DNA from: Acidobacteria bacterium RIFCSPLOWO2_12_FULL_66_21 | Lineage (GTDB): Bacteria; Acidobacteriota; Vicinamibacteria; Vicinamibacterales; 2-12-FULL-66-21 | Reading direction: 5' to 3' | DNA: 64,000 bases | NCBI GenBank assembly: GCA_001767455.1 | Contig: MELC01000071.1 | Coordinates: forward strand, 32,555-96,554 | Shown: one piece after another, positions 1-64,000 of the stretch | How positions within the stretch are numbered: position 1 is the stretch's first letter | Layout: the number at the start of each line of letters is the position of its first letter | Notes under the pieces: generated by a model | The model's input: the letters and a program-made list of their open reading frames with translations, nothing else | What the model was told of the DNA's origin: nothing | The model's database searches: none | Position numbers and translations under genes: made by a program

Positions 1-248
1 GCGCGACTTCGCCCGCCGACGCGCGCACTGGCGCGAATGCGAGCCATGGCCCCGGCGGCGCGCGCAGCACGACGGAGGCGCGCCTTGGCGAGGCCGCTGA
101 CGCCAGTCCCGCTCCGAGTTCGGGCCCTGACACCCGCGAGTCGACCGCCGCGACAGTGAACGAGACGCTTGGCACGCCCGCCGAGCCGCGGGCGGACGAG
201 CCGCTCGCGCCGAAGCCGCACGAGGAGCAGAGCGGCGAAGGCGAATGA
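1..248 (+). CDS. C-terminal end of an unknown protein (partial)
   Basis: An open frame enters from the left edge (reading from base 3) and stops with TGA at 246-248. The visible 81 residues are low-complexity and rich in Ala, Pro, Glu and Thr, like a disordered tail, and no domain can be recognised. The stop overlaps the ATG of the next glycosyltransferase (ATGA), so the two are probably co-transcribed and translationally coupled. By context this may be another surface-polysaccharide gene, but that is inference only. The true start lies outside the window. Confidence 0.55.
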   Translation, partial: ATSPADARTGANASHGPGGARSTTEARLGEAADASPAPSSGPDTRESTAATVNETLGTPAEPRADEPLAPKPHEEQSGEGE

Positions 249-1633
249 AGCTTGCGATCGCCGTCCAGCGATACGGCGCCGAGATCAACGGCGGGGCCGA
301 GCTGCACGCCCGGTACATCGCCGAGCGGCTCGCGCGGCACGCCGAGGTGGAAGTCGTCACGACCTGCGCGCGTGACTACGTGAGCTGGCGCAACGAGTGG
401 CCTGCGGGAGTCGAGTCGATCAACGGCGTGCGGGTGCGCCGCTTTCCCGTCCGGCGCGAGCGCACGCCGGACGATTTCGGCCGCCATTCGCGCCGGGTGT
501 TCGAGTGCCGCCATTCGATCGCCGACGAGATCGCCTGGGTCGACAGCGAGGGGCCGACGAGCCCCGCGCTCGTCGACTACCTCGTTCGCCGCGCACCGGA
601 CGTCGACTTCGTGATCCTGTTCAGCTACCGCTATTACCATGCGTGGCGGGGCGCGCGCGCGGTGAGCCGGAAGGCGGTCCTGGTGCCGACGGCCGAGCGC
701 GACCCGGCGATCGGCTTGTCGATCTTCGGCCCGACCTTTCGGGGCGTACGCGCGGTCATGTACAACTCCCACGAAGAACGCGCGATGATTCACGCGGCCG
801 CCCGGAACGACGACGTCCCCGGCGTCGTTGTCGGCGTCGGCTCCGAGGTGCCCGAGCGGACCGACCCCGAGCGATTCCGGCGGAAGCACGGGGTCCGGCG
901 CCCGTTCGCTGTTTACGTCGGGCGCATCGATGAGAACAAGGGGTGCGGCGAGCTGTTCCGCTACTTCCACCAGTACGCCGCCACCTTCGTGCGTGGTCTC
1001 GACCTCGTGCTCGTCGGCAGCGCGATCATGCCCGTGCCGAAGCACCCGCGCATCCGCCATCTGGGATTCCTCGACGATCGGGACAAGTTCGACGCGATTG
1101 CGGCCGCCGACCTGCTGATCATGCCCTCGTACTTCGAGAGCCTGTCCATGGTGGCGCTCGAGGCGTGGGCGCTGGGACGGCCCGTCCTTGCCAACGGGCG
1201 CTGCGACGTGCTGAAGGGCCAGTGCATCCGCAGCGGCGCCGGGCTCTATTACGAGAGCTACGAGGAGTTCGCCGAGACGCTGTACGCGCTCGAGTCGAAC
1301 GGTCCGCTGCACGCGAGGCTCGGCGCCAACGGACGCGAGTATTTCCGCACGCATTACGCGTGGCCGGTCGTCGAGCGCAAGTACCTCGACGTGCTGCAGC
1401 GCCTCGCGCGCGAAGGCGCCGGCAGGGACATCGAACCGCTGCCGGGCTGGTTCAACCGCCATCGCCGCATACTCGCGCCCGCGCAGGAGGTGCTCGCGGG
1501 AATCCCTGGCGGCGCCGTCAACTCCCAACTCCCAACCTCCCACTCCCAAGGAGATCGAAGCCGTGCGACCGGGATCAACTTGGGAGTTGGGAGTTGGGAA
1601 TTGGGAGTTGATACGAAGAGGACCTGGAAATGA
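245..1633 (+). CDS. GT4-like glycosyltransferase (copy A)
   Basis: Predicted cytosolic GT-B glycosyltransferase transferring a sugar from an activated donor; donor and acceptor cannot be read. The N-terminal Rossmann half begins IAVQRYGAEINGGAE. The C-terminal half has the VGRIDENKG strand-loop and the retaining-GT EX7E motif at residues 298-306 (ESLSMVALE). The protein has 462 aa, but residues from about 427 on come from a CTCCCAA/TTGGGAG repeat hairpin and are not domain-like; the conserved part ends near 420. It overlaps both neighbours by ATGA, so it is in a tightly coupled operon. It is a clear paralogue of the gene at 4258-5526 (shared QRYG-E-GG-E and TTCA-DY blocks). Confidence 0.85.
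   Translation: MKLAIAVQRYGAEINGGAELHARYIAERLARHAEVEVVTTCARDYVSWRNEWPAGVESINGVRVRRFPVRRERTPDDFGRHSRRVFECRHSIADEIAWVDSEGPTSPALVDYLVRRAPDVDFVILFSYRYYHAWRGARAVSRKAVLVPTAERDPAIGLSIFGPTFRGVRAVMYNSHEERAMIHAAARNDDVPGVVVGVGSEVPERTDPERFRRKHGVRRPFAVYVGRIDENKGCGELFRYFHQYAATFVRGLDLVLVGSAIMPVPKHPRIRHLGFLDDRDKFDAIAAADLLIMPSYFESLSMVALEAWALGRPVLANGRCDVLKGQCIRSGAGLYYESYEEFAETLYALESNGPLHARLGANGREYFRTHYAWPVVERKYLDVLQRLAREGAGRDIEPLPGWFNRHRRILAPAQEVLAGIPGGAVNSQLPTSHSQGDRSRATGINLGVGSWELGVDTKRTWK
1519..1610. repeat. Inverted arms of TTGGGAG heptamers
   Basis: Left arm 1519-1550 is built of CTCCCAA-type heptamers, and right arm 1579-1610 of TTGGGAG-type heptamers. The arms are reverse complements at 28 of 32 positions, separated by 28 bases, so a long hairpin can form in DNA or mRNA. 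The array lies inside the 3' end of the first glycosyltransferase gene and just upstream of the next start codon. Confidence 0.85.
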
Positions 1634-2910
1634 CCCCCCGTCCACGTGTACACCAGGTCCTCGCAACGTTAGGGTATGGCGACGCGATCGGCCACGAGGT
1701 GCTCGGGATCCAGCGCGCGCTGCGCCAGGCGGGCTATCAGTCGGAGATCTTCGTAGAGACCGCCGACCCGAGACTCGAAGACCTCACGATCGACTACCGG
1801 GAGATGGTCGGGGCGGTCGGCGCGTCCGACATCCTGATCCATCACTTCTCCATCGGCTCGCGGGCATCGCGCACGGCGTACGCGCTGCCGGGCCGCATGG
1901 TGCTCGTGTACCACAACATCACGCCGCCGGAGTGCTTCATCGGGATCCACACGGATCTCGTCAAGCTGTGCTTCCGGGGCCGCCGGGAGCTGACGGCGTA
2001 CGTCTCGCGCTGCACGCTGGCGCTCGGCGACTCGGAGTACAACCGGAAGGAGCTCGAGTCGCTCGGGTTCGGGCGCACGGGCGTCCTGCCGGTCGTTCCG
2101 GACTTCACGCACCTCCAGGGTCCGCCCGACCGGACGTTCGCCGCCGGGTTCGACGACCAGTGGACCAACGTCATGTTCGTCGGACGGGTGATTCCGAACA
2201 AGAAGTTCGAGCAGATCATCCGGGCCTTTCACGTCTATCGGACCCGGCACAACCCGCGGTCGCGTCTCCTGCTCGTCGGGTCCTACAGCGGGTTCGAGAA
2301 ATACCGCGCGATGCTGCAGGGGCTCGTCGCACGGCTCGGCACGCCGGACGTCCATTTCCTGGGCCATGTCTCGAACGAGGAGCTGACCGCGCTCTACGAC
2401 GTCGCCGACCTGTTTCTATGCGCCAGCGAGCACGAAGGCTTCTGCGTGCCAATCGTCGAGGCGTTCTACACCCGTGTCCCCGTGCTCGCGTATGCGGCGA
2501 CGGCGGTGCCCTCGACGATGGACGGTGGAGGGGTGCTGTACGACACGCAGGACGCCGGGGAGATCGCGCGGCTGATGGACGCCGTCCTGGACGACCCGCG
2601 CATCGAGGAGGCCGTGCTGGCGTCCCAGGATTCCGCGCTGGCGCGGCTCCGCGCCCGCGATTTCGCCGGCACGCTGCGGCGCTTCGTGGAGGACGCCGCG
2701 GCCGCGCCCCCACGCGACGCGCCGGAGGTGCCGTGGGACTTCTGGCCGCAGTTCGACCAGTTCGAGCGTCTGGAGGAGCTGCGCCAGTTCCGGCCGGCGC
2801 TGTACAAGGCCCTGCCGGAGGATCCGGGGCTCGGCGCTGGGCGCTCGGCGCTGGAGCCACGAGCTGCGAGCTGCGAGCCGCGGGCTGCGAGCCGCGACGT
2901 GAAGTCATGA
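1630..2910 (+). CDS. GT4-like glycosyltransferase (copy B)
   Basis: Predicted GT-B glycosyltransferase of 426 aa. Visible are an N-terminal domain with YHNITPP (94-100) and LGDSEYNRKELESLGF (132-147), a linker, then VGRVIPNKKFE (184-194) and the EX7E motif at 269-277 within SEHEGFCVPIVE. ATG 1630 overlaps the previous stop (ATGA), and the stop overlaps the next ATG. The last roughly 20 residues are encoded by GAGCTGC/GAGCCGC heptamers (2854-2898) and are probably disordered. It is a tandem paralogue of the next gene, with near-identical NITP, GDSE-N-ELESLGF and SEHEGFCVP-VEA blocks. Specificity is unknown. Confidence 0.85.
   Translation: MTPRPRVHQVLATLGYGDAIGHEVLGIQRALRQAGYQSEIFVETADPRLEDLTIDYREMVGAVGASDILIHHFSIGSRASRTAYALPGRMVLVYHNITPPECFIGIHTDLVKLCFRGRRELTAYVSRCTLALGDSEYNRKELESLGFGRTGVLPVVPDFTHLQGPPDRTFAAGFDDQWTNVMFVGRVIPNKKFEQIIRAFHVYRTRHNPRSRLLLVGSYSGFEKYRAMLQGLVARLGTPDVHFLGHVSNEELTALYDVADLFLCASEHEGFCVPIVEAFYTRVPVLAYAATAVPSTMDGGGVLYDTQDAGEIARLMDAVLDDPRIEEAVLASQDSALARLRARDFAGTLRRFVEDAAAAPPRDAPEVPWDFWPQFDQFERLEELRQFRPALYKALPEDPGLGAGRSALEPRAASCEPRAASRDVKS
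2854..2898. repeat. GAGCYGC heptamer array at gene end
   Basis: About six degenerate heptamers (gagccac, gagctgc, gagccgc, gggctgc) in tandem, translated in frame as Ala/Ser/Glu/Pro/Arg-rich C-terminal residues of the glycosyltransferase ending at 2910. Confidence 0.8.
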
Positions 2911-3971
2911 TCGTCAATCAGTGGGTTCCAGCGGCGCACCGTGGCGACGCGATTGGCGACAGCGCACGCCGGGTGAGGGATCTGCTGCGGCAGTCGGGGC
3001 ACCAGTCCGACCTGTTCGCGCTGACGATCGACGACGACCTTCGCGGGGACGTGCGGCCGTTCGCCGACCGCGAGGCGCGCGCCGGCGACATCACGATCTT
3101 TCATTTCGCCCTGCCCTCACCGATGACCGGGGCGTTCGCCACGCTTCCGGGCCGGCGCGTGCTCCAGTACCACAACATCACGCCGGCTTCCTTCTTCGCG
3201 CCGTACGACGCGGGATTGTTCCGGCTCGCGGCGCTCGGCCGACGGGAGCTGAAGACGCTCGCCGGCCGCGTCGACCTGGCGCTGGGCGATTCGGAGTTCA
3301 ACCGGCAGGAGCTCGAGTCGCTGGGCTTCACGCCGACCGGCGTCATGCCCATCGCCGTCGATACGGACAGGATCACCACCGCGCCCCGCAGGCCCGCGCT
3401 GGAGGAGATTCTCGGCGACGGGTTGATCAACATTCTGTTTGTGGGGCGAATCGTGCCGAACAAGCGGATCGAAGACCATATCCGTCTCGCCGAGCTGTAC
3501 AAACGCTACGTCGACAGCTACTACCGCTTCATCTTCGTGGGGCGCTACGATGGCCTGCCGCGGTATCACGCGCAGATCAGGGCGCTCATCGCCGAATTCA
3601 AGATGCTGCCCGACCGGTTCTGGTTCACGGGTCCGGTGCCCGGCGAGGACCTGGCGGCGTTCTACCGTTGGGCGGACGTGTACGTGTCGTTGAGCGAGCA
3701 CGAAGGGTTCTGTGTGCCTCTGGTGGAGGCGATGGCGAGCGACGTCCCCGTGCTCGCGTACGCCGCGGGCGCGGTCCCCGAAACGCTCGGAGGCGCCGGC
3801 GTGCTCTTCGCGCCGAAGGACCTCGAGCTCGCGGCCGAGATGCTGGGTACGCTCGTGTACGACCGGCCCGTGCGCGAGCGCGTCCTCGAAGGACAGCGCC
3901 GCCGGCTCGCCGATTTCGCGCCGGCCCGCATCGAGGGCCGGCTGAGGGAGCTCGTGGCCGGCTTGAGTTGA
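2907..3971 (+). CDS. GT4-like glycosyltransferase (copy B')
   Basis: A 354-aa GT-B glycosyltransferase. ATG 2907 is chosen because it overlaps the upstream stop (ATGA) and because homology to copy B begins at once (MIVNQWVPAAHRGDAIGD matches the GYGDAIGHE region). Key blocks are QYHNITPASFF (87-97), LGDSEFNRQELESLGF (126-141), VGRIVPNKRIEDH (179-191) and the EX7E motif at 266-274. Unlike its neighbours it has no repeat-encoded tail. It probably acts in the same surface-glycan pathway as the other three glycosyltransferases. Confidence 0.85.
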   Translation: MIVNQWVPAAHRGDAIGDSARRVRDLLRQSGHQSDLFALTIDDDLRGDVRPFADREARAGDITIFHFALPSPMTGAFATLPGRRVLQYHNITPASFFAPYDAGLFRLAALGRRELKTLAGRVDLALGDSEFNRQELESLGFTPTGVMPIAVDTDRITTAPRRPALEEILGDGLINILFVGRIVPNKRIEDHIRLAELYKRYVDSYYRFIFVGRYDGLPRYHAQIRALIAEFKMLPDRFWFTGPVPGEDLAAFYRWADVYVSLSEHEGFCVPLVEAMASDVPVLAYAAGAVPETLGGAGVLFAPKDLELAAEMLGTLVYDRPVRERVLEGQRRRLADFAPARIEGRLRELVAGLS

Positions 3972-4001
3972 CGGAGGTGACGGAGGCCACGAGGACGATC
4001 A

Positions 4002-4204
4002 CACGGAGGCACGGAGCTCACGGAGACGCACGGAGAAGGACACCGGTTGCGCAGCCGGCCTTCGGCCGGCGGCCGAGGTGATTTGCGCGAAGCGCGGCGC
4101 AACCGGTGTGCACCCGCGCGCACGCCGCTCTCGAGCCGCGAGCTGCGAGCCGCGAAACCCATCTTATGAGCTCCGTGCGTCTCCGTGATCTCCGTGCCTC
4201 CGTG
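4002..4204. repeat. Nested inverted-repeat element (MITE- or REP-like)
   Basis: Outer arms 4002-4035 and 4171-4204 are reverse complements at 33 of 34 positions and are themselves built of CACGGAG-like units. Inside lies a perfect 12-bp pair, CACCGGTTGCGC (4041-4052) with its complement at 4097-4108, and inside that a 7-bp hairpin with a TTC loop (4054-4070). It fills most of the 286-bp gap between two glycosyltransferase genes; I see no gene in it. A GAGCTGC/GAGCCGC heptamer run sits near 4126-4155 between the inner element and the right arm. Confidence 0.8.
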
Positions 4205-4257
4205 TAAACGGTTTTCTCCGCGCACTCCGTCTCCTTCGTGCGCGGACAGAGGTCAAG

Positions 4258-5526
4258 TTGAGGATTGCATTCATCGTCCAGCGGTACGGTACCGAGATCC
4301 TGGGGGGGTCCGAGTACCACTGCCGGCTGATCGCGGAGCGGCTTGCGCCGCGGCACCAGGTCGACGTGCTGACGACCTGCGCGCAGGATTACATCACCTG
4401 GGACAACGAATACACCGAAGGAGCGGACCGCGTGCGCGGCGTCACCGTGCGGCGTTTCGCCAACGCGCGTTCGCGCGACATTCAGGCGTTCAACCGCTAC
4501 TCCGAGTGGATCTTCAACCACGAGCACAGCAAGGACGACGAGCTGGAGTGGCTGCGGCAGCAGGGCCCGTGGTGCCCGTCGCTGCTGGAGTACGTCGAGC
4601 GCAACCACCATCAATACGACGTCCTGATCTTCTTCACGTACCTGTACGCCCCGACCGTGCTCGGCATGGCCATCGCGCCGCACAAGAGCGTGCTCGTGCC
4701 GACGGCCCACGACGAGCCGGCGATCCACCTCGACATCTACAAGGACTTCTTCAGCCTCCCCGCGGCCATCGCGTACAACACCGAGAGCGAGCGGCGGTTC
4801 CTCACGACGCGGTTCTCGATCAGGGCGATCGCCGAGGAGACCGTCGGCTGCGGTGTCGACCTGCCGCAGGCGCAGCCGTACCCGCGCGATCGAGGCGGGG
4901 CATCGGCGGCCGACCGTGGCGACGAGCAGGCCGACGACGAGCAGTCGCCGAGCTTCCGGCCGCACCTGGCCGCGCGGGGCGCGATGTTCCGCAGGCGTCA
5001 TCGGCTGGATGGCCCGTTCGTGCTGTACGGCGGCCGGATCGACCCGGGAAAGGGCTGCGAGGAGCTGATCGAGTACTTCAGCACCTACGTCAAGCACGGG
5101 GGCGACGCGTCGCTCGTGCTGATGGGCGTGAAGCTGATGCCGCTCCCGGAGGATCCCTTCATTCGTTTCGCGGGGCGTCTGTCCGACCAGGAACGGCTCC
5201 AGGCGCTCGAAGCCGCGACGATCGTCGTCGTCCCCTCACCGTACGAGAGCCTGTCGCTGCTGGCCCTGGAATCGTTCGCCGTGGGCACGCCCGTGCTCGC
5301 GAACGCGCGCAGCGAGGTCCTGGTCGAGCACTGCCTCGAGAGCAACGCGGGATTGTTCTACGCGGATCGCGACGAGTTCTCGGAATGCCTTGCGCTGCTC
5401 GTCGCCGACCAGCGGCTGCGCGCCGCGCTTGGCGCGAACGGCCGCGACTACGTCCGACGCAACTATCGGTGGGACGTCATTCTCGCGAAGTACGAGCAGA
5501 TGTTCGCCAGACTCAAGAGCCGGTAG
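4258..5526 (+). CDS. GT4-like glycosyltransferase (copy A')
   Basis: A 422-aa predicted GT-B glycosyltransferase, paralogous to the gene at 245-1633. It starts at TTG 4258 because the conserved strand RIAFIVQRYGTEILGGSE follows directly and no nearby ATG fits. It shows YGGRIDPGKGCEELI and an EX7E motif in PYESLSLLALESF. An acidic, Asp/Glu/Arg-rich insertion (about residues 207-242) absent from copy A separates the two halves. It stands after a 286-bp repeat-filled gap, so it may have its own transcript. A donor sugar cannot be deduced. Confidence 0.83.
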   Translation: MRIAFIVQRYGTEILGGSEYHCRLIAERLAPRHQVDVLTTCAQDYITWDNEYTEGADRVRGVTVRRFANARSRDIQAFNRYSEWIFNHEHSKDDELEWLRQQGPWCPSLLEYVERNHHQYDVLIFFTYLYAPTVLGMAIAPHKSVLVPTAHDEPAIHLDIYKDFFSLPAAIAYNTESERRFLTTRFSIRAIAEETVGCGVDLPQAQPYPRDRGGASAADRGDEQADDEQSPSFRPHLAARGAMFRRRHRLDGPFVLYGGRIDPGKGCEELIEYFSTYVKHGGDASLVLMGVKLMPLPEDPFIRFAGRLSDQERLQALEAATIVVVPSPYESLSLLALESFAVGTPVLANARSEVLVEHCLESNAGLFYADRDEFSECLALLVADQRLRAALGANGRDYVRRNYRWDVILAKYEQMFARLKSR

Positions 5527-5573
5527 ATCGCGACTCGCGGTTCGCGGCTCGCAGATCGCCCGCCTCCACTGAA
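5526..5573. repeat. Short GCTCGCR heptamer array
   Basis: Degenerate units such as actcgcg, gttcgcg and gctcgca follow the glycosyltransferase stop and separate it from the convergent methyltransferase gene. No convincing terminator stem was seen apart from the repeat itself. Confidence 0.6.
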
Positions 5574-5600
5574 GCGGAGCGCTGTCGATATTCAGTCGAT

Positions 5601-6437
5601 TCAGGATTCGTGCATCCAGCGAAGCACGCGCGGGTCGGGCCGCCGGCGCGGGAGCGGCGGCACATACATGGTCGCCATCACCGGGATGACCTCACGGGGA
5701 AGTTTCGCCAGGGTCGTTTCCCGGATGACGGCATCGCAGATCGAGAATTGCGACGCCTTGTAGAGGATGACCGGATGGCGAGCCGGGTAGGACTTGCGGA
5801 GCCTCGAGACGAGCAGCCGGAGGCGCTCGGGGCGGCATGTCATTCCCGGACGCACACTGGGCTCGCCGAGGGCGCCAACCTGCCACAGGATCAGGCTGCT
5901 GCTCGAATCGAACCGGCGCCCGAGCGCCAGGAAATCCGTCGCCTCGAAATGCTGGCATCCGTCGGCCCCCGGATCCACGCCCAGATCCGCGAATAGACAA
6001 TCTTCGGTGGAGACCCCCGGCAGCATGCGCGCGGCATACCCCTCCGTTCGGGCCCGCCGGATGACTTCCTGTCCCGGCCACGCGAACACCCCGGGGTGCC
6101 CGTAGAATGCGGCGCACACGTCCTTCCCCTCGCGTACCGGCCCCAGCATGCGCTCGATCATCTCCTCGTACGTCTGGTGGCGCGGCTTGCCCTCGGCGTA
6201 ACAGTCCTGCAGCGATGTGCCGGTCGGATTCAGCGTCCGGATCCAGTCTTCGGTGATCGCGTTCGTCACCAGATAGAACAGGCGTTCGGCGTGCTGCATG
6301 TGCCACAGCGCCTCGACGGTCGTGTGGACGACCAGGCTGATGCCGGTGCCCACAATGACCAGCGAGCCGCGGGAACGAGCCGGCGGCAGCGCGTTGCACG
6401 CGCCACCGCCGGCACGACTCGAACCCCCGGGTGGCAT
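5601..6437 (-). CDS. Borosin-type peptide backbone alpha-N-methyltransferase
   Basis: Predicted SAM-dependent enzyme of the tetrapyrrole-methylase fold that N-methylates peptide-bond nitrogens, as OphMA (fungal) and SonM (bacterial split borosin) do. The 278-aa protein has a glycine loop VIVGTGI (27-33), Y80-R86-Y90 with the Tyr-x5-Arg-x3-Tyr spacing I recall for the OphMA catalytic residues, FYGHPGVF (111-118), MLPGVSTEDCLFADLG (138-153), FEATDFL (164-170) and LILWQVG (182-188). These last blocks are borosin hallmarks not expected in cobalamin-pathway methylases. The first roughly 24 residues are poorly conserved in look; a later start is possible. ATG 6437 shares one base with the stop of the upstream precursor-like gene (TGATG), implying translational coupling. 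No precursor is fused to it, so it is of the split type. Confidence 0.85.
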   Translation of the reverse strand: MPPGGSSRAGGGACNALPPARSRGSLVIVGTGISLVVHTTVEALWHMQHAERLFYLVTNAITEDWIRTLNPTGTSLQDCYAEGKPRHQTYEEMIERMLGPVREGKDVCAAFYGHPGVFAWPGQEVIRRARTEGYAARMLPGVSTEDCLFADLGVDPGADGCQHFEATDFLALGRRFDSSSSLILWQVGALGEPSVRPGMTCRPERLRLLVSRLRKSYPARHPVILYKASQFSICDAVIRETTLAKLPREVIPVMATMYVPPLPRRRPDPRVLRWMHES

Positions 6438-6880
6438 CAGCGCCGGCGTCCCGTCCCTTTGCGTGTGGATTTGCGGGCGGTCTTGCGGGCACCCCGCTTC
6501 GCGACGGCGGGTCGCTTCGCGCTCCCCTTCTTTGCAGGAGCCTTCTTTGCAGGGGCCTTCTTTGCAGGGGCCTTCTTTGCAGGGGCTTTCTTCGCCGGCG
6601 TGCGCTTCGCGGGCGGCCTCGTCGCAGGTTTCCGCGGTTTCCCCGGTGTCGCCGGTTTGGCCGGTGGCTTCTCGAAGAACAGCTCCAGGGACAGCGGGTC
6701 GTTCAACGGCATCCCGGCGGCCTCCCGAAGCACGTCTGGATCGCGCCGAAGAATGATGTCCCTTTCCTCGGGCGACAGATCCGTTTGGGCCAGCTCCGAG
6801 TGCGGATCCGCCGAGAATCGCTTGGCACGCTCGAGGTCCGTGGCCATGCCGAGTACGAACTGACGCAGGCGCTCACTCAT
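6437..6880 (-). CDS. Putative split-borosin precursor with histone-H1-like tail
   Basis: A 147-aa protein. Residues 1-58 are a small predicted helical domain (LRQFVLGMATDLERAKRFSA, then LSPEERDIILRRDPDVLRE) resembling the LigA-like borosin-binding domain of SonA-type precursors: a Leu-rich first helix, a D-P turn, L(S/T)-EE and a final helix. Residues 59-71 include a hydrophobic SLELFFEK stretch. Residues 72-147 are Lys/Ala/Pro/Arg-rich with AKKAP repeats, like histone H1 or AlgP tails. ATG 6880 is preceded by AGGAGAG, while a frame extension upstream lacks support. It overlaps the methyltransferase start by one base. Which residues form the methylated core is unknown: SLELFF is hydrophobic as known cores are, whereas the AKKAP tail would be novel. 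It could instead be a nucleoid protein. Confidence 0.72.
   Translation of the reverse strand: MSERLRQFVLGMATDLERAKRFSADPHSELAQTDLSPEERDIILRRDPDVLREAAGMPLNDPLSLELFFEKPPAKPATPGKPRKPATRPPAKRTPAKKAPAKKAPAKKAPAKKAPAKKGSAKRPAVAKRGARKTARKSTRKGTGRRR
6526..6600. repeat. 15-bp minisatellite coding AKKAP repeats
   Basis: Five tandem 15-bp units (6526-6540, 6541-6555, 6556-6570, 6571-6585 and a diverged 6586-6600) of the form CCTTCTTTGCAGGGG on the plus strand. Read on the minus strand they encode the AKKAP pentapeptide repeats of the precursor-like protein. Near-identity of the middle units suggests recent slippage and a variable copy number. Confidence 0.9.
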
Positions 6881-6933
6881 CGTCTCTCCTTGGCGACATC
6901 GCAGTCGCCGAACGCCGGAATCCGGCGCCCAGT

Positions 6934-9525
6934 TTACTGGGGGAGGCCAACACTGGCCAGGAGAGGCGGGAAGCGCCGGTCTGCGCGGAGCCGGTCGAAC
7001 CGTGGATCCACTTTCAGGTACTCGATCCAAGGATCGCGGAGGTCTCGCGCCCGCGCCAGCCACTCGAAGGCCCGGTCGGCATCACCCAGTCCGACGTAGA
7101 TGATTGCGACGCCGCCCGCGGCCGTGCTCTCGTTTGCGTTCGCACGACGTACCAGGTCGTCTCGAACCTTGAGCGCGTCAGCTCGCCGGCCGGCGACTGC
7201 GCGAATGTATCCTAAATCAGCCTGAAGCTCCAGATCCCGCGGGTCCTGCGGCGCCGCGCGTTCGGCTTCGGCGAGGGCCCGGCCGTACTGCCCCTGCAGC
7301 GCGTAGATCTCGGCGAGCTGCATGCGCGTCCGGGGATAGCCCTTGTCCATCGACAGCGCTTTCTGCACTTCCGCGAGCGCCTCGCCGTACTTGCGCTGGT
7401 GCATGAGGATCAGGCCGCGCAAGGTGATGGCGCCGGCCGACAGCGGGTCCTGCTCCACCGCCGTCGTGACTTCGGCGAGCGCCTCCGGCAGCCTGCCTTG
7501 CTTTGACAGAAACGACCCGTACCACCGGTGCGCGGACGCATTCGACGGCTTGAGCGCCAGGGCGCGCCGGAATTCCGTTTCAGCGGCGCTCCATTCGAAC
7601 CGCCGCATGCGGATGTACCCGATGGAGGCGTGGGCCTCGGCCACCGAGTCGTCCAGCGCCAGCGCCTGGGTCGCCGCCTTCAGCGCCGCCGCTTCCGCCT
7701 CGGCCCGCGGCATCATCTGGTACACGTGCAGAAGACTGTACGCGTCGGCGAGTCCGGCATACGCGCGCGCCGACTTCGGGTCGCGATCGATGGCCTCCTG
7801 GAAGTACTGGATACTCCGCTTGAGCCCTTCCTCCGTGCGCATGTTCCAGTAGTAGCGGCCGTGCAGGTAGAGATCGAATGCAGCGGGGTCCTGCGTCCCG
7901 CCACGGCCGGCGGCATCGGCGGCGAGCGCGCTCTGCTGCTGCTCGCTGAGGCGCAGGCTGATGCCCCGCGCCACCGCCTCCGCAATCCGGCTCTGAAGCG
8001 TCAGCACGTCGCCAAGCACGGCGTCGAAGGTCTGGTCCCAGATCTGCGTGTCGGTCCCGGCGTAGATCAGGCGCGCCTTGATGCGCACCTTTCTGCCAGC
8101 GATGTCGGCCTCGCCGCCCGGTCCGGGCTGCACGAACACCGACCCTTCGAGCACGGCATCGACGTTCAACGCCCGCGCGATGTCACGCAGCGGCTTCTTC
8201 GAGCCCTTGAACGAGGCCGCCGACGTGCGGGAGATGACGTTGACGCCATTGAGCCCGCCGAGCGTGCCGATCAGCTCGTCGGTCATGCCCTCGGCAAAAT
8301 AATCCTGGGCCGCGTTGCCGGACACGTTGGCGAGCGGCAGCACCGCGATCGAGCGAACGGCGCCGGCCGGCGCCCCCGCCGCCGGCGGCGTGGGCGAGGG
8401 CCACAGCCAGGCGGTGCCGGCCACGACCGCGATGGCCGCGGCGGCCATGAGCCCCGCGCGCCAGCCCGTCGCGCGCCGGCGGGTCTCCGGCTGCGGCCGA
8501 TCGACCAGACCGTCGTCGTGCAAGGCGCGCGCGAGATCGGCCTCGACTGCGCCGGCGCTTGCATACCGGCGGGCGGGATCGGCCGCGATCGCGCGGTCGA
8601 TCACGCGTACGAACGCGGACGGCAGATCCGGCCGTGCATCGCGCAGCGGCACGAGCTGCCCCTCGCTGTGTCTGGCGTGCAGCTCCTCCATCGTGGCCGC
8701 CCGCACCGGGAACAATCCCGTGACGAGCCGATACAAGAGCACGCCGAGACTGTACAGATCTGTTCCCTGGCTTGCCGGCGCGCCGGCGAGCAGCTCGGGC
8801 GCCAGGTAAAGCGGCGTCCCCGCGACACCGGGGGCCGTGGTGCTCTCGACCTCCCGCCCCGTCCCGAAATCCATCAGGACGATGCGGCCGCCCTTTTCGC
8901 GCATGACGTTCTGCGCCTTCACGTCGCGGTGCACGAGGCCCGCTGCATGAAGCGCCGCCAGCGCCCGGCACAGCTCCATGCCGATGGCCGCGGCTTCGCT
9001 CGCCCCGAGCGGACCGTGCGTGCGCACGTGCGATTCGAGCGTTTCGCCGTGCACCATCTCCATCCAGAGGCCGACACGCTTCTGGTGCTTCGCCACGCCG
9101 TAGACGGTGACGACGTTGGGATGACGCACGCGCGCCAGCAGCCGTCCTTCGGCGGTGATGCGCGAGGTCGTCGGATCGGCATCGTCCGGCTCGGCCCGAA
9201 GCAGCTTGAGCGCGACCTCGCGCTCGAGCTCCCGGTCCCACGCGCGAAACACGTCGGCGAACGCGCCCCCGCCGAGCCGCTCCAGCACCGACAGATGCCC
9301 CCACTCGCCGAGTGTTGGTACCGACAGTGATGGCATCCGGTGTGGCATCCGTACCGGCGCTTCCGGAAGGCTGCGATGCAGTTGGGACAGCGTGGCGACG
9401 ACGCGAAACTGGCGCACGACGTCGCGCTCGGCCGGCGTGGCTTGGGATTCCACGAGGTTCCAGTCGACCGGCACGCCGTCCGCGATCGATTCCGCCAGCG
9501 AGAGGAGAGATGTTTCAGACGCCAC
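6934..9525 (-). CDS. Ser/Thr protein kinase with membrane anchor and TPR output
   Basis: An 863-aa PknB-type kinase fusion. The kinase domain is at about 78-335: glycine loop GGGAFADVF (85-93), ATP lysine K107, catalytic HRDVKAQN (199-206) and DFG (219-221), with LAPE in the activation region, so it looks active. A single membrane segment lies at about 356-376. Then follows a TolB/CadC-like domain (IAVLPLANVSGNAAQDYF onward, to about 540) and a long TPR array to the C-terminus. Expected topology is cytosolic kinase, periplasmic TPR. Its start lies inside the 3' end of the sigma-factor gene (11-base overlap), and 53 bases separate it from the precursor-like gene, so one operon is likely. Substrate unknown. 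Confidence 0.9.
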   Translation of the reverse strand: MASETSLLSLAESIADGVPVDWNLVESQATPAERDVVRQFRVVATLSQLHRSLPEAPVRMPHRMPSLSVPTLGEWGHLSVLERLGGGAFADVFRAWDRELEREVALKLLRAEPDDADPTTSRITAEGRLLARVRHPNVVTVYGVAKHQKRVGLWMEMVHGETLESHVRTHGPLGASEAAAIGMELCRALAALHAAGLVHRDVKAQNVMREKGGRIVLMDFGTGREVESTTAPGVAGTPLYLAPELLAGAPASQGTDLYSLGVLLYRLVTGLFPVRAATMEELHARHSEGQLVPLRDARPDLPSAFVRVIDRAIAADPARRYASAGAVEADLARALHDDGLVDRPQPETRRRATGWRAGLMAAAAIAVVAGTAWLWPSPTPPAAGAPAGAVRSIAVLPLANVSGNAAQDYFAEGMTDELIGTLGGLNGVNVISRTSAASFKGSKKPLRDIARALNVDAVLEGSVFVQPGPGGEADIAGRKVRIKARLIYAGTDTQIWDQTFDAVLGDVLTLQSRIAEAVARGISLRLSEQQQSALAADAAGRGGTQDPAAFDLYLHGRYYWNMRTEEGLKRSIQYFQEAIDRDPKSARAYAGLADAYSLLHVYQMMPRAEAEAAALKAATQALALDDSVAEAHASIGYIRMRRFEWSAAETEFRRALALKPSNASAHRWYGSFLSKQGRLPEALAEVTTAVEQDPLSAGAITLRGLILMHQRKYGEALAEVQKALSMDKGYPRTRMQLAEIYALQGQYGRALAEAERAAPQDPRDLELQADLGYIRAVAGRRADALKVRDDLVRRANANESTAAGGVAIIYVGLGDADRAFEWLARARDLRDPWIEYLKVDPRFDRLRADRRFPPLLASVGLPQ

Positions 9526-10231
9526 GGGACATCTCCTGCGCGAGCCGCACGAGTGCGCGGCTCACCGCCATGCGCGCCGCGTCGGGCGAGGGCTTGTCGA
9601 GCGCCTCCGCCACCTCGTCGTACCCGGCATCCATTTCGACGCGGGTGACGATGGCCGCCCGATCCTCGGGTCGCAGTCGTGCGAGCGCGGCCTCGTACCG
9701 TTCGACAGCCTCCCTGCCGATGGCCTCGTCGAGCGGTGAGGCGTCGCTGCCCTCCTGGTTCTCGTCGAGTTCTGTCGTCGTTGGCCCCCGCCGGCTGCGG
9801 CGAACCTCGTCGCGGATCCGGTTCATCACGGCCTGCCGCAGGTAGGCCTGCAGCGCCCCCTCGTGCCGCGGCTCAAAGTGGTCCAACCGGTTGACCGCGC
9901 GGACGACGGTTTCCTGGACGAGATCGTCGGTGTCCATCAGATCGCGGGTCCACCGGGGCAGACGGCCGCTCGCCCACCGGCGCAGCGCGGGCAGACATCG
10001 AGTAAACAGCCGGTCGAGCGCCGCGCGGTCGCCGCTTTTCGCGCGCTGCACGAGGTCGACCGTCGACTCGAGACCGGAAGGCCGGAGCTCATCCATGGGT
10101 GTTGCTGGTGCCCGCAGTGACGACAGGGCGTCCGTATCATAAAGGTTCGCCTGCTGGGTTTGAAGCGTGATGTTCAGGCCGGTCAGCGCGATAGCCGGCA
10201 GCCAGACGCTTCCCATGGTGATCGGCCCCAT
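9515..10231 (-). CDS. ECF-like RNA polymerase sigma factor
   Basis: Region 2 is seen in DLVQRAKSGDRAALDRLF through the helix TDDLVQETVVRAV, then a linker and region 4 with LRPEDRAAIVTRVEMDAGYD and a recognition-helix area ending MAVSRALVRL. Family members are about 190 aa. ATG 10096 would give 193 aa, but ATG 10231 has a better Shine-Dalgarno (GAGGGG, 7 bases upstream), adding an unconserved 45-residue N-terminus; the start is therefore uncertain. It overlaps the kinase gene by 11 bases. Such sigma-kinase pairs are common in acidobacteria and planctomycetes; the kinase may control it. No anti-sigma factor is adjacent. Confidence 0.85.
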   Translation of the reverse strand: MGPITMGSVWLPAIALTGLNITLQTQQANLYDTDALSSLRAPATPMDELRPSGLESTVDLVQRAKSGDRAALDRLFTRCLPALRRWASGRLPRWTRDLMDTDDLVQETVVRAVNRLDHFEPRHEGALQAYLRQAVMNRIRDEVRRSRRGPTTTELDENQEGSDASPLDEAIGREAVERYEAALARLRPEDRAAIVTRVEMDAGYDEVAEALDKPSPDAARMAVSRALVRLAQEMSRGV

Positions 10232-10319
10232 ATCATCCCCTCACTACTCATAACGACGGAATCGGCCCGAAAGAACAGCCGCTGTTCGGACGGCAGACCG
10301 GCGGCGTTGTGGAGAGTAG

Positions 10320-11279
10320 ATGGGAATATCTCCCGTTGAAGGTGCGAGCAAGGCTATGGCCCTGATAACCGGACGGCGCGGGGGCCCGTATGAGCTGGAG
10401 GCCCTCATCGGCAAGGGCGGGTTGGGCGAGGTCTATCGCGCCCGCGATACGCAGCTCAATCGGCGTGTGGCGTTGAAATTCCTGGCGCCGGGACCGCCAG
10501 GGAACGAAGAGACCCTGGCGCGGTTCGGCCGCGAAGCGCGCACCGGGGCCCTTCTCAATCACCCGAACATCGTCGCCGTGTACGACGTCGGCACCCACGA
10601 CGGCGCACCATTCGTCGTCTCGGAACTGCTCGAGGGGCAGACGCTTCGCTCGGCCTTGAGCGCGGGAGCGCTTCCGGCCGACCTCGCCGTGCATTATGCG
10701 CGGCAGATGACGGAGGGACTCGTCGCCGCGCACGAGATCGGCGTCGTCCACCGCGACTTGAAGCCGGAGAACATCTTCATCACGGCCCTGAGCGTCGTCA
10801 AGATCCTCGACTTCGGCCTCGCCGGGCGCCGGCAGCAGGCGCTCGAGGAGTTGGAGGACACGTCGGTCGCGACCTGGCCGCACAACCTGCTGGGCACGGT
10901 GGGATACATGTCGCCCGAACAGATCCGCGGGCTGGCGCTCGACGAGCGGTCCGATCTGTTCAGCGTCGGCGTGATGCTGTTCGAGATGGTCTCGGGGGTG
11001 CCGCCGTTCTGGGCACGATCGCCGGTCGAGACGCTCAGCGCCATCCTGCAACAGGAGCCGCCGATGCTCCGGAGGTACTGCGACGCCGCGCCGGACCTGG
11101 AACGCATCATCCGCCACTGCCTCGTGAAGGATCGCGAGTACCGGTTCCAGTGCGCGCGCGATCTGCTCGTGAACCTGGAGCTCATCGCACCCGCCGGGTT
11201 GCAGGCGGGACGTAACCGGGATTTCGAAGTCAGTCCGATCCGGCCGGGCCTGGTGACGTCACTATTGAAGTTCATGTGA
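10320..11279 (+). CDS. Short soluble Ser/Thr protein kinase
   Basis: A 319-aa kinase consisting of little more than the catalytic domain. It has IGKGGLGEVYRARD (30-43), K53, HRDLKPEN (144-151), DFGLAG (164-169), and a MSPEQIRG activation/APE-type region. All catalytic residues are present, so it should be active. The C-terminus ends about 30 residues after the kinase fold, with no membrane segment or sensor domain, unlike the two neighbouring kinases. It is divergent from the sigma/kinase operon (start-to-start gap 88 bases), so the two may share a regulatory region. Start ATG 10320; ATG 10356 is a possible alternative. Confidence 0.87.
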   Translation: MGISPVEGASKAMALITGRRGGPYELEALIGKGGLGEVYRARDTQLNRRVALKFLAPGPPGNEETLARFGREARTGALLNHPNIVAVYDVGTHDGAPFVVSELLEGQTLRSALSAGALPADLAVHYARQMTEGLVAAHEIGVVHRDLKPENIFITALSVVKILDFGLAGRRQQALEELEDTSVATWPHNLLGTVGYMSPEQIRGLALDERSDLFSVGVMLFEMVSGVPPFWARSPVETLSAILQQEPPMLRRYCDAAPDLERIIRHCLVKDREYRFQCARDLLVNLELIAPAGLQAGRNRDFEVSPIRPGLVTSLLKFM

Positions 11280-11296
11280 GGAGCGGCTGACGCCGA

Positions 11297-11322
11297 TTCG
11301 CAGCTCGCAGCTCGCAGCTCGG
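11297..11322. repeat. GCAGCTC heptamer array
   Basis: Three to four perfect cagctcg units just after the kinase stop. The rest of 11323-11534 holds no convincing gene; a minus-strand 43-codon frame there was considered and not accepted. Confidence 0.7.
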
Positions 11323-11534
11323 GGCCGGGCGATCGGGGCTCACGTGGCCCCGTCTCTGGTCCGGCGACATTCGTTGTTGACCGCCCGGCGGCCACGATGG
11401 TTGACTCGGTCGCCAAGAGCTACCGTCTTCTTGCCTTCTTCTTTGACTTGTTCCTGTAGGGCGCGAGGATCTCCGGCACGGCAGGAATCGAGGGCTCTGT
11501 CCCGCCCGAGACGAACGAGAGCCGAAACGCGTTC

Positions 11535-11780
11535 TTGAGATCGACGCGCATGCTTCTGTGGTTTTCTAATCTCACGTGTTCATCGCCCGAAGCGCGTATC
11601 AACCTGGTTCGACATCTCGAAGAACATGGCTGCCAGCTGCTGCGCGAGGGTGGCAACCACACGATTCACGTGAATCGGGCCGCCAAGAAGACCTCCAGCG
11701 TCCCTCGCCGCAACGACATCAACAACGATCTCGCGAAGAAGATTTGCAAAGATCTTCTGGTGTCGCAGCCAGACGTCTAA
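11535..11780 (+). CDS. hicA: HicA-like mRNA interferase toxin, no HicB beside it
   Basis: Residues 23-81 match the HicA double-stranded-RNA-binding-like fold: LVRHLEEHGC, QLLREGGNHTIHVN with the catalytic-type His in GGNH, then VPRRNDINNDLAKKICKDL. HicA toxins cleave mRNA and are normally neutralised by HicB, encoded next door. No HicB frame is visible on either side: the downstream neighbour is a convergent kinase and upstream is repeat sequence. The first roughly 20 residues (MRSTRMLLWFSNLTCSSPEA) are not HicA-like; the usual start would be about three residues before NLVRHLE, but no start codon is there. ATG 11550 is an alternative. It may be a remnant or domesticated. Confidence 0.7.
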   Translation: MRSTRMLLWFSNLTCSSPEARINLVRHLEEHGCQLLREGGNHTIHVNRAAKKTSSVPRRNDINNDLAKKICKDLLVSQPDV

Positions 11781-11788
11781 CGCGCCGG

Positions 11789-13450
11789 TTAACGCGCGGC
11801 CGGCGTGAGTCTTGTCGCGTTGGCCCACCGAACCGACATCATGCCGGCCGTCGCGTTCAACCGGATGTTGGACGTGCCCTCGGCGCCGCTCAGCCTCCCG
11901 CTGAAGGCGATGCGCCGCCCGCGGGGCGACCACCTGGGCAGCGACGCGCGGTCGTGCAGACGGCGCGGCTCGCCGCCGTTCACCGCGACCACCATCAGTT
12001 GGCCCCTCTGCTCCGCGTTCTGGGGTCGGAGCTCCGTGGGTACGGTCGTGTAGGCCAGCTCGGTGCCGTCGGGCGACCACACCGGATTGAACCCCTCGCG
12101 CGTCACGCGCCGGACGGCCTCGCCCGTCCGACCCATCACAAAGATCCCCCCACTCTCCCGGCTCGAACGGAACGCGATCCGTTCCCCGTCGGGTGAAAAG
12201 GCCGGTTGCTCGTCGTCGGCGGGCGAATCCGCCGTGAGATTGATCGGGGTCTGGCCGCTGACGCTCTGCAGGTAGATGTCACGATTCCCGGCGCCTTCTC
12301 CTGTGTAGACGACCCACCTCCCATCCGGCGACAGACTGGCGAACAACTCGCCTCCAGGCTGCGACGTGAGCTGGTCGAAGGTCGCACGCACGGGCGGGGC
12401 ACTGGTGAGGTAATCGAATGGCCGCCACACGATCACCGATACAGCCGCTGCCAGCACGGAAAGACCGGCGACAACTCCAATTGCACGTCGGGGGCCCGGC
12501 CTCGGCCGCCGTTGAGGCGCAGGTGCCGGCACTGACACGAGTGCGTCGGACGCGATCTGTCGCTGCAGATCCTCAAGCTCGTTCCGCACGTCGAGAGCGG
12601 TCTGATAACGACGCATCGGCTCCTTGGCGAGGCAGCGGCGTACGATGCGGTCGAGGTCTGGCGGCAGGTCCGGCCTCAGCTGCGTGAGTGGCGTCGGCGC
12701 GTCCTTCAGGATCGACGAGATGATCGCGAATGCCGAATCCCCCTGAAACGGCCTGGTACCCGTCGCCATCTCGTAGAGCATGACCCCCAGCGAGAAAATG
12801 TCCGAGCGCGCGTCGACAGCCTTCCCTTCGGCCTGCTCGGGCGACATGTAGGCGGGCGTGCCCAAGACGCGCTGTTGCGCCGTCAACTGCTCGGTCGTGA
12901 CTACGCTCGGGTCGGGGCTTGCCTGCGCCTCCTGCCTGAGCCTTGCGAGGCCAAAGTCAAGGACCTTGACCCGTCCGTCGGCGCCGACCATGATGTTGGC
13001 CGGCTTCAGATCGCGATGGACGATGACGCGCTGATGCGCCGCGCTCATCGCGTCGGCGAGCGGCAGCGCGAACGTCAGCAGTGCCTCGAGCCGCAGCCCG
13101 CCCGCGGGGATCAGGTCGACGAGCGTTTTCCCCTCGATCAGCTCCATCGTGAGGAAGTGGATGCCGCGCAACTCCTCGACCGAGTAGATGGTGACGACGT
13201 TGGGATGATTGAGGGCGGCGATGGCCTGGGCCTCGCGCTGGAAGCGGTGTAGACGCTCCGGATCGCTGGCGAAAATCTCCGGTAGGATCTTGAGGGCCAC
13301 GTCACGCCGGAGCCTGGTGTCACGGGCGCGATACACGACACCCATCCCACCGGCACCGAGAGTGCTAACAATCTCGAAGTAGCCAAGCCGAGTACCAGCG
13401 CTCAGCGCCATTGGTGGTTCCGGAAACGGACTCCGACTTACTGTGGTCAA
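11789..13450 (-). CDS. Ser/Thr kinase with short PD40/TolB-like propeller
   Basis: A 553-aa PknB-type kinase. GAGGMGVVYRARD (32-44), K54, HRDLKPAN (145-152), DFGLAR (165-170) and a MSPEQAEG region indicate an active kinase. A membrane segment lies at about 318-340, then a periplasmic segment with PD40/WD40-like strands (SPDGRWVVYTGEG, FSPDGERIAFRS, WSPDGTELAYTT, WSPRGRRIAFSG). Relatives usually run to 800-900 aa with a full propeller; here only about four blades are present, so the protein is probably shortened at the C-terminus. ATG 13411 (MALSAGTRLG) is an alternative start closer to the usual domain edge. Confidence 0.87.
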   Translation of the reverse strand: MTTVSRSPFPEPPMALSAGTRLGYFEIVSTLGAGGMGVVYRARDTRLRRDVALKILPEIFASDPERLHRFQREAQAIAALNHPNVVTIYSVEELRGIHFLTMELIEGKTLVDLIPAGGLRLEALLTFALPLADAMSAAHQRVIVHRDLKPANIMVGADGRVKVLDFGLARLRQEAQASPDPSVVTTEQLTAQQRVLGTPAYMSPEQAEGKAVDARSDIFSLGVMLYEMATGTRPFQGDSAFAIISSILKDAPTPLTQLRPDLPPDLDRIVRRCLAKEPMRRYQTALDVRNELEDLQRQIASDALVSVPAPAPQRRPRPGPRRAIGVVAGLSVLAAAVSVIVWRPFDYLTSAPPVRATFDQLTSQPGGELFASLSPDGRWVVYTGEGAGNRDIYLQSVSGQTPINLTADSPADDEQPAFSPDGERIAFRSSRESGGIFVMGRTGEAVRRVTREGFNPVWSPDGTELAYTTVPTELRPQNAEQRGQLMVVAVNGGEPRRLHDRASLPRWSPRGRRIAFSGRLSGAEGTSNIRLNATAGMMSVRWANATRLTPAAR

Positions 13451-13618
13451 CTTCTTACTGATTAGACCGCTGGGCCCTGCTTGCAGCCATCGCGGGCGGC
13501 CGTGCAGGCACCTGAATGGGCGAATGAATTGCCGGGTGGTGACCCCAACGTCGCTATTCCTGCCACGCCCAGAAGGGCATCGCAGGCAGGATCTTCCACG
13601 TTGATGGCGGCGTCAGCG

Positions 13619-13714
13619 CCAATCGAGAATCGCCAATCCGTCGATCGTCAATCGCTAATCGGCAATCCGTCAGTCGGCATTCGGCAATCGGCAATCGGCA
13701 ATCGGCATTGCCGA
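13619..13714. repeat. GGCAATC heptamer array
   Basis: Degenerate to perfect heptamers (caatcga, gccaatc, ggcaatc, ggcattc) running right up to the stop codon of the minus-strand regulator at 13715. The last three units are identical. The rest of 13451-13618 shows no gene; it is the upstream region of the kinase gene. Confidence 0.8.
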
Positions 13715-15180
<1,466 letters not shown>

Positions 15181-15184
<4 letters not shown>

Positions 15185-18114
15185 GAGCGGTTCATCGCCC
15201 TGGGCGCCGAGGACATCCGGCCGCTCGCCCGCGGGAGGGTCAGCGAGAAGCGCGTCCCCTGGCCGACGGCGCTCTCGCAGCTCATCGTTCCGCCATGCTC
15301 CTGCACGATCCCGTAGGTAATCGACAGCCCGAGCCCCGTGCCCTTGCCGATGTCCTTCGTCGTGAAGAACGGGTCGTAGATGCGCGACAACTGCTCGGCC
15401 GGAATCCCCGACCCGGTATCCGCCACGTCGACCGACGCCTCGCGCTCGCCGCCGCGGGTCACGATCGTGAGCCACCCCCCCTTCGGCATCGCGTCGCGCG
15501 CGTTCAGGAACAGGTTCAGGAAGACCTGCTGCAGCTTGTACTCGATGCCCTGGACGATCGGCGCCTCGGCGCTCAGCTCCTTGCGCACCTGGATGCTGCC
15601 GGTGCGGAGCTGGTGCTCCAGCAGCGCGAGCACGTCGTTGATGACGGCGTTCAGGTCGACCGGACCGCTGTCGACCTGCGTCGGCCGCGCCAGGTTCAGG
15701 AGGCCGTTGACGATCTTCGCCGCGCGGAACGTCTGCCGCTCGATCTTCTCGAGCACCTTCGTCCGCGGATCGTCGGGCTCGGATCCCTGCAGCAGCATCT
15801 GCGTGAAGCTCGAGATGCCGGTGAGCGGCGTGTTCACCTCGTGCGCCACCCCCGCCGCCAGCAGGCCGATCGAGGCCATCTTCTCGGAAATCTGGAGCTG
15901 CTCTTCGAGCTGCACGCGCGCCGAGATGTCCTCGACGATCACGATCGTCCCGCCGATCGCGCCGTCCGACTCGCGCAGCGGCGTCGCCGCGAGGTTGACC
16001 AGAAGCCGCCGCGGGGGCTCGTGGCGGGTGGTCAGCGGAATCCGGTAGAACGCCGCGCCGTCCGGCGCGTCGCGGCGGCCCGAGCGCAACGCCTCGAGGA
16101 AGCTGTCGGGCAGGATCGCGTCGAGCGGCCGTCCGACGGCGTTTTCGTGGCGGACGCCGTACAGCTCCTCGAGCTGGCGGTTCCACCGGACGATGCGATC
16201 GTCGCGGTCCACGACCGCGAGGCCATCGTTCAGCGACTCGAGGATGTTCTCGCTGAACTCGCGCATCCGCTCGAGCTCGTCGGCTTTGACCCGCAGCTGG
16301 CGATACAGGCGGCCGTTCTCGAGCGCCGTCGCCGCCTGCGCCGCGACCGCGGAGAGCAGCGCCATGTCCTCGCTGCTCAGCGGCTCGGTGGTCGCCTTCC
16401 GGCCGAGCGCCATGACGGCGATCGTGCCTTCCTTCGACACGCACGGGATGAAATAGTGCACTCCGGCCTCGCGCCAGAACTCCCCCTCGCGCGCGTCGAT
16501 GCGCCGCTGGCCGAGCGGATCGTCGAGCCTGAGCGTGTGGCCCGATATCAGCCGCGTGCCGACGTCGGAGTCGCGCGGCAGGACCGGCGGCTCGCCCGCG
16601 AAACCGGCGTGCGCGACGGTGACGAACCCGCCGTCGCCGCCGAGCGGCGCGAGCAGCAGCGCCATGCGATCGACCACGAGCGTCTCGGTGACGCGATGCA
16701 CGAGCCGCTCGCTCAGCCGGAACAGATCGAGGTCGCTGTTCAGATCGCGCGCGAACCCGACGAGCGCGCGGCGGTAGTCGTAGCGATCGCGGTAATACAC
16801 GCGGTCGAGCGCCGTCTGGATCGCGTTCTTCACCGGACGCGAGAGCAGCACGACCACGAGCGTCGCGAGCAGCGCGATCACCGGGTTGGCGTTGTCGTTG
16901 CCGCGGAAGATCACCTGGCTCGCGAGCCACAGCAGCACGGCGTAGATCGCGGCAATCGCCGCGATCGCGGCCGAATACACGAGCGTCCGCTTGATGATCA
17001 CCTCGACGTCCATCAGGCGGTAGCGCACGATGGCCGAGGCGAACGCCAGCGGAACGAAACCGAGAAGCGCCGCCGTGAACTCCGCGCCCTTGAATGTCGC
17101 GAGCCCGAACGCCCACGGCAGCGCGTAGCCCAGGACAAACGGCAGCGCGCCCAGGGTGGTGCCGCCGACGATCCACCGAAGCTGGCGCCGCGCGGTCCCC
17201 GAGCGCACGCGGCCGAGCGCCCGGATCATGATCGCCAGCCCCGCGACGAGGCTCGCCGCAAGCACGACGTACTCGCTGCGCTCGATGAGCGTCAGGGACG
17301 TCGTCAACATCTGGCCGCGATCGGCGGCGCGGACCAGCACCGCGACGCGGGCGCCGCCCAGCAGGAGCGCCGGCAGATACAGCACCGGAATCAACGTGCG
17401 GCCGGAGTCGCTCCGCGCCCAGCTGTCGGTCCGTTCGGGAAACACGAGCGCGAAATGCAGGAACAGCGGCGGCAACAGCAGCATCGACGCGACGTCGCCC
17501 CAGTAGAAGACCTGGTCGAGCCGGTCGAGCCGCCCGCTGAAGGACAACGACAGCAGGCCGCACCAGGCGACCGTGAGCCACAGGAAATGCAGCGTCGCGG
17601 GATGGTCCGGGCGCCGCAGGCGCACGGCCGCGCCGACAAACAGCGTGAAGAGGCCGACACAGGCGAGGACGTAGTACAGGGCGTGCGCGCCGGACGGAAT
17701 CGGCGCGACCGCGAGCGCGAACACCTCCGCCGACTTCATCCGCAGGACGTTATAGGTCAGCGTCTGCCCGCCCGACGAGGCGTGCAAGGCCTCGACGACA
17801 TCGTCCGGCATCCGGATTTCCTGCCGATCGATCTGGAGGAGCACGTCGCCGGGCGCCACGCCCGCACGGGCGGCGGGAGTACCCGGGGCCACCTCGCGCG
17901 CGACGACTTCGCCTCCCTCGACGCCCCACAACACGCCGTCTTCCATCTCCGTCCAGGTCGCGCGGACGTAGATGTTGGCCGACGCCAGCGAGACAACGGC
18001 CACGACGATGGCGAGCTCCAGCACCAGCCGCAACAGGGCTCGACTTCGGTTTCCGGCGGTCAGCGTTGACTGGCGTGGTGACAAGAGTGAATGCCCGTGT
18101 GGTGAGGATAGCAA
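15181..18114 (-). CDS. Membrane sensor histidine kinase with PDZ, GAF and PAS domains
   Basis: A 977-aa sensor. Order: first membrane helix at about 27-47, PDZ-like domain (about 55-125, with APGTPAARAGVAPGDVLLQI), a cluster of about seven membrane helices, a GAF domain, a PAS domain (LNDGLAVVDRDDRIVRWN), then HisKA with phospho-acceptor H758 in AHEVNTPLTG, N box at about 868 and G1 box DTGSGIP at about 899. The extracytoplasmic PDZ suggests sensing of protein C-termini or misfolded envelope proteins, which is inference. Its stop overlaps the start of the NtrC-type regulator, its probable partner. Confidence 0.9.
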
Positions 18115-18136
18115 AGCCCGTTCCGAGATGGAACCG

Positions 18137-18169
18137 CTGTCGTGACAGTAAGTCCTTTGTTTATAAAGG
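18137..18169. promoter_or_regulatory. Two small palindromes upstream of the sensor kinase
   Basis: CTGTC-GT-GACAG (18137-18148) and CCTTT-N6-AAAGG (18154-18169) lie 23 to 55 bases upstream of the histidine-kinase start. They are in the position of an operator or promoter, but no known consensus was recognised. Confidence 0.3.
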
Positions 18170-18269
18170 CTTTTACCGCTACGACGGGCCTTGCCGACCC
18201 TGGTGGTCCAACGTGATGGACCCCCACTTCAATTTCCTGTATTCCTATGTTTCTTGTGGCTGTGCTGAA

Positions 18270-20192
18270 TCAGAATCGGACCAGGACCCCGCCAACCACC
18301 CGCTTCGGCGGGCGTACGACGAGCAGTTCGTCGTAAAGCGATGCCGGGTCGTTCGGATCCCTGAACAGGTTTCTGAGCCCGATCAGAATCTCCCACTGCG
18401 TGCCACCGAGACCAAACGGCAGCGCCTGATTCACTTGCACGTCGAACCGTCCGTCGAGCCCCGGCTTCGATTGTTCGAGGTCGGCGCGCGTGAATCTCGA
18501 GTCGAGCTTGTAGAGCACGAACACGCGCGTAGCGGTCTCGGGGATCTTCGCCTCCACGGTCGTCGTGAGGTCGTGGATGTCCTCGAGCTCGGGCCGGATG
18601 GCGCCCGGGGCCCACACGGCGACACGCGCGAGGTCGCCACGGTCGCTCCACTGCCCGCGCGCCCTCCGGTAATCGACCGCCGCGGTCAGGCGCGTCGACG
18701 GCGTGGCACGGAGCCGCACGCCCCACCCTTCGGAGTCGACGGCGCCCGCGCTGGCCACGTAATAGTGCCCGATGGATCGCGGCCCGCTGGGCATCTGCAC
18801 TCCGAACAGGGTGACGAGCTGATCGTCGACCGACTGGAAGAACCGGCTGAGCGCGATCGTGTAGGTCTGGTTGAAGTCGTGCTCGAGCATCACGTCGAGC
18901 GTGCGCGACCGCTCGACGCGCAGGCGATCGCCCAGCAGGGGCGCGAACGTGCGTTCGGGCGGCAGCCACGGCCCGAGCGACCCGGGCGCCAGGAACTCCT
19001 CGGCGCCCGGCGCGAGCATCCGTCGCGCGATCACCGTCTTGACGCGCGTGCCCTTGACGGGCTCCAGCGTCAACCCCACGCGCGGGCTGAACAGGCCGCG
19101 ATCGATCAGATAGTCGTAATGCGCGTAGCGCCCGCCATACTCGATGGCCACGCCGGGGGAAACGGTCCACCGGTCGAGCGCGTGCAGCTCGCCGACGTTG
19201 CGGCTGCCGTCGGTGACCGCCGTGAGCGCCAGCGAGTTGCCACTCTGATATTCCTGTGTGCTGTACGACCACCCGAAATCGTACGAGTGGATCGAGCCGG
19301 GCCTGGAGACGAACGAGCCGGCGACAATCCACGACGAGAGGTCTCCTTCGCCCATCGCCGCCCGCACGACCCAGTCGCCCGCGCCGGTCGGCGCGCCGAT
19401 CGACAGGTACGCGACGCCGCGCGGCAGCGCTGCGTTCGAGAACACATTGGCCGGCGCGACCGCCCCGGTGGTGAGCAGGTTGACCTCGCCGGTGAATGGA
19501 ATATCGGAGAAGATGGCCGCCGCCAGGCCCGCCGCGGAGTCCGCCGCGCGGGCGAAGATGGAACCGGCGGCTGGCGGCTCCGCGTCCGCCACGGCTATCG
19601 TCGAGGCGGCGTCCTTGAGAATCGAGCGCGGCAGGTGGCGCAGGCGCCACGCGGTCTCGCCGTGCGGATGATCGCCTTTGCTCTCCTCGTCGGACGGCTC
19701 GACGCGCGGAAGCTCGAAGCCCGCGGCGAGGATCGGACGCGAGGCGAGCGGCGTGCTCGCGGTCGCCGTGCTGCTGCCGGCCGCCGCGTCGAGGCGGCGC
19801 AGCTGCAGGCGGCAGATTGCCGCCGCCGGGCCGACGAGCCGGACGGTTTCGCTGCGCGAGGCGGCGAAGCCGCTCATGTGCGCCCGAAGCACGTATTCGC
19901 CAACCGGCAGCCGCGCGAGGAAGAAACGTCCCTGCGCGTCGGTCACGTCGCTGGCCAGCGCGGCGCCGAGCACCGAGACGACGGCCCCGGGAACCGGCAC
20001 CCCGCGCTCATCGCTCACGGTGCCGCTGATGACCCCCGTCAGGTTCGCGCGCGCGGTCTGAAAGACGGGCGCGCGCCCGCTTTGCGGACCGCGTGCCGCC
20101 GGGCCGGACTGTCCGGCCTGGACAGGCCACGCCGCGGCCGACACCAGGCCGGCAATCGCCGCCGCCGATCGCACGCGATTAAGGCGTCCCAT
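18270..20192 (-). CDS. TonB-dependent-receptor-like outer-membrane protein
   Basis: A 640-aa exported protein. It has a signal peptide (Ala-rich h-region, cleavage near AWPVQA), then a carboxypeptidase-regulatory-like Ig domain (about 50-125, GVISGTVSDERGVPVPGAVV ... GEYVLRAHMSGF), a linker, and a beta-barrel-like remainder ending in a C-terminal Phe (GGVLVRF), typical of outer-membrane insertion. Acidobacterial Oar/SusC-like receptors are often 900-1100 aa, so this is a small member and no clear plug domain was seen; transport function is therefore uncertain. A good ribosome site (GGAGGG) precedes ATG 20192. It follows the exported protein gene by only 20 bases, so probably one operon. Confidence 0.78.
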   Translation of the reverse strand: MGRLNRVRSAAAIAGLVSAAAWPVQAGQSGPAARGPQSGRAPVFQTARANLTGVISGTVSDERGVPVPGAVVSVLGAALASDVTDAQGRFFLARLPVGEYVLRAHMSGFAASRSETVRLVGPAAAICRLQLRRLDAAAGSSTATASTPLASRPILAAGFELPRVEPSDEESKGDHPHGETAWRLRHLPRSILKDAASTIAVADAEPPAAGSIFARAADSAAGLAAAIFSDIPFTGEVNLLTTGAVAPANVFSNAALPRGVAYLSIGAPTGAGDWVVRAAMGEGDLSSWIVAGSFVSRPGSIHSYDFGWSYSTQEYQSGNSLALTAVTDGSRNVGELHALDRWTVSPGVAIEYGGRYAHYDYLIDRGLFSPRVGLTLEPVKGTRVKTVIARRMLAPGAEEFLAPGSLGPWLPPERTFAPLLGDRLRVERSRTLDVMLEHDFNQTYTIALSRFFQSVDDQLVTLFGVQMPSGPRSIGHYYVASAGAVDSEGWGVRLRATPSTRLTAAVDYRRARGQWSDRGDLARVAVWAPGAIRPELEDIHDLTTTVEAKIPETATRVFVLYKLDSRFTRADLEQSKPGLDGRFDVQVNQALPFGLGGTQWEILIGLRNLFRDPNDPASLYDELLVVRPPKRVVGGVLVRF

Positions 20193-20212
20193 AGCCCCCT
20201 CCGAAATCCAGG

Positions 20213-21316
20213 CTACGAACCGACGACCGTGAAGGTCACGTCCCGCGACAGCGTCTTGCGCGACAGCAGATCCGTGACGGTGATCCCGAGGCGATATTCC
20301 CCCTGGTGAAACGACGACAACGGAATACCCTGCCCCGCCAGGACGGGTCGATCCGCCGACCCGTCGTAGAGGCCCCCCATGGCATCCGGGTTGAACCGCT
20401 GCGGGTTCGTCCGCGACACGTATCGCTCGCCCGGCCGGGCCGGCGGGTGATCGCCCGTGTCCCTGGCCGCCCCGGGCGGCTCCCCGGGGCCTGCCCGCTC
20501 GAATAGATGGTAATCCACTTGGAGGTCAAAATGCTTGTCCGGCGTGACGGTGGGGTTATAGATGAGAAAAACCACGACCAGCTCGCCGGTCCGCCGGAAC
20601 CGCCCGTCGAAATTGACCTCCGCCTCATGCTGCCCGATGACGTAGGGACGCTCGAGCAGTTCGTCGGGCGACACGCTGCCGGCGATGACGTCAAGACGGT
20701 TCGCCAGCATGATGCTGCTGGTCGCCAGCTCGCCGGTCCAGAAGTCGGGGACCGACAGCGGCTGCTTGAGGACCGCTGCTTTCAATTGACGCTGTCGGAC
20801 CGCCAGCGGATCCCGCGGCCGCTCCCGGACGGCGACGTACACGTCGTAGTCACCCGGCGCGACGGCGAATCCGCGGGTGATGCGGATGGGCTGACCCGGA
20901 TCCTCCTGGACGTCGACGGGGAAAATGGCATCGAACGCGGAGCGCTGCTCTGTTGAACGGCGCCGCACCGCGCGCACGTACATCAGGACCGTCGGTGCGC
21001 TCACCTTCGCACGATCGATCGTGATCGTGAAGGGAACGAACGTGCCAGGTTGCGCCTTGAGGAAGTCGTTGCGCCAGGCGAGCGGAAAGTCGGCGGACAC
21101 CGGACGCCCGGCCATCGCGGCATCCGCGAGGCGCAGCAGCGCCTCCCCTTCCTTGCGATTGGCTTCGTCGAGGCGTTCCTGCTGCCGGCGGCCGGCCGGA
21201 TCCTGTTCCGCGGCCACACCCGCGAGCGGGCACGCGCCCGCGAGCCAGGCGCACGCGACGAGCGCCGCGCCACGGGAAGTGCCGCGCGACGCGAATGGCC
21301 GGGGGTTCGGCAACAT
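20213..21316 (-). CDS. Exported hypothetical protein
   Basis: A 367-aa protein starting at ATG 21316 (MLPNPRPFASRG), followed by a hydrophobic signal-like stretch (ALVACAWLAGACPLAG). The frame stays open further upstream, but that part is encoded by the heptamer array and is not used. The mature part has a Gln/Arg/Glu-rich helix, then beta-rich sequence. Blocks such as GDYDVYVAVRERP and VTDLLSRKTLSRDVTFTV suggest Ig-like or presentation domains, but I do not recognise a named family. It is probably co-transcribed with the TonB-receptor-like gene. Confidence 0.7.
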   Translation of the reverse strand: MLPNPRPFASRGTSRGAALVACAWLAGACPLAGVAAEQDPAGRRQQERLDEANRKEGEALLRLADAAMAGRPVSADFPLAWRNDFLKAQPGTFVPFTITIDRAKVSAPTVLMYVRAVRRRSTEQRSAFDAIFPVDVQEDPGQPIRITRGFAVAPGDYDVYVAVRERPRDPLAVRQRQLKAAVLKQPLSVPDFWTGELATSSIMLANRLDVIAGSVSPDELLERPYVIGQHEAEVNFDGRFRRTGELVVVFLIYNPTVTPDKHFDLQVDYHLFERAGPGEPPGAARDTGDHPPARPGERYVSRTNPQRFNPDAMGGLYDGSADRPVLAGQGIPLSSFHQGEYRLGITVTDLLSRKTLSRDVTFTVVGS

Positions 21317-21370
21317 CGAGGGAGGTGGAACGAAATGATGATAGGGCCGCCGCTGACACAAGTCAAAATC

Positions 21371-21532
21371 GCAGCTCGTGGCTCGTGGCTCGTGGCTCGC
21401 AGCTCGTGGCTCGTGGCTCGTGGCTCGGGATTCGGGGCTCGGGGCCCGGGGCTCGTGACTCGTGCCTTGGGGCTGGGGGCCGGGGGCTGGAGATCCGATC
21501 GAGCAGCGAGCCACGAGCAACGAGCGACGAGT
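21371..21532. repeat. Inverted GCTCGTG/GAGCCAC heptamer array
   Basis: Left part: many GCTCGTG, GCTCGCA and GCTCGGG units (21371-21465). Right part: GAGCAGC, GAGCCAC, GAGCAAC and GAGCGAC units (21501-21532) in the opposite orientation. It fills the divergent gap between the exported protein gene and the cyclase gene, so any promoters here lie in or beside repeats. Confidence 0.85.
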
Positions 21533-21555
21533 GTGGGTGATATCATCCGGATCTG

Positions 21556-22191
21556 ATGGCTCGCATGCCGCGGTTCCTGGATGTCAGCGCCCCTCTCGTC
21601 GCGGGGATGCCCACCTATCCCGGCAACCCGGAGTTCGAGCTGCAGGCGGTCAAGCGCGTCGCGCAGGGAGGCAGCTCGAACGTCTCCCGTCTCGTCATGG
21701 GCACGCACACCGGCACCCACGTCGACGCGCCGAAGCATTTCTTCGACGACGGGGCGGGCGTCGACACGCTGGGACTCGATCTGCTGCTCGGACGGGCGCG
21801 CGTCGTCGAGATTACCCGGCGCGGCGGCATCGGCGCCGAGGAGCTCGTCGCGGCGGGGCTGCGCGAGGACATACGCGTGCTGTTCAAGACCTCCAACTCC
21901 GCGCTCTGGAACAGCAGCGGCTTCCATCAGGACTACACGTATCTGACCGAGGCCGCCGCGCGCTACCTCGTGGACCAGGGCGTCAAGGTCGTCGGGATCG
22001 ATTATCTCTCGGTCGAGCAGTTCAAGAAGCCGGGCGCTCCCGCTCATCACGCCCTGCTCTCCCAGGGGGTCGTGATTATCGAGGGCCTGAATCTCGCGGA
22101 CGCCGAACCCGGCATGTACGAGATGTACTGTCTGCCGCTGCGGATCGTGGGCGGGGACGGGGCGCCCGCCCGGGTCGTATTGAAGCGCTGA
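21556..22191 (+). CDS. Cyclase-family metal hydrolase (KynB-like)
   Basis: A 211-aa member of the cyclase/arylformamidase family. The metal-binding signature H51-TGT-H55-VD57-APK-H61 is intact, and YPGNPEFE and the late GIDYLSVEQF block fit. Some relatives are kynurenine formamidases (N-formylkynurenine hydrolysis), but no other kyn genes are nearby, so the substrate is open; other members hydrolyse unrelated cyclic or amide substrates. It is followed 9 bases later by glgC on the same strand. Confidence 0.82.
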   Translation: MARMPRFLDVSAPLVAGMPTYPGNPEFELQAVKRVAQGGSSNVSRLVMGTHTGTHVDAPKHFFDDGAGVDTLGLDLLLGRARVVEITRRGGIGAEELVAAGLREDIRVLFKTSNSALWNSSGFHQDYTYLTEAAARYLVDQGVKVVGIDYLSVEQFKKPGAPAHHALLSQGVVIIEGLNLADAEPGMYEMYCLPLRIVGGDGAPARVVLKR

Positions 22192-22200
22192 GGTCCACAC

Positions 22201-23469
22201 GTGCTCGACGATGTGCTCGTCATGGTGCTGGCCGGAGGCGTGGGCGAGCGGCTCTATCCGCTCACGAAGGAGCGCGCGAAGCCGGCGGTCTACTTCGGCG
22301 GCCCCTACCGCATCATCGACTTCACCCTGAGCAACTGCATCAACTCGGGGCTGCGCCGGATCTTCATCGCGCTGCAGTACAAGTCGCTCTCGCTCAGCCG
22401 TCATCTGCGCATGGGATGGAGCGTCGTCGCCGACGAACTCGGTGAGTTCATCGAGATCCTGAGTCCGCAGAAACGGGTCGGCGAGCACTGGTATCTCGGG
22501 ACCGCCGATGCCGTCTACCAGAATCTGTATTCCATCCTCCGCGAAAGCCCGAAAGACCTCATCCTCCTCTCGGGCGACCACGTGTACAAGATGGACTACG
22601 CGAAGATGCTGCGGTTCCATCGCGATCACGGCGCGGGCGCCACGCTGGCGGCGATCGAGGCGCCCTCGGAGGAGGCGGATCGGTACGGCGTGCTCCGGGT
22701 GAACGGCGAGGATCGGCTGACCGGCTTCCTCGAGAAGCCGGCCGACCTGCCGCGCGGCCAGCAGATCCTCGCCTCGATGGGCATCTACATCTTCGACATG
22801 GACGTGCTGGTGCCGGCCCTCGAGGCGGACGCCGGTCAGCCCACGACCCACGACTTCGGCAAGGACATCATTCCGGAGCTGATCGCGAAAGTGCCGGTGT
22901 ACGCCTATCGCTTCTACGACGAGAACAAGAAGGCGGGCAAGTACTGGCGCGACATCGGGACGCTCGACGCCTACTACGACGCGAACATGGACCTGTGCCA
23001 TGTGAACCCCGAGTTCAACCTGTACGATCCCGAATGGCCGCTGCGGACGTACCAGGTGCAGGCGCCGCCCGCCAAGTTCGTCTTCGCGGACGAGGGGCGG
23101 CGCTGCGGCCATGCGCTCGACTCGATCATCTCGGCCGGCTGCATCATCTCCGGCAGCAGGATTGAGGGCAGCGTGCTCGGCCCGAACGTCCGCGTCCACA
23201 GTTTCTGCGAGGTGGACGGCAGCATTCTGATGCCGGGCGTCCGCGTCGGACGGCACGCGCGCATCCGCCGCGCGATTATCGACCGCGACGTGTTCGTGCC
23301 GCGGGGCGCGCGGATCGGGTTCAACGAGGCCGAGGATCGCCGGCGGCACACCGTCAGCCAGAACGGCGTCGTCATCGTCACCACCGAGGACGAGCCGTTC
23401 ATCGGCGAGATTCCGGAAGCGGCGCTGCGGCACGAGGCGGATTTCGACAGGCGCGGATCGGAGCGGTGA
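22201..23469 (+). CDS. glgC: Glucose-1-phosphate adenylyltransferase
   Basis: Makes ADP-glucose from ATP and glucose 1-phosphate for glycogen or trehalose synthesis in the cytosol. The 422-aa protein begins at GTG 22201. It shows the nucleotide-binding AGGVGERLYPLTKERAKPAV, YFGGPYRIIDF, SGDHVYKMDY and the glucose-1-phosphate region GFLEKPADLP, followed by a C-terminal left-handed beta-helix (ISGSRIEGSVLGPNVRV) that carries allosteric sites in the family. Length is normal. No other glycogen genes adjoin; eno and gpmA downstream suggest a loose central-carbon group. Confidence 0.93.
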   Translation: MLDDVLVMVLAGGVGERLYPLTKERAKPAVYFGGPYRIIDFTLSNCINSGLRRIFIALQYKSLSLSRHLRMGWSVVADELGEFIEILSPQKRVGEHWYLGTADAVYQNLYSILRESPKDLILLSGDHVYKMDYAKMLRFHRDHGAGATLAAIEAPSEEADRYGVLRVNGEDRLTGFLEKPADLPRGQQILASMGIYIFDMDVLVPALEADAGQPTTHDFGKDIIPELIAKVPVYAYRFYDENKKAGKYWRDIGTLDAYYDANMDLCHVNPEFNLYDPEWPLRTYQVQAPPAKFVFADEGRRCGHALDSIISAGCIISGSRIEGSVLGPNVRVHSFCEVDGSILMPGVRVGRHARIRRAIIDRDVFVPRGARIGFNEAEDRRRHTVSQNGVVIVTTEDEPFIGEIPEAALRHEADFDRRGSER

Positions 23470-23502
23470 TGTGAGCGTGGTCGTCGCAGCTCGCCGCTCG
23501 CC

Positions 23503-23545
23503 CCCCGACGAAGCTCGGGACGACCCTGAGGCTCTCGAAGGGTCG
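23503..23545. repeat. REP-like palindromic repeat, copy 1
   Basis: An element containing CTCGGGACGACCCTGAG followed by TCTCGAAGGGTCG. A close copy sits at 48099-48141. It is flanked by GCTCGCG-type heptamers in the 108-bp gap between glgC and eno. Confidence 0.75.
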
Positions 23546-23577
23546 CGGCTCGCGGCTCGTCATCAGAAGAAAAGAGA

Positions 23578-24891
23578 GTGGTCGTGAGGATTCAATCGGT
23601 TCACGGGCGCGAGATTCTCGATTCGCGCGGCAATCCGACAGTCGAGGCGGAAGTCGTTCTCGAGGGGGGCGCCACCGGACGCGCGGCGGTGCCGTCGGGG
23701 GCCTCGACCGGCGAGCGCGAGGCGCTGGAGCTCCGGGACGGCGACAAGAAGCGGTACCTCGGCAAAGGGGTGCTCAACGCCGTCGGCCACATCAACGGGG
23801 AGATCGCCAAGCGCCTCGCCAAGCAGGACGCGACGCAGCGGTCGGTCGATCGCCTGCTGAACGATCTGGACGGCACGCCGAACAAGGGGAGACTCGGCGC
23901 GAACGCCATCCTCGGCGTGTCGATGGCGATCGCCCGCGCCAACGCGGCGGTCGCCGGCGTGCCGCTGTACAGACACCTGACGTCGCTGTACTCGAGCGAA
24001 AGCAGCGGCACGGTGCTGCCGGTGCCGATGCTGAACATCCTGAACGGCGGCGCGCACGCCGACAGCAGCGTCGACTTCCAGGAGTTCATGGTGATGCCGC
24101 TCGGCGTCCCGACGTTCTCGGAAGCGATCCGCGCCGGCTCGGAGATCTTCCACACGCTGCGCGGGATCCTGAAGAAGAAGGGCTATGCGACCGGCGTGGG
24201 CGACGAAGGCGGCTTTGCCCCCAGCCTCACCTCGAATCGCGAGGCCGTGGATGTCATCCTCGAGGCCGTCGTGCAGGCGGGGTATCAGCCCGGGCAGGAC
24301 GTGTTCATCGCGATCGACGTCGCGGCCAGCGAGCTCTGGAACGCCGACGCGCAGCGCTACGAGTTCAGGAAATCCGGCGACGCGGCGCGCGGCGCCGACG
24401 ACATGGTGACGCTCTACCAGGATTGGGTGCGTCAGTACCCGATCGTGTCGATCGAGGATGGACTCGCCGAAGGCGACTGGGAGGGCTGGAAGACGCTGAC
24501 CCAGGCGCTGGGCAAGCGGATCCAGATCGTCGGCGACGACATTTTCGTCACCAACCCCTCGATCCTGCAGCGCGGCATCGCGGAGAAGGCCGCGAACGCG
24601 CTGCTCGTCAAGTTGAACCAGATCGGGACGGTCAGCGAGACGCTCGATGCGGTGATCATGGCGCGCAACGCCGGATACGGCACCGTCATCTCGCATCGTT
24701 CGGGAGAGACCGAAGACACGATTATCGCGGACCTCGCCGTCGCGACGAGCGCCGGCCAGATCAAGACCGGATCGGCCAGCCGCACGGATCGAATCGCGAA
24801 GTACAACCAGCTCCTGAGAATCGAGGAGGCGCTCGGGCCGGGTGGAAAATTCGCCGGCCGGGGGGCAATCAGACAACTGGCGAATTGGTGA
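23578..24891 (+). CDS. eno: Enolase
   Basis: Converts 2-phosphoglycerate to phosphoenolpyruvate in glycolysis. It is 437 aa from GTG 23578; GTG 23584 is also possible and nearer the usual start ([19 protein letters not shown]). The [16 protein letters not shown] loop, [20 protein letters not shown], the catalytic-lysine strand [10 protein letters not shown] and [10 protein letters not shown] are all present, so it should be active. The last few residues (RQLANW) and the stop codon arise within the flanking GAATTGGTGA-type repeat. It is followed by gpmA 83 bases on. Confidence 0.95.
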
Positions 24892-24971
24892 GTTCGTGAG
24901 TTGGTGAATTGTCACACGGGCTCGCTTCACCAACGTCGTCAATTCACCAATTCACCAATTCACCAATTCAC
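24881..24971. repeat. Inverted arms of octamers CAATTCAC
   Basis: Left arm 24881-24911 (gaattggtga-type units) contains the enolase stop codon. Right arm 24940-24971 is four near-perfect CAATTCAC octamers ending just before gpmA. The arms are complementary and could pair as a hairpin in the eno-gpmA transcript. The period is 8 rather than 7. Confidence 0.85.
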
Positions 24972-24974
24972 AAA

Positions 24975-25721
24975 ATGTATAAGTTGGTTTTACTCCGACA
25001 TGGGGAGAGCACGTGGAACCAGGAGAACCGGTTCACGGGATGGACCGACGTGGATCTGTCGGAGCGCGGGCGGCGGGAAGCCGAAGCGGCGGGACGCCTC
25101 CTGAAGGAGGGCGGGTACACGTTCGACATCGCCTACACGTCGGTGTTGAAGCGCGCCATCCGCACGCTGTGGATCGCGCTCGACGTGATGGACGAGATGT
25201 GGATCCCGGTCCTCAAGAGCTGGCGGCTCAACGAGCGCCACTACGGCGCGCTGCAGGGGCTCAACAAGGCGGAAACAGCGGCGAGGCACGGCGAGGCACA
25301 GGTGAAGATCTGGCGCCGCAGCTACGACATTCCGCCGCCGGAGCTCGAGGCGGACGATCCGCGCCACCCGTCCCACGATCCCCGGTATGCGGACCTGACG
25401 CCGGCCGACTTGCCCTTGACCGAGTCCTTGAAGGACACGGTCGCGCGCTTCCTGCCCTACTGGCACGAGACCATCGTGCCGTCGATCCAGGGAGGAAAGC
25501 GCGTGCTCATCGCCGCGCACGGCAACAGCCTCCGCGCGCTCGTGAAGTACCTCGACACGGTCAGCGAGGCCGACATCCTCCAGCTGAATATCCCCACCGG
25601 GATCCCGCTGGTGTACGAGCTCGACGCCGATCTGAGGCCGCTCGGTCATTACTATCTGGGCGACCAGGCGGCCGCGGAAGCCGCCGCCGCGCGGGTCGCG
25701 GCGCAGGGCACGAAGAAGTAG
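24975..25721 (+). CDS. gpmA: 2,3-bisphosphoglycerate-dependent phosphoglycerate mutase
   Basis: Interconverts 3- and 2-phosphoglycerate. ATG 24975 ([20 protein letters not shown]) is the standard start; an in-frame codon further upstream lies in repeat sequence. The 248-aa length is typical of the dimeric dPGM family. Visible are LLRHGEST with the phospho-acceptor His, [34 protein letters not shown] and the second catalytic His in [14 protein letters not shown]. It lies directly after enolase, the next enzyme of the pathway, and is probably on the same transcript. Confidence 0.95.
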
Positions 25722-25822
25722 GCAGTAGGCAGTAGGCGGTAGGCAGAAAACGAAAAGGGCCGGCGCGCGATGCGTGCCGGCCCTTCAAGCCTTCTACGTT
25801 CTACATTCTACGTTCTACATTT
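25719..25822. repeat. GGCAGTA array, terminator stem and TTCTACR array
   Basis: Four GGCAGTA/GGCGGTA heptamers (25719-25746) follow the gpmA stop. After a strong hairpin (25755-25785) come four TTCTACG/TTCTACA heptamers (25793-25820) before the convergent gene. Confidence 0.8.
25755..25785. terminator. Bidirectional intrinsic-terminator-like hairpin
   Basis: A 14-bp stem (AAGGGCCGGCGCGC pairing with GCGTGCCGGCCCTT, one G-T pair) with a 3-base loop, preceded by AAAA and placed between convergent gpmA and a minus-strand gene. No long T run follows on the plus side, but the A run gives U residues on the minus-strand transcript. Confidence 0.65.
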
Positions 25823-25831
25823 CAGCGTCAG

Positions 25832-26158
25832 CTACTCGACTTCCTTCTCCTGCGTTTCGTCGGCGGCGATGCGCAGCGAGCGCAGGAACCGCTTGTCGTT
25901 GGCGCTTATCTCGAACTGACGGCGCTCGGTCGCACGCGCCGCTTTCTGGGTCTGGTTCGGAGGCGCCGCTGCGACCTTCGCGAGCGCGCCAGGAGCGGTC
26001 CGGTTCACGAAACCGATCACCGCCTCCATTGACAGCTTCAGCTCGAAACCGGCCGCGCGCGCACGCTCGCGACAGGCCTCGACCCGCGGATCTTCCGCGA
26101 CAGCGGCGGCAATGGCGTCGGACAGCTCACGCGCCAGCCGGTTCACCACGTCATCCAT
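25832..26158 (-). CDS. Small hypothetical protein
   Basis: A 108-aa protein with a strong ribosome site (AGGAGGT) 4 bases before ATG 26158, which fixes the start. It is mostly helical and charged: [40 protein letters not shown], then a basic Gln/Thr/Ala-rich linker and [11 protein letters not shown] at the C-terminus. No domain or signal sequence was recognised. It is transcribed away from the mutase gene, sharing a divergent intergenic region. Confidence 0.7.
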
Positions 26159-26377
26159 TCGGACCTCCTCACCGCCGCCGGAGCTGGGAAACCGGGGGCG
26201 TTCTCCCAATCCACGTTGCCGCCCTTGGTCGGCGGCAGGAATCGGGCGCCATTTGTTCATAATGAAGGATTTGCAGCGCGGGAACGCATGGTCATTGTAA
26301 GCTCGCCCATACCGACTGTCAATGGTTTGCGCGGCATTTTGATGACATTTTCCGCCTCGCGAGCCCCGGTTGCTACA

Positions 26378-28984
<2,607 letters not shown>

Positions 28985-28988
<4 letters not shown>

Positions 28989-29866
28989 CGCCGCTGCTCG
29001 AAGTGTCGCGGCTGACCAAGGAGTTCACGCGCAAGCGCGGGCTGTTCGGCGAGGCGTCCACGATACGGGCGGTCGACGAGGTCAGCTTCGCGATCGTCGA
29101 AGGAGAGACGTTCGGACTCGTCGGCGAGTCGGGCAGCGGAAAGACCACGACGGGCCGGTGCATCCTCCGGCTGATCGAACCGACCTCCGGAGAAGTCCGA
29201 TTCAAAGGCGACAACGTCCTGGCGTTCTCGCGGGCGCGGCTGCGGCAGGCTCGGCGGGAGATGCAGATCGTGTTTCAGGATCCCTACTCCTCGCTCAATC
29301 CCCGCATGCGCGTGAGGGCCATCGTCGAGGAGCCGCTCGTGATCCACAAGATCGGCACGCGGGTCGAGCGGCGCGCGCGCGTGGCGGAGCTGTTCGAGCT
29401 CGTGGGCCTCGACCCCTCCCATCTCTCGCGCTATCCGCACCAGTTCAGCGGAGGCCAGCGGCAGCGCATCGGCCTCGCCCGCGCGCTGGCGCTCAATCCG
29501 TCGCTCGTGATCGCCGACGAGCCCGTGTCCGCGCTCGACGTCTCGGTGCAGGCGCAGGTGATCAATCTGCTGATGGACCTGCAGGAGCGGCTGAAGCTGA
29601 CCTACCTGTTCATCGCCCACGACCTCAGGCTCGTGCGCCACATCTGCAGCCGCGTGGCCGTGATGTATCTCGGGCGGATCGTCGAGACCGGACCGACCGA
29701 GGCGATCTTCGCGGCGCCGGCGCATCCGTACACGCGCGCGCTCCTCTCGGCGATTCCCGTGCCCGATCCCAGCGTGCCGCGGCAGCGCATCGTCCTGGAC
29801 CCCGACTCATTCGACCGCCGCGCGCCCCTTAAAGAGCTGAAAGCCGGCCACTTCGCCGCCGTCTGA
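28985..29866 (+). CDS. Opp/Dpp-type ABC transporter ATPase (F-type)
   Basis: A 293-aa partner ATPase. Walker [28 protein letters not shown], signature [18 protein letters not shown], Walker [15 protein letters not shown] and the H-loop in [12 protein letters not shown] are intact. The start GTG 28985 overlaps the upstream stop (GTGA). The C-terminal oligopeptide domain is shorter than usual and lacks the Cys cluster, as is common in the F-type. The pair would serve a peptide importer whose membrane subunits lie elsewhere. Confidence 0.9.
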
Positions 29867-29909
29867 CAGGGAAGAGGCAGCAAGGGGCTAACCTGATCAC
29901 GGAAAGCTA

Positions 29910-29941
29910 GCTTTACATTTAGGCGCTATTGCTTTACATTT
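29910..29941. promoter_or_regulatory. Direct-repeat operator candidate
   Basis: Two perfect copies of GCTTTACATTT (29910-29920 and 29931-29941), 21 bases start to start, that is two helical turns, lie just upstream of an operon containing an XRE regulator. They are a plausible binding site for that regulator or part of the promoter; inference only. Confidence 0.4.
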
Positions 29942-29956
29942 GTGGTGGAGCTTCTG

Positions 29957-30520
29957 ATGACCACCACTCCCTGGCCGAGCGAGCGGATGTCCCGGGGCGG
30001 CCTCATCGCTTTTGGCGGGGCTGCCCTCGGTCTCCTTCTGGGAACGCACCTGCTTCGGCGCGCCATCAGCTTCTATCCCGCTCCCCTCGGCTCGCACTGG
30101 CCCATGGCCGCATTCGGTCTCGGCGCGCTGATCGCGTGCGGATGCTCGCTCTTCGTTATCGTTCGGCGCCGCGAGTACCCGTGGACCGTGGCGTTTGCCG
30201 CGATCGCGCTGCCGCTGTTCGAGCCAAGCCGCGCGCCGTACCACCTGGTGGATCGCGTGATCGCCGGGATCCGTGACCTCGTCCTCGTCGGAGCGTCGGT
30301 GGCGTTCGTGGTCAGGGGCGTCCGGAGCGCCGACGAGTTGGAGCGTCGCACGCACCTCGAGGCGCTTTCGTGGAGTTACGGGATCGTCGCCGTCGCGCTC
30401 GTCTGCAGCGCGCTCGTCGAAGACGCGTTACCGCCAATCCGCATGACATGGGTCGCCAGCGCAATGCTCGCGGCCTGGTTCGTCGCCTGGGTGGTGGCGT
30501 CCCTCCGGTATCAGCGATGA
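29957..30520 (+). CDS. Polytopic membrane protein
   Basis: A 187-aa protein with about five to six hydrophobic segments (for example LIAFGGAALGLLLGTHLL, MAAFGLGALIACGCSLFVIV, MTWVASAMLAAWFVAWVVA). ATG 29957 is preceded by GGAG at good spacing; a GTG 15 bases upstream is less likely. Its stop overlaps the ATG of the XRE regulator. The pattern of a small membrane protein followed by a YozG-like XRE protein is recurrent in bacteria, the regulator often controlling the pair. Function unknown. Confidence 0.75.
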   Translation: MTTTPWPSERMSRGGLIAFGGAALGLLLGTHLLRRAISFYPAPLGSHWPMAAFGLGALIACGCSLFVIVRRREYPWTVAFAAIALPLFEPSRAPYHLVDRVIAGIRDLVLVGASVAFVVRGVRSADELERRTHLEALSWSYGIVAVALVCSALVEDALPPIRMTWVASAMLAAWFVAWVVASLRYQR

Positions 30521-30738
30521 AGAACCGGCTGCACGTCCTCCGCGCCGAGCGGGGCTGGTCGCAGGCGGACCTGGCGGTGCGCCTCGGCGTCTCGCGGCAG
30601 ACCGTGAACGCCATCGAGAACGAGCGGTACGATCCAAGCTTGCCGCTCGCATTTGCCATCGCGCGCCTTTTCGAGGCGACGATTGAGGCGATCTTCGATC
30701 CCGGCTCCGAGACCGTGGGAGGTTCGAATGTCGCGTGA
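30517..30738 (+). CDS. Small XRE-family transcriptional regulator
   Basis: A 73-aa HTH protein: MKNRLHVLRAERGWSQADLA, VRLGVSRQTVNAIENERYDP (recognition helix) and PLAFAIARLFEATIEAIF. This is the compact YozG/Cro-like type, consisting only of the DNA-binding domain. ATG 30517 overlaps the upstream stop (ATGA), and its 3' end overlaps the permease start by 11 bases, so all three are coupled. It probably regulates its own operon; a direct-repeat site lies at 29910-29941. Confidence 0.88.
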   Translation: MKNRLHVLRAERGWSQADLAVRLGVSRQTVNAIENERYDPSLPLAFAIARLFEATIEAIFDPGSETVGGSNVA

Positions 30739-33061
30739 GCTTCGACACGCCCTGCGCTCGCTCCGCTCGTGGCGGTTCGGCGCCGTCACCGCGACGCTGA
30801 CGCTCGCCGTCGGCATCGGGACCGCGACGAGCATGTACGCGCTGGTGCGCACCGCCCTCAGCAGCACCATCCCCGACGTCGAGGACCTCCCCGCGCTCGG
30901 CCGCATCTACGCCTCGAGCCGGACGCTCGGCGTCGAGCGCTCGCAGTTGACCGTGAAGGACGTGGACGTGCTGGCGAAGGCGGCGTCGTTCGAATCGGTC
31001 GGCGCCTACCTGTCGGACGACAGCGAGCTGATCGCTGGTGACCAGCCGGTCTCGATCTCGCTCGGCCAGGTATCGGCCGGCTTCTTTCCGGCTATGCGCG
31101 CGCGCGCGGCCATGGGCCGGCTGCCGTCGACCACCGATTTCAGCGAAGGCGCGCCGGTCGTCGTCGTCAGCGATCGCACCTGGCGCGCGCATTTCGCGGG
31201 GCGCTCCCTCGACGACGCCGTACTGACCCTCGACGGCGTGCCCCGGACGGTTGTCGGCGTGCTGCCGCCGGAGTTCGGGTTCTCGTTCATCGGCATCGGC
31301 GGCGACGTCTGGGCGCCTCTCGCGCCGGGTCCGGATTCGGCAGAGCGCCGCGTGAACGTGCTCGCGCGGCTGAAGGCTGGCGTGACGTGGATCGCCGCGG
31401 GCGCGGAATTGGACGCGCTCGCGCGGCCGCAGAACCCGAACGGGCTGTGGACGTGGAGCGCGATCACGGTCGAGCAGGACGTGCGGAAGCGGACGACCGG
31501 CGGATTCGTGATGATGTTCGGTCCGGCGCTGGTCGTGCTGCTGATCGGTTGCACGAACGTCGCCTGTATGCTTCTCGCGCGGGGCGTCGATCGGGACATC
31601 GAGCTGAGCGTCAAGAGCGCCCTGGGCGCCACACGGTGGCGGATCGTCCGGCAGTTGCTCGGAGAGCACCTCGTGCTTGCGGCGGCCGGCGGCACGCTCG
31701 GTGTCGGCTTCGCCTATGTGCTGCTGAGAAGCGTGGCCGCCGCCATGGCGCAATTCCGCCCCGAGGCCGCCTCGCTCATGCGGCCGACCATGACGCTGCT
31801 GCCGATCGGGCTGGGTTTCAGCCTCGGCGCCTGCCTGCTCTTCGGCACGCTGCCCGCAATCCGCTTGTCGCGGCGGGACATCACCACGTCGCTGAAGGGG
31901 GGCACGACTCCAGCGGTCGCGCGGTTCGTCGGCTATCGCGCGCGTGACCTGGTCGTCTTCGTGGAACTCGGTCTTGCCGTCGCGCTGATTGTCACGACGG
32001 CGATGTTCATCCGGTTCTTCATCGAGCTGCAGCGCGTCACTCCGCTCTTCCCGTCGGATCGGATCGTGGCTGTCGACGTGCGCGCACCGGACGCGGCGGC
32101 GATCGCCGAGCGGATTTCCGGCTTGCCGGGCGTCAGTGCCGTGACGATCGCATCCGGGACGCCGGGAGGGCTGCATTCCTCCTCGGCCGCCAAGGTGCGG
32201 TCGGACAACGGCCGCATGGCCCGCGCCTCGCTGGTCCGCGCCGATCCGTCGTTCTTCCGGACGCTCGACATCGCGATCGTCCGGGGACGTGCGTTCGACC
32301 GCGCCGAAGCGGACGGCCATCAGAGCGTCGCGGTCGTCAGCGAGGCCGCGGCGAAGGCGCTCTGGCCCGGCGAGGAGCCGCTCGGCGCGCGCATCGTGAT
32401 GGACGGCCGGACCGGCACGTCGACCGCCACCGTGGTCGGGGTCGCACGCGATGCCATCGACGGCGCGGGCCTGGCGAAACAGGGACTGCTGGCCCCCGAC
32501 ATCTACCTTCCGTTCGACATGAAGAGCGCTCCCGACGTGGCGGTGCTGGCACGGACCGCCGGCGATCCGCGCCTGCTGCTCAGGCCGATCGCGGCGGCTG
32601 CGCGCACGCGTCCGGCCGGCCGGGTCCCGCATGCGAGCCTCCTGGAGTCGTCCCTCGTCCACGAGGACAGCACGTTCGTCGTGCGCCTGTTGGGAGGGTT
32701 CGGCATCGTCGCGCTGCTGCTCGCGGGCAGCGGCATCTTCGGCGTCATCAGCCAGTCGGTCGCTCAGCGCACGACCGAGTTCGGCGTGCGCATGGCGTTG
32801 GGGGCGTCGTCAGGTCAGGTGCTGCGGATGGTGCTCGCGCGCGAGGTCAAGCTGATTGTCGCAGCGATCGCCACCGGTGTCGTCGGCACGGTGCTGGTGA
32901 CGCGGTCCGCGTTCGTCGAGATGCTGGTGATGACGGGAAGCGATCCGCGCCTGTGGATCGTCGTCGCGGCGCTGTGCGGCGGCGTCGCCACCGCGGCCGT
33001 CACCTTCGCGACGTGGCGCATCGTCAGGCTGGACCCGTGGAAGGTCCTGCGACAAGGATAG
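30728..33061 (+). CDS. ADOP-family ABC transporter permease (MacB/FtsX-like)
   Basis: A 777-aa permease. ATG 30728 has GGGAGGT upstream and gives MSRELRHALRSLRSWRFGAV, the usual N-terminus of acidobacterial duplicated permeases. First helix about 17-40, a large MacB-like periplasmic domain, three helices of FtsX type around 280-420, a second periplasmic domain, and a C-terminal FtsX core (LLGGFGIVALLLAGSGIFGVIS ... TTEFGVRMALGAS). Such permeases act with a MacB/LolD ATPase in envelope export or mechanotransmission. A compatible ATPase is at 33279-33965 but on the opposite strand. Confidence 0.9.
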   Translation: MSRELRHALRSLRSWRFGAVTATLTLAVGIGTATSMYALVRTALSSTIPDVEDLPALGRIYASSRTLGVERSQLTVKDVDVLAKAASFESVGAYLSDDSELIAGDQPVSISLGQVSAGFFPAMRARAAMGRLPSTTDFSEGAPVVVVSDRTWRAHFAGRSLDDAVLTLDGVPRTVVGVLPPEFGFSFIGIGGDVWAPLAPGPDSAERRVNVLARLKAGVTWIAAGAELDALARPQNPNGLWTWSAITVEQDVRKRTTGGFVMMFGPALVVLLIGCTNVACMLLARGVDRDIELSVKSALGATRWRIVRQLLGEHLVLAAAGGTLGVGFAYVLLRSVAAAMAQFRPEAASLMRPTMTLLPIGLGFSLGACLLFGTLPAIRLSRRDITTSLKGGTTPAVARFVGYRARDLVVFVELGLAVALIVTTAMFIRFFIELQRVTPLFPSDRIVAVDVRAPDAAAIAERISGLPGVSAVTIASGTPGGLHSSSAAKVRSDNGRMARASLVRADPSFFRTLDIAIVRGRAFDRAEADGHQSVAVVSEAAAKALWPGEEPLGARIVMDGRTGTSTATVVGVARDAIDGAGLAKQGLLAPDIYLPFDMKSAPDVAVLARTAGDPRLLLRPIAAAARTRPAGRVPHASLLESSLVHEDSTFVVRLLGGFGIVALLLAGSGIFGVISQSVAQRTTEFGVRMALGASSGQVLRMVLAREVKLIVAAIATGVVGTVLVTRSAFVEMLVMTGSDPRLWIVVAALCGGVATAAVTFATWRIVRLDPWKVLRQG

Positions 33062-33065
33062 ACGT

Positions 33066-33266
33066 CGACGGATCATTGCCGACTGCCGATTGGCGAATGC
33101 CGATTGCCGGATTGTCGGGTTTCGATTGGCGATCGACGCAGTGCCGATTGTCGAGTGGCCTCGGCAGCGGTCATCACCCCCCAATCGACAATCGAAGATC
33201 CGTCGATCGACAATCGCCACTCGGCAATCCGTCAATCTGCAATCTGCACGCGCCACTCGGCAATGA
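33066..33266. repeat. Inverted CCGATTG/GCAATCG heptamer array
   Basis: Left half: CCGATTGC, CGAATGC, CGATTGG and CGATTGTC units. Right half: CAATCGA, CAATCGC and GCAATCT units in opposite orientation, around a centre near 33160-33180. It fills the convergent gap between the permease and ATPase genes; no gene is seen. Confidence 0.8.
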
Positions 33267-33278
33267 CAGGCGCCGTAT

Positions 33279-33965
<687 letters not shown>

Positions 33966-34004
33966 GACTACGTTACCTACGCCGCCCGGAGGCTCGGCGT
34001 TCCA

Positions 34005-34820
34005 CTAGGTTTTTCCTTCTTTGAGCCGTTGCACGATGGCGCGGACCGCGGCCGGCGCATCGGGAGGGAACAGCGCCGACCAGTCCCGGACATCCACCGG
34101 CACCAGCACCGGACTGCCCTTGCGCGTCTTGCGGCGCAGCTCCGCGATCGTGGCCGCCAGGTCCTGGGAGGCCGCGATGCCGCTGCCCATGAGGAGCAGA
34201 CACACGACGTCGTGCACGGACGCGGCGTTGACGGCGAGCGGCCACGCCTCCTCCACCGCGGCGCCATCGACGTGCGCGACGTACCTGGCCAGCAGCCGCA
34301 CGGGCGGCTCGGCCTTCTTGAACAGGCCGCCCTTCGCCTTGATGCCGAATCCCGCGTCGATGCCGGCGACGCGAACCTCGGACGCGTTGTCCGACACGGC
34401 GGCGACCGCGTCGCGCAGCCGGGAAATGGCGGCCTTCCTGACGAACTCCACGGTGCTCGCGCGTTCTTTCTGGAACCGGCGATCCGCTTTCGGCTGCGCG
34501 GGGGGCTGGTCCGGCTCGCGCGGAGCGGCCGGCTCGGCGGGCCGCGGCGGCGCTTCGACCGGCCTGGCGCGCACGGGGGCTGGCGGAACGGTCCCGTCGG
34601 CCAGCTGCTCGTCGTACCGGCGGCGCCCCGCTTCGTCCATCAGGATGCGGTACGCCTCGGTCAGTTCCGCTGCGCGGGTCGCGGCGATTTCCTGGAACTC
34701 GGGCCCGAGATGCTGCACCTTGTCCGGGTGGTAGCGCGCGATCTCGCGCCGGAAGGCCCGTTTGATTTCGTCTGTGGGAGCCGCGCGGTCGACCCCGAGG
34801 ATCTCGTAGTAGGTCTTCAA
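34005..34820 (-). CDS. DnaJ-domain protein
   Basis: A 271-aa protein with an N-terminal J domain (1-75): YYEILGVDRAAPTDEIKRAF, the HPD motif in ARYHPDKVQHL, and AYRILMDEAGRRRYDE. It should stimulate a Hsp70 ATPase. The middle (about 80-120) is Pro/Arg/Ala-rich, and the C-terminal half is a helical domain of unknown type, without the Gly/Phe or zinc regions of DnaJ proper. ATG 34820 overlaps the stop of the GspE-like ATPase (ATGA), suggesting it helps assemble or act on that machine. Confidence 0.87.
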   Translation of the reverse strand: MKTYYEILGVDRAAPTDEIKRAFRREIARYHPDKVQHLGPEFQEIAATRAAELTEAYRILMDEAGRRRYDEQLADGTVPPAPVRARPVEAPPRPAEPAAPREPDQPPAQPKADRRFQKERASTVEFVRKAAISRLRDAVAAVSDNASEVRVAGIDAGFGIKAKGGLFKKAEPPVRLLARYVAHVDGAAVEEAWPLAVNAASVHDVVCLLLMGSGIAASQDLAATIAELRRKTRKGSPVLVPVDVRDWSALFPPDAPAAVRAIVQRLKEGKT

Positions 34821-36847
34821 CGATTCTGGTTCTTGAACTCAGTCACGTTCGATGCCGGAAGCTCCAGCGTCTTGCCCTGCTGGCGCAGTTTCTTCTTCGA
34901 CTTCGCGGGCGCCGCGGTCGTCGTCGCGCAGAACGGGCAGAAACTCCAGCCCGGCTGCAGCGAGCGCCCGCACTTCGGACAGCCGCCGCTGAGGCGATTG
35001 CCGCAATGCGGGCACGCGAGGAAGTCCATGGCCACCGCGCCCCCGCACCCGGGACAGAGCGTGCGGATCTCGCGCACTTCCGTGACCACGCGCAACAGCT
35101 CCTCGGCGGTCGTGACGCCGGTCTTCACCTTGGCGAGGCCGTCCTCGCCGAGCGTGATCATGCCCGAGCTGACCGCCGCCTCCCTGATCATGTCCTCGCC
35201 GGCCTTCTGCGCGATGAGCCGCCGCACCTTGTCGCTGACGCGCATCACCTCGTAGATGGCGATGCGGCCGCGATACCCGGTGTGGTTGCACTCCTCGCAT
35301 CCGACGGAACGATAGAACACGAACTGCGGGGCATCGGCTTCCGCGATGTTCAGGGCGCGGAGCGTGTCGGCCTCGGGCGTGTACTGCCGGCGGCACGCGC
35401 CGCACAGCCGCCGCACGAGCCGCTGCGCGATGACGCCGACCAGCGCCGAGCCGATCACGTACGGCTCCATGCCCATGTCCATCAGCCGCGTCACCGTCGA
35501 CGGCGCGTCGTCGGTATGCAGCGTGGAGAGCACGAGGTGGCCGGTCTGCGCCGCCTGCATCCCGATCTTGGCCGTCTCCTGATCGCGGATCTCGCCGACG
35601 AGAATCACGTCGGGGTCCTGGCGCAGGATCGCGCGCAGGGCGCTCGCGAACGTGAGCTTCACCTTCTCGTTGATCTGCGTCTGGTTGACGCCGGGGATCT
35701 GGTACTCGATCGGATCCTCGATCGTGATGATGTTCGTGCGTCCCGATTTGAGCGACGTCAGCGCCGAGCAGAGCGAGGTCGTCTTGCCGCTGCCCGTCGG
35801 CCCGACGACGAGGATCATGCCGTGCTGGTGGCGCAGGAAGTGACGGACTTCATCCATCGCGGCGGCCGACAGCCCGAGTTCCTCGAGCGGCGGCGCCCCC
35901 TTGCGGTGGTCCAGCACGCGCAGAACGATCTTCTCGCCGAACAGCGTGCGCAGCGTCGACACGCGGAAATCGACGTCCTTGCCGTCCTCGGTCTTGACGC
36001 GAAGGCGGCCGTCCTGCGGCAGCCGCTTTTCCGCGATGTCCATGCCCGCCATGATCTTCATGCGGGCCACGAGCCCCTCGTGGACCCACTTGGGCAGGTC
36101 CATCACTTCCTTGAGCAGGCCGTCGAGGCGGTGACGGATGAGGACCCCTTTCTCCATCGGCTCGATGTGGACGTCGCTCGCGCGGCTCGTGATGGCGCTG
36201 TTCACGACGAGATCCACGAGGTCGATGATCGGGGCCGAGTCGCTGCCTTCCCGCGCCTGCGTGGTGATTCCCGCCTGCTCGAACACGTCCTCGTCGGGCC
36301 GGCGCATCAGGCCCGACTGCGGCATCAGTTCCGACGTCCCGCGCCCGCCGGTGCGCTGCCCGCCGCTGCTCGGCGGCTGGACGGCGAGCCCCCCGGCGAC
36401 CCCCGTGAACTTCGCGAGCGCCTTGTCGGGATAGCCGTTCTCGATGGAGTCGAGAATGTCGGTGCGCGTCGCGACGACCTGCTTGATCCGATAGCCGGTC
36501 TGGAATTCGAGGTCCTGCACCAGGCTGAACAGCAGCGGGTCCGACATCGCGACGGTCAGCAGGTTCTTCTCGAGCCTGACCGCCACGCATACGCGCTTCA
36601 GCGCGACGTCCTTCGGGATGAGGATGATCGCCGCCGGATCGGGCGGCTCGTCGACGAGACTGATGTAGGGAAATCCGAGCTGGTAGGCGAGCGCCTTCGT
36701 GATCTGTTTTTCGGTCGCGAAATTCAGGCGGACCAGGACGGCGCCCACACGCTCGCCCGTGCGCTTGTGCTCGGCAAGCGCGATTTGCAGATCCTCATCC
36801 GTAATGAGGCCGGCCTGAATCAGGCACTCGCCGATCTTCTTGCGCAC
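34817..36847 (-). CDS. GspE/PilB/MshE-family assembly ATPase with zinc-ribbon tail
   Basis: A 676-aa ATPase driving pilus or type II secretion assembly. N-terminal GspE-N/MshEN domain (about 1-140), Walker A GPTGSGKTTS (349-358), Walker B VILVGEIRD (414-422), the His box (GHLVLSTLHTDD) and the zinc-binding C-x2-C ... C-x2-C pair (482-485 and beyond) are present. After the normal end it carries about 80 extra residues with four CxxC pairs (CPGC, CPHC, CPKC, CPFC), a double zinc ribbon unusual for the family, then a basic tail. It lies downstream of the actin-like/GspB-like gene and upstream of the coupled DnaJ-domain gene. Confidence 0.9.
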   Translation of the reverse strand: MRKKIGECLIQAGLITDEDLQIALAEHKRTGERVGAVLVRLNFATEKQITKALAYQLGFPYISLVDEPPDPAAIILIPKDVALKRVCVAVRLEKNLLTVAMSDPLLFSLVQDLEFQTGYRIKQVVATRTDILDSIENGYPDKALAKFTGVAGGLAVQPPSSGGQRTGGRGTSELMPQSGLMRRPDEDVFEQAGITTQAREGSDSAPIIDLVDLVVNSAITSRASDVHIEPMEKGVLIRHRLDGLLKEVMDLPKWVHEGLVARMKIMAGMDIAEKRLPQDGRLRVKTEDGKDVDFRVSTLRTLFGEKIVLRVLDHRKGAPPLEELGLSAAAMDEVRHFLRHQHGMILVVGPTGSGKTTSLCSALTSLKSGRTNIITIEDPIEYQIPGVNQTQINEKVKLTFASALRAILRQDPDVILVGEIRDQETAKIGMQAAQTGHLVLSTLHTDDAPSTVTRLMDMGMEPYVIGSALVGVIAQRLVRRLCGACRRQYTPEADTLRALNIAEADAPQFVFYRSVGCEECNHTGYRGRIAIYEVMRVSDKVRRLIAQKAGEDMIREAAVSSGMITLGEDGLAKVKTGVTTAEELLRVVTEVREIRTLCPGCGGAVAMDFLACPHCGNRLSGGCPKCGRSLQPGWSFCPFCATTTAAPAKSKKKLRQQGKTLELPASNVTEFKNQNR

Positions 36848-36959
36848 CTGCTATCCCCTCGGGCCCCCGCCCATGAACCGGAAGCTCTGATTCTACGGGC
36901 GAATCAGCTCAACCGCAATGACAACCGCCGCTGTCGTTCAATACTTGGCTCGCGACCAG

Positions 36960-38615
36960 TTACTGCGGCAGAATGCCGGACCCCGAACCGAGCGCGACCC
37001 GGATCGCGAGCCCCGACGGCTCGCGGAGAATTACAAATCTGGCTTCAATGCGGGCGACGATCCTCTGACCGACGGCATCGCCGACGCCCAGGATCCGCCC
37101 GTCGATGATCGCCAGGCGCCTGTCCTCATCGATCAGGATCGAATCCACGCGCGGCAGCCGATCCTTCAGCGGCGGCTGCGGGCGCGCGCGCGGCGCTGCC
37201 GGCGGCGCGACCTCGACGGCCCGATCGGCGGCTGGGCGGACGGGTTCGGCGGAAACCGCCGCCGGGGGCCGCATCGGGTCCGCCTGAGGTTTGGCGATGA
37301 CTGGTGGAGGCTCGGACCTGGCCACCTGCACCGGCGGTTTCGACGTTGGCTCGGCCTTCGTCGCCTCGACAGGAGGTTTCACCACGGGCTCGGTCTTGGG
37401 AGCCTCCACGGGAGGCTTCGGTGGCGGTTCGGCCCTCGTTGTCTGCACGGGAGCCCTCGCTGCCGGTTCCGGAAGGGGGACAGGCGCACTTTTCGGGGCG
37501 GAAGTGGCAGGCGGCGGCGGGACCTTCACGACCGGCGGCGCGGAAAAGGGGACAGGCACACTTTTCCGCTCGGAAGTGTGGCTGTCCCCCTTTTCCGGCG
37601 GCTGCACCGGCGGCTGCGGCGCCGCGGCGGGAGGCATGCCGCCGCGGACACCCGCCCGCTGGGACACAGTCGGGCTGCGTTTCGGCTGCGACGACGCGGT
37701 CGATTTGTTCACCGGCATGGTCGCGGTCCTGGCGGTCGAATCGCCCAGCGCGCCCGACCAGTAGGCGTACCCCACCAGGCCGATGCCGACGCCACACGCG
37801 ATGACGGCGGCCGCGCGGAGCAACGCGACGAGCGGGCGTTTGCGCTGTGTCGGCGCCGTGGCGGCGGCGCAAGCGAGCCTGATGGAGGGGACCAGCTCCG
37901 AGAATCGCGAGTCCTTCGCGCGGCCGCGGGGCCGGAGACCCGCGGGCGAGTCGAGCGTCTCGACCTCGATATCGAGCTCTTCGATGAGGGGCATGGTGAG
38001 CGACCGCAGATCGGGGAGATCGCCACAGGTGATTGCCGCTTCCACGATCGCGCCGTGCATCGATCGCACCGTGGCGATGGCCTGCCGGATTTCCGGCGCA
38101 AGGTGGGCGACCAGCGAGTACCGTTGGAGCAATTCCGCCTTGGTTCCCACCTCCAGGCTGCGGTAGGTCCAGTCCACCGTTCTCGAGAACAGCGCGCAAT
38201 CGTCGCGAACGACAGCAATGGCGGCGCCGTGCGTGTTGATGGCGAGCCAGAGGAAGGTGCTGCCCTTGGGGGTCCGCGGTCGCGTGGCGGCGAGCCGCAC
38301 CAGGGCCTGCGCGGGCGACAGCACGGCGTCGATCCGGAACCCCGCAGCGGTCAGCGGCCGCAGGGCGGCCCGCACCACGAAATCGTCAGGAGAGAGCGGC
38401 TCCGGCATGCCCCAGACGATGACGCGCGCGGACCGTGGAAAGCGCTTCCCTCGGCGCGCGGCCTTCAGCGTCTCGGCAAGCGCGACGTCGTGCGAGGGCC
38501 AGCCGGCCGGCTCGATGACGTGCACCGCCGACACGTCGAGCACGGGCCCGGCGGGCCGTACGCCCACGAGGACACACGAATCCGGGCCCAGATCGATACC
38601 GGTGGTGGCGGCCAT
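36960..38615 (-). CDS. Actin-like (MshI/PilM-type) and GspB-like fusion protein
   Basis: A 551-aa protein from ATG 38615 (MAATTGIDLGPDSCVLVGV), with AAGGG seven bases upstream. Residues 1 to about 270 look like the actin-fold PilM/MshI domain (GIDLG at the start, WLAINTHGAAIAVVRDD). A membrane helix follows (about 278-302), then a long Pro/Lys/Glu-rich linker with repeats of KPPVEA type, and a C-terminal roughly 60-residue domain (DRRLAIIDGRILGVGDAVG ... FVILREPSGLAIRVAL) resembling GspB/PilP. The linker includes residues encoded by REP-like repeats. In usual systems these domains are separate proteins. The order (cytosolic actin fold, helix, periplasmic GspB-like) fits an inner-membrane platform. 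Confidence 0.72.
   Translation of the reverse strand: MAATTGIDLGPDSCVLVGVRPAGPVLDVSAVHVIEPAGWPSHDVALAETLKAARRGKRFPRSARVIVWGMPEPLSPDDFVVRAALRPLTAAGFRIDAVLSPAQALVRLAATRPRTPKGSTFLWLAINTHGAAIAVVRDDCALFSRTVDWTYRSLEVGTKAELLQRYSLVAHLAPEIRQAIATVRSMHGAIVEAAITCGDLPDLRSLTMPLIEELDIEVETLDSPAGLRPRGRAKDSRFSELVPSIRLACAAATAPTQRKRPLVALLRAAAVIACGVGIGLVGYAYWSGALGDSTARTATMPVNKSTASSQPKRSPTVSQRAGVRGGMPPAAAPQPPVQPPEKGDSHTSERKSVPVPFSAPPVVKVPPPPATSAPKSAPVPLPEPAARAPVQTTRAEPPPKPPVEAPKTEPVVKPPVEATKAEPTSKPPVQVARSEPPPVIAKPQADPMRPPAAVSAEPVRPAADRAVEVAPPAAPRARPQPPLKDRLPRVDSILIDEDRRLAIIDGRILGVGDAVGQRIVARIEARFVILREPSGLAIRVALGSGSGILPQ
37471..37596. repeat. REP-like GGGGACAGGCRCACTTTT repeats inside a CDS
   Basis: A half unit at 37471-37507 and a full inverted unit at 37542-37596 (GGGGACAGGCACACTTTT opposite AAGTGTGGCTGTCCCC). 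Both lie in the linker-coding part of the actin-like/GspB-like gene and are translated. Confidence 0.8.
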
Positions 38616-38751
38616 GGTAACCCTTACTACTTTCGGCTGCGCGACGCGTTGACGGTAGGCCCGGCCTTTCGTCCAACGCGACTCTTGAACGGGGAACCTA
38701 TAATTAGAGACCACCAGCGGCAAACGAGCAAGCTGGGCCATAATCAGGCCG

Positions 38752-39849
38752 ATGATCGGACGATTGAGAGACCTGCCGCGCGACGTGCGCGAGCAGACGG
38801 CTGCGGCCGTCCTCGACCGGCAGACGGGGCTCGCGCAGGATATCGCCAGCATGCTCGCCGAGGAGCCCGGCCTCGACGCGGCGGCGTGGCGGGACTGCGG
38901 CATCGTGCTCCTCGATCTCCTGACTCTGGCGATCGAGGAAGGGGAAATCGACAGCCGCCGCGGCGCCATCCACGACTTGTCGCTGTTCGCTCCTCCCCTC
39001 TCGATCCGCGACATCATTCACGCCGCGCACCGGGTTGAGCGCGTCGTCCTCGACGAGCTGGCGCTCAACGAGCAGCTTGGGGCGACGTCGGAGCCATGGC
39101 CGGTCGTGGCGCACTCGGTGCGCGCGGCGACCCTGGAGGTGATCGGCGCGTTTGCCGAACGGGAGGGCGCCCATCCGCCGCTGCGCGATCCGCTGACCAC
39201 GCTGGTGTCGCGCGCCGTGTTCGACATGGTGCTCGCGCAGGAGACCTACCGGGCGCACCGGCACGAGCACGGCGTCGCGATGCTGCTCTTCGACATCGAC
39301 AACCTGTCGCAGCTGAACGCGTCGCATGGCTACGGCGCCGGCGATCGCCTGCTCGAGCGGCTCGGCATCATGGCGCGGCGCTTCTTCCGCACGCATGACT
39401 GGGTGGCGCGCCACGGCGACGATTCGATCGGCGTGATCCTGCCGGAGGCGACGCTCGACCAGGCGGACGCGCTGGCCAGCAAGTTCCGCGAGATGGTGCA
39501 GCAGCGGCTCGTCCTGATCGATCACAAGACGGACAAGGTGACCAACGTCACGGTGAGCGCCGCGGCCGTCGGCACGGATCTCGTGCAGGCCGACATCGAT
39601 CCCGGGTACATCCTGGCGGAGGCGGAAGCGGCCGTGCTGCGGGCAAAGATGAACGGAGGCAACCGGGTCGAGCGCGTGGCACTGCTGCCGACCTCGGTGA
39701 CGTTTATCGGCGCCGCGACGCTCCTGGGTGTGACGGTGCGCGAGGTGGTCCGGCTCGTGCGGGGCGGCGCGCTCCGCGCCAGCCGGCGCGGCCGTCATTT
39801 TCACATCGACCGGGCGACTATCGAAGAGTACCGCTCGCGGCGCACGTGA
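38752..39849 (+). CDS. Degenerate GGDEF domain fused to excisionase-type HTH
   Basis: A 365-aa protein: an N-terminal helical region (1-140), a GGDEF-like domain (about 145-305) and a MerR/excisionase-type winged HTH (316-365, IGAATLLGVTVREVVRLVRG ... FHIDRATIEEYR). The Mg-binding D181 in LFDIDNLSQLN is kept, but the signature is HGDDS (221-225) instead of GGDEF, so diguanylate cyclase activity is doubtful; it may bind nucleotide and act as a DNA-binding switch. It is divergent from the actin-like/GspB-like gene (136-base gap). Confidence 0.8.
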   Translation: MIGRLRDLPRDVREQTAAAVLDRQTGLAQDIASMLAEEPGLDAAAWRDCGIVLLDLLTLAIEEGEIDSRRGAIHDLSLFAPPLSIRDIIHAAHRVERVVLDELALNEQLGATSEPWPVVAHSVRAATLEVIGAFAEREGAHPPLRDPLTTLVSRAVFDMVLAQETYRAHRHEHGVAMLLFDIDNLSQLNASHGYGAGDRLLERLGIMARRFFRTHDWVARHGDDSIGVILPEATLDQADALASKFREMVQQRLVLIDHKTDKVTNVTVSAAAVGTDLVQADIDPGYILAEAEAAVLRAKMNGGNRVERVALLPTSVTFIGAATLLGVTVREVVRLVRGGALRASRRGRHFHIDRATIEEYRSRRT

Positions 39850-39858
39850 CCGCCGCGC

Positions 39859-41808
39859 TCATCCCTCTTTCTCTTCGTACTGCGTCTTCAGCCGCGCGAC
39901 GACCGCGGGATCCGCAAGCGTGCTCGTGTCGCCGAGCGCCTTGCCCTCGGCGATGTCGCGAAGCAGCCGCCGCATGATCTTCCCCGAGCGCGTCTTCGGC
40001 AGGTCGGCGCTGAACAGGATCTGATCGGGCCTGGCGATCGCGCCGATCTTGCGGACCACGTGCTCCTTGAGCGCCTCGGCGAGCGCGTCGGACGGCTTGA
40101 AGCCTTCCTTCAAGGTCACGAATGCCGCGACCGCCTGCCCTTTGATCTCGTGGGAACGTCCGACGACCGCCGCCTCGGCGACCGTGGGGTGGTCGACGAG
40201 CGCGCTCTCGACTTCCATCGTTCCCAAACGGTGGCCCGCCACGTTCAGCACGTCGTCGACGCGGCCGAGCAGCCAGAAGAAGCCGTCCTCGTCGCGGCGC
40301 GCGCCGTCTCCGGTGAAATAGGCGCCGTCGGTCCAGCGGCTCCAGTACTGCGTGAGGTAGCGATCGGGATCGCCGTAGATGCCGCGGAGCATCGCGGGCC
40401 AGGGCTTCGTGAGCGCGAGCAGTCCGCCGCCCGTCTCGATCCGTTCCCCTTTGGCGTTGCGGATCTCGGCGGCGACGCCCGGAAACGCACGGGTGGCCGA
40501 ACCCGGCTTCGTGCTGGTGACGCCCGGCAGCGGCGTGATCATGATCATGCCTGTCTCGGTCTGCCACCACGTGTCGACGATCGGGCAACGCTCGCGGCCG
40601 ATATTGAGGTGATACCAGATCCACGCTTCCGGGTTGATCGGCTCGCCGACCGACCCGAGCAGGCGCAGCGTGTCGAGCCGGCGTTTCGCGGGCCACTCGG
40701 TGCCCCACCGCATGAACGCGCGAATGGCGGTCGGCGCGGTGTAGAAGACGGTGACGCCGTGTCGATCGATCATCTCCCAGAAGCGGTCCTTGTGCGGCCA
40801 GTCCGGCGCCCCTTCGTACATCAGGACGGTCGCGCCATTGGCGAGCGGCCCGTACACGACGTAGCTGTGCCCGGTCACCCATCCGATATCCGCCGTGCAC
40901 CAGTACACGTCGTCTTCCTTCAGATCGAATACCCATTTGGTCGTGGCGTACGTGCCCACGAGGTACCCGCCCGTCGTGTGGACGATGCCCTTGGGTTTCC
41001 CGGTCGTGCCGGATGTATAGAGGATGTACAGCATGTCTTCGGCGTCCATCGCTTCCGGCTCGCACGAGGACCCGGCATGCTGCATGAGACGGTGGTACCA
41101 GTGGTCGCGTCCTTCCGTGATGTCGACCGGTATCGGCGCTCCCGCGTGCCGCTGCACGACAATCACGTTCTTGATCGAAGGCGCACCCGCGAGCGCCTCG
41201 TCCGCCGTCTGCTTGAGCGGAACGACCTGGCCGCGGCGGTATCCGCCATCGGCGGTCACGAGCAGCACCGCCTGCGCATCGTTGATGCGGTCGCGCAGCG
41301 ACTCGGCGCTGAACCCGCCGAAGACGACGCTGTGGACCGCGCCGATGCGCGCGCAGGCGAGCATCGCGACGGCAAGCTCGGGAACGAGCGGCAGGTAGAG
41401 CGCGACGCGCTCTCCGCGTTTCACGCCAAGCGACTTCAGGACGTTCGCAAACGCGGAGACTTCGCGGAACAGATCCCAGTAGGTCAGCGTGCGGCGATCG
41501 CCGGGCTCGCCCTCCCAGACAATGGCGGCCTTGTTGCGCCGCGCCGTGCGCACGTGACGATCGAGGCAGTTCGCGCTGACGTTCAGCTTGCCCCCGACAA
41601 ACCACCGCGCGTGCGGCGGATTCCACTCGAGCACCGCGTCCCAGGGCGCGATCCACTCGAGCTCCCGCGCGAACCGATCCCAGAAGCCTTCCGGGTCCGC
41701 AAGCGCCCGATCGTAGATCCCCGGGTCCGTGATGTTGGCCGTCGTCCTCCACCGTTCGGATGGCGGGAACCGGCGGTCTTCCTGGAGCAGCGCGCTGATT
41801 TCAGTCAT
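39859..41808 (-). CDS. acs: Acetyl-CoA synthetase (AMP-forming)
   Basis: Activates acetate to acetyl-CoA via acetyl-AMP. The 649 aa are normal for the family. Visible are [14 protein letters not shown] (ATP/AMP core), [10 protein letters not shown], and the C-terminal [15 protein letters not shown] containing the catalytic lysine that relatives regulate by acetylation. The N-terminus [15 protein letters not shown] is typical. It stands alone between the GGDEF-excisionase fusion gene (convergent end) and the pilus genes. Confidence 0.95.
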
Positions 41809-41835
41809 GGGTGTTCATTGGTACAGCGTGAAGGC

Positions 41836-41872
41836 GTTCCACATTCTACGTTTCTACGTTCTGCCTTGTACG
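41836..41872. repeat. Short TTCTACG array
   Basis: Two to three ttctacg/tttctac units between acs and the TPR protein gene, the same unit as at 25793-25820. Confidence 0.55.
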
Positions 41873-41877
41873 GTTTG

Positions 41878-43170
41878 TTACTTCGCGAGCGCGGCGAGAC
41901 GCGCCCTGACCGCCGGCGCCCGACTGGCGTACTCGGCTCCGGCGTTCTCGAGAAACGCGCGGTAGTGATCCACGGCGCGCGCGGTCTCTCCGCTCTCGTC
42001 GTAGAGCACGGCGAGATTGTAATGCGCGGAAGAGCTCTTGGGGGCTATCGCGAGCGCCCGGAGGAGGGATTCCTTGGCGCGCTCCGGCTCTCCCCCCTGC
42101 TTCTGCGCGAGCGCCCGGTTCACCATGGCGTCGACATTGCGCGGGTCCAGGCTGAGCACCGTGCGGAACTCGGCCGCCGCGGCGTCGACTTTCTGCTGCC
42201 GCAGCAGCGTCACCCCATAGTTGTTGTGCGCCTGCGTGTACCGCGGATCGATGATGATGGCCCGCTGCAGCTCGCGCGCCGAGTCATCGAGCAGGTTCTT
42301 GTCCTGGTACAGCAGACCGAGATTGTTGTGCGCCTGCGCGTTGAGCTCGTTCTTCTGGAGCAGCGCGCGGTAGTGCTGCAGCGCCGCCTCGAACTCGCCG
42401 GCGCGATGGTAGTAAAGCGCCAGCTCCATGTCCTTGTCCGGCGCGGGCGCCGCGCTCGGAGCGGGCGCTTCCGACGAGACGACGGGAGCGACCACGGGCG
42501 AGGTCGCGGGGCGCGCGGCCGGCGGACCTCTGCGCTCGCCCGACCTGACGGCCGGCCCTTCCGCGCGCGGCGACGCTGGTTTGGGCGCCGGGGGCTTCGC
42601 AGCCGAAGTGGCCGGGGAGGCCGGCTCCGTCGCAGGCGGCCTCGCCGGTGGGGGCGTGGACGGCAACGGCTTTGCGCCGGGCGCCGTTGCGACCGGCGGT
42701 GCCGTCATCGGGGGCGCGGGAGGCGATGCCACGGGAGGCAACGTCACCGGATTCGGCGTCACCGCAGGAGGTGCGACGGGCGGAGAGGCACCTGCGGGAG
42801 GCGCGCTCGCGGGAGAAGGCGACGCCGCGTCAGTCTTCGGTGGCGTCCCGGGAGCCTCCTGACGCGCGGCAGTGCCGCCCGGCTGCGCCTGTGGCACCGG
42901 TCGAGGTGACCTCAGAGCGGTCGAACGTGGTGTGACTGGCGTTGAGGGCGCGGACCCGTAGGTCTGCCACGCGGCCCACGCCAGCGCGAGCAGCACTGCC
43001 AGGAGCACTCCGCGGATCAGCGTCAGGCCGGAGGGGGACGTGCGGCGGGCTGGCCGGTACCCAAGGGTCGCGAGAACGGCGTCCCCGTGCGCGGTCTGAC
43101 GCGCTGCCCTCGCGCCTGGCTGCAGCGGCGGCTTGCTCGATTCGTGCAGCGCGTCGAAGATCTGGCTCAC
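41878..43170 (-). CDS. MshN-like TPR protein with membrane anchor
   Basis: A 430-aa protein. The start GTG 43170 overlaps the upstream stop (GTGA) and gives SQIFDALHESSKPP, the short N-terminal motif shared by GspB/MshN-type proteins. One membrane helix lies at about 52-70 (LIRGVLLAVLLALAWAAW), then a long Pro/Ala-rich segment (about 75-265), then TPR repeats to the end (ALYYHRAGEFEAALQHYRAL, AHNNLGLLYQDKNLLDDSAREL and so on). Expected topology is periplasmic TPRs. It is the last of a secretin-ATPase-TPR set in the same order as mshL-mshM-mshN. Confidence 0.82.
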   Translation of the reverse strand: MSQIFDALHESSKPPLQPGARAARQTAHGDAVLATLGYRPARRTSPSGLTLIRGVLLAVLLALAWAAWQTYGSAPSTPVTPRSTALRSPRPVPQAQPGGTAARQEAPGTPPKTDAASPSPASAPPAGASPPVAPPAVTPNPVTLPPVASPPAPPMTAPPVATAPGAKPLPSTPPPARPPATEPASPATSAAKPPAPKPASPRAEGPAVRSGERRGPPAARPATSPVVAPVVSSEAPAPSAAPAPDKDMELALYYHRAGEFEAALQHYRALLQKNELNAQAHNNLGLLYQDKNLLDDSARELQRAIIIDPRYTQAHNNYGVTLLRQQKVDAAAAEFRTVLSLDPRNVDAMVNRALAQKQGGEPERAKESLLRALAIAPKSSSAHYNLAVLYDESGETARAVDHYRAFLENAGAEYASRAPAVRARLAALAK

Positions 43171-44339
43171 CTTTGTATGATACCCGGGTCCGCGGACCCG
43201 GGCGCCTGCATCGCCTGCTGGCCCGCCGGGTCGGCGGCGGTCGAATCGGCGAGCGCCGGCTGCAGCGGCACCGGTCGCGGCACGGCGACCTGTATGACCG
43301 CGGGCGGCGCCGGCTCGGACACGGTGCCACGCGCCTGCAGCGCCACGACGCCATACATGAGGCCGGCGCCGATCGTCGCCATGGCCGCGGCCCCCGCCGC
43401 GAACGCCGCGGCGCGACGGCGCATCCAGCCGAACAGCGTCGGCCGGCGCTTCGCCATGTCGAGCCCGGCGGCCGCCACCGCGACGATCTCCGGCGTGATG
43501 CGATTCGTGCGTGCCGAGAAGCCGCCGAGCAGCGCGCGGTCGCAGAGCAGGTTGATCAGCCGGGGGATGCCCCCGGTGTACCTGTAAACGAGATCGAGCG
43601 CCTTCGCGGTGAAACTGACCGACGCGCCGCCGCCGGCAATGGTCAGACGGTGTGCCACGTAGGCCGCCGACTCCTCGTGGTTCAGCGGCTTCAGCTCGTA
43701 GCGGATCGAAATGCGCTGATCGAGCTGCCGCAGCTCCGGGGACCGCAGGATGTCCTGCAGGTTGAGCTGGCCGACGAGCACGATCTGCAGCAGCTTCTCC
43801 TTGTTCGTTTCGAGGTTCGACAGGATCCGGATCTGCTCCAGCACCTGGCGCGGAAGATTCTGGGCCTCGTCGATGATGAGCAGCGCGCCGGCCCGCAGGG
43901 GCAGCAGCGAGAGCAGGAACTCGTTGAGCGTGTCGATCAGCTCCTGCTTGCTGACGCCCGCGAGGCGCCCGCGCTTGATCTCGTCGCGCGACACGACGCC
44001 GAAATCCTGCAGGATCAACCGGAGCAGATCGTCCTCCGAGATGAACGGGTTCAGCACGAGGGCCGTGAACGTCTTGCGATCGAGCTGTTCGAGGATCGCG
44101 CGGCACAACGTCGTCTTGCCGGTGCCGATGTCCCCCGTCACGACGACGAATCCCTCGCGGCGGCGGATGGCGTACTGAAGCAGATCGAACGCGTTGGCGT
44201 GCGATTCGCTCTTGTACAGGTATTTGGGATCGGGCGTCAGGCTGAACGGCTTCTCGACGAACCCGTAGTATTCCTCGTGCATCGGGAGGTCCTCTCCAGC
44301 AAGGTGTCTCGACATGCCGATCTCCAGTGTGCGGTTCAT
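43167..44339 (-). CDS. ExeA/GspA/MshM-like AAA ATPase
   Basis: A 390-aa protein: MHEEYYGFVEKPFSLTPDPKYLY start block, Walker A GDIGTGKTT (69-77), Walker B LLIIDEAQNLP, sensor-type RQLDQRISIRYEL, then a membrane helix at about 305-330 and a periplasmic Pro-rich tail. ATG 44339 overlaps the secretin stop (ATGA); the inner ATG 44282 gives the more typical N-terminus. In ExeAB/MSHA systems this ATPase helps secretin assembly through peptidoglycan. No peptidoglycan-binding domain is seen here. Confidence 0.9.
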   Translation of the reverse strand: MNRTLEIGMSRHLAGEDLPMHEEYYGFVEKPFSLTPDPKYLYKSESHANAFDLLQYAIRRREGFVVVTGDIGTGKTTLCRAILEQLDRKTFTALVLNPFISEDDLLRLILQDFGVVSRDEIKRGRLAGVSKQELIDTLNEFLLSLLPLRAGALLIIDEAQNLPRQVLEQIRILSNLETNKEKLLQIVLVGQLNLQDILRSPELRQLDQRISIRYELKPLNHEESAAYVAHRLTIAGGGASVSFTAKALDLVYRYTGGIPRLINLLCDRALLGGFSARTNRITPEIVAVAAAGLDMAKRRPTLFGWMRRRAAAFAAGAAAMATIGAGLMYGVVALQARGTVSEPAPPAVIQVAVPRPVPLQPALADSTAADPAGQQAMQAPGSADPGIIQR

Positions 44340-45769
44340 CGTGTTCCGCCGGTGGCGCCGACGCCCGGGGTCACGACCGTGGGCGTCAGCAGAATCACGA
44401 GCTCCGAATTGACGATGGCGCGCGACTGCGCTCCGAACAGCCCCGCGACGCCGGTGCCAGCCGTGACCTTCGTGCGGTGCTGGAGGAAGCCGGACAGCAC
44501 GACCGTCTCGCCGTCCTGCACCCGCACGAGCGTGTCGGCCTCGCTCACGTTCAACGCCGGGATCGATCCCGGGCGGGCCGAGCCCTGCTGCTCCGCCTTG
44601 CGCGTGTAGGTCGGCGCGACCTGCAGCTGCACGATGCCGTCCGACGCGACCTGCGGCGTGACCACGAGCGTCAGCCCTTCGAGCACGCTCGCTGGGGCGG
44701 GAGGCCGGACGTCCTTGCCCTGCCGCTCCATCTCCGACGCCGTCACGAAGTAGACGCTTTGCGTACCGACCCGCATCAGCGCCGGCTCGTTGTTCATCGC
44801 GACAATCTGCGGGGCGGCAATCGTCGTGACGCTGCCCTGCTCGGCGATCGCTCTCATCAGCGCGTCAAGATCCTCGATGCGGATTCCTGAGGCCCCGCGC
44901 CCCGACGCCGGCCTGAGCGCCGCGCCCGCGCGGGCGGCGACCGCCTTCCAGTCAACCGAGCTGGACGCGGGATCCGTGAGCGCCACCTCGAACACGCGCG
45001 CCTCGATTCGCACCTGCCGGTTGGCGCGCAGTTGTACGGCCTCCACGTAGAGGCCAACCTGGTCGAGCCGCTCGGAAAAGTCCGTGACCTGCACCACGCC
45101 GGCCGTCCGGTCCACGTGCATCCGCCCCGACGACGAGAGCAGCGCGGTGACGCCGTGTGCCAGATCGTCCAGCAGATCCGCGTCCGTCGTGGTGACGGCT
45201 CTTGCGGACGGCGGCGCGTCCGGCGCGATCGCGCTCTGCACGCCGCGTTCCCACCGGCGCCGCGCGTTCACGTAATCGATGTTGAAGAGCCGCGTCTCGG
45301 GCTTGCGGGGAAACACGCGGATCAGATTTCCGCGCACGTCGTAGTCCAGATCGCGCGGAAACAGCACCGCCTCCAGCGCCTGCCGCATCGTCAGACCCTT
45401 GAGATCGCCGACAAAGGTCCCGCCCACCTGTTCGTCGGTGACGATGCTGAACGGCGTGCCTCGCACGAGCAGCAGCAGAATGTCCCGAAGCGCCATCGGC
45501 TGGGAGATGGCGAGCGCGATCGTGCGCGGGCCATCCAGATTCGCTCCGCGGTCGTCGATCTGCGTGACCGGCAGGTCGCCCGGGACACCGGGCCTGGGCG
45601 CTTGCGGCGGCGGCTGCGCGGCCTCGGTCGCCCGTCCCTCGAGCCGCGTGACCGGCAGATCGGGCGGCCGCTGGGTCCCGGCCTGCCCGGCAAGACGTGG
45701 CACGGACGCCAGCGGCGCGACAAGCGCGGCCGCCACGGCCAGACGTCTCCAGCGCGGGTGCCAAATCAA
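44336..45769 (-). CDS. Secretin (MshL/PilQ/GspD-like)
   Basis: A 477-aa outer-membrane channel subunit. It has an N-terminal signal peptide (VAAALVAPLASVP), a STN/N0-like domain (ISQPMALRDILLLLVRGTPF), an N1-like region, and the C-terminal secretin core (VRIEARVFEVALTD, VTTIAAPQIVAMNNEPALMRVG, LTLVVTPQVASDGIVQLQV, TLVRVQDGETVVLSGFLQ, ELVILLTPTVV). The length matches the short MshL type. It heads an operon with the ExeA-like ATPase and TPR protein. Confidence 0.92.
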   Translation of the reverse strand: MIWHPRWRRLAVAAALVAPLASVPRLAGQAGTQRPPDLPVTRLEGRATEAAQPPPQAPRPGVPGDLPVTQIDDRGANLDGPRTIALAISQPMALRDILLLLVRGTPFSIVTDEQVGGTFVGDLKGLTMRQALEAVLFPRDLDYDVRGNLIRVFPRKPETRLFNIDYVNARRRWERGVQSAIAPDAPPSARAVTTTDADLLDDLAHGVTALLSSSGRMHVDRTAGVVQVTDFSERLDQVGLYVEAVQLRANRQVRIEARVFEVALTDPASSSVDWKAVAARAGAALRPASGRGASGIRIEDLDALMRAIAEQGSVTTIAAPQIVAMNNEPALMRVGTQSVYFVTASEMERQGKDVRPPAPASVLEGLTLVVTPQVASDGIVQLQVAPTYTRKAEQQGSARPGSIPALNVSEADTLVRVQDGETVVLSGFLQHRTKVTAGTGVAGLFGAQSRAIVNSELVILLTPTVVTPGVGATGGTR

Positions 45770-45888
45770 GGGTTAATCCTTTAGTGTTCAACAGCTTACT
45801 GGGATCGGGCAGATTGGCCTGTAACCGCCCGGAGTTGCACACTTTTTCTGGAAGGTATTTCGGTTACGCGGGGGGAGTTCTGTAGGGG

Positions 45889-46053
45889 CTAGTGTCCCGT
45901 CCCAGTGGTTCGCGACACAATTCCCGGGCGGGGCATCCCGCGTCGCGGCGTTGCTCCTCGCTCACATACGGCCTGTATGCTCGCTCGTCGCGCCTTGCGA
46001 TCCGGGCGCCGCGCCCGGGACTTATGCCACGATCCACTGGGACGGGACACTAG
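45889..46053. mobile_element. 165-bp MITE-like element with 20-bp perfect terminal inverted repeats
   Basis: Ends CTAGTGTCCCGTCCCAGTGG (45889-45908) and its exact complement (46034-46053). The inside holds CCCGGGCG-type inverted segments and a CATAC-GGCCT-GTATG palindrome at its centre (45965-45979). No real coding sequence is inside; the one frame crossing it is spanned by palindromes. Non-autonomous; no transposase is in the window. Bases 45770-45888 upstream (secretin promoter region) show no gene. Confidence 0.75.
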
Positions 46054-46248
46054 CTGGCAGCGGGCAGCTGGCAGCGGATCACGCTGTCACACTGAACTCA
46101 CCTGAGTATGACAGCGGGACTCACTGCCAGCTGCCTGCTGCCGGCTGCCAGCTACTGTGCGGGACTCACTGCCAGCTGCCCGCCGCCTGCTGCCAGCTAC
46201 TGTGCGGGACTCACTGCCCGCTGCCTGCTGCCCGCTGCCAGCTACTGC
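46054..46248. repeat. GGCAGC heptamer arm plus 45-bp triplicate
   Basis: A left arm of GCTGGCA/GCGGGCA units (46054-46077), a spacer with TCACGCTGTCA ... TGACAGCGGGA, then three direct 45-bp copies starting at 46114, 46159 and 46204, made of CTGCCTG/CTGCCAG heptamers. The third copy overlaps the 3' end of the membrane protein gene and supplies its stop codon. Confidence 0.85.
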
Positions 46249-46756
46249 GCCGGTGCCGAAGGCACGTCGATCGTGCCGGGGGGCGGCGGAGGCGGCAGGT
46301 CCTTCTTCTTGAAGATCGCCACGCCGAGCAGGCCGCCGAGAAGTCCGAACACAGTGGAAATCACGATGTTGAACAGCGCGCTGATGACCAGCCCGGCGCC
46401 GCTCGCCATGCCGAACCGCTCCAGCGCGTCGCGCGCCTCGGGCGGAAAGTCGGGATTGTTCGCGATGATGCGCTCCATTATCTGCCGCATGAACCCGGCG
46501 GTCACCGCATGCAGCGGAATGGAGAGGATCCCCGCGACGACGCCGCCGATCAATCCCGCGAGCAGCCCGACGAGCGCGCCATCGGCCGCCGTGACCTGGT
46601 AGGGCGTGTTCTGTTGCAGGAGGTACGTCGCCAGCGCGCCGCCTGCAATCACCCACAGACAGCAGCAGCAGTTCCCCGCGTTCACGATGGGCAGCGCGGA
46701 GAGAACGCCGATGACGAGTCCGCCGTAAAGCGCCGGCTGCAGTCTGCTCTTGTCCA

Positions 46757-46757
<1 letters not shown>
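46242..46757 (-). CDS. Polytopic membrane protein, hypothetical
   Basis: A 171-aa protein from ATG 46757, whose first base is the last base of the upstream stop (TAATG). It has about three to four hydrophobic segments (LYGGLVIGVLSALPIVNAG, CCCCLWVIAGGALATYLL, LVGLLAGLIGGVVAGILS, VIFNIVIS-type near the end). A CCCC run in the first loop is notable, as is a Pro-rich C-terminus. The family resembles small DUF-type acidobacterial membrane proteins; no function is assigned. Confidence 0.75.
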
Positions 46758-48070
<1,313 letters not shown>

Positions 48071-48098
48071 AACCGGGGACTATATCATTAGTCGTCCC

Positions 48099-48141
48099 TC
48101 GACGAGGCTCGGGACGACCCTGAGCTTTGTCGAAGGGTCGA
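48099..48141. repeat. REP-like palindromic repeat, copy 2
   Basis: A close copy of the element at 23503-23545 (GCTCGGGACGACCCTGAG then TCGAAGGGTCG). It is followed by AGTCGAT and AAGTCACAGTC short tandem repeats to about 48195, between divergent genes. Confidence 0.75.
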
Positions 48142-48202
48142 TAGTCGATGGTCGTTAGTCCAAGTCACAGTCCACGTCCAAGTCACAGTCACGAGTCGTT
48201 CG

Positions 48203-48769
48203 TTGTTGAACTGGCTGAACACGTTTCTCACCCCGAAAGAGCCGCTGGCCGTGTCGATGGCGGGCGTGAAGATGGGCGATCGCCTGCTGATGCTGGGCTG
48301 CGGCGATCCGCTGCTGCTCGCGCGCCTCGCCGTCAAGACCGGGCTCACGGGGCGCGCCTGCGCGGTGGACGAGTCCGAGGAGCGCGCAAGCAAGGCCGGA
48401 GAGGCGGCGACGGGTGAGGGCGCGCTGGTCGAGACGATCGCCGCGCCGCTGACGTCGCTGCCGCTCGACAGCGACACGTTCGATCTCGCCGTGGTTCGCG
48501 ACGTCCTCGGGACGCTGCCACCGGAGCGTCGCGTCAGTTGTCTCGTCGAGATCCGGCGCGTGCTGCGCGCCGGCGGCCGTTGCCTGGTGATTGAACCCAG
48601 CCCGCGCGGTGGATTCGGGGCGCTGCTGACACGCGGCGCGATCGATCCGTACTATCGCGCGAACGGCGGCGCGCCCCGCGCGCTCGAAGCCGAAGGATTC
48701 CGCGCCGTGCGCACGATCGCCGAGCGCGACGGCCTCATGTACACCGAAGGCGTCAAGCCGGGGACCTAA
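48203..48769 (+). CDS. SAM-dependent methyltransferase, class I
   Basis: A 188-aa protein with a class I fold: motif I MLGCGDPLLLARLAVK (normally GxGxG, here GCGDP), an acidic loop AVDESEE, LPLDSDTFDLAVVRDVLG (motif II/III region) and VLRAGGRCLVIEPS. Only TTG codons (48203 or 48206) fit the start, so the N-terminus is uncertain. The substrate is unknown; UbiE/COQ5-type similarity is general. Its stop abuts a long heptamer array. Confidence 0.75.
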   Translation: MLNWLNTFLTPKEPLAVSMAGVKMGDRLLMLGCGDPLLLARLAVKTGLTGRACAVDESEERASKAGEAATGEGALVETIAAPLTSLPLDSDTFDLAVVRDVLGTLPPERRVSCLVEIRRVLRAGGRCLVIEPSPRGGFGALLTRGAIDPYYRANGGAPRALEAEGFRAVRTIAERDGLMYTEGVKPGT

Positions 48770-48815
48770 ACTCCCAACTCCCGCCTTCGCGCTTCGCGCT
48801 TCGGCGCGGCAGGCC

Positions 48816-48927
48816 GAGCCCCGAGCCCCGAGCCCCGAGCCCCGAGCCCCGAGCCCCGAGCCCCGAGCCACGAGCCACGAGCCACGAGCTGCGAGCTGCG
48901 AGCTGCGAGCTGCGAGCTGCGAGCTGC
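48816..48927. repeat. Block-structured heptamer array: 7 + 3 + 6 units
   Basis: Sixteen uninterrupted heptamers in three homogeneous blocks: GAGCCCC x7, GAGCCAC x3, GAGCTGC x6. They lie between the convergent methyltransferase and SDR genes (48770-48936). No spacer variation of CRISPR type. Confidence 0.95.
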
Positions 48928-48936
48928 GACAAGGAT

Positions 48937-49701
48937 CTACCTCGCACACGTCAGGTGTCGGCCCCCGTCGATCGCGATCGTTTCTCCCGTGATCCATCCC
49001 GCGTTCGGTGACGCCAGGAAGAAGATCAACTCTGCAATCTCAGCCGGGTCTCCCGGCCGTCCGAGCGGGTGCGTCGTCTTCGAGTGTTCGAGGAACGCGG
49101 CGTATCTGCCTTCGTCCATGCCGCCCCGCCGGTGCAGGTTGGTGACGACGACGCCGGGGTTCACGGCGTTGACGCGAATCCCTTTCGGCGCGAGCTCGAG
49201 CGACGTGCACCGCGTGAGCTGATCGACCCCGGATTTGCTCACGCAGTAGGCGAGCACACCCGGAAACGATCGCAGCCCCGTCACGCTCGACACGTTCACG
49301 ATCGATCCCCTGGCGTCGCTGAGCGCCGGGATCGCGGCGCGCATCAGGCGGAACGGCGTGCGGACGTTGATGTCCATCATCAGGTCCCACTGCTCGTCGG
49401 TCGTCGATTCGACGGTGCCCGAACCGATGATGCCGGCGGCGTTGACGAGCGTCGTCAGCCGGCCAAAACGCTCGAGCGCGGCGGAGACGATCCGCGCGGG
49501 GGCATCGGACGCGGTGACGTCGACGGCAAGCGCCGCGCCGCGTCCGCCTTCGCGATCCACCGCGGCAGCGGTCTCGGCCAGTGCCGGTTCGTTGCGGCCC
49601 ACGGCAAGCACCGACGCGCCGCCGCGGGCGAACCGGATCGCCGCCGCGCGGCCGATGCCGCTCGACGCGCCGGTCACAATCACATGTTGCAGGTGTGGCA
49701 T
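48937..49701 (-). CDS. SDR-family oxidoreductase
   Basis: A 254-aa classical short-chain dehydrogenase/reductase. Cofactor loop VTGASSGIGRA (TGxxxGxG), NAAG motif in VNAAGIIGSG, catalytic Ser in VNVSSVTGL, Y-x3-K in YCVSKSGVD, and a C-terminal ITGETIAIDGGRHL are all present. Many relatives use glucose or acyl substrates; no substrate can be given. ATG 49701 (MPHLQHVIVTG) gives the standard length; the upstream extension is not domain-like. Confidence 0.92.
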   Translation of the reverse strand: MPHLQHVIVTGASSGIGRAAAIRFARGGASVLAVGRNEPALAETAAAVDREGGRGAALAVDVTASDAPARIVSAALERFGRLTTLVNAAGIIGSGTVESTTDEQWDLMMDINVRTPFRLMRAAIPALSDARGSIVNVSSVTGLRSFPGVLAYCVSKSGVDQLTRCTSLELAPKGIRVNAVNPGVVVTNLHRRGGMDEGRYAAFLEHSKTTHPLGRPGDPAEIAELIFFLASPNAGWITGETIAIDGGRHLTCAR

Positions 49702-49910
49702 GAGCAGGATTGTAAGTCGACTGTCACCCGCCGACCGCACCGCTGTCTCTGGCCGAGCACAACTCTGGCGTGACCCACCCAACAGGTTGTCGCGATAACG
49801 GCCGAAATACGGGTGGGGGCGTCCTGTACATCACGGGCGGGATGCGGCAAGGCTTTTGCCCCGTAGCGACCGAAATCGAAACGCCGCGGCCGAGGAGCCC
49901 CGGCCTCCAC

Positions 49911-51011
49911 ATGACCCACATCACGCGGCCGGCGCCGGAAGTGTTCACCCAGCGGGAGATTGCCCGGGCGGCCGGGGTGTCGCTGCGCGAGGTCCGCGAC
50001 CTGGCGGAAACCGGCGCGATCGCGCCTGGCGTTGACGGGTTCATCACCTCGCGGGAGGCCATCCGGGTCGTGCGTATGTTGCGCGGCCGGCTGGTGACGC
50101 CGGCCCAGCGCCAGTTGTTCAGGCCCCCCGCAGCCGCCCGCCGGTCTCCGGGCCGCGCGCTTGCCGCGTCCGGCGCCCTCCACGCGGCCATGCTGGGACT
50201 CATCGCGCTCGTGACGTCCATGGGCCTGTCGAGCGCGCCGAAGGAGCTGCCGCCCTCGCTGAAGGCCATGCGCCTGGTCTTCGTGCCGCTTCCCGGCCCC
50301 GGCGGTGGGGGCGGAGGGGGCGGGTTGAAACAGCCGGCTCCTCCGCCGCGCGCGGAGTTGAAGGGGAAGAGCGCGCTCCGAAGCCCGGTCCCGCCGGCGC
50401 GTCCGACCACGACCCGGCGTCCGGATCCGGAACCGAAGCGGACGCGGCTCCCGCCCCCACCCCGGCCGCAGCCGGTGGAGCGTCCTGTCGAGCCGCCGCC
50501 GCCTGCCCCGCGGCCGGAAACGGCACCGCAGGTGGTCGCGCCCGTAGCGACGATCGCGGCGGATGCACGCGACCGCGTCGGCGTGCTGGCCGACGCCACT
50601 CCCGGCCCGGACAGCAATGGGCCCGGATCCGGCGGAGGCGTGGGGACCGGCCAGGGCACAGGAATCGGGGAGGGCGACGGCTCCGGCATCGGACCGGGCT
50701 CCGGAGGCGGAACCGGTGGAGGCCCGTACCGTCCGGGCAGCGGGGTGACGCCGCCCACGGTCCTTCGCGAGGTGAAGCCGGATTACACCGAGGAGGCCCG
50801 GCGCCGCGGGCTCGAGGGAGACGTGGTGCTCGAGATCGTCGTGCGGCGCGACGGCAGCGTCGGCGAGGTGACACTCCTGCAGGGTCTCGGCAGCGGCCTG
50901 GACCAGCGGGCGACCGAGGCGGTGCGGCAGTGGCGCTTCTCCCCCGCACGGCGCCTGGGATCTGCGGTCGACGTCGTCGTGGAAGTCGCGGTCGAGTTCA
51001 AGCTGCGCTGA
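49911..51011 (+). CDS. TonB-family protein with N-terminal DNA-binding-like HTH
   Basis: A 366-aa protein. Residues about 9-55 (EVFTQREIARAAGVSLREVR ... FITSREAIRVVRML) look like a MerR/excisionase HTH, in the cytosol. A membrane helix follows (about 83-102, ASGALHAAMLGLIALVTSMG), then a very Pro/Arg- and Gly/Ser-rich periplasmic linker, and a C-terminal TonB domain (LREVKPDYTEEARRRGLEGD, VVLEIVVRRDGSVGEVTLLQ, QWRFSPARRLG). TonB domains couple the inner membrane to outer-membrane receptors. The HTH fusion is unusual. ATG 49842 is an alternative start. Confidence 0.8.
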   Translation: MTHITRPAPEVFTQREIARAAGVSLREVRDLAETGAIAPGVDGFITSREAIRVVRMLRGRLVTPAQRQLFRPPAAARRSPGRALAASGALHAAMLGLIALVTSMGLSSAPKELPPSLKAMRLVFVPLPGPGGGGGGGGLKQPAPPPRAELKGKSALRSPVPPARPTTTRRPDPEPKRTRLPPPPRPQPVERPVEPPPPAPRPETAPQVVAPVATIAADARDRVGVLADATPGPDSNGPGSGGGVGTGQGTGIGEGDGSGIGPGSGGGTGGGPYRPGSGVTPPTVLREVKPDYTEEARRRGLEGDVVLEIVVRRDGSVGEVTLLQGLGSGLDQRATEAVRQWRFSPARRLGSAVDVVVEVAVEFKLR

Positions 51012-51024
51012 CGGACGGGAATCC

Positions 51025-51831
51025 ATGGACACGGTGCTGACAACAGTCACGGTGCTGTCGCTCGCGATGGCGATGGGAATGGGGATCGTGCTCGCGCGTC
51101 TGCTGCGCGAGGAGCGGCGGCGTTCGGACGCCCGCGTGGCCGCGTTGACGGAGATGGCCGAGGAGCCGGCTTCGATGCCCGCGCCACGCGTTGTCGGGCG
51201 CCGCGAGAGTGACGAAGACGCGCCGGTGCCGGCGCCGCGCGCGATCCGGCGTCCGGCGCCGGTCGGCGACGTGGGCGATCTGCCGCTGAGGGTGTCGTCA
51301 TCACCCGCGGCTGTCACCGGCGTCGCCGAACTGTTCGCGCAGCCGGAGCGCAGCTCGCCCTGGGGCCGCCGCTTTGCCGTCATTGGAGGGCTCGCCGTCG
51401 GGGTCACGCTTGTCTGGGCATTGACGCTGCGATCTCCGATGGACACACCGGAGAGGGTGCCGCAGCCGTCGCCCGCGGCGTCCACAGAGGCGACGCCGGC
51501 CACGGGCCCGCTCGAGCTGTTGTCGTTGCGCTACGCGCAGGACGAGCACGGGCTGACGGTCTCGGGAGTCGTACGGAATCCACGCGGAGGCGCGACAATC
51601 AGGCATGCGGTCGCCTCGGCCTTCGTATTCGGCGCCGATGGCGGGTTCCTGTCCAGCGGTCGCGCGCCGCTCGATTACACGACGCTCGAGCCCGGACGCG
51701 AGTCGCCGTTTGTCGTGGCTGTCCCCGTGACGGGCGCGGTCGCGCGGTACCGGGTCGGATTCCGTGATGAGGAGGGGGGCGTGCTCGCGCACGTAGACAA
51801 GCGCGGCCCGGACACGGTCGCGCTCAGATAG
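51025..51831 (+). CDS. Membrane-anchored hypothetical protein
   Basis: A 268-aa protein. It has an N-terminal membrane helix (VLSLAMAMGMGIVLARLL, about 9-26), a charged middle (ARVVGRRESDEDAP region), a second membrane helix (about 120-138, FAVIGGLAVGVTLVWALT), then a periplasmic beta-rich domain resembling an FxLYD-type fold (ELLSLRYAQDEHGLTVSGVV onward). It sits 13 bases after the TonB-family gene and 39 before the VWFA gene, so it is probably in one operon with the first. Function unknown. Confidence 0.75.
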   Translation: MDTVLTTVTVLSLAMAMGMGIVLARLLREERRRSDARVAALTEMAEEPASMPAPRVVGRRESDEDAPVPAPRAIRRPAPVGDVGDLPLRVSSSPAAVTGVAELFAQPERSSPWGRRFAVIGGLAVGVTLVWALTLRSPMDTPERVPQPSPAASTEATPATGPLELLSLRYAQDEHGLTVSGVVRNPRGGATIRHAVASAFVFGADGGFLSSGRAPLDYTTLEPGRESPFVVAVPVTGAVARYRVGFRDEEGGVLAHVDKRGPDTVALR

Positions 51832-51837
51832 CTCAGT

Positions 51838-51868
51838 GGGTTCTAGGGTTCTAAGGTTCAGGGTTCGA
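51838..51868. repeat. GGTTCTA heptamer array before VWFA gene
   Basis: About four gggttct/aggttca units directly before the ATG at 51871, in the position of the ribosome site; no clear Shine-Dalgarno remains. Confidence 0.65.
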
Positions 51869-51870
51869 TC

Positions 51871-52977
51871 ATGCACTCATCAAAACTCGTCGTCCTCGCC
51901 GCGTGCGCCGCCGCGTTCCTGGTCGCCGGCGCGCGTCCTCAGGGGCAATCGCAGAATGACGCGCAGTCGTTCCGCTTCCGCACGGGCGTCGAGCTCATCA
52001 ACGTGACCGCCACCGTGACCGACGAGAACGGCCGCTTCGTCTCCGGGCTGAAGCAGGACGATTTCCGCATCTACCAGGACGAGGAGCGACAGCCCATCAC
52101 GCATTTCAACAGCGAGCGCGTGCCGGTGAGCCTCGGCATCGTGCTCGACACGAGCGGCAGCATGGACGGCGAGAAGATGCGCGCCGCGCGGCAGGCGCTC
52201 GATCGCTTCCTCTATCAACTGCTGGACCCGAGCGACGAAGTGTTTCTCTACCGGTTCGACAGCACGCCCGTGCTCGTCGAGGGCTGGACGACCGATCGCC
52301 GGCGCATCACCGACGAGCTCGCGCGCCTTCAGCCGCGCGGCGGCACGGCACTGTTCGACGCCGTGGCCGAGGCGGTGCCGCTCGCGCAGGCGGGCACGCA
52401 CCGCAAGAAGGCGGTGCTCGTCATCTCCGACGGCAACGACACGAGCAGCAACATCGACGTGCCGTCGTTGAAGCAGATGATCCGCGAGACCGAGGTGCTC
52501 GTGTACGCGATCGGGATCGACAGCCAGAGCACGTACCAGGAGAGCTGGCCCATCTGGCGATCGCCGCTGGCGCAGATCGCCGCGGCAATCCAGGGGAAAC
52601 CGACCCGTCCCGTTCCGCGGCCCTTTCCGATACCGGGGAGGAAGAATCCGTTGCCGCCGCCACCGTCGGTGCCGCCTCCATCGAAGCCCAAGTACCCGCA
52701 ACCGCAACCGCGGTCGATCGGCCGCGACAACGACCGCGTGAACGTCGCCGCCCTCCGCGACATCACGGACGACAGCGGCGGGAGGACCGAGATCATCCGC
52801 GGCGCCCGCGATCTCGATCCGGCGACCGCGGGGATTGCCGACGAGTTGAGCAAGCAGTACTACCTCGGCTACGCATCGACGGGCGTCAAGGACGGGCGCT
52901 GGCACACGATCCGGGTGGAAGTGCGTAATTCGAACTACCACGTGCGCGCGCGCAGGGGGTTTGTGGCGACACCGTAG
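51871..52977 (+). CDS. VWFA-related acidobacterial domain protein
   Basis: A 368-aa exported protein. It has an N-terminal signal peptide (VVLAACAAAFLVAGA), an Ig-like entry (INVTATVTDENGRFVSGLKQ), then a VWA domain (about 86-230) with an intact MIDAS motif DTSGS (93-97) and the later VLVISDGND. A Pro-rich insert (about 250-290) precedes a C-terminal SxxYxLGY-type beta tail. These proteins are abundant in Acidobacteriota; an adhesion or metal-dependent binding role is inferred. Its final codons and stop lie in a repeat that is duplicated downstream. Confidence 0.9.
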   Translation: MHSSKLVVLAACAAAFLVAGARPQGQSQNDAQSFRFRTGVELINVTATVTDENGRFVSGLKQDDFRIYQDEERQPITHFNSERVPVSLGIVLDTSGSMDGEKMRAARQALDRFLYQLLDPSDEVFLYRFDSTPVLVEGWTTDRRRITDELARLQPRGGTALFDAVAEAVPLAQAGTHRKKAVLVISDGNDTSSNIDVPSLKQMIRETEVLVYAIGIDSQSTYQESWPIWRSPLAQIAAAIQGKPTRPVPRPFPIPGRKNPLPPPPSVPPPSKPKYPQPQPRSIGRDNDRVNVAALRDITDDSGGRTEIIRGARDLDPATAGIADELSKQYYLGYASTGVKDGRWHTIRVEVRNSNYHVRARRGFVATP

Positions 52978-53128
52978 CTGGCAGCAGGCAGTAGGCAGTA
53001 GGCAGTGAGTCCGACACCGTAGCTGGCAGCAGGCAGTAGGCAGTGAGTCGAACTGTCACGCTGTCAGCTTGACAGCGTGATCCACTGCCAGCGGCCAGCT
53101 GCGTGCTGCCAGCTACCTGCTGTCTGCT
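52969..53128. repeat. GGCAGTA/CTGCCAG array with 11-bp perfect central hairpin
   Basis: Two direct copies of GACACCGTAGCTGGCAGCAG (from 52969 and 53013), each followed by GGCAGTA units; a perfect palindrome TCACGCTGTCA-GCT-TGACAGCGTGA (53056-53080); then CTGCCAG/CTGCTGT units in reverse. The first copy includes the last codons and stop of the VWFA gene. Confidence 0.9.
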
Positions 53129-53137
53129 GCGTGCTAC

Positions 53138-53899
53138 GTGGCGCTGCACTATGATTCACTTGTGAATCTGTACGGTGCAGCGATTGGGCTGAGCGTCGTT
53201 GGGAGCCTTGGCGGCCTCGTCGCGGCGTCTTCCTTTCTGCTGCTTGGCGACAGCCTGCGCGTCAGGGTGTTGCCGTGGGCGATCAGCTACGCGGTGGGCA
53301 CGCTGCTCGGCGTTGCGCTCCTCGCGCTGCTGCCGCAGGCGCTCGGATCGCTCGCGCCGCAGGCGGCCCTGGGCACCTTGCTCGCCGGCGTGCTCGCCTT
53401 CTTCGTTCTCGAGAAACTGGTCATCTGGCGCCACTGCCACGACGCGCAGGAGTGCGAGGTGCACGGGAGCAGCGCCGCCTCGCTCGTGATCGTCGGCGAC
53501 GCCTTCCACACCTTCGTCGACGGCGCGGTGATCGCCGCCGCGGTGATCACGTCGGTGCCGCTCGGGATCACGACCGCGCTGGCCGTCGCCACGCACGAAA
53601 TCCCGCAGGAGGTCGGCGACGTCGCGATCCTGCTGCGCGCGGGCTATTCGCGGTGGCGCGCCTTCACGCTCAATCTGCTGTCGGGCATCGGCGGCATTCT
53701 CGGCGCGGCCGGCATGCTGGCCGCCACCAAGTCGATGCCTCAACTGCTGCCGTACGTGCTGGCGTTCGCCGCCGGCAACTTCCTGTACGTCGCGATGGCG
53801 GACCTCATTCCCGACCTCCATCGGGGCGGCCTCGAGGGCGGGCCCGTCCGCCAGTTGCTCCTCATTGGCGCAGGGGTCCTCACGATCGTGCTCCTGTAG
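53138..53899 (+). CDS. ZIP-family metal transporter
   Basis: A 253-aa ZIP transporter, likely importing zinc or related metals across the inner membrane. About eight hydrophobic segments; metal sites in GDAFHTFVDGAVIAAAV (TM IV, H-x3-D type) and THEIPQEVGDVAILL (TM V, HEIPQE) are intact. A His/Cys-containing loop lies before TM IV (WRHCHDAQECEVHG). The start GTG 53138 lies in the repeat; GTG 53162 is a good alternative. Confidence 0.88.
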   Translation: MALHYDSLVNLYGAAIGLSVVGSLGGLVAASSFLLLGDSLRVRVLPWAISYAVGTLLGVALLALLPQALGSLAPQAALGTLLAGVLAFFVLEKLVIWRHCHDAQECEVHGSSAASLVIVGDAFHTFVDGAVIAAAVITSVPLGITTALAVATHEIPQEVGDVAILLRAGYSRWRAFTLNLLSGIGGILGAAGMLAATKSMPQLLPYVLAFAAGNFLYVAMADLIPDLHRGGLEGGPVRQLLLIGAGVLTIVLL

Positions 53900-54072
53900 T
53901 TGGTGAATTCCCTTCCTTACCGTCCTGCCCCGCGCCGCCGGAGGACAGCAGAAGCATCGGAAGCCGCTCGATTTCCTCGAAATCCGTGAGTTTCCTGGGG
54001 CAGCCGCTGGCACTGCCTTTGCGCCTGGCCAGGGTGATGCACCCACCGCCTTGCCTGCCGGAGGTCTGCGGT

Positions 54073-54627
54073 ATGTACGGCAGGATTTCTCTCTTCGTCT
54101 CTTCACTCGCGCTGGTCGCGCTGATGCTGCCGTCCGCGGCGCTCGCACAGGATCCGCGGGACGTCCGGATCGCCGACGGCGTGTCGCGCACGCTCGCCGC
54201 GTTCACCCAGCTCACGATATTCGACGACGTCACGGCCCGCGTGGAGGAGCGCACGGTCACGCTGACGGGCAAAGTGACGATGCCCTACAAGCGGAAGGAC
54301 CTCGAGGCGCGTGTCGCGCGTCTCGAGGGCGTGCGACAGGTGCGCAACGACATCGCCGTCCTGCCCGTGTCCGCGTTCGACGACGACCTGCGGATCCGCG
54401 TGGCGCGCGCGATCTACGGCAACCCGTCGTTCTGGAACTACGCCGCGATGGCCGACCCGCCCATCCACATCCTGGTGGAGCGCGGCCACGTCACGCTGAC
54501 CGGGGTGGTCAACAGCAACGTCGACAGGATGCTCGCACGATCGCTGGCGACGGGGCTTGGCGGGCTGTCGGTGACCAACGCGCTGCGGACGGACCAGGAG
54601 GTCGCAGCGCGCAAAGCGACGAACTGA
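54073..54627 (+). CDS. BON-domain exported protein
   Basis: A 184-aa protein with signal peptide (LFVSSLALVALMLPSAALAQ) and two BON domains (about 27-95 and 100-175: GVSRTLAAFTQLTIFDDVTA, VTLTGKVTMPYKRKDLEARV, and VARAIYGNPSFWNYAAMADP, VTLTGVVNSNVDRMLARSL). BON domains bind membranes or envelope polymers, as in OsmY. The ribosome site GGAGGT stands 7 bases before ATG 54073, fixing the start. Downstream GGGTGCT heptamers at 54630-54648. Bases 54649-54826 show no gene. Confidence 0.9.
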   Translation: MYGRISLFVSSLALVALMLPSAALAQDPRDVRIADGVSRTLAAFTQLTIFDDVTARVEERTVTLTGKVTMPYKRKDLEARVARLEGVRQVRNDIAVLPVSAFDDDLRIRVARAIYGNPSFWNYAAMADPPIHILVERGHVTLTGVVNSNVDRMLARSLATGLGGLSVTNALRTDQEVAARKATN

Positions 54628-54629
54628 CG

Positions 54630-54648
54630 GGTGCTGGGTGCTGGGTGC
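54630..54648. repeat. GGGTGCT heptamer array
   Basis: Two and a half perfect gggtgct units directly after the BON gene stop. Confidence 0.6.
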
Positions 54649-54826
54649 GCCCGGCACTTGAACACGATCATTTCACTCCGCCGGCCGCATCGATGCGTCG
54701 CAGCGCCGGCTCGGTCCTCTTCGCGGACGGGAGGCGCCCTGCGCGCCAACCTTGAAGATTCGCCGGAGAAGGTGCCGGCCCGCAAGCGCCCGTTCGAATA
54801 AAAGTGCCGGCCAGGTGTAAGAGGAT

Positions 54827-55453
54827 ATGAGAACGTGGCCACACGGGTCGGGCAGAAGTGACATGGAGCAGCAGGCCGGCGTCGCCGTCGCGCGGGATGT
54901 GACCGTCGAGGACGGCGTGCTGATTCGTCGCGCGCAGGGCGGAGACGCCGCGGCGTTCGGCCGCCTGGTGGAGCGGTACATGCGCCGCGCATACTTCGCC
55001 GCGCTGTCGCTCGTGGGCACGCGCGAAGACGCCCTGGATCTGTCGCAGGAGGCGTTCGTCCGCGCCTTCCGCGCCCGCCGAACGATCGATCCAGAGCGCC
55101 CGTTCTACGCGTGGCTGTATCAGATCCTGCGGCGCCTCTGCTTCAATTTCCTCCGCGACCGCCGGAACCGGCGCCGGCAGCTCGAGTCAGCCGGCAACTG
55201 GCTCGCCGAGGAAGCCGCGCAGCGGCTCGAGGCGGGGCCCGAGCGGGCGCTCGAACGCGCTGAAGCGAAACGCCGCGTGGCGGCCGCGATCGAGCGGCTG
55301 CCCGCACGGGAGCGCGAGGTGCTCGCACTCAAGGAGTTCGAAGGGTTGACCTACCGCGAGATCGCGGTGCTGGCGGGAATTCCGCTTGGCACGGTCATGT
55401 CGCGGCTGTACTCGGCGCGGCAGCGGCTGGCCGACGCCCTGGAGGAGCGGTGA
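54827..55453 (+). CDS. ECF sigma factor (RpoE-like)
   Basis: A 208-aa ECF sigma factor. Region 2: LIRRAQGGDAAAFGRLVERY, EDALDLSQEAFVRAFRA, FYAWLYQILRRLCFNFLRD; region 4: RLPAREREVLALKEFEGLTY, IAVLAGIPLGTVMSRLYSAR. ATG 54827 has an AAGAGG site; ATG 54863 is an alternative that fits the usual length. Its stop overlaps the start of the next gene (GTGA), a membrane protein with anti-sigma-like organisation, so the pair probably forms a signalling unit. Confidence 0.93.
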   Translation: MRTWPHGSGRSDMEQQAGVAVARDVTVEDGVLIRRAQGGDAAAFGRLVERYMRRAYFAALSLVGTREDALDLSQEAFVRAFRARRTIDPERPFYAWLYQILRRLCFNFLRDRRNRRRQLESAGNWLAEEAAQRLEAGPERALERAEAKRRVAAAIERLPAREREVLALKEFEGLTYREIAVLAGIPLGTVMSRLYSARQRLADALEER

Positions 55454-55917
55454 CGAAGAACGACTCGTCCGACCGGGAGCGTATCCGTGCCTTGATGATG
55501 GCCGCCCTGGACGGCGAAATCTCGCCGTTGGAAGAGCGTGAGCTGGACGCCGCGACCTCCGGCTCGCCGGAGCTGGGCGCCGAGTGGCGGCGGCTTGCGC
55601 GTGTGAAGGAGATCACGAGCGAAATGACGCTGAAGAACCCGCCCGAAGAGCTCTGGGAACGCTACTGGGTGTCCGTTTACAGCCGGGCGGAACGCGGGAT
55701 CGCCTGGACCCTGCTGTCCGCGGGTGCGATCGTGCTCATCGCCTACGGCCTCTGGCATGCCGTCGGCGAACTGCTCGCCGACGTGACGGTGCCGGCGCTC
55801 GTCCGCGTCGCGATCGTCGCCGTGCTCACGGGCGGCGCGATCCTGCTGCTGTCGGTGGCGAGGGAGCGGCTCGTGATGTGGAGGCGCGACCCGTACAGCA
55901 AGGAGATCGTCCGATGA
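55450..55917 (+). CDS. Putative membrane-bound anti-sigma factor
   Basis: A 155-aa protein. The N-terminal cytosolic part resembles a zinc-less anti-sigma domain (LMMAALDGEISPLEERELDA), followed by two membrane helices (about 79-100, AWTLLSAGAIVLIAYGLW; about 112-135, VRVAIVAVLTGGAILLLS) and a short tail. No zinc-binding HxxxCxxC was seen, so the assignment rests on position: GTG 55450 overlaps the sigma-factor stop. It overlaps the next gene start as well. Confidence 0.75.
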   Translation: MTKNDSSDRERIRALMMAALDGEISPLEERELDAATSGSPELGAEWRRLARVKEITSEMTLKNPPEELWERYWVSVYSRAERGIAWTLLSAGAIVLIAYGLWHAVGELLADVTVPALVRVAIVAVLTGGAILLLSVARERLVMWRRDPYSKEIVR

Positions 55918-56237
55918 TGATGAGCGCGACGTCCACGATCGCGGGCCAGCGCATCACGCGCAACCTGGGGCTGGTCTACGGCAACACCATCCGCGCCCGC
56001 CACGTCGGCAAGGACATCCTGGCCTTCCTTAAGAACGTCGTGGGCGGCGAGATCCAGGAGTACACGAAGCTGATGGGAGAAGCGCGAGAGCAGGCATTGG
56101 ACCGCATGGTCGCGCACGCGAAATCACGGGGCGCCAACGCGGTGGTCAACGTCCGCTTCTCGACGTCCTACATCATGTCGAGCGCGTCGGAGATCCTCGC
56201 GTATGGCGAGGCGGTGATCATGGAGACGGACCGCTAG
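55914..56237 (+). CDS. YbjQ/UPF0145 family protein
   Basis: A 107-aa protein of the YbjQ/UPF0145 family: ITRNLGLVYGNTIRARHVGK, LMGEAREQALDRMVAHAKSR, GANAVVNVRFSTSYI. The family forms beta-rich oligomers and is sometimes labelled heavy-metal binding; function uncertain. ATG 55914 overlaps the upstream stop (ATGA) with AAGGAG eight bases before, so it is coupled to the sigma/anti-sigma pair, an association worth noting. Confidence 0.88.
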   Translation: MMMSATSTIAGQRITRNLGLVYGNTIRARHVGKDILAFLKNVVGGEIQEYTKLMGEAREQALDRMVAHAKSRGANAVVNVRFSTSYIMSSASEILAYGEAVIMETDR

Positions 56238-56280
56238 AGTCCATCTCCGACGCTGTATGTCAGCGTCCGTTCTGTGGCGG

Positions 56281-56652
56281 TCAAGAACGTGCCTGCCATT
56301 CACGCGCGTACGAACGGCGACGCATCCTTTCCTCCACTGCAAGGCCGAGGGCAAAGAGCGCGAAGGCCTCGAGCAGCGCGATGAAGCCGTACAGGCAGAA
56401 TCGCGTGAACGGCTCCGGCCGGAACGAGCAGACGCGTTCGGCCTGAATGCACGCGTCGGTGACGCGCTGCACGTGGATGTATTCCCGGCCCATCATCGCG
56501 AGGCCGGCGGCAAAGACGACCGCCCCACCGAGGATGCTCCCGATGGAATCCGTCGCCCCCTTCAGCCAGAACGGGAAGGCCAGCGCCAGGGCCACGGCGG
56601 TCGGCACCGTGAGGGCAACGACGATCCACGACCAGTGCATGACATCAGTCAT
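56281..56652 (-). CDS. Small polytopic membrane protein
   Basis: A 123-aa protein with about four hydrophobic segments (WSWIVVALTVPTAVALALAF, IGSILGGAVVFAAGLAMMG, FCLYGFIALLEAFALFALGL) and a basic C-terminus. No family recognised. ATG 56652 is preferred over 56679 by a weak GGTGGG site; the choice is uncertain. It is convergent to the YbjQ gene and divergent from the next gene. Confidence 0.6.
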   Translation of the reverse strand: MTDVMHWSWIVVALTVPTAVALALAFPFWLKGATDSIGSILGGAVVFAAGLAMMGREYIHVQRVTDACIQAERVCSFRPEPFTRFCLYGFIALLEAFALFALGLAVEERMRRRSYAREWQARS

Positions 56653-56751
56653 GGCCCACCCGAATGATCCTACTCGCATTGCGTGTCAGCCGTTAAACTG
56701 ACCTGAGGCCGATCGGGTCTAACGTTGGGATCGGACTTCGAGGAGCTCCCC

Positions 56752-58602
56752 ATGCGTCCAGGACCCAAGCGATCACTCCTGCTTGCCGCGCTGACCCTGC
56801 TCGTCCCGTGCCTCGCGCTGGCCCAGCAGCCGCCTGTGGGCCGGGGGGGCCAGGGCGGACGCGGCGGAGGGCGCGGGCGCGGCGGCGCGGCCGTGCAGCG
56901 CGATACCGCGCGGCAGGCGCCCACCGGAACCGGCGTGATCGCGGGACGGGTGCTGGCGGCGGATACCGGCCGTCCGATCAAGCGCGCGCGCGTGATTGTG
57001 AGCGGCGGCGGCCGCCCGCACGCGGCCACCACGGACGAGCAGGGACGTTACAAGATCACCGGTCTCGCGCCGGCGCGGTACAACATCACCGCCACCAAGA
57101 CGGGCTTCGTCGACGGCACCTTCGGTCAACGGCGCGCACTGCGCGCCGGAACGCCCATCGATCTGGCGGACGCCCAGCAGATCGCGGACGCGGACCTGAA
57201 GCTGTCGCGCGGCGGAGTCATCACGGGGCACGTGCTCGACGAGGACGGCGAGCCGCTGGCGCACGCCGTCGTCACCGTGCTGCGCGGCCAGTACGTGCGC
57301 GGCGAAAAGCAGCTCGCGGCCGCCGGCGTGGATCAGACGGACGATCGCGGCCAGTTCCGAATCTTCGGCCTGCCTCCTGGCGAGTACGCCGTGAGCGCCG
57401 CCGCGGGCGGACTCGAGCGCCTCATCACACAGGTCACGCAACTGCTCGCGCCCGGCGCGGCACCGGAACAGGGAGCCGAGACGACGGGCTACGCGCCCAC
57501 CTATTACCCCGGCGTGACGGCGTCCACCGACGCGTCGCGCGTCAACCTGGCCGCGGCACAGGAAGTCGGCGGCATCGATTTCCAGATCCTGGTCGTGCCG
57601 CTCGCGACCGTACGCGGCATGGTCACAGGCGGACCCGCGGTCGTCATGCTGATGGCGGATACGGGAGTCGTGGGCGCAGCGGGCGGCGGCGGACGCGGCG
57701 GCGGCGGACGCGGCGGGCTGGCCGGAGCGCTCGGCGGCGGCGGGCTCGGCGCGGTGGGCAACGCCATCGGCGGCATGCTCGCGGGCGGCCAGAACCTCCG
57801 CGCGACGACGCAGGCGGACGGCACGTTCTCGATTTCGAACGTCGTCCCCGGCAAGTACACGATCGTGGCGCGTACCGACGGAGGTCCAAATGGCGACGCG
57901 CGGACCGCGATCCAGTCACTCGTGGTGACCGGCCAGGAAGTCATGGTGGCCCTGACGCCCACCGCCGGCGCCGATGTCAGCGGGACGATCACGCTCGAGG
58001 CGGGCAGCACCCCTGTGCCGAGGAATTTCGCGGGCTTCCGCATCAACGCCGTTCCGCTGGATGCGGCGGCGGCTGTCGGGCGTGCGGCGCGGCCGGCGGA
58101 GGTCACCGCCGCCGGACAGTTCAGCATGAGCGGCATGTTCGCAGGCCGGTATCTGCTGCGCGGCGTGGCGCCGCGCGGGTGGACGCTGAAGTCGGTGTAC
58201 GCGGACGGCCGCGACGTCACGGATCAGCCGATCGAGATCAAGGGAGACAGCGTCACCGGGATCAACGTCATCTTCACCGATCGCATCAGCTCGCTGTCGG
58301 GCGCGGTTCGCGACGCGCGCGGCACGCCGTTCGAGGGGGTGACGGTGATCGCCTTCCCCACCGACGACAGGCTGTGGTTGCCGCAGTCGAGGCAGATCGT
58401 CACGGCGCGCACGGACAAGACCGGCGCGTACCGGTTCGCGGCGATCCCGCCCGGCGATTATCTGGTGATCGCGGTCGACGACGTCGAGCAGGGCGAATGG
58501 TTCGATCCGGCGTTCCTCGAGCAGATCAAGGACGGCGCGACGAAGGTGAGCGTCGGCGAGGGCGAGCAGCGCACGGAGGATCTCAAGGCGCCGAAGTCGT
58601 AG
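56752..58602 (+). CDS. Exported protein with carboxypeptidase-regulatory-like domains
   Basis: A 616-aa secreted or surface protein. ATG 56752 has GAGGAG 6 bases before and opens a signal peptide (LLLAALTLLVPCLALAQ). A Gly/Arg-rich segment (GRGGQGGRGGGRGRGG) follows, then at least three Ig-like CarboxypepD_reg domains (GVIAGRVLAADTGRPIKRAR, ITGHVLDEDGEPLAHAVVTV, SLSGAVRDARGTPFEGVTVI) and a second Gly-rich stretch near 305-335. No barrel follows, so it is not a receptor. Such proteins are typical of this phylum; role unknown. A decayed relative lies near 62205-62660. Confidence 0.85.
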   Translation: MRPGPKRSLLLAALTLLVPCLALAQQPPVGRGGQGGRGGGRGRGGAAVQRDTARQAPTGTGVIAGRVLAADTGRPIKRARVIVSGGGRPHAATTDEQGRYKITGLAPARYNITATKTGFVDGTFGQRRALRAGTPIDLADAQQIADADLKLSRGGVITGHVLDEDGEPLAHAVVTVLRGQYVRGEKQLAAAGVDQTDDRGQFRIFGLPPGEYAVSAAAGGLERLITQVTQLLAPGAAPEQGAETTGYAPTYYPGVTASTDASRVNLAAAQEVGGIDFQILVVPLATVRGMVTGGPAVVMLMADTGVVGAAGGGGRGGGGRGGLAGALGGGGLGAVGNAIGGMLAGGQNLRATTQADGTFSISNVVPGKYTIVARTDGGPNGDARTAIQSLVVTGQEVMVALTPTAGADVSGTITLEAGSTPVPRNFAGFRINAVPLDAAAAVGRAARPAEVTAAGQFSMSGMFAGRYLLRGVAPRGWTLKSVYADGRDVTDQPIEIKGDSVTGINVIFTDRISSLSGAVRDARGTPFEGVTVIAFPTDDRLWLPQSRQIVTARTDKTGAYRFAAIPPGDYLVIAVDDVEQGEWFDPAFLEQIKDGATKVSVGEGEQRTEDLKAPKS

Positions 58603-59371
58603 TTTCTTCGTCCGCGCCCTTGCGGATCGTCATCCAGATCAGGAACGCCAGGAGGGCGACCGCGGCGAGAAACGCCCCCGCGAACAGCCACAGCGTGCGA
58701 TAGAGAATCGACTGGCTCTCGAGCTCCACCAGGACGTCCACCGGCTTGCCGTCGAGGCGATCGGCCAGGTGCTGTTCCCACCGCAGAATGTTCCCGCGCC
58801 CGGTCTTCAGCGTCTGGTCCGTGTCGACGTCCCGGGAGTTGTGCGAGATGATCTTGCTCGGCAGGTGCAGCCGGAACGCCACGAGCTCGCCGCCGTACCA
58901 TCCCACGTTCTGCAGCGTTCCCGGACGAAGCGCCGACGGCCCGACGACCTGGTGAAAGACGTGATGCCCGTTCGCCGCGCCGAGGCTGTACCGCGACCAC
59001 GAGAACGGCGCGGCCTCGGGCAACCGCCGGATGTCGGTTGTCGACACGCGAATCTGCACGAACTGCCGCCCGGCCCGGCGCCACGGCGGGCTGACGCGGA
59101 GCACGGTCGTCACCGGCGACTGGTAGGCCGCGCGAATCCGGTCGCGGACCGCCAGATCGACGCGCGCGGCCGGTGAGATGTCGAGACCGCGCAGCGCGCT
59201 CAGCGACGCGACCGACGCGTTGACGATGAGCGTCGCGGAGCCGTCGAGGCTCAGCGTGACGTCTTCCTCGTACTCGTACTGTTTCGCCAGGATGCGGCCG
59301 CCGGACATCCGGAACACCACGGCTCCGACGATCACCGCCGCCACCAGCAGGGCCCACGCGCGTCGCGACAT
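58583..59371 (-). CDS. Membrane-anchored hypothetical protein
   Basis: A 262-aa protein: N-terminal signal-anchor (ALLVAAVIVGAVVF, about 7-20), a large extracytoplasmic region (about 25-220), and a C-terminal helix (LWLFAGAFLAAVALLAFLIW, about 228-247) with a short acidic cytosolic tail (ADEETTTSAP). No domain recognised, although the two-anchor layout is shared by acidobacterial homologues. ATG 59371 is chosen; its 3' end overlaps the convergent gene end by 20 bases. It is divergent from polA. Confidence 0.75.
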   Translation of the reverse strand: MSRRAWALLVAAVIVGAVVFRMSGGRILAKQYEYEEDVTLSLDGSATLIVNASVASLSALRGLDISPAARVDLAVRDRIRAAYQSPVTTVLRVSPPWRRAGRQFVQIRVSTTDIRRLPEAAPFSWSRYSLGAANGHHVFHQVVGPSALRPGTLQNVGWYGGELVAFRLHLPSKIISHNSRDVDTDQTLKTGRGNILRWEQHLADRLDGKPVDVLVELESQSILYRTLWLFAGAFLAAVALLAFLIWMTIRKGADEETTTSAP

Positions 59372-59443
59372 TCCCCGAATGATATACTCGACGTTCGGCC
59401 GAGTGCACGCGCGGACTGCAACTGCCGCGTGCGTCAGCGCGTT

Positions 59444-62173
59444 ATGTCCAGCCCTCCCCGCATTTTCCTCATTGACGGCAGCTCGCAGATGTACCGCGCG
59501 TATCACGCGATGCGCGGCTCCGGCCTCACGGGGCCCGGCGGCAGGTCCACCCACGCGGTCTACATCTTCGTGACGATGCTGCGGAAGCTGATCCAGGATC
59601 ACCAGCCGCAGTACCTTGCCGCGTCGTTCGACCTGGCCGGCCCGACGTTCCGCGACGAGATGGTCGCCGACTACAAGGCGAACCGCGCGCCGATGCCCGC
59701 CGACCTCGCGGAGCAGATCCCCTGGGTGCACGAGGCATGCGAAGCGATGGGGGTCCCGATCCTCACCTACGAGCGTTTCGAGGCCGACGACGTGATCGGG
59801 ACGCTGGCGACGAAGGCGACAGCCGAGGGCTTCGAGGTCGCCATCGTCACCGGCGACAAGGATTTCTTCCAGCTCGTTCACGACGGCCTGAAGGTGTACA
59901 ACCCGCGCGACGAGGGCACGTGGTACGACGCGGCCGGGGTGAAGGAGAAGTTCGGCGTCGCGCCGGAACAGGTCGTCGACGTCCTCGCGCTCATGGGGGA
60001 CTCGATCGACAACATCAAGGGCGTGCCCGGCATCGGTGACAAGGGCGCACGCGACCTCATCGCGACCTACGGATCGCTCGACAACCTGCTGGCGCACGCC
60101 GCGGAGATCTCGAACAAGCGCTATCGCGAGGGCCTGCTGACCGGCGCCGAGGACGCGAGGCAGAGCCGGGAGCTCGCGCGCATCCGCACGGATGTGCCGG
60201 TCGAGTTCGTCGCCGAGACGCTTCGCTATCGCGGCGTCTCGCGCGAGCGGTGCTTCGAGCTGTTCGGCAAGCTCGGCTTCCGGTCGCTCGTGATGGAGTA
60301 CGCGCCCACCGCCGACACCATCGGGAACGACTACGCCGTCGTGGACACCGTCGAGGGCGTGCGCGCGCTCGCGGCGGAGCTGCGCGAGGCGGGACGGTTC
60401 GGCTTCCGCCTGCTGCCCGATGCGCCCTCGGCGATGCGGTCGGGCATCGCCGGGCTGGCCTTTTCGATGCGCCCGCGCCACGCGCGCTACGTGCCCACCT
60501 CGCGGCGCGCCGGCGAAAGCGACCTCTTCGGCGACGGCGGCGGGACCGCGGACGCGCGGCCCGGCGTGGGCGTGCAGGACGCGCTGGCGGAGCTGAAGGG
60601 GATCCTCGAGGATGCGCGGCTGCGAAAAGCCGGCCACGACCTCAAGTTCGACGCCATCGTCCTCGAGCGCCATGGCGTGGCGCTCGCCGGCATCGAAACC
60701 GACACCATGCTCGCCAGCTACCTGCTCGATGCGACGCGATCGGCGCACCCCCTCGAGGAGCTGGCGATCGAACATGCCGGCTACAAGGCGCTGCGCGAGG
60801 AGGACGTGTGCGGCCGCGGCGCCAGGGCGATTCCGTTCGCGGACCTCCCGCTCGAGACGGCGCTCGATTACGCCGGCGAACGATCGGATCTCGCGCTGCA
60901 GTTGTCGGGAACGCTGAGGGCGCTCGTCCGCAGGGAATCGCTCGAGACGCTGTACGACGAACTGGAGCTGCCCCTGATACCCGTGCTCGTGGCCATCGAG
61001 CGCGCAGGCGTGCGCATAGACGGACCGGCGCTCGCCGGCCAGTCGCAGCACGTCGATCAGGAGCTCGCCTCGCGCAGCGCGCAGATCTTCGAGCTGGCCG
61101 GCGAGCAGTTCAACATCAACTCGCCGCAACAGCTCTCGAAGATTCTCTTCGACAAGCTGCAGCTCCCGACCTTGAAGCGGAACGTGAAGACGAAGACCGC
61201 GTCGACCTCCGTGGAGGTCCTCGAGGAGCTGGCGCTCGCCCACGACCTGCCGCGCCTGATTCTCGAGTGGCGCGCGCTGCAGAAGCTGAAGGGGACCTAC
61301 ATCGACGCCCTGCCGCAGCTCGTGAACCCGGACACCGGGCGCGTGCACACCTGCTTCAACCAGGCCGTCGCCGCGACCGGACGCTTGAGCAGCAGCGACC
61401 CGAACCTCCAGAACATCCCGATCCGCACCGAGCTGGGCCGCGAGATCCGCCGGGCCTTCGTCGCCGAGCGCGACCACGTGCTGATCTCGGCGGACTACTC
61501 CCAGATCGAGCTGCGCGTGCTCGCGCACCTTTCCGGTGACGAGGCGCTCGTCGAGGCCTTCCGGCGCGGCGAGGACATCCACGACCGTACGGCGCGCAAG
61601 GTGTTCGGCGCCGACAGCGGCCTCGGCGCGCACGAGCTGCGCCGGCGCGCGAAGATCATCAACTACGCCCTGCTGTACGGAAAGACCGCGTACACGCTCG
61701 CGAAGGACATCGGCGTCACGCAGCAGGCCGCGCAGGAGTTCATCAACGCGTACTTCGCGGGCTTCCCCGGCGTCCGCGCCTTCATCGACAATCTCCTCGC
61801 CGAAGCTCGCGAGACGGGCGTCGTCAAGACGATGTTCGGGCGGCGGCGGCTGGTGCCGGAACTGGCGTCGCGCAACGGCCAGATACGGAACGCGGCCGAG
61901 CGTGTCGCGGTCAACCTGCCAATCCAGGGGACCGCCGCCGACATCCTGAAGAAAGCCATGATCGACGTCCATGCGGCGCTGCCGGCGCTCGCCGGCGGCC
62001 GGGTGCGCATGATCCTCACCGTGCACGACGAACTGCTCTTCGAGGCGCCGCGGGACGCGGCTGAGGACGCCGCGGCGCGCGTGCGCGATCTGATGGAAGC
62101 CGCCGTCGAACTCAAGGTCCCGCTCACCGTGGACGTGGGTATCGGAGAGAACTGGAAGGAGGCGAAGGCGTGA
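59444..62173 (+). CDS. polA: DNA polymerase I
   Basis: A 909-aa repair and lagging-strand polymerase. N-terminal 5'-3' exonuclease (about 1-290: FLIDGSSQMYRAYHAM, SFDLAGPTFRDEM, GDSIDNIKGVPGIGDKGA), a 3'-5' exonuclease-like domain whose Asp-Glu sites look degraded (KAGHDLKFDAIVLERHG retained), and the polymerase domain with motif A DYSQIELRVLAHLSGD, motif B RRAKIINYALLYGK and motif C VHDELLFEAP. Length is normal. ATG 59444 is used; a GTG 15 bases upstream is possible. Confidence 0.96.
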   Translation: MSSPPRIFLIDGSSQMYRAYHAMRGSGLTGPGGRSTHAVYIFVTMLRKLIQDHQPQYLAASFDLAGPTFRDEMVADYKANRAPMPADLAEQIPWVHEACEAMGVPILTYERFEADDVIGTLATKATAEGFEVAIVTGDKDFFQLVHDGLKVYNPRDEGTWYDAAGVKEKFGVAPEQVVDVLALMGDSIDNIKGVPGIGDKGARDLIATYGSLDNLLAHAAEISNKRYREGLLTGAEDARQSRELARIRTDVPVEFVAETLRYRGVSRERCFELFGKLGFRSLVMEYAPTADTIGNDYAVVDTVEGVRALAAELREAGRFGFRLLPDAPSAMRSGIAGLAFSMRPRHARYVPTSRRAGESDLFGDGGGTADARPGVGVQDALAELKGILEDARLRKAGHDLKFDAIVLERHGVALAGIETDTMLASYLLDATRSAHPLEELAIEHAGYKALREEDVCGRGARAIPFADLPLETALDYAGERSDLALQLSGTLRALVRRESLETLYDELELPLIPVLVAIERAGVRIDGPALAGQSQHVDQELASRSAQIFELAGEQFNINSPQQLSKILFDKLQLPTLKRNVKTKTASTSVEVLEELALAHDLPRLILEWRALQKLKGTYIDALPQLVNPDTGRVHTCFNQAVAATGRLSSSDPNLQNIPIRTELGREIRRAFVAERDHVLISADYSQIELRVLAHLSGDEALVEAFRRGEDIHDRTARKVFGADSGLGAHELRRRAKIINYALLYGKTAYTLAKDIGVTQQAAQEFINAYFAGFPGVRAFIDNLLAEARETGVVKTMFGRRRLVPELASRNGQIRNAAERVAVNLPIQGTAADILKKAMIDVHAALPALAGGRVRMILTVHDELLFEAPRDAAEDAAARVRDLMEAAVELKVPLTVDVGIGENWKEAKA

Positions 62174-62204
62174 ATATGATTCAGCGTGCCTTGAAATCCG
62201 ACGG

Positions 62205-62660
62205 TCGGTGCGGCCGGGTAGTAGATCGTCGGGTGCCCTTCTTCACTCAACGCCGTCGTTGGAGGGGTCCGCGGTCCGCTCGCAGGAAGGGCGATGAGAT
62301 AGCGGCCCGGAATCAGATCCGCAATCCGGTACATCCCTCGATCGTCGGTCTTTGCGTTCCTGGCGGCGCGAAGACGGTTTCTGCCCGCGATCGCCTCGAG
62401 GCGCAGCGAACGAATCAGTGCGTTCACAATCGGCTCGCCCGCCTCGTCGCGTACGACACCTGACACCACCGCGCTCCTCCAGAGGGACAGCGTGATGCCT
62501 GTAACCGATTGTCCTTCTGCGACCTCGAGATCCTGATGCGGGCCAAGCGGAAACTTCTGGCCGTGGTACCCACCGGAGTAGCCGGCCTTGGACGCGGCCA
62601 GCATCATCGTCCCCCGCGGCCCATTGAAGACGAACCCTCCCTGGGGATCCGTCACGACGG
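62205..62660 (-). pseudogene. Fragment of a carboxypeptidase-regulatory-domain gene
   Basis: On the minus strand a frame encodes TDPQGGFVFNGPRGTMMLAA, VTGITLSLWRSAVVSGVVRD, GMYRIADLIPGRYLIALPAS and HPTIYYPAAPT, which match the Ig-like plus YYP block of the family at 56752-58602. An in-frame TAG lies directly before TDPQGG, there is no start, and the frame runs into antisense polA after the YYP block. Both ends of the gene are lost. The rest of 62174-62820 holds a small GC hairpin (62681-62696) and nothing else recognised. Confidence 0.75.
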
Positions 62661-62820
62661 TCTAGAGCCGGTGACAGGGAGGGCGCGGACGCGCCCCTCT
62701 CCCGTCCGTTCGAACACGATCCGATCGGACAGGCACGCGTCGAGGCCCACAACCTCGGGTTACGAAGCCGTTTGTTCGGCGCGTTGCCCTTTGCGCAGGT
62801 GCGTCCGACCAGGCTGGACG

Positions 62821-63610
62821 TCATTGCGCGTCCCGCGCCGCGCGGCCGTCACTCTCCAACCGGTACGCCGCGACGCTGCAACTGCTGGTCGGCCGGTCGG
62901 CGTAGGGACAATTCCGGCAGAAGCTGAACTGCGGCGGATCGTCACGGATGATCCTGCGGATGCGTGCCGCTCTCGGGCTGAACCAGAGGTCGCGGAACGA
63001 GTCCGCCGACGAGAGGCGGCCATAGGGCTGCGTGCCGTTGTAGTCCTGCTCGCACGCGACCAGCGTCCCGTCGGCCAGCACGGTCGGGTACGAGAACGCA
63101 TGCTGGCAGACGAAGTCCTGTCGCGACACGCGCGCGCCGTTCTCGTACGTGTACGCGCGCAGCGCGTCGTCCGACGGAAGAAGCGCGCGATGCGTGTCGT
63201 CGGACGAGTCGATGATCGACAGCGCACGAATCGACAGCATGTCGAACCCGGCGGCGGCGGCAAACGCGCGGACGTCCGGCAACTCGTGCTCGTTGTGCCG
63301 CATCGCCATGAACCGGCCATGCAGCACCGGGAACCGCGACCCGCTGCGGCGCTTCCAGTCTGCCAGCGCCCGAACTCCCTCCAGCGCCGGTTGCAGCCTC
63401 GCCCCTTTGCGGTACTGCGCGTTCGTCTCGTCGCACAGTCCGTCGATCGCGACGATCAGATAGGCAGGAGGCTGGTTGCGAAGCGCGTCCTGCACCCGGT
63501 CGCGGTTCAGGGTCTGGCCATTGGTCGACAGCAGTGTGGCCGCGCGCGAAGAGTCCCCACGCGATGGAGGGAGCGCGCCGCAGGTATTCCCAGCGTTCGA
63601 CGCTTCTCAC
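62821..63610 (-). pseudogene. Radical-SAM/SPASM gene lacking its catalytic domain
   Basis: The start GTG 63610 (overlapping the upstream stop, GTGA) encodes RSVERWEYLRRAPSIAWGLF, the usual lead of some radical-SAM maturases. The frame then changes, and the coding resumes at ATLLSTNGQTLNRDRVQDAL (from about 63540), the middle of a radical-SAM barrel, to a SPASM-type C-terminus with Cys residues (VCQHAF, CEQDYNG, CRNCPYAD, SCSVA). The CxxxCxxC cluster and roughly 80-100 residues between are missing. Either an internal deletion or an assembly fault. Confidence 0.75.
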
Positions 63611-64000
63611 GACGTGTGCTCTCGGTCGGCGTCGGCGTCCGCGGCAGCGCCGGCGCGCTCGGACGCGCTCGCCGCGCCGAGCGGTGGCGGGGGCAGCGCC
63701 GGCGACACGAACTTCAGCCGATTGACCATCTGCAGGCCGAGCGGAAGCCGGACGGGTTCGGTGCGGTCGATCGCCCACTGCGTGAACCACCACCGCCGCG
63801 AGTGATACCGATACAACAGGTGATCGATGAAGTGCTCGCGCTGCAGCGCCCCGTCGCGCGAGATCCGGAGCGCGCACTCCGTGTCCTCGTTCCGCCAGAT
63901 CCCCATGAACGGATAGCGCGCCGCGATCCGGCGTCGCATCGGGTTCAGGTGATGCGGCGGGCGCAGGTACACGCCCTTCACCGTCCGATACTCGCGATGT
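63607..64000 (-). CDS. C-terminal part of unknown protein (partial)
   Basis: A frame entering from the right edge and ending TGA at 63609-63607. Visible residues include RTVKGVYLRPPHHLNPMRRR, RNEDTECALRISRDGALQRE, YRYHSRRWWFTQWAIDRTE and a late Ala-rich disordered tail. It somewhat resembles the end of family-2 glycosyltransferases, but this is not certain. It is coupled to the radical-SAM gene by GTGA. Confidence 0.55.
   Translation of the reverse strand, partial: HREYRTVKGVYLRPPHHLNPMRRRIAARYPFMGIWRNEDTECALRISRDGALQREHFIDHLLYRYHSRRWWFTQWAIDRTEPVRLPLGLQMVNRLKFVSPALPPPPLGAASASERAGAAADADADREHTS

Follow-up and report, generated by a model that had tools for sequence, protein, structure and literature searches.

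Introduction

In a putative acidobacterium a methyltransferase gene follows directly behind the gene of a small protein. The question raised by this locus is whether the two form a split borosin, a system defined by the separate encoding of enzyme and precursor (PMC8429565), and, if so, what could govern the making of its product. A preliminary description had read the pair as a split borosin, possibly with no further tailoring genes. Here we report a computational analysis of the whole stretch of DNA (the window, 64,000 nucleotides) and of related loci.

Results

Locus layout

The pair stands last in an operon with the gene order ECF sigma factor, membrane TPR Ser/Thr kinase, precursor, methyltransferase (Table 1). 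Coordinates and gene calls place both genes as first described: the TGA of the precursor gene and the ATG of the methyltransferase gene overlap as TGATG with one base in common, and the motifs FYGHPGVF and MLPGVSTEDCLFADLG are both found in the methyltransferase. A Shine-Dalgarno-like AAGGAGAG lies just 5' of the precursor gene, and the sigma gene overlaps the start of the kinase gene by 11 bases. Two close relatives also have the second kinase of the table (61.8% and 56.8% identity) beside their sigma gene. Antisense to precursor and methyltransferase runs a 255-aa open frame (window 6096-6863, + strand), most likely a high-GC shadow frame. That the host is an acidobacterium is supported by the end of the contig (C71): the 5' end of a 16S rRNA gene makes up its first 187 bases and contains, with zero mismatches, the 31F primer site, which we take to be specific to Acidobacteria.

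Table 1. Features of the locus, in window coordinates
Feature	Position	Strand	Basis or remark
Predicted borosin alpha-N-methyltransferase, 278 aa, SonM/OphMA family	5601..6437	-	SonM match, active-site residues, fold of a relative
Separately encoded precursor, 147 aa	6437..6880	-	Gene call, leader profile
Predicted borosin binding domain (leader), precursor residues 1-58, five predicted helices	6707..6880	-	Profile and model
Candidate core, precursor residues 62-71, PLSLELFFEK	6668..6697	-	Register with SonA L63/I65 alone
Lys-, Pro- and Ala-rich tail resembling histone H1, precursor residues 72-147	6440..6667	-	Composition, model matches
15-base tandem repeat, 4.5 copies, 96% match, coding for APAKK units of the tail	6526..6592	-	
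Ser/Thr kinase, 863 aa, likely transmembrane segment, C-terminal TPR repeats, HRD and DFG kept	6934..9525	-	
ECF sigma factor, DTDDLVQE kept in region 2.2	9515..10231	-	8/8 testable loci
Second, divergent Ser/Thr kinase without TPR	10320..11279	+	Unit membership uncertain

The methyltransferase

In a search of all solved structures the methyltransferase matched SonM with an E-value of 1e-53 and OphMA with 3e-53, while the best non-borosin match, cobalt-precorrin-4 methylase, reached 8e-4. Residues Y80, R86, Y90 and Y112 align with SonM Y58, R67, Y71 and Y93, and the four corresponding active-site positions (the triad Y, R, Y and the Tyr of YGHPG) are invariant among 17 aligned relatives. The triad had been described as spaced as in OphMA; its residues were right, as the alignment with SonM demonstrates, but its spacing was not, since it measures 6+4 residues against 9+4 in SonM because the window enzyme lacks three residues of the side-clamp loop. 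The fold was tested on a relative (G129, locus L046) in which the stop was read through in-frame, so that precursor and enzyme formed one chain. The best fold match of this model was SonM (7ltc_A; E 2.8e-30, target TM 0.90), and the model contains both domains at a pTM of 0.66. Fused alignments with partner-only rows, in which leaders fell inside the enzyme, were not used for modelling. A grouping with cobalamin or diphthamide methylases, the outcome that would have told against the borosin reading, was not observed; borosin enzymes match best. On these comparisons the methyltransferase is assigned to the borosin alpha-N-methyltransferase family.

The precursor leader

Searched as a single sequence, the window leader gave gallate dioxygenase as its best match (E 0.14) and other, weak dioxygenase matches; its kinship with SonA was invisible at this level, and a profile of partners was therefore needed. 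A leader profile of 15 partner proteins (precursors), from which SonA was left out, matched SonA with E-values of 3e-11 to 4e-11, the OphMA clasp with about 3e-6 and the dbOphM clasp with 1.5e-6, whereas LigA-type dioxygenase domains were matched more weakly than SonA and the clasps. The predicted model of the window leader has five helices in residues 3-54 (pLDDT mostly >88), and Foldseek ranks LigA domains of dioxygenases, the OphMA clasp and SonA as its best folds, although the E-values are weak, the domain being so small. The SonA paper likewise reports this structural relationship to dioxygenases (PMC8429565). As a candidate identity, the LigA dioxygenase subunit was rejected at 19.8 bits against a cut-off of 25.3, and by inspection no dioxygenase gene was recognised in the first 14 kb of the window. 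The earlier likening of the first 58 or so residues to the binding domain of SonA is thus borne out by profile and model alike. Taken together, enzyme family, active-site residues, binding domain and gene order agree with the preliminary description, and the locus is, judged by sequence, a split borosin pair with precursor and enzyme on separate genes.

The candidate core

Among 14 precursors, hydrophobic residues concentrate at +16 to +22 past the last conserved leader Asp and are nearly gone at +23 to +25; seven Met occur at +16 to +18. The methylated residues of SonA, L63 and I65 (PMC8429565), stand at +17 and +19 in this register. The corresponding segment of the window precursor is PLSLELFFEK, and from this register only we infer that residues 62-71 or so are the core. 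In three relatives (G122, G187 and G002) the segment in core register is weakly hydrophobic.

The lysine-rich tail

Residues 71-147 of the precursor comprise 20 Lys and 11 Arg (31 Lys/Arg in 77), 14 Pro, 18 Ala and zero acidic residues. The densest stretch of 40 residues contains 13 Lys, a number that does not exceed 7 in any other long open reading frame of the window, and the net charge of the precursor is +25, compared with +11 to +24 in the six class relatives that have C-terminal tails. Most precursors of the class have such a Lys-rich, H1-like stretch; it is N-terminal in G097 (+6) and G188 (+16), and missing from G004. Outside the class it occurs in the precursor of G526 and, as repeats, in one of the three precursors of G476, while short precursors are devoid of it. 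In the small proteins linked to SagB-type enzymes (see below) it is mostly N-terminal. The tail matched the HC2 model (E 2.5e-4, 21.6 bits, cut-off 40) and the Burkholderia-type model hist_H1_lk_Burk (E 1.8e-6, 28.3 bits, cut-off 80). A bacterial histone H1-like protein was rejected as an identity, the matches being below curated cut-offs and reflecting composition only; the tails of relatives are likewise similar in composition, not in sequence. The basic stretch changes its place with respect to the leader and also occurs in SagB systems; for these reasons we regard it as a module apart from the core, probably a polycationic handle and not the methylated segment.

Two relatives have repeats of another kind. 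The G188 precursor (locus L048, 5449-5883) carries, besides its N-terminal Lys-rich stretch, four EQNN units with V/I/L on their flanks, which may be several cores, and the third precursor of G476 (locus L049) has about eleven AAIKAKT-like repeats.

Conservation of the operon

Of 193 genomes of the class, 11 have a homologue of the enzyme, as have 13 of 396 sampled in the phylum; the window genome is counted in both. A kinase ortholog lies directly upstream of the precursor at all ten class loci with enough sequence (window included), and an ECF sigma gene lies upstream of the kinase at all eight testable ones. At the eleventh class locus (G006) the contig ends too early for the upstream test; its flanks are nearly identical to those of G187, and the two are to be counted once. 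These two loci (L045 and L043, respectively) belong to different families and also have near-identical methyltransferases, which could reflect recent transfer or mis-binning. Two kinds of domain, Pkinase and TPR, were recognised in the window kinase, and the sequence that links them probably contains a membrane segment, as judged by inspection.

G476, which belongs to another class of the phylum, has three consecutive kinase/precursor/methyltransferase cassettes (L049, 2942-13925), and the kinase also adjoins borosin genes in G483 and G206; other members of the phylum (G526, G448, G220 and others) have the borosin enzyme without the kinase. The precursors of the G476 cassettes are on the opposite strand. 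Only the sigma factor, the kinases and the pair are gene families common to the flanks of relatives, in which a search for additional conserved genes of tailoring, proteolysis or transport found none; the window methyltransferase has a glycosyltransferase gene next to it, and this gene is not conserved in relatives. This supports the earlier suggestion that no further tailoring genes are involved.

A scan of genome contigs with a single protein gave two distant loci only. Elsewhere, at loci L055, L057, L058 and L062 (G232, G255 and G220), there are three borosin-type methyltransferase genes per genome, mostly clustered and without a recognisable adjacent leader; upstream of one of them (L058, 534-1262) lies a PilZ-like gene. 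In a Lysobacterales MAG (locus L005, 6245-6544) a small acidic-tailed protein, a possible precursor, is encoded downstream of a borosin-type methyltransferase.

A kinase chassis shared with SagB-type enzymes

Among relatives of the kinase without a neighbouring methyltransferase, the closest mostly have behind them genes for a small protein, usually Lys-rich, and a SagB-type dehydrogenase. At 17 of 25 TIGR04511-related (SagB-related) loci of the class the kinase lies directly upstream on the same strand, and at three more it is convergent. Two of the SagB-type enzymes scored 118 bits against TIGR03605 (SagB; cut-off 78.4), and below the cut-off of TIGR04511. All six kinases with at least 53% full-length identity to the window kinase adjoin a methyltransferase. 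In the kinase tree the methyltransferase label is strongly clustered, with 3 changes against a shuffled mean of 11.6 and none of 500 shuffles as low; the starred branches nevertheless force at least 3 changes of label, and a SagB pair (G109, G184) is placed among the close relatives of the window kinase. In G002 a SagB gene lies directly upstream of a sigma-kinase-precursor-methyltransferase set on one contig (C249). A search for overlapping ends that would join G002 contigs C302 and C249 found none, so that the evidence for two cassettes in this genome is the SagB remnant which immediately precedes the sigma gene on C249. From the clustering with its forced changes, the position of G109 and G184, and the arrangement in G002, gene order and phylogeny point to an exchange of the modifying enzyme, methyltransferase against SagB-type, on one regulatory scaffold.

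Three leaders of the borosin set weakly match TIGR04509, and the cyclase model TIGR04510 is absent among the matches of the window kinase C-terminus. At loci L077, L080 and L090 (G070 and G046) kinase genes alternate with strongly basic small proteins, and a SagB gene lies some kilobases off. The borosin reading of the preliminary description thus stands, but that description had missed the conserved sigma and kinase genes, the Lys-rich H1-like tail and the SagB-type exchange.

Discussion

We consider it rather probable that the locus as a whole is a kinase-controlled split borosin pathway, in which the leader docks, the core near residues 62-71 is methylated, the tail is a separate handle, and kinase and sigma factor control the operon. 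According to this hypothesis the five-helix N-terminal domain of the precursor would dock on the methyltransferase, which would use SAM to methylate backbone amides of the hydrophobic segment just past the leader. The Lys-rich tail may tether the product to a nucleic acid, a membrane or a cell-surface polymer as its anionic target, or present it to the kinase, although a reading of the modified product by the kinase is speculation. The membrane TPR kinase and the ECF sigma factor would sense a signal and control the operon. Phosphorylation of a cognate ECF sigma factor by a membrane kinase with periplasmic TPRs is established for PknS/EcfK, and in ECF43 sigmas a phosphorylated Thr replaces acidic residues of region 2.2 (PMC13147305). 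An assignment of the window sigma to this kinase-activated type was rejected, as its DTDDLVQE keeps the acidic DxxDxxQE. Consequently, any control by the window kinase would act differently from that of ECF43.

Two rival explanations concern the partner protein. The Lys-rich repeat tail could itself be a multi-site core, along which the enzyme would run from N to C and methylate Ala and Lys amides to give a polycationic N-methylated product. Near-exact tandem repetition of the tail units at the DNA level speaks for this, as do the repeat arrays past the leader in relatives (AAIKAKT in G476, EQNN units in G188), which resemble multiplied cores. However, Pro makes up 14 of the 77 tail residues, and its amide lacks a hydrogen that a methyl group could replace; the basic stretch, being N-terminal in G097 and G188 and present with SagB-linked proteins, does not track the methyltransferase; and the borosin cores tested are mainly hydrophobic (PMC11285071). 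We therefore regard methylation of the tail as unlikely, if worth bearing in mind. Less likely still is a partner that acts as a histone-H1-like DNA-binding protein, its methylation being a regulatory protein modification without a peptide product. The HC2 and hist_H1_lk_Burk matches and the signalling context supplied by the kinase would fit such a role, but those matches are far under curated cut-offs and confined to a low-complexity tail whose likeness among relatives is one of composition and not of sequence, and the N-terminus of the partner is that of a borosin leader.

There are two further explanations. Kinase and sigma genes might be no more than frequent neighbours in kinase-rich genomes, with no functional tie to the pair, and about 107 first-look candidates for this kinase in the window's own genome lend this some weight. 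By our own estimate, though, a random upstream neighbour would be such a gene in only about 2% of cases, against ten of ten observed, and the three tandem cassettes of G476, the closest kinases (six of six at 53% identity or more adjoin a methyltransferase) and the tree clustering (0/500 shuffles) make a chance association very improbable. Hardly any credence can be given to the view that the enzyme is a common methylase of tetrapyrroles (cobalamin/siroheme) or of another small molecule, and that the small gene next to it is unrelated. The enzyme does belong to the same superfamily, with a Pfam TP_methylase match of 63.8 bits, but all its best matches of solved structure are borosin enzymes, with a lead of about 50 orders of magnitude, the fold of the G129 relative matches SonM (target TM 0.90), and the leader of the partner belongs to a borosin system.

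If the kinase-controlled pathway is correct, its meaning reaches beyond the pair. A conserved receptor kinase and sigma factor in the operon offer a handle on when and why bacterial borosins, whose role is mostly unknown, are made. If a SagB-type enzyme does take the place of a methyltransferase on one scaffold, RiPP chemistries would act as swappable output modules; the arrangement suggests one control system serving swappable peptide chemistries. We tentatively extend this, with less than even confidence, to a single ECF sigma/TPR-kinase chassis in Acidobacteria, on which interchangeable enzymes act on small, often polycationic proteins, the modified protein being the product and maybe a signal for the kinase TPR. 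A backbone-methylated protein with an H1-like polycationic tail would also differ from the released cyclic peptides of fungi.

Comparison with known systems

The nearest known system is the type IV split borosin SonM/SonA of Shewanella oneidensis (PMC8429565), which like the window has a separate enzyme, an N-terminal five-helix precursor domain, the four active-site residues and a hydrophobic segment at the position of L63/I65. SonA, however, has about 71 residues, whereas the window precursor has 147 with its Lys-rich, H1-like extension; a short precursor of the SonA kind (about 70-75 residues) ends in the core, whereas here 76 basic tail residues follow the candidate core. SonM also has the three side-clamp loop residues that are missing in the window enzyme, and the window pair differs in standing behind an ECF sigma factor and a TPR kinase. 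A short precursor was not part of the 2021 definition of split borosins (PMC8429565), and the locus may belong to one of the types defined later. Types 0-XI have been defined (PMC11395268, PMC11285071) and reviewed together with KchMA (PMC11395268); they have the borosin enzyme family in common with the window, and the type VIII architecture extends about 160 residues beyond the core (PMC11395268). Basic tails, kinase linkage and Acidobacteria were not found in that review. A partial literature search, with the primary papers on types V-X outside its range, yielded no paper in which borosins are connected with Acidobacteria, with histone-like tails or with an operon of kinase and sigma factor, and a search of the same partial kind none linking kinase, SagB and borosin.

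The fused fungal borosins OphMA and dbOphMA resemble the window in enzyme family, catalytic residues and a clasp homologous to the precursor leader, but in the window leader and core form a separate protein. PknS/EcfK of Xanthomonas citri and PknT/EcfP of Vibrio (ECF43; PMC13147305) likewise combine an ECF sigma factor with a membrane Ser/Thr kinase with C-terminal TPRs. They are linked to a secretion system, whereas the window sigma keeps DxxDxxQE and shares its operon with a borosin pair. In the systems described by TIGR04509/TIGR04511 (NHLP-related RiPP peptide; SagB-related dehydrogenase) and TIGR03903 (TOMM kinase/cyclase), as seen in related genomes, the same kinase precedes a basic protein and SagB, whereas the modifying enzyme of the window is a predicted borosin methyltransferase. 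Split borosins as such were known already; what this locus adds to them is the kinase/sigma operon, the SagB-type exchange and the H1-like tail of the precursor.

Follow-up and report, generated by a model that had tools for sequence, protein, structure and literature searches.

To our knowledge, the role that most bacterial borosins play for the organisms that make them is unclear. The closest described system to the one reported here is the type IV split borosin pair SonM/SonA of Shewanella oneidensis, in which enzyme and precursor are separate proteins (PMC8429565). The available text of that paper describes the SonA binding domain as a five-helix bundle and the pocket of SonM around the methylated position as large and hydrophobic, and it names the SonM residues Y58, R67, Y71, F99, E146, W166 and Q178. 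Two further precedents concern features outside the borosin chemistry. The KPAA-repeat proteins AlgP and PhaF of Pseudomonas carry Lys/Ala/Pro-rich, disordered C-terminal domains that have been likened to histone H1 (PMC9239181). In the EcfP/PknT and EcfK/PknS systems a sigma factor gene adjoins a Ser/Thr kinase gene, and section 3.4 of PMC8999054, which makes no mention of RiPPs, describes sigma factors activated by such adjoining kinases.

The window analysed here is the whole stretch of 64,000 nucleotides from contig MELC01000071.1 of Acidobacteria bacterium RIFCSPLOWO2_12_FULL_66_21. It contains a gene pair that resembles SonM/SonA in its separate enzyme and precursor, homologous enzyme, borosin binding domain (BBD) and core position. 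It differs in two respects: SonA (71 residues, 7ltc_B) ends about 16 residues past its anchor Gly, whereas the window precursor adds a 77-residue polycation, and the window genes sit behind genes for an ECF sigma factor and a kinase-TPR protein. With moderate confidence, we read the pair as a split borosin in which a few methyl groups would be placed on the segment LSLELFF and the tail would act as a disordered follower that binds polyanions or membranes, all within an operon headed by the kinase and ECF sigma genes.

The precursor and methyltransferase genes

The precursor open reading frame lies on the minus strand at exactly 6437..6880 and encodes 147 amino acids plus a stop, with AAGGAG ahead of the ATG. 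Its stop codon overlaps the start of the methyltransferase gene (5601..6437, minus strand, 278 amino acids) as TGATG. A chance or frame artefact is ruled out: AAG and AAA account for 19 of the 75 codons past residue 72, in DNA with 68% G+C, and the frame closes where the methyltransferase begins, so the tail reads as coding sequence.

The downstream gene is assigned as a borosin alpha-N-methyltransferase from its matches to Pfam TP_methylase (2.7e-17) and to the solved structures of SonM (1.2e-53) and OphMA (3.4e-53). It is identical to SonM at 96 of 244 aligned columns (39% over the aligned stretch). Of the catalytic and lock residues of SonM, Y58, R67, Y71, Y93, F99, E146 and W166 are present, and the lock residue Q178 is replaced by Pro.

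Residues 1-56 of the precursor (6713..6880, minus strand) form a LigA-like region for which AlphaFold predicts five helices (3-14, 16-24, 26-31, 37-45 and 48-55; mean pLDDT 78.8). A BBD profile built from 17 precursors, with G068 and the cut G006 sequence excluded, retrieved seven SonA sequences (best 6.1e-13) as well as the OphMA and dbOphMA clasp (about 2e-5 to 4e-5); a single-sequence search with the precursor BBD did not find SonA. Foldseek ranked the LigA-like domain of DesB first for the precursor model and listed many SonA chains, whose TM scores by query length were 0.53-0.60; none of the matches, SonA chains included, reached an E value of 0.001. The Pfam LigA scores of 19.8 and 21.9 bits lie below the cut-off of 25.3, and SonA too carries a LigA-domain annotation. 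On the profile evidence, the first 56 residues are assigned to the borosin binding domain. Membership of the 5601-6880 gene pair in the split borosins is well supported at the level of sequence, because the start of a SonM-related enzyme overlaps the precursor stop and the BBD profile matches SonA at 6e-13; a discrete SonM/OphMA-family enzyme and a discrete BBD precursor are encoded by adjoining genes. An earlier note on this DNA had proposed a RiPP-type precursor for backbone N-methylation at 6437-6880, and this holds in the more specific form of a split borosin, given the BBD kinship and the partner enzyme.

Candidate core and polycationic tail

The candidate core LSLELFF (residues 63-69; 6674..6694, minus strand) lies 7 to 13 residues past the BBD anchor Gly56. 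In SonA, the methylated L63 and I65 are 8 and 10 residues past Gly55, and LSLELFF overlies these positions. We infer that the methylated residues fall within it. A core around residues 65-69, SLELFF, was one of the options in the earlier note; the hydrophobic extent is corrected here to LSLELFF at 63-69. The sequence of the segment is not conserved, and other tailed members have weakly hydrophobic segments at the same position.

The tail begins after LSLELFF. Residues 71-147 (6440..6670, minus strand) comprise 20 K, 11 R, 14 P and 18 A with a single aliphatic residue, no D or E and a net charge of +31, which bears out the tail of about 75 Lys/Ala/Pro/Arg residues reported from the first inspection. 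Within it, the AKKAP array (6526-6592, minus strand) is a tandem repeat with a 15-bp period, 4.5 copies and 96% match. AKKAPAKK-type DNA is unique to the precursor gene in the whole genome (4 overlapping sites), and the pattern KKxxxKKxxxKK occurs in only 3 genes of the 6.48 Mb genome, precursor included (a control with the reversed pattern matched 0 times forward and 4 times in reverse). The second of these genes encodes a protein with a basic N-terminus (AKKSAKK; G000:C30:72366 region, L060), which by eye we take to be SWIB-like and of chromatin type; we count this presumed identity in favour of a polyanion-binding tail. The third has an internal Lys/Glu/Asp stretch in a 1012-residue open frame. 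Lys-rich repeats of this kind are thus not widespread in the genome.

Membership of a histone-H1-like family was rejected (Pfam HC2, 21.6 bits against 40; NCBIfam hist_H1_lk_Burk, 28.3 against 80), and the likeness of the tail to histone H1 is one of composition only. The same applies to AlgP and PhaF, for which the available text of PMC9239181 mentions neither a BBD nor a methyltransferase: the likeness is compositional and homology is not implied. By analogy, these two proteins may be the nearest working precedent for the tail, which we would expect to be disordered and to bind polyanions or membranes.

The tail among relatives

The enzyme was found in 11 of 162 genomes of the order (E up to 1e-15), and a class-wide search added none outside the order (11 of 193 in total). 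The precursor adjoins the methyltransferase at all 11 loci, represented in G006 by the tail only, at the contig end. This 5-kb contig is 99.7-99.9% identical to that of G105 (L022 versus L020) though the two genomes are labelled as different families, so it is probably mis-binned; G006 was removed from the counts as a duplicate, leaving 10 distinct loci.

A basic C-terminal tail is present in seven of the 10 precursors (G000, the window genome, and G002, G034, G036, G039, G105 and G113). Beyond the core region these tails run for 22 to 77 residues, with net charges of +11 to +31 and at most two hydrophobic residues each, and a single acidic residue, in G113, occurs among all seven. Two precursors have a basic N-terminal stretch (G107 and G068, the latter with this feature only) and one has neither (G004). 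The earlier note had called for a comparison of homologue tails, and its outcome is divided: charge and placement recur, while the tail sequences of different genera fail to align, and G004, whose methyltransferase is the closest (63%), has a tail-less precursor ending in GPVMVVGWWKR. From these sequences, it is the charge of the tail that appears to be kept and not its wording, which would suit a polyanion- or membrane-binding follower, and the case of G004 indicates that the chemistry does not require the tail.

The G107 precursor (L025:5449-5883) is Lys-rich at its N-terminus and has Lys between its four hydrophobic-EQNN repeats; it looks like a multi-core borosin. Together with the absence in G004 and the arrangement in G447 described below, it shows that the lineage tries many C-termini. 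Confinement of the tail to a single clade in the enzyme tree was rejected, with 6 changes against a shuffle mean of 8.5 (19 of 500 shuffles as low), a count in which the duplicate G006 row inflates the clustering. The tail appears weakly clustered on the tree and would have been gained or lost several times, most forks being poorly supported. Three further weak BBD-profile matches in the order, in G159, G101 and G024, lack an enzyme; considered as orphan tail carriers, all three proved to be without such a tail. The scan of genome contigs yielded two relatives only.

Across a phylum sample, the enzyme occurs in 11 of 396 genomes (E up to 1e-20), G000 included. Five of the other ten hold seven discrete precursors (three in G447; one each in G454, G498, G419 and G175), three have the BBD fused to the enzyme (G201, G225 and G189), and no precursor was found in G319 and G166. 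A Lys tail is present in G498, and IKAK repeats occur in one of the three G447 precursors. The G447 locus (L045:3936-14925) consists of three tandem cassettes, each with a kinase-TPR gene, an oppositely oriented borosin precursor and a methyltransferase. In G201, G225 and G189 (L050, L052 and L053), the fused BBD-methyltransferase lacks an evident core between its two parts and is directly followed by a separate second methyltransferase; such pairs may be regulatory or involve a pseudo-enzyme.

Further afield, an Acidimicrobiia precursor is tail-less, no precursor tail was found at a Lysobacterales locus and the viral contigs searched gave zero relatives. Nine plasmid records contain a relative, and seven were examined (H7 and H9 were left out). 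Four have discrete precursors (Streptomyces, Bradyrhizobium, Sinorhizobium and Haloarcula) and three have larger single ORFs containing the enzyme. None of the four discrete precursors, which are split precursors of other phyla, has a Lys tail; that of Bradyrhizobium ends in an Arg/Ile-rich stretch. Titles and abstracts in the literature yielded no borosin with a polycationic tail, the main bacterial surveys lying outside this coverage, so that absence from print is unproven.

The 15-bp tandem array, the failure of tails to align between genera and the tail-less G004 precursor are what would be expected if the tail were neutral low-complexity sequence, growing and shrinking by repeat slippage. 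However, seven tails that differ in wording are all strongly basic and hold one acidic residue in total, Lys codons would not be expected to persist under drift in a 68% G+C genome, and the trait is missing from all four split precursors of other phyla. We consider neutral drift quite unlikely.

The earlier note had left two options, a hydrophobic core followed by a polyanion-binding module, or the AKKAP repeats themselves as substrate. Under the latter, the repeats would be extra cores and the enzyme would move along the tail, methylating Lys and Ala amides. Borosin enzymes are reported to act from N to C and to be permissive for core sequence (PMC11285071, available text). The third G447 precursor carries an AIKAKTA repeat array (eleven IKAK units by eye) that begins at the core position, its first I being 8 residues past the anchor Gly, and a sister precursor ends in AIKVTF; the G107 repeats, from within the order, point the same way. 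The enzyme paired with the IKAK-repeat precursor has a net charge of -7, whereas all seven tailed members of the order have net positive enzymes (+5 to +20). The AKKAP units, by contrast, each contain Pro, include no hydrophobic residue and start about 30 residues past the core, in an array that looks like a recent DNA expansion and is absent from homologues; the hydrophobic pocket of SonM (PMC8429565, available text) also disfavours them. The difference in enzyme charge weakly suggests that IKAK repeats can be a substrate while the AKKAP tail cannot, a hint only, given that the rows are few and related. We regard the AKKAP repeats as decidedly improbable cores, and the core-plus-module option fits better because LSLELFF sits at the SonA positions, the array expansion looks recent, Pro lacks a backbone NH and the partner enzyme is basic. 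A role of the tail as a dock for the enzyme is also unlikely: each of the seven tailed precursors is paired with an enzyme that is itself net positive, though enzyme charge does not strictly track the tail (the enzyme of tail-less G004 is +9).

Operon context and possible function

Upstream on the minus strand lie an ECF-type sigma factor gene (9515..10231; Sigma70_r2 3.2e-12, Sigma70_ECF 1.7e-6) and a gene for an 863-residue Ser/Thr protein kinase with C-terminal TPR repeats (6934..9525; Pkinase 2.6e-47, TPR), giving the order sigma, kinase-TPR, precursor, methyltransferase. The sigma gene overlaps the kinase start, and 53 bases separate kinase and precursor. All 10 distinct order loci have a homologous kinase-TPR gene upstream (the G068 contig covers its TPR part only), and in each of the eight whose contig extends far enough an ECF sigma gene lies ahead of the kinase gene; both counts include the window. 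In G447 (three times), G454 and G175, too, borosin genes have kinase genes beside them. With 41 kinase-domain matches in the genome, such steady adjacency is not expected by chance. We infer that the kinase and sigma factor regulate the operon. Read by eye, the apparent region 2.2 of the window sigma factor contains DTDD in place of the STTA of EcfP (group ECF43), so EcfP-type activation cannot be assumed.

Other Ser/Thr-kinase-like ORFs adjoin the operon (10320-11279, plus strand; 11789-13450, minus strand), one of them divergent from the sigma gene; a divergent kinase-like ORF is likewise seen in L016 and L017. Glycosyltransferase-like ORFs, identified by eye, lie past the methyltransferase on the opposite strand.

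The operon context bears on whether the product might instead be a membrane-active cationic peptide, with a methylated hydrophobic head and a polycation, released by a general protease and targeting other cells. A hydrophobic or mixed segment followed by a strongly basic tail does recur, and ECF43 ECF-kinase pairs respond to polymyxin in Vibrio and to amoebal predation in Xanthomonas (PMC8999054, available text). Against this, no prolyl oligopeptidase gene of the kind that stands beside the Bradyrhizobium and Haloarcula borosins was found in the window or at the relatives' loci; by eye the precursor has no apparent signal peptide, and a casual look beside the genes noticed no transporter. A secreted peptide of this kind seems unlikely, if less so than neutral drift.

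In the preferred reading, the precursor BBD would dock on the methyltransferase encoded by the next gene, which would add a few backbone N-methyl groups to LSLELFF. The Lys/Ala/Pro/Arg tail would be a disordered polycation whose charge and not its sequence is conserved, and would tether the product to a polyanion (DNA, RNA or polyphosphate) or an anionic membrane, and the gene set would be made on demand, with the kinase-TPR and ECF sigma genes at the head of the operon. A bolder version, to which we give a small probability, is that the operon, under kinase and ECF control, yields a backbone-N-methylated protein that its histone-like tail keeps in the cell, bound to the nucleoid or to polyphosphate, with a regulatory role there and not as a secreted peptide, the methyl groups possibly extending into the tail.

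Since most close relatives share the tail in other wording, the locus is better seen as a variant of a known borosin system than as new chemistry. In this family the short C-terminal core region usual for borosin precursors is followed by a polycation, with no dedicated protease found alongside, which is a caution for precursor finders that expect short hydrophobic C-termini. Being tied to kinase and sigma factor genes as well, the tailed family gives direct access to the question of whether backbone methylation can have a use within the cell.
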